Assembly: GCA_910592005.1 (NCBI GenBank)
Contig: CAJVPP010002260.1
Span: 1 to 15,588 of the forward strand
Direction of reading: 5' to 3'
DNA length: 15,588 nt
DNA from: Funneliformis mosseae
Lineage: Eukaryota; Glomeromycota; Glomeromycetes; Glomerales; Glomeraceae
In this document: positions 1 to 15,588 of the stretch, piece after piece
Layout of the letters: every line of letters starts with the position of its first letter
Position numbering within the stretch: the first letter of the stretch is position 1
Notes under the pieces: generated by a model
What the model was told of the DNA's origin: nothing
Databases searched by the model: none
Seen by the model: only the letters and a program-made list of their open reading frames with translations
Made by a program: the position numbers and the translations under genes

Positions 1-230
1 TATCAAATTAAACCTTCTGCTTACCACCCATATACATTGCTTCGCTTATCACTCATAAGCATCTTAAAGAACTGACCATAATACTATTTATTATATTTAT
101 GAAAATTAAACTTTACAGCATTTTTTATTTGACATTATTCTATTTAAAGATTATTACATAGAAATTAATATGATAATTGTGATTAATAATATTCTTTATA
201 TTTTTAATTTATTAAATAAACCTTTAGCAT
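1..230. other. AT-rich non-coding DNA
   Basis: I see no coding signal. A 61-codon open frame beginning near 170 runs into the dispersed repeat copy that starts at about 231 and has the composition of chance translation of T-rich DNA (Leu, Phe, Ile, Ser). Confidence 0.6.
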
Positions 231-634
231 TGTCACTAAGTTCATTTTCATTTATCTTAACGTCTAAGTTGAAAGGCTGCAGCAGCTTATTCTATACTTT
301 GAAATTTCTGACTTTAAAATTTTCTTTAAGTCCTACAGGTATTTGTTATACTTGAATCAATTTAACAATTTATTACGTCTTAGAATTTAAGATATGTTAG
401 TTAAATTCGTAATGATAAACTCAATAGCAAGTTAGTAAGTATAGTTTATTACAACAAATTTTAGATGAAGGACAACATTGAAGAAAAAGTAAATTTGTAT
501 GAATTTAAATTGATTCCTTTATTTAAATTACTGAAACTCACAAAAGAGTTGATTTACAACTTAAGCAAAAAGTTATTCTATTTATATAAAATTAATTTGT
601 TATGACTAACTATTTGTTACACTATAAATTAACT
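231..634. repeat. Unknown dispersed repeat, copy 1 (more AT-decayed)
   Basis: This block aligns end to end with 1661-2099 in direct orientation. The family is not one I recognise, and I see no terminal repeats, poly-A tail or long frame, so its class is open (solo LTR, SINE-like or non-autonomous DNA element are possible). By hand alignment, about 43 transition differences have A/T here and G/C in the other copy, against about 8 in the opposite direction. About seven of ten CpG sites readable in copy 2 are TpG, CpA or otherwise lost here, but most of the changes lie outside CpG. It contains one unit of the 20-bp motif that is triplicated in copy 2. Confidence 0.85.
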
Positions 635-1497
635 ATTTTTGTAAACTTTAACTATAAAATAATAATAAAAGATAATAAAATAAAAATATAATATAGAAGA
701 TAAAATATAATAATGATAAAAACAAAAGAAATAATAAAAATAATAATTATAACAAAAATAATAAATATGTAAAAAGTTTAATAAAATAAACTAATCAAAT
801 AAATCAGGTGAATCAGATGAATTTTACAAATCCTTTAAATTAAATAAATCGACCTAATTTTCTAATACATTATATTGATCAAAGATCTTTCTTAATATGA
901 TCTACATAAAATTAAATCTAATAACTTTGTAAATCAATTTTTAGAGCAAATTTTTAACACTAACAGCGCTTATTACTGATAATAAGTTTGTAATACTAAT
1001 ATGTAGTCAAAATTATCAAAAAAATTTGAGAAGGCTTTAGATAATAATTTTATTTACCCATTATCGTTGCTTAACATATATTCTTAATTTCATATAATAA
1101 AGATTACAAATTCAGTTATATTATGTAATACTTTATGTAAATTATAATTTATAGAAAAATTGAATATTTTTAATCTGAAGTTAATATTAAAATAAGGTAA
1201 AACTTTACCTACTATATGTTTTATAAATTTTAATAAATAGAATTATCATTAAAGATGCTCACAATTAAACATAAAATATGCGAGATTTAATGCTATTCTC
1301 TATAATATAAATAAAGATTAAAGTATAATTTGATATAAATAAGAAAATTTTGTGAGATACAGTATTAAGAAGTGATAGGGATGTCTAAATATTATTTAAT
1401 AAAATTATCATATTTTTTGAGTGAAAAATGAAAGAGATTCAAAAGTGATATTCTTTAAAGAAAGCTAATAAAATAAAACTGAATATCATAAATAATA
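635..1497. other. AT-rich non-coding DNA with A-rich low complexity
   Basis: Positions 655-790 are A-rich low-complexity sequence dominated by AATAATAA and AAAATAA-type units. The remainder is very AT-rich, with stops in all frames and no protein resemblance that I can recognise. No gene is called. Confidence 0.55.
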
Positions 1498-1655
1498 CAG
1501 TCAACCCTCTCTAAATGCATCTCCTTAGGATCATAGTAAAAATTTTAAAAAATATACATTTAAAGAATGTGTGTATTTAAAGAGAAAATTTTTATATAAA
1601 TTCTATATGCTTAGGACTAAACGAAAGTGTGCATTTAAAGAAAAAATATATAGTG
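1498..1655. mobile_element. Candidate small TA-flanked element (degenerate MITE)
   Basis: The left end, preceded by TA at 1496-1497, begins CAGTCAACCCTCTCTAAATG. The right end read on the reverse strand (from 1657) has the same order of sub-motifs (TACACT, then CTTTAAATGCA, then a TAGTCCTAAG-like block facing CTCCTTAGGA) in diverged form. CAGTCA ends next to TA are typical of Tc1/mariner and pogo-type elements. The right end is poorly conserved, and it lies directly against repeat copy 2, so the boundary is uncertain. Confidence 0.35.
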
Positions 1656-1660
1656 TATGC

Positions 1661-2099
1661 TATCACTGGGTTTGTTTTCATTTATCTTAACGTCTAAGTT
1701 GAAAAGCTGCGGCAGCTGATTCTACACGTTGAAGTTTCTGACCTTAGGATTTTCTCTAAGTCTTACAGGTATCCGTTATACTAGAATCAACTCAGCAATT
1801 TATCACGTCTTAGAACTTAAGATATGTTAATCGAACTCGTAATGACGAACTCAATAGCAAATTAGTGTAGTGTATCACAACAATCCTAGGTGAAGGACAA
1901 CGTTGAAGGGAAAAGTAGTTTGTGTGAATTTAAATTGATTCCTTTATTTATAACTTGAAACTCACAAAAGAGTTAATAAACTTGCAAAGGAGTTAATAAA
2001 CTTGCAAAAGAGTTAATTTACAACTTAAGCAAAAAGCTATTCTATTTATACAAAATTGACTTTGCTACGGCTAGCTACTTGCTATGCTATAAATTAACT
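1661..2099. repeat. Unknown dispersed repeat, copy 2 (less decayed)
   Basis: This is the less AT-shifted partner of 231-634 and retains about ten CpG sites. It is about 35 bp longer, mainly because positions 1958-2017 hold three tandem 20-bp units of the form AAACTTGCAAARGAGTTAAT (the first unit reads AAACTCACAAAAG), where copy 1 has one. No open frame spans it. It would be the better query for finding further family members. Confidence 0.85.
1958..2017. repeat. Three tandem 20-bp units inside repeat copy 2
   Basis: Units at 1958-1977, 1978-1997 and 1998-2017 differ at three or four positions. The partner repeat at 231-634 has a single unit at the equivalent place, so this is a local expansion (or a loss in copy 1). 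Confidence 0.85.
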
Positions 2100-2303
2100 A
2101 AATATAGATATATGTCTCAATAAAATATACTAAAATATAATAAAATAATAAAAATAATAAAAATAATAAAAGTAAATTATAAACTTTAAAGAAATTATAA
2201 ATGAAATAAAGTAAACAGATTGAACAGATTGTTTAGAAAATACAGAAGAAACAAGCATGTTAGGTGAAACAGAAATTATTGCTAATCACTGTTTGACACA
2301 GCA
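2100..2303. other. Low-complexity AT DNA leading into the RING-like pseudogene
   Basis: Positions 2110-2215 are AATAATAAAA-type low complexity. From about 2235 the base composition becomes more gene-like, and a frame leads with one stop into the ATG at 2304, so the pseudogene may begin somewhat upstream of that ATG. Confidence 0.45.
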
Positions 2304-2963
2304 ATGATATCATCTAATGTGAGATCATTATTGATTGACAGATCCCACGTGATATTTGGAGTTGCAATTTCTTCTGTTGATAACGTGAATTCCGATAGTA
2401 ATGTAGAACTCATGAATATACTATTGTCAGGTAGAAAGCAAAGTTTGTTTAAGACTACTGAGATCACTAAAGAAATTTCTAACTAGGTAACCAACCCTAA
2501 ATGTGAGAAATGCTTTGAAAATATTATCATAGATCTTCAGAAAAATACTGCCTTTTTATCTTGCAAACATGCTGTGCATTTAGATTGCATTAATGATCTT
2601 TATAAAAGATATCCTACCTGTACTTCAGCTGATGATATAAAAACTAATAATTTGAAAACCTCAGATCCTAGTAGTTTGCAGAAAAAATGTTCTAATGAAT
2701 CAACTGAAAAATCGTCTAGCAAGAAAGCCAAAAAGAGTGGTGAGAAGAAAAGGTCTCAAAAGAATCAAGTATCAGGTACACTAAAAAAACTTATCAAAGA
2801 ATTATCCTCTAAAACATCTCAGAATTCCAAAGTTATGAAAGAGGGAACTTGGGATTTTTTTGATTTGTATAATACAATAATTAATATGAAAGGACAGGAA
2901 GAGATTGTAAAACGAAATGTTATCAAATTGTATTATAATTTCAGTTCACATTCTCTTAAATAA
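2304..2963 (+). pseudogene. Degenerate RING-like zinc-finger protein with Lys/Ser-rich linker
   Basis: One reading frame runs from ATG 2304 to TAA 2961-2963 and is broken by a single TAG at 2484-2486. The context (ISN*VTNPKCEKC) suggests an original Gln codon. After the stop comes a RING-type ligand series: CEKC (2502-2513), then CKHAVHLDC, then a YPTC motif. The Tyr at 2610-2612 sits where the expected CPTC has Cys and is explained by TGT to TAT. A Ser/Lys-rich basic linker follows (about residues 125-165), then a hydrophobic/charged module containing FFDLYNTII. I recall a large expanded Glomeromycotina family with this architecture. RING proteins are usually E3 ubiquitin ligases, but with a lost ligand and a stop this copy is probably inactive. 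It may have continued past 2963 through an intron; I cannot confirm a downstream exon. Confidence 0.75.
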
Positions 2964-3139
2964 AATTTTTAACCGTATATAATAATAAAGTTTGTCCATA
3001 TCAGACTTTTCTCCTTTTTTAATCTCCTAATATTTTTTTAATTAATATATGCTACATGCGAAATGATATATAATTTGTGTATATTTTTACAGAGAACTGA
3101 TCATCTCGTAATTTGTGAAAACTTGTCAGCACCTGAAAC

Positions 3140-3300
3140 TCTCCTAAAACTATCTATGGAATTAGGGAGATCTCATGTAATACGATATATAGTATATCCA
3201 TGCCACAAACTGATTTTAGCCGACGCTGTATATATGCATATAAATATAAAATTAGCATAGCCCCTATATAAATTCCTGATATGCTTATAATCGAATAAAA
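3140..3300 (+). promoter_or_regulatory. Promoter copy A, upstream of P1
   Basis: This stretch aligns with about 4298-4428. Shared blocks include a CTCATGTAATAC / CACATGTGATAC block, ACAAACTGATTTTAGCCGA versus ACAAACTAATTTAGCCGAA, a TATGCATA/TATGTATA block and, just before each ATG, CTGATATGCTT(A/T)TAAT(C/T)GAATAAAA. A TATATAAA box at 3265-3272 lies 36 bp before the ATG at 3301. I infer a duplicated core promoter with a short leader. Confidence 0.6.
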
Positions 3301-4196
3301 ATGAATCTGATATTTATTATAGTATATTTGCTATAAATCATTAAAATCACTAAGCTAAAATCAATAAATATGGTATATTTTGACTCCTTTATACATTTAA
3401 GTATAACTAATTCGCATATTAACTATGATCTTTCTAGAATGCGTGAAAATGAGACTCTATCAAATTAGAAGAATCGAATTTGAGATACATTAATGATATA
3501 TAGAAAAAATCATCTTTTAACTGATTATAATAAGAGATATCTATTACAAGAAAACAAATATATTTATTATATCAGTGTAATGTTTAGTTCAGAGTAAATA
3601 TAGGAATATGCTATTCTTGTAAACAGCTTATCTATTCCAAATTAGAAAGTGGGTATGAGTATTTTCATACATTCTTTATAGATAAGCATTGATGTATAAA
3701 TTGTACTAGAAATGAATATTATGATATAAGTTTTGAAGACTACATGAAGCTGAAAAATAATTCTCCACCTTACTATTTCACAAAAAAGGTAATCTATCAA
3801 TATGAGATGTAGTTGAAAAATGTATCAAATAGGATTAGACGTATCAGGCAAAAGCATAAAATGCAAAGTAATGTAAACACTATACCTAGCAAACCTTACT
3901 ATATTTATAACCAGCAAAAAAATATCTGTATGGATAATATCTTCTTAACCTCTTCTTCTGTTTAATACCAGAGATATTATTCCTATAAGACAGATAAGCC
4001 ACGTCTATTGACTTCTCTTCTATTGCTACCAAAGCCTATTACATTAATGAATAGCTTCAAGAAATACACTATGTGATGTAATGCAAATGCATCAAAGATT
4101 TCAGCCTATAGATTTAAAAGAAGCCAGGTCTTGATTGATGCTGAAGAATATTTGCGAAATAATGTAAAGATAACTTAATATCTTTTGACTGAATAA
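3301..4196 (+). pseudogene. P1: unrecognised protein remnant with CxxC...HxCxxC zinc-binding pattern
   Basis: I do not recognise this family. From ATG 3301 one frame is readable to about 3580, with interruptions at three codons. After a probable frameshift near 3580-3600 another frame is readable from 3603 to about 4176, with stops only at 3690 (TGA), 3810 (TAG), 3963 (TAA) and 4074 (TGA). The second part carries CYSC at 3609-3620 and, after a spacer of about 25 residues, H*CINC (3687-3704), where the TGA is probably a former Trp. This is a plausible four- or five-ligand zinc knuckle. The C-terminal half is basic and Tyr/Lys-rich (RIRRIRQKHK), which suggests nucleic-acid binding. The ATG is chosen because a TATA box and a promoter shared with P2 sit just upstream and the start codons align. 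It could be a transposon or viral gene, or a host family member. Confidence 0.55.
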
Positions 4197-4297
4197 TAAC
4201 ATTATTTATCTCAACTTATTTAACTGAAAGTGTGATATATGAATTATTTATAACATTTTTTTTGTGAAATAAATAGCTATATAAATGATCGTCTATC

Positions 4298-4428
4298 AAG
4301 AAACTGGTAGAGATTTAGAAAATCACATGTGATACATTATACATCATATTACAAACTAATTTAGCCGAAAATGCTATGCATATGTATATAAGATATAACC
4401 TTTCTGATATGCTTTTAATTGAATAAAA
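4298..4428 (+). promoter_or_regulatory. Promoter copy B, upstream of P2
   Basis: Partner of 3140-3300. It contains the palindromic TCACATGTGA, the block ATTACAAACTAATTTAGCCG, a TATATAAG box near 4385-4392 and the block CTGATATGCTTTTAATTGAA just before ATG 4429. About 14 bp found between the TATA region and CTGATATGC in copy A are absent here. Confidence 0.6.
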
Positions 4429-4453
4429 ATGAACTTGGTTTTATTAAAGTATA

Positions 4454-4475
4454 CAGTCAGAACTTGATATAATGA
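4454..4475 (+). repeat. Left terminal inverted repeat of the MITE
   Basis: 22 bp, 20/22 identical to the inverted right end at 5047-5068. The two mismatches are C/T differences at TIR positions 10 and 12. Confidence 0.85.
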
Positions 4476-5046
4476 TTTGGGATAAACTGATTTTGGCTCA
4501 TACTGATCTTTTTTCTCAAACAAAAACTATATATAATTAATCTTACAACTATATATCGATTTTCTTATAAATTTCGTGATATTATATATACTGATATCAG
4601 ATCATAAACCAGTTATATGTATTTATTCGTGATAAGCTGATACTGATTTTTTTTTCAATATATTGATCATCGTTATAAAGAATTTTTTTATTTTATATAC
4701 CAATTTTTATCGATATTTACCAAATATAGCAAAATAACGAATGTTAACTATAAAATATATTTTTATTGATAACTCATCCCCTTTGATAACTCTTTTATAT
4801 CATTAGCATATTTACAAATAATAAAAATAAGCATGTTACCCTATCTGTATCTCAAAAGCAAAAACTTTGTCAAAAGAAAATTGATAATCTGAATACTTTA
4901 AATATTGAACTTGTTGCTTATTATGTATTGCAAAAAAAATTGATAAACTGAATTATAAAAATTTTATATAGTAAGTTTGATATAATAAGAATATTTGTCT
5001 TATTGAATATTTGATATAATGATACAAAATCATCTGAATGGAGGGT

Positions 5047-5068
5047 TCATTATATCGAATTCTGACTG
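5047..5068 (-). repeat. Right terminal inverted repeat of the MITE
   Basis: It reads TCATTATATCGAATTCTGAC followed by TG on the plus strand and is followed by TATA. It pairs with 4454-4475. Confidence 0.85.
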
Positions 5069-5824
5069 TATACTATTGCTAAATTAGCTAAAATCATTAA
5101 AAAATTATAAAAACGTTATAAATTGTTAAATATATCAGAAACTCATATTAATAGACCTAGGCCTAATAAATTTATTAATATTATTTTAAATGAGGTTTAT
5201 AATAAATCTGTACCTAAACCCATCAAACTTTGTTCTGGATACGATATTGAATATATTAGAAACTGTTATGGTTTCCTTTATCCTGATCAATTTGAAAAAA
5301 TGGTTGAGGTTGAAAAAATATATGATAATTTATCTATTATTAGTTTATATGAACCTCTACAACAATAGGCTATTCGTATAAAAGACGCTTTGCAAGCATT
5401 GATTACTGAAGATCATAAAAGCTATTATCATGTATTCTGCCTTTGCAGATCATCTGGGCAAGGAGAAACCATGATATACTATGATAATTACAAAGGGAGA
5501 GAAGTTGCCATTGGTTATTACAGACCTAATATTCATAATTGCAAGATAACTATTTGTTTTGATTGTTGAAAATTAGTAGAATCACTAATGTAAAATCAAA
5601 AAAAAACATATTTCAGTGGATGGCAGAGATATGAGTATGAGATTAAGCCTGAAGACTTGATAAAACATTGGGATAACTTATGTTTCAAGACTAATAAACA
5701 TATATAAGCCTATTTTCTTGTAAGATCAAAGTCAAAAATATTACGTGAAAAATCTTTTGACCGGAAGGGAATATTATATTTTAAAAAATTACACCTGATT
5801 TCCTCTCACAGTTTGATAGAATAA

Positions 5825-6142
5825 GTGAGAGTGAAATATTTGTCTCATTTATATACACAAAATAAAATAATTTAAACCATCTCAATCATCCAAAAGGTAC
5901 TATGTTTAGATTGAAAGATAAGACAAAAGTCACGATTGTTTAACTGGTTTAATTGAATGATTTCAAAAAATTTTTAATTATAGACTATTGCTTTCAACTG
6001 AAATATAATTTATTTTTGCATTATATAATCTGAATGATTACCTGTGAAATGTATTACCTGCAGACGCTATGCATGATCTGTTTATTTTGGGATTCTCCAA
6101 TATATTATATAACTATTTTAGTGAAGTATTTCAGAAAAATCA
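5825..6142. other. Spacer between P2 and P3
   Basis: The first 150 bp could be a further-decayed tail of P2. From about 6000 it is non-coding and contains a motif block at 6046-6102 that recurs at 6805-6873. Confidence 0.45.
6046..6102 (+). repeat. Short repeat block, copy 1, upstream of P3
   Basis: The sequence TGAAATGTATTACCTGCAGA followed by a TATGCATGATCTGTTTATTT-like segment recurs at 6805-6873 with changes and an insertion. One copy lies about 100 bp before the P3 ATG, the other about 280 bp before the SAM gene ATG, so it may be a duplicated upstream element. Confidence 0.5.
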
Positions 6143-6736
6143 ATGAAGTGATCTTGGGAATTCTTGATTACAAGACAATATAACTATCAATTTGAGAATT
6201 TCTATGCGATAGTTATCTAGTAAGCTTATAGAAATTACAAGAAAAGACCTGAATATTTGGCAAAACGAATTTGAGAAACAGTGAGAAATGATGGTACTCC
6301 TGATGATATGAAGTTTTTAAGTATAAAAAATAAATTAAAACAATCAGGATATATTTGTTATGAGGATGAAGGATATTGTTATCCAGTAAGAAATGACTAG
6401 ATGTATGAGAAGAGAGTCCAATTATGATAATGATTATCTTTTATAACATACATACTTGTTAAGAAATTATTATATCAGCAAGACTATATAGTTGTTAGAA
6501 ATACATATTAGCTTAACATGTTAAAATGGCTACAGAATCCTGGATATTATAATATTCATAAAAAGTATAATTTTGTATACTTCATTAGAATTTCAGAATA
6601 TAAGATATATAAGATTAAATTATCAGAAATGAAATTTATATGTGATTCACTGTTAAAATACATATATCATATTTATAGAAAGGATATTACTGTAAATTTC
6701 ACAAACTTAGATGATAATTGTGAGTTTGTGAGCTAA
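6143..6736 (+). pseudogene. P3: unrecognised protein remnant
   Basis: The family is not recognised. The frame of ATG 6143 is readable to TAA 6734-6736, with about nine in-frame stops, most of which could be former Gln, Trp or Arg codons. Readable segments include a basic Tyr-rich stretch (YRNYKKRPEYLAKRI), an acidic patch (NDGTPDDMK), a segment with YICYEDEGYCYPV, and a final intact run of 72 codons from 6518 rich in Tyr, Ile and Lys. There is no obvious catalytic motif, signal peptide or membrane segment. The composition resembles P1 and P2, and all three are co-oriented and similarly decayed, so they may belong to one larger element or one locally expanded host cluster. Confidence 0.4.
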
Positions 6737-6804
6737 ATTTTCCAGATCAGACCTTAACCCAGATCTAAATATTATATTAATAAAATAATATATTGTCTAT
6801 CTAA

Positions 6805-6873
6805 TGAAATGTATCACCTGCAGATTTATGTAGAATAAAGATTATGATCTGCCTATTCTAGATTAGCTCCTAA
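6805..6873 (+). repeat. Short repeat block, copy 2, upstream of the SAM gene
   Basis: TGAAATGTATCACCTGCAGA and TATGATCTGCCTATTCTAGA segments correspond to the block at 6046-6102, with an insertion of about 12 bp between the two conserved parts. Confidence 0.5.
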
Positions 6874-6994
6874 ATAACATAATACTAATTATACTAAAAT
6901 AGTAATATACTAATTTAGTGATACCTCCATTATTACAAAATATAAGTATACGTATTTCTTGCTAAAAACAAATTCTAGTGCGTCTCTTCTTATT

Positions 6995-7004
6995 TATAAA
7001 AAGG
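6995..7004 (+). promoter_or_regulatory. Candidate TATA box of the SAM-domain gene
   Basis: TATAAAAAGG lies about 80 bp before ATG 7082. A second TATAAATTATAAA run follows at about 7006. Base composition makes such matches common, so this is weak. Confidence 0.3.
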
Positions 7005-7081
7005 CTATAAATTATAAAGGGTAAGTTCAATATATGTATTTTTTATTATTTGGATTCTTTACTTCTAATAACTAATAAATC

Positions 7082-9174
7082 ATGTCTACTTCTACAATTT
7101 CTTTAAACTGCTTCACTTTGGTCAAAAACTGGGATACTGAGACTCTCATTATTTTTTTACGTGACCTAAACATAAATCTTAATGAGGATGATTTTAAGAT
7201 CCTTTGTAAGCAGAAAATTGATGATCAGACCTTTTCAGACATGACCAAAAAAAAGTTCATGAAGGATGGTATAAAGCGAGAATCTGCTATGAAGCTTGAA
7301 AAACAAGCTAAAATATTAAAAGAGAAAACAAGAGCTCTCAAAAAAGGAAAAATCAAATATATTTGGCTTTTTCCGTGTGAAGTATAGTCTCTTCAGCATT
7401 TCATATTCTGGTCAACTAATATGTTTGAATCTACCAAAAAAAATGAAGTATATACGATATTTTATAATACATTATATATTTTCTGTGATGATCCAATGGC
7501 TTCGTAAGAGATCCTTGAAGTTGTTAGAAATCTTTTACTTAATAAAAAGGTATGTATTTTCCATTCCACAAGTCCAAACATGCATTTTTTAGATATGAGT
7601 ATGTTAAGCATAAAAAGCTTTTGTTTAAACCCTCAGTTATTGCAGTACTTTAGTATATTTATTCTATTAAATGCTGTGAGATTATTTAGTGATATTTTTT
7701 GACAAAAGTCTACTGTTTCTGAAAGAGGATTCAGTTATGTACCTTCCTTTTGATAAAAGTATACTGAATAATATTCTGTGTTTTAAGCATATTATATGAT
7801 TGTTACTTCTGATATCATCATTTTAAAAATATTTATTTTTTATTTCATTATCCTCCAATGATGATACTTATTACTGAGGGAGTTTGATTTATCTATTTTT
7901 ATATAGGTCAATAGAAAAAAAGGTCATAAACCTTTAGCTGATACTTTTAACTTACAAAAAGAGATAGTAAAGAAGCTAGCCCCTCCAAAATTAGATTCAT
8001 TAGTTTCTTCTACTCCTATTTCTAAAAAATGAAGTATTAGCAAAGTTTTAGATATTTCTGCAGATATTTTATTATGGAGTTAAAGACTACAGTACATGAC
8101 TTTGACCAAGGTATAATATCACTAAATTCCTTCCGCTCATACAAAAATTCTAATTATTTGTATGTAAATTCTAAGCTTTATATCAAAGTTCTAAGAGAAA
8201 GTACATATAATGCTGAAATGTATCAGGTTTTAGTGAATTGGTTAAGAAAAATCCATAGATATGAGATCACTGATCAGTGGTATCTCAAACAAGTTTATAA
8301 TAACAGGGACTACCATCATCTTTATTGTGATCTAACTATAAAAAATCCTAATAGTCCTCATCTGAAAGCTCTTCTCAAACTATTGGCGACAGCATCAATT
8401 CCTAAACTAAATAACCATTTTGAGTAAGTGTTTAAGTATAAAAAGCAACTTTATCCTTGAGAGATCTGGATTATACTTCTCTCATAAAGATTATATTGTA
8501 ACTAATCCATACTGACCAAGTGAAAAGCTCCAGAAGAGGGAGTTAAATGTCATCCATTTTGACATGATAGGGAGTTTAAAAATGTGAGAATAAGTACTAG
8601 ATTTTGCGATATCACTAGAAAGTTCTGTAAAATTATAAATAAGCCTATTCTTTAGCTTTAACGCCTAGTTCAACCATAGATATACTATTATTTATATTTT
8701 AATAAAACTGATCCTAATGATCTATTTTCTTTTGAAATTCTATGAAATTTCATATTTTTTTGCAGAATATATAAATATATAATAGTGTTTAACTAGATAT
8801 ATTCTGACTTGTTAGTAAAATTACCAGCTTTCTTAATAAATGAAGTATAGATACATTTCACATCACAGAAGTATAACCCATTATCTGAAAAAGAGGCTAG
8901 TGAAATTAGAGTTATTTTTAAAACATGAAGCTATTAGATATCAGAAAAGATTAATGCGTCAGAGATAGGTGAAAAAGGTCCATCATAATCCAGTTAAAGT
9001 CCCAAAATCTGCAAGTCCTGACACGTTAATGGACTAACTTTATCTTATCAAAGTCCCGTGATTTATTTGGGACTGATATTAAGACTGAGTCTTTTCTTAA
9101 AAATTAAAACATTTAATTATTGTGTAGATTGTCAAAAAGTTTGTGTAACATATTATATATGTAAATTGCAATAA
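7082..9174 (+). pseudogene. SAM-domain protein with C-terminal PD-(D/E)XK-like nuclease domain, broken
   Basis: ATG 7082 opens a SAM (sterile alpha motif) domain at residues about 16-75 (WDTETLIIFLRDL, then NEDDFKIL, then DGIKRESAMKL). This is close to the SAM version I recall as hugely expanded in Rhizophagus and Gigaspora. The frame passes a TAG (7385) and a TAA (7505), both fitting Gln, to a good splice donor AAG|GTATGT at 7549/7550. The matching acceptor ATATAG ends at 7906. Exon 2 continues in phase with a Lys-rich linker, a TGA at 8030 and a one-base loss at about 8074. A 117-codon open run follows with CDLTIKNPN (Asp codon at 8329) and KALLKLLATAS, matching the D...E(x)LLA layout of a PD-(D/E)XK nuclease, but with Lys where Glu is expected. 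Two more frameshifts lie near 8475-8560; the frame can then be followed to TAA 9172. SAM gives protein-protein contacts; the nuclease role is inferred. Confidence 0.65.
7550..7906 (+). other. Predicted intron in the SAM-domain pseudogene
   Basis: Starts GTATGT after AATAAAAAG and ends TTTATATAG. Removing it joins codons in phase (the first exon is exactly 156 codons). It has stops in all frames. The length of 357 bp is long for fungi, so an insertion inside it or an extra exon is possible. Confidence 0.55.
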
Positions 9175-9274
9175 TAAAGCATAAATCATAGTCGCAATTT
9201 ATTTACCAACTCACAAACAAAGCTAAATTTCAATGAAAAAAATAGCAAAATCTTTCTTTATTTAATAGTATTAA
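9175..9274. other. Spacer between the SAM pseudogene and the hAT 3' end
   Basis: About 100 bp, A-rich, no coding signal. The 3' terminus of the hAT element should lie here or slightly to the left, but I could not find a terminal inverted repeat matching the other side. Confidence 0.4.
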
Positions 9275-10062
9275 TCAAATTAATACTTTGCTACATAGAT
9301 ATTTATATATTATATTATTATTTTTCTCTCCTACTCCTCTTTTAAGCCAGCTTTTTGAATATAATAATGCGTGAGACGTCTCTGAATACAATCTATTTCT
9401 AGTATGGGTTATAGTATTACTTGCAACAGAAAATGCCTGTTCGCATGCAACACTGGTAGCCTGGATGGATAAATGGTCTCGTGCCATTATCCCTAATACT
9501 GAAAACTCATGAAAATGAGCCTGCCACTATAACAAAGGTTCAATATTGTCATCACATGGCAAGGTAAGATATCGATCAAACTCTTCATAAATTCCAGATG
9601 TTTTTTCAGTTGTTGAAGTAGTACTAACAATATTATTTGTATTTTCTAATCACCTCTTCTTTAATTGATAAAAATATTCCTGAATACTTATTTTTTACTA
9701 TTGTTATGATTAATTACGAATGATATTTGAGGTTGTGGTATATGATATTGAGTAAAATAACTTTTTATTATATTAATCACATTTGTTGATTCTTCTTCTG
9801 TAACAAATAAAGTAAGTTTTGTATGCAGATCTAATACTGTAGCTACTAAGGTAAATGAGTTTACTATTTTCCAATATTAATTGATTTTTTGAAGTATTGA
9901 TAATGCTAACTCATTTTGACTAAATTCTAATTTTCCAATATAATCATTTAGATGTTGTTGAATTCCAAGAAATAAAAATCTAACATCAGAAATAGTAGGA
10001 TAAGAAGAGGCTGAAAGCAAAACTGTTACTTTTTCTAATGGTTCAAGTAAAGTAAGAATATC

Positions 10063-10136
10063 CTATTTATTTTATAAAATATGTTAATTTTTTTTTTTAA
10101 AAAAAAAAATAAAAAAAATTATACAAATTTACTTAC
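10063..10136 (-). other. Predicted intron in the hAT pseudogene
   Basis: Minus-strand donor GTAAGT at 10136-10131 and acceptor AAATAG ending at 10063. The 74-bp interval contains long T and A tracts (10087-10121). Its removal joins codons ending WIKIN to DILTLLEPLE in phase. Confidence 0.65.
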
Positions 10137-10366
10137 ATTTATTTTTATCCATTCTTGCATATCTGATATCAAATTTTTAATATTCTAATCTGTTGCAACT
10201 AACATTTCAATAAGACGTAACATTTTTTGAAATTTTATAATCATATAGTAAGTACTATTCCATCTGGTTTTAATATCTAGTTGTGGTTTATAATATTGTA
10301 AATTTTCTATTAAACATAATTCTCGTAATCTATCACACTTTTGAGGTGAATTTTTAATTTTTTTCA

Positions 10367-10474
10367 TTAGTTCACAGATTTTAATAATCTCATCATCAAT
10401 AATTTCGATTCCTTATTGTATTAGTTCATAGATTTTAATAATCTCATTATTAATAATTTTGATTCCTTATTGTG
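10367..10474 (-). repeat. 54-bp in-frame tandem duplication inside the hAT gene
   Basis: Units 10367-10420 and 10421-10474 are direct repeats, 18 codons each, located just after the RCSAHILNLAAQ motif. Each encodes a variant of GI(K/E)IIxxEIIKIxEL and each contains the same in-frame TAA next to a Gln codon. The 5'-proximal unit (10421-10474) is more AT-shifted than the other. Confidence 0.85.
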
Positions 10475-11119
10475 CTGCTAAATTCAAAATATGTGCAGAA
10501 CATCTGTAATGTCAAAAAGATTGATTATCAAACTCAACTGCAAGTTCTTTTGCTATAGTTTTTCTACAAACTAACATTGCTGATTCATTATTAATAGTTA
10601 AAACTAAAGTTTTTTCAAGAATATTAAATTCTGCTAAAACAGATTTTATTGTATTTGCTATATTAATACCAGTATGACGAATGGTAAAAGAAACAATATC
10701 TAATAAAAAGTGTTGTAACTTCCAATTATGATCAACGTAGTAAATTGTTAAGCCAAGATATGCATTATTGTTGAATGTTAAGGTCCATATATCTGCCGTT
10801 AATGACAGTTTACCTGGAATTGTATTTAAATTATGTTGTATATTATTACGTTTTTCTCCAAAATAATCTATTACTAAATTTTTAATAGTTGTCTTATTTG
10901 GAACTTGATATTGAGAATCAAAAGTATTAACTATTTTTATAAATCGAGGATGTTCAACTGATCGAAAAGGCTGTACATCACCAATTATCCACTCTATTAC
11001 TACAATATCACGTTCTTTTTTTTCTTTATTAGGCCAAGGATCAGTTCGCTTGAAATTCAAAATGCTTTGATTGTTTTCAATATTTTTAACATTATCTATT
11101 TTTATTTTATATACAGATA

Positions 11120-11215
11120 ATAAGTGTCATTTTAGGATTGAAATACTAGTGTCTTTTCCAAAAACACTTTGATATTTACAACAAACTGGACGTCCTGAAT
11201 GTTGAGATGTTTGGT
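11120..11215 (-). other. Decayed BED-type zinc finger of the hAT transposase
   Basis: The minus-strand translation contains GRPVCCKYQSVFGKD and, after a TGA, HLLSVYK. BED fingers use C-x2-C and H-x(3-5)-H. Here the second Cys and the last His positions are both Tyr, each one transition away from the ligand codon. The finger would normally bind transposon end DNA. Confidence 0.6.
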
Positions 11216-11312
11216 CATTAAAATACTTTCATGTTGGTGAAATTCGATGAGATTGAGGTAAGGTTTTATTATTATTGTTATCTTCTTCATTAGAATCATT
11301 TAATATATTTTA

Positions 11313-11455
11313 ATTTTGCTTATCTTGTTCAAAATCATAATCCTGTTCAAAATCATAGCCTGGTTCAAAATCATAATCTGGTTAAAATCGGGATCTTGCT
11401 CAAAATCATGGTCTTGCTCAAAATCATAATCCAAAAAAAAATCAAATTCATCAGG
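11313..11455 (-). repeat. 18-bp tandem repeats coding an acidic DYDFEQ-type array
   Basis: On the plus strand, units of the form TTCAAAATCATAATCCTG recur about six times with variation. On the minus strand they encode repeats such as DYDFEQ, DHDFEQ and DYDFEP. One unit (near 11381) has lost a base, which shifts the frame. The array forms an acidic N-terminal segment of the hAT protein. Confidence 0.8.
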
Positions 11456-11480
11456 ATCATTTTCAATTATTATTTAACTT

Positions 11481-12096
11481 AATGATGGCTTAAACTATAA
11501 ATTTTGTATTATTAAACAGTTAACAATTGTGTTGACTTCAAAAAAAACCAAGTTCAAAAGTTAAAAAAAGAGTATTTAATAAAAGAAGTGGTTTGGCAAA
11601 TTTTGCATTTCATGAGCAAAGAACTTTTTGAAAAAAAAATGAGATAAAGGAAAACTAAAACGCGTCATGATTAAAAGAATTTTAATTTAAAGCAAAAAAT
11701 AATTAATACGACATTTCCTAATTCATTTTCTATTAATTTCCAAATATTGAATTAATTGACTTTTTTTCAAATATTATAACATTATTTAACATTTATTTTT
11801 TTTCAACATTTTATATCAAATAGATCATATAACCATGTATAGGTTGTACAACATAAGATTGTGTTCACAAAAATAACCTGAAATATTGCTAAATTAATAT
11901 AAGACCGATTTGAAATCATTCTAATTAAGTTCTAAAGATAGGAACTCAGTCCTATTAAGATTGAATTCTAAGACTCGGTCCTAGAGTCCAGGACTTAAAT
12001 TTTATTCCACTCTAGTCAGAGATAAACTCAAAGTTGGCCAAAGTGTCAGACATCTTTATCTTTCAAAAAAATATCAACTATATACGTTACAAATAA
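11481..12096. other. Non-coding region between hAT and the Polinton-like cluster
   Basis: Mostly A/T tracts with no coding signal. Positions 11928-12000 are richer in G/C and contain overlapping direct and inverted AGTCC/GGACT words (for example GGAACTCAGTCC, GACTCGGTCCTAGAGTCC, AGTCCAGGACT), which could be the subterminal part of the hAT element's 5' end. I could not pair it with a 3' partner. Confidence 0.4.
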
Positions 12097-12355
12097 TGGA
12101 TCCCAAACTGATAATATCACTTGTAATCATGAAGAAGAGAATAATCGTCAGATTATGAATAAGTTTAAAGTGTTTCGCTAGCATCTACTTGATTATAATA
12201 AAAGAATTTTTGAAAAATTTATGCAAGATATAGAAAGGAAATATAGAGAGCGGATTAGTGCGAATAAGAAATTGCAATGTAAAAATGAGGATCTGAAGAT
12301 GCAACTACAGGAGGTAAAAAAAAAGTTGGCATTTATGAAATTAGATTTCCATTAA
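12097..12355 (+). pseudogene. Coiled-coil protein remnant converging on the ATPase
   Basis: The family is not recognised. The main frame is readable from about 12092 to TAA 12353-12355 with one stop (TAG at about 12179, fitting Gln). The likely ATG at 12097 is one base out of that frame, so an early frameshift is assumed. The product would be short, starting acidic (NHEEENN) and followed by a charged heptad-like helix (FEKFMQDIERKYRERI, then NEDLKMQLQEVKKKL), typical of a coiled coil. It is tail-to-tail with the minus-strand ATPase and overlaps its end by about 20 bp. A small helical structural or regulatory protein of the same element is plausible; it is not assignable by sequence. Confidence 0.5.
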
Positions 12356-13104
12356 GAAGTGGTATATTCCAGTCAATATGTATCCTGTGTGGATGCTCTC
12401 AAAATACAATTAGATCGAAAATAATGAATTTTTGCTCACATAATGTCTTATCAATAATCTTAATCACATTATGCCAGTCATTAGCATATTGACGCATAAT
12501 TCTGACTAGTTCATTTATAATGCAGGACCTATTAAATAGGTAGACATGTGTGAGATTTTTTCATATTATCTTTAGGTAATCAAAGTAATTTTAGGATACA
12601 TATATTGAACTGACATTGTAATAGCATTTCTTAACAAAATAAGGGATGATCTTCTCCTGCACTTTTTCAGGTTAACATATACATTTTAAATATGAGTACT
12701 ATAGCCCTATTTGGAGAAAATGAATCTACTTTAGGGATTTTATCAGGCTTCAAAGCTCAGAATGTAATATTTTTACGATAGGATTTTAGACTTTTTGTAA
12801 TTATCTGACATGCTGATTTGAGGTACATATATTTTAGCTTCTTAAGATTGTGGCTAATTAATAGCAAATCATTATTCTTGATATAACGCGTCTTTTCTTT
12901 CTTTCTATTAAATATTCGATAAAGCTTATTTCCAAGAATGAGATTGAAAACCTCATTAGTCTTTCCTGAATTAGTACGATCACAGATTAGTAAAGTGAAA
13001 GGTCACTGGAGAATACTCAAATGTCTATTATATTTTTTGGCATTCTTAATCTCATTAATATGGTATATAAGCTTATCAACTGGCTTGAGTTTTTTTATTT
13101 TCAT
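12333..13104 (-). pseudogene. A32-like (FtsK/HerA) packaging ATPase, Polinton or large-DNA-virus type, broken
   Basis: ATG at 13104 (minus) opens a frame with a Walker A-like motif CDRTNSGKT at about residue 42 (12985-12957), preceded by PFTLLI. The first Gly of the P-loop is Asp here. It continues through [22 protein letters not shown] and an FSPNRAIVL segment before the expected Walker B, whose acidic end is replaced by Lys (IFKMY). After a one-base shift near 12660-12700 it reads KIIPYFV, SSIYVS*NYFDYLKII and INELVRIMRQYANDW, and ends IDWNIPLL...TAA at 12333. The order P-loop, Walker B, then a SIYVSQ(N/S)YF-type sensor motif is that of A32/Polinton packaging ATPases, which pump genomes into capsids. 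The length of about 257 codons fits. Stops are TAA or TGA at probable Gln, Trp or Arg sites. I recognised this by motifs, without a database search. Confidence 0.72.
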
Positions 13105-13141
13105 GATAAGCTAACTATTAATAATGATATATTAAAAAATA

Positions 13142-13698
13142 TCAGACTGATTTATCAGTTCTCCCTTTTAATTCCTTTACTTTATTCAAAAATCCTTTCT
13201 TGATTAGTGTATGTCTAATGAATAGATATAAATCTGCAGTATAAGATACTTTGATAAGACATATACCTTAATCTTTGTATATATCTTGCTTCTTCTGATC
13301 ATGCATATTTTGTGATTTTAGATTTTCATTCTCCTGATGGTAGAAGCTATTGTGGTGATAGTGTTAAGAATCCTGAAATTTGAATGCAAGACACAATTTC
13401 TCATTATATCTATCTAAGTATAACCTGTCTAAGAACTTAACCTTATATGGCGAGAATTTCTTGCCTAACAAATCCTCAAAAATATATCAGTATTTACACT
13501 CTTGAGTATGATGGCATAGAGGACACTAATCGAATTTTTTATGATATATTTTAGTGGATACTCCTACTGATGCGTACTATTCTTACAAGACTAAAGATAT
13601 ACATCATGACCATTTATTCGTCTAATCTTTCCTAGACATTGGCTACTACGTCTTCTGGCATAATCAATAGCTTGATCTATCTTTCTATTAGTAATATA
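13142..13698 (-). pseudogene. Zinc-ribbon plus VSR-like PD-(D/E)XK endonuclease, broken
   Basis: Minus-strand reading gives [11 protein letters not shown], then VYL*SCKN.THQ*EYPLKYI and, in the next frame, D*CPLC. Together these form a repeat-type zinc ribbon (W-x-C...H-x-W...WCPxC) in which three Trp codons are now TAG. A linker FEDLLGKKF and a nuclease core follow: [20 protein letters not shown], then QDS*HYHHNSFYH, HDQKKQDIY and a final SYTADLYLFIRHTL, with a stop at 13142. I recall this architecture (zinc ribbons plus a VSR-like LELDGY...AFEYQG.QHY nuclease) from large DNA viruses and mycorrhizal fungi. The conserved Glu is Lys and two Gly are Arg and Asp here. The start is unresolved; readable sequence overlaps the integrase 3' end. 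It lies between integrase and ATPase on the same strand. Confidence 0.65.
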
Positions 13699-14758
13699 AG
13701 TAACATGTACAGATAATATACTTTGGGTAGATATACAACTTTTTCTGAGTCAATTATTAACATGAGTTCTTCTTGCACAAACTCACGTGATAGAGCATAT
13801 TCACTATCAAGATAATATAAAACTGGCTCATTCTTTATAATAACAACTTTTTGGATTTTATGAAGACTTAGATTAAATGTAGAGTCAGTTGCATGCTTTT
13901 GATTTTCTATTCCACCCTCCCATTCTGTATTAGCAAGAAAATAGCAGACGGTATCTCCTTTCTTTAATCTTATTTCATCTTTCCAACTGGACACTTATAT
14001 TTTGTAAATGATCTAGATTCTACTCATTCTAATGCAATGACTTTCACTAGTTCAAATCTTCACTTTTCTGATCCCAATTCTCGAATAAGATGCGTGAAAT
14101 AATTATTTAGGTAATCAATAACTACTGGTATATATCTAACCTATATTCTTATTAATTTTGAATCAGAAGATATCAATTCAACAGCATACTGAATCTTATA
14201 TAGAATTTTTGAGAGTGTTTAATTAAAACGCTCTACAAATGCAACTCTTCTGTAACTATATGGGTTGACCACTCAAATTGTAACATCATGCTCTTAATTA
14301 GTCAAGAGGTTTTGCCCATAAATTCACGACTTCTGTCACATTGTAAAAGCTTTGGTCAGATCAATAGATTATTTCAAGTACTATATATCTTCCTAAATGC
14401 TTTAGTAACTTCTGAGCTATTCTTTGATGTGAGCAGAACTGAATACTGCTTTGTATTTTTTACCTTTATAGTGATTATGAGTGAGAAACAATATATTATA
14501 CTGGTATACACAATTAGGATGTGTTATTCATCTGTAGCTGACTCTAGAAATGTATTTTGAAGAAGTTTTATTGATTTGGTATAACTTTTGATTTTCTAAA
14601 AAAGTTTTGCATTCACTTATACAGAATTAATGTCCCACTTTTTTACACGTGTCACTTGCCTTAAGTACTTTCAGCAATGATTTAGAATTAGAATAATACC
14701 CAATAGACAGTAATATATATCACGCAATATTATATTTTTTCAATTCTCTGTATCTCAT
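13677..14758 (-). pseudogene. Retroviral-type DDE integrase, Polinton/Maverick-like, broken
   Basis: From ATG 14758 (minus) the frame runs through an HHCC-like N-terminal region (SDTCKK, CISECKTFLE), then PNCVYQYNILFLTH. Here an Asn stands where the first catalytic Asp is usually found (QxDLLFL). After a shift it reads LTSKNSSEVTKAFRKIY, then LLQCDRSREFMG (second catalytic Asp kept), shifts again to VVNPYSYRRVAFVERFN (third catalytic Glu kept in VERFN), then VIDYLNNYFTHLIREL. One more shift leads into a 105-codon C-terminal open run with LKKGDTVCYFLANTEWEGG and PVLYYLD...FVQEEL, which resembles the SH3/chromo-like tail of these integrases. About ten stops and at least three frameshifts are present. 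The length of about 360 codons fits Polinton-type integrases; Ty3-like integrase is the alternative. A GTG at 13994 is not a real start, because homology continues upstream. Confidence 0.8.
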
Positions 14759-14890
14759 TAGAATCTATCACAATTTGCGGTTGGCTTATTCTCAAGGTGG
14801 AATTATTATGATGGTACTATAAATTAGGATAAAATACCATATTTGATTTAGCATATTTACAACTTTTAAATATAAATCAGGAGTTTCATA
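14759..14890. promoter_or_regulatory. Divergent intergenic region between integrase and coiled-coil gene
   Basis: 132 bp between two opposed ATGs. TATAAATT at about 14817 and TATAAATC at about 14871 are the only core-promoter-like words. A shared bidirectional promoter is an inference from layout. Confidence 0.35.
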
Positions 14891-15514
14891 ATGAGTTTTG
14901 AGATGAGATTTCTATTAATAAGAGTTATGAGAAAAAAATTTGATCCCTTGTAAAGGAGCTTTAGCAATATTATCAAACTATTTCATTACAGGATAATATT
15001 ATCATAGTCCACAAGAAAGTGAGAGAAATTTAAATCAGAAATATCTGATTTGCAAAAATAGCTTAGGATTTTACAACAAGATAAAAAATTCAAAGATGAG
15101 GTTAGGTCTATTCAAGATGGTTGAATTATAGAGTTTGAAAATAAGGTTGAGCATTTTAAGGTAAGAATCTGGATTCTCATAAATAAAAAAATTCTAATAG
15201 ATAATTTAGATATGGCAACAGTTGATCTTATTGGGAAAATTAATAGAGGATTAAATCAGATTAAGGATCACATTGAAGGCATTAGTACATCTATGCAAAA
15301 TCCCACTAATGTATTAGATAGTATTAGAGACTCATTAAATACTATTTGGATTACTTTGTAAAATATTACAACTGAGCGTGATTAATATCAGAAAATATTA
15401 AATGATGAGAATAAACAGATGCAGGATCTTAAGAATCAGTTAGGAGATAGTAGAAATTAGAATTTACGCTTGTAATGCTTGTTAGATGAATCATAAATTT
15501 AGGCTTAAAGAATT
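14891..15514 (+). pseudogene. Long coiled-coil protein remnant, truncated by a terminal-repeat element
   Basis: The family is not recognised. ATG 14891 is followed by frame changes within the first 170 bp. From about 15010 one frame is readable to 15514. Stops fall after SDLQK, IQDG, TIWITL, TTERD, GDSRN, NLRL and DES, nearly all in contexts where Gln or Trp reads well. Readable segments (KSEISDLQK, LRILQQDKKFKDEV, IGKINRGLNQIKDHIEG, YQKILNDENKQMQDLKNQLG) form charged amphipathic heptads, so a long coiled coil is likely. There is no signal peptide or membrane segment. It is divergently arranged with the integrase and ends abruptly where a CAGTCA terminal repeat begins. It could be a virion or tail-like structural protein of the element or a host gene; undecided. 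Confidence 0.5.
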
Positions 15515-15515
15515 A

Positions 15516-15588
15516 CAGTCAACTCTTTCTACAACGAATTTTGATATAACGAATTTTACAATACAACGGATTTTCAGTGTCGGACAGA
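15516..15588. mobile_element. Left end of a further CAGTCA-type element, running off the window
   Basis: After TA (15514-15515) the sequence begins CAGTCAACTCTTTCTACAAC and contains repeated AACGAATTTT and GATATAACGA words, the layout of pogo/Tigger-type termini. The start resembles those at 1498 and 4454 (CAGTCA). The right end is outside the window. Confidence 0.55.

What the first reader, a model, noticed from the sequence alone, without database searches (positions are those of the whole stretch)
12097..15514. Partial Maverick/Polinton-like element: integrase, nuclease and packaging ATPase in one cluster
Seen: minus-strand frames carry integrase signatures (QCDRSREFMG, VVNPYSYRR...VERFN) and, about 0.6 kb downstream on the same strand, a P-loop protein (CDRTNSGKT) with a SIYVS*NYF sensor region. 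Known: a retroviral-type integrase together with an A32-like FtsK/HerA ATPase is diagnostic of Polintons/Mavericks; the ATPase alone also occurs in nucleocytoplasmic large DNA viruses. Inferred: this is a decayed Polinton or a hybrid virus-like element in a fungal genome, with the polymerase, protease and capsid genes lying beyond 15.6 kb, lost, or displaced by the hAT insertion.
Basis: partly seen in the sequence, partly recalled or inferred. Interest (0 to 1): 0.75.

Follow-up and report, generated by a model that had tools for sequence, protein, structure and literature searches.

The report
Gag-carrying Polinton-like element in mycorrhizal fungus
This is a decayed piece of a fungal virus-like jumping element whose relatives pair an integrase and a DNA-packing motor, as Polintons do, with a retrovirus-type shell protein and protease, a pairing that may explain a capsid gene reported missing from such elements in this kind of fungus.

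Summary
Window 12351-14789 (-) carries a broken integrase, nuclease-like domain and A32-type ATPase (tblastn E 1.9e-166 and 3.5e-90). The window is a whole contig of an 82-Mb AT-rich genome, probably a Rhizophagus-like fungus (inferred), so it cannot be extended. The cassette recurs many times in the genome. In relatives, a Gag gene (capsid-type fold, CCHC knuckle, retropepsin-like end) lies beside the integrase on the opposite strand (17 of 19 copies, 17 of 17 opposite). Of 76 Gag loci scored, 43 lie within 8 kb of an A32 ATPase (1.9 expected); none lies within 10 kb of the 150 scored reverse transcriptases. The window keeps only the probable 5' part of its Gag gene, cut at 15515 by another repeat about 0.4 kb before the capsid domain. 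PolB is almost absent (2 matches in the genome). All ten ORFs tested show purifying selection. So this is a hybrid: INT-nuclease-A32 joined to Gag-retropepsin, without a polymerase of its own that I could find. Element ends, terminal repeats and particles are not shown; the capsid role of Gag is inferred.

The parts
13537..14789 (-). integrase (rve) part of the integrase-nuclease gene, frames broken
   Evidence: tblastn with P0214, E 1.9e-166 over the whole gene; relative L039:4335-5453 matches PF00665 over the cut-off, 33.1 vs 32.6 bits
13187..13552 (-). treble-clef plus nuclease-like C-terminal part of the same gene, frames broken
   Evidence: tblastn with P0214 residues 421-543; weak Pfam hits in relatives only: DUF4379 treble clef 0.0098 and DUF2726 0.009, both under cut-off; the nuclease label is a motif-based inference
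12351..13104 (-). A32-type P-loop ATPase, frames broken
   Evidence: tblastn with P0005, E 3.5e-90; P0005 itself matches Pox_A32 at 29.2 bits, cut-off 22.8
14857..15515 (+). probable 5' coiled-coil part of the Gag gene, cut off before the capsid domain
   Evidence: 80% DNA identity to L030, L034 and others, 82% to L024; in L025 and L030 the aligned stretch matches the N-terminal part of Gag P0122 (E 7.6e-5, 2.1e-5) and the capsid domain starts 370-397 bp further on in L025, L030, L042. Against: no Gag protein matches the window itself at E <= 0.01
12026..12346 (+). C-terminal part of a conserved coiled-coil protein (CC) of the element
   Evidence: tblastn with L039:6730-7338, E 2e-39; purifying selection among copies
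6060..6796 (.). stretch homologous to the left side of other copies
   Evidence: 79-83% to L030 and L033; 16 of 73 match rows end at the same place (query 1253-1261, near window 6070), which could be an element end or the end of a separate repeat
9275..11126 (-). hAT transposase remains, inserted within the element
   Evidence: PF05699 1.4e-14 for 9275-9526; L038 is continuous where the window has about 2.6 kb more
15516..15588 (-). start of another short repeat that cuts the Gag gene at the contig end
   Evidence: 15514-15557 matches L024 583-539, L033 8323-8279, L042 2978-2934, parts of a repeat of about 178 bp in those loci

Best explanation
The window holds a decayed copy of a virus-like DNA element family of arbuscular mycorrhizal fungi. 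One transcription unit encodes integrase, nuclease-like domain and A32-type packaging ATPase; beside it, on the opposite strand in the main subfamily, lies Gag with a CCHC knuckle and a retropepsin-like protease. Likely working: host enzymes copy the element DNA, Gag assembles a shell, the retropepsin trims it, the ATPase helps to load or move the double-stranded DNA, and the integrase (perhaps with the nuclease) inserts it again. Shown: the gene content, the linkage, the orientations, past purifying selection, the Gag and A32 relationships. Inferred: that Gag forms a particle, that the ATPase loads DNA into it, that replication is by the host.
Confidence: 0.6

Rival explanations
1. The element is a Polinton-type DNA transposon that has given up particles; Gag was captured from a retroelement and now serves as a DNA- or RNA-binding helper (nucleocapsid-like chaperone or regulator), not as a shell, and the A32 ATPase works in transposition.
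For: Gag has a CCHC knuckle and a charged tail; the A32-ATPase and capsid genes are known to be lost together or not at all in some Polintons (passage of PMC4028283), so an ATPase without jelly-roll capsid is unusual and needs another partner; no particle known.
Against: The capsid-type domain and the protease are conserved with the rest and were under purifying selection; a mere nucleic-acid chaperone would not need the protease.
Confidence: 0.25
2. Gag-protease belongs to a separate retroelement family that inserts next to, or travelled as a passenger of, the INT-ATPase element.
For: 33 of 76 Gag loci show no ATPase within 8 kb in the scored list; Gag and retropepsin are retroelement proteins.
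Against: 34 of 43 linked pairs share one layout and the other 9 have two further layouts at 3.3-3.9 kb; no reverse transcriptase nearby (0 of 76); no direct repeat of 60 bp or more in the three copies tested; homology between copies runs through both halves.
Confidence: 0.1
3. An ordinary, decayed Polinton whose PolB, jelly-roll capsid and adenain protease are merely lost or beyond the contig.
For: Integrase and A32 ATPase are typical Polinton genes; Polintons with no detectable capsid gene are reported from Glomus intraradices (passage of PMC7805220).
Against: PolB has 2 matches in the whole genome, on contigs with no ATPase match, against 120 ATPase loci; other copies carry Gag-protease next to the integrase; no match to the adenain family (but its controls were silent, so weak).
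Confidence: 0.05

Closest known systems
Polintons / Mavericks (Polintoviruses)
   Same: RVE integrase and A32-type packaging ATPase; many copies; at least about 12.6 kb of shared sequence when overlapping copies are laid end to end
   Different: Gag and retropepsin-like protease in place of jelly-roll capsids and adenain protease; almost no PolB in the genome; terminal repeats not determined
Capsid-less 'Polintons' reported from Glomus intraradices (Rhizophagus irregularis)
   Same: Same kind of fungus, same open point: a 2021 paper says no capsid gene had yet been found in them (passage, PMC7805220)
   Different: Those are defined by PolB and integrase; whether the family here is the same element could not be tested
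Gypsy/Ty3-type LTR retrotransposons
   Same: Gag with CCHC, retropepsin-like protease, RVE integrase
   Different: No reverse transcriptase nearby, Gag on the other strand, integrase splits from eight other rve loci of the genome at 100/100 in a tree, A32 ATPase present
Nucleocytoplasmic large DNA viruses
   Same: A32-type ATPase
   Different: No other NCLDV gene seen in the copies; a paper on R. irregularis found no A32 marker in five strains (passage, PMC10640383)

Membership tests
Polinton/Maverick | retroviral-type (RVE) integrase | tested here: met
   PF00665 over cut-off in L039, P0214 and P0225
[quoted passage not shown]
   PF03175: 2 matches in the genome (C2643, C2982), neither on a contig with an ATPase match. 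Unseen outer parts of the element are covered only by this genome-wide search
Polinton/Maverick | A32-type packaging ATPase | tested here: met
   Pox_A32 in 48 of 49 relatives; fold model uninformative
Polinton/Maverick | double jelly-roll major capsid protein | tested here: inconclusive
   None listed among 90 and 87 ORF pieces (one search lists 25 of 118 families), but no Polinton capsid model was used
Polinton/Maverick | adenain-type cysteine protease | tested here: inconclusive
   PF00770: 0 matches, but no control genome rang either
Polinton/Maverick | long terminal inverted repeats and 6-bp target duplications | tested here: inconclusive
LTR retrotransposon | reverse transcriptase | tested here: not met
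   0 of 76 Gag loci within 10 kb of the 150 scored RVT_1 places; 709 candidates existed
LTR retrotransposon | Gag and integrase in one collinear unit | tested here: not met
   opposite strands in 17 of 17 copies
LTR retrotransposon | long terminal direct repeats | tested here: inconclusive
   no direct repeat of 60 bp or more in 3 of 19 copies tested, which may be incomplete
retroviral-type Gag | capsid fold and CCHC knuckle | tested here: met
retropepsin | D-S/T-G-A active site and beta fold | tested here: met
   D[ST]GA in 14 of 92 Gag relatives, many of which stop before the protease; DDI1 retropepsin tops Foldseek at E 0.018; Asp_protease at 0.01 in 2 of 62

The most novel reading that the evidence does not exclude
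A lineage of mobile DNA elements that packages double-stranded DNA with an A32 motor into a shell made of retroviral-type Gag matured by a retropepsin: a DNA virus-like element with a Gag capsid, in which the jelly-roll capsid module of Polintons was exchanged for a retroelement one.
Probability: 0.4. Interest if true: 0.92.

Novelty: new variant of a known kind. Interest (0 to 1): 0.8.

Why it matters
A 2021 paper states that no capsid gene had been found in the Polintons of Glomus intraradices and cites the idea that such elements lost it for a transposon life (passage of PMC7805220). The family described here suggests another answer that can be tested: the capsid and protease slots are filled by Gag and a retropepsin. 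If Gag forms the shell, capsid exchange has crossed between the jelly-roll DNA virus world and the retroelement world, and arbuscular mycorrhizal fungi, important plant symbionts, carry many copies of such elements. It also gives names to genes listed as hypothetical in those genomes.

Tried and rejected

Literature: searches (open-access library only) showed no listing of a Gag-bearing Polinton or of Gag joined to an A32 ATPase; I saw listings, and passages of six papers (PMC8647823, PMC11075540, PMC7805220, PMC4409740, PMC10640383, PMC4028283). No paper was read whole.

Full report
1. Where it lies. The window is the whole of contig C2260 (15,588 bases) of an 82-Mb, 4,154-contig genome, with 17-32% GC in the profile windows.

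2. The observation. With intact public relatives as queries, tblastn gives one integrase-nuclease gene at 13187-14789 (-) (E 1.9e-166) and one ATPase gene at 12351-13104 (-) (E 3.5e-90), both broken by stops and frame changes. Shuffled windows gave nothing better than 0.042 in 20 trials.

3. A repeat family. As DNA, window 12600-15120 matches 44 places in the genome; among full-length or near full-length ones identity is 73-78%. The ATPase protein gives 149 scored matches (of 268 candidates), which merge to 120 loci on 115 contigs. Twenty stretches were fetched; L026 continues L025, so they show 19 copies. Homology between copies goes on well beyond the window's part: L030 419-9991 and L025 1-3011, laid end to end, make about 12.6 kb.

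4. Gene content. In L039 the order is: X3 (+), protease and Gag (-), integrase, nuclease, ATPase (+), then coiled-coil CC, X1 and X2 (-). The integrase passes Pfam's rve cut-off. The ATPase of L039 lies just under the Pox_A32 cut-off (22.7 vs 22.8 bits), but its relatives pass: 48 of 49 match Pox_A32 at 0.01, P0005 with 29.2 bits, and only 1 of 49 any other family. The GRH..IS.IY.SQ block that follows the Walker motifs is found in 97 of 120 ATPase relatives by a loose pattern; that it resembles the A32 signature is recalled, not tested. The nuclease label rests on a treble-clef hit and a DUF2726 hit, both under cut-off, and on recalled motif likeness.

6. Linkage. With three Gag or Gag-protease queries, 17 of 19 copies have Gag matter, always opposite in strand to the integrase; L037 starts at the contig end and L043 shows none (the L035 hit is weak, 6e-5). 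Genome-wide, two Gag types give 76 loci; 43 have an ATPase within 8 kb (34 divergent, 5 same strand, 4 convergent), 33 have none in the scored list; 1.9 would be expected by chance. With the first Gag type alone it is 28 of 48, all 28 divergent. The nine other layouts keep a spacing of 3.3-3.9 kb, so the pairing has survived rearrangement. No Gag locus has one of the 150 scored reverse transcriptases within 10 kb, against 60 of 130 rve loci; but 709 RVT candidates existed. Of 130 rve places 9 lie within 10 kb of an ATPase locus. Independent assemblies agree: neighbouring locus tags for Gag and integrase (three pairs) and for integrase and ATPase (one pair), with equal contig lengths. A JGI contig length of 35,741 is shared by an ATPase (P0106) and a Gag (P0160), which suggests one contig but does not prove it.

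7. Selection. Median dN/dS against L039 over copies: INT 0.28, nuclease 0.16, ATPase 0.23, Gag core 0.48, Gag N part 0.24, protease 0.24, CC 0.18, X1 0.24, X2 0.14, X3 0.28, with 3 to 19 copies each. A second calculation from DNA alignments gave 0.14-0.44 in the true frame and 0.52-1.88 in the shifted frames. Many dS values exceed 1, so the ratios are rough; the youngest pair (L038 with L039) has 0.58 and 0.68 for INT and ATPase, as expected of decay after insertion. The window copy is old: dS 0.71 for INT and 0.62 for ATPase.

8. What is missing. PolB: 2 matches in the genome, neither on an ATPase contig. Adenain: none, with silent controls. No reverse transcriptase, PolB or capsid family was listed in 90 and 87 ORF pieces of the copies, though one search lists 25 of 118 families. 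Ends: the right side runs past the fetched stretch; on the left, 16 of 73 match rows end at one place near window 6070, which may be the end or another repeat.

9. The window's own Gag. Window 14857-15515 (+) aligns at about 80% to the stretch that in L025 and L030 matches the coiled-coil start of Gag. In L025, L030 and L042 the capsid domain begins 370-397 bp after the equivalent of 15515. At 15516 another short repeat begins and the contig ends soon after. No Gag protein matches the window directly at 0.01.

10. Mechanism and rank. The parts fit a cycle of integrase-mediated insertion, host copying, Gag shell, retropepsin trimming and A32-driven DNA movement. Only the parts, their linkage and their past selection are shown. 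A helper role of Gag without particles remains the main rival. In print, the passage in PMC7805220 says no capsid gene was yet known for Polintons of Glomus intraradices; PMC8647823 lists Maverick among recently expanded elements of R. irregularis (passage). My searches listed no description of Gag in such elements. I rate it a new variant of a known kind, with a bolder reading kept in the section on the most novel reading.

Noticed in passing
window 9275-11126: Decayed hAT transposase (Dimer_Tnp_hAT 1.4e-14) with a 54-bp tandem duplication at 10366-10473.
   Followed up: partly
window 4448-5074: Short inverted repeat pair (28 nt, 93%) 571 bp apart, looks like a small DNA transposon.
   Followed up: no
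window 229-958 and 1669-2253: Two diverged direct copies about 1.43 kb apart; L036 holds a further copy at 2455-3190.
   Followed up: no
window 6800-8727: Stretch shared with L038 only (78%) among the copies fetched; ORFs at 7079-7387 and 8041-8427 match no Pfam family.
   Followed up: partly
P0309-P0332: About 330-aa integrases, 43-48% identical to the fungal one, in clusters of up to 1018 member sequences and on contigs up to 1.9 Mb, from unnamed sources; the element they belong to is unknown.
   Followed up: partly
P0265, P0301, P0304, P0305, P0307, P0320, P0322: Predicted proteins of Entrophospora and Gigaspora that join this integrase to leucine-rich repeats: gene-prediction merges or real fusions.
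   Followed up: no
L027:3264-4349: A 362-aa protein with zinc-ribbon-like pieces and a C-terminal part related to the element's nuclease (31% identity), beside a copy.
   Followed up: no
G000 C2643:8998-9636, C2982:4769-5044: The only two PolB2 matches of the genome; they may be ordinary Polinton remains.
   Followed up: no
C56:4000-4350: A repeat of about 351 bp, 87-92% identical in 27 other places, that cuts a copy; it looks like a solo LTR.
   Followed up: no
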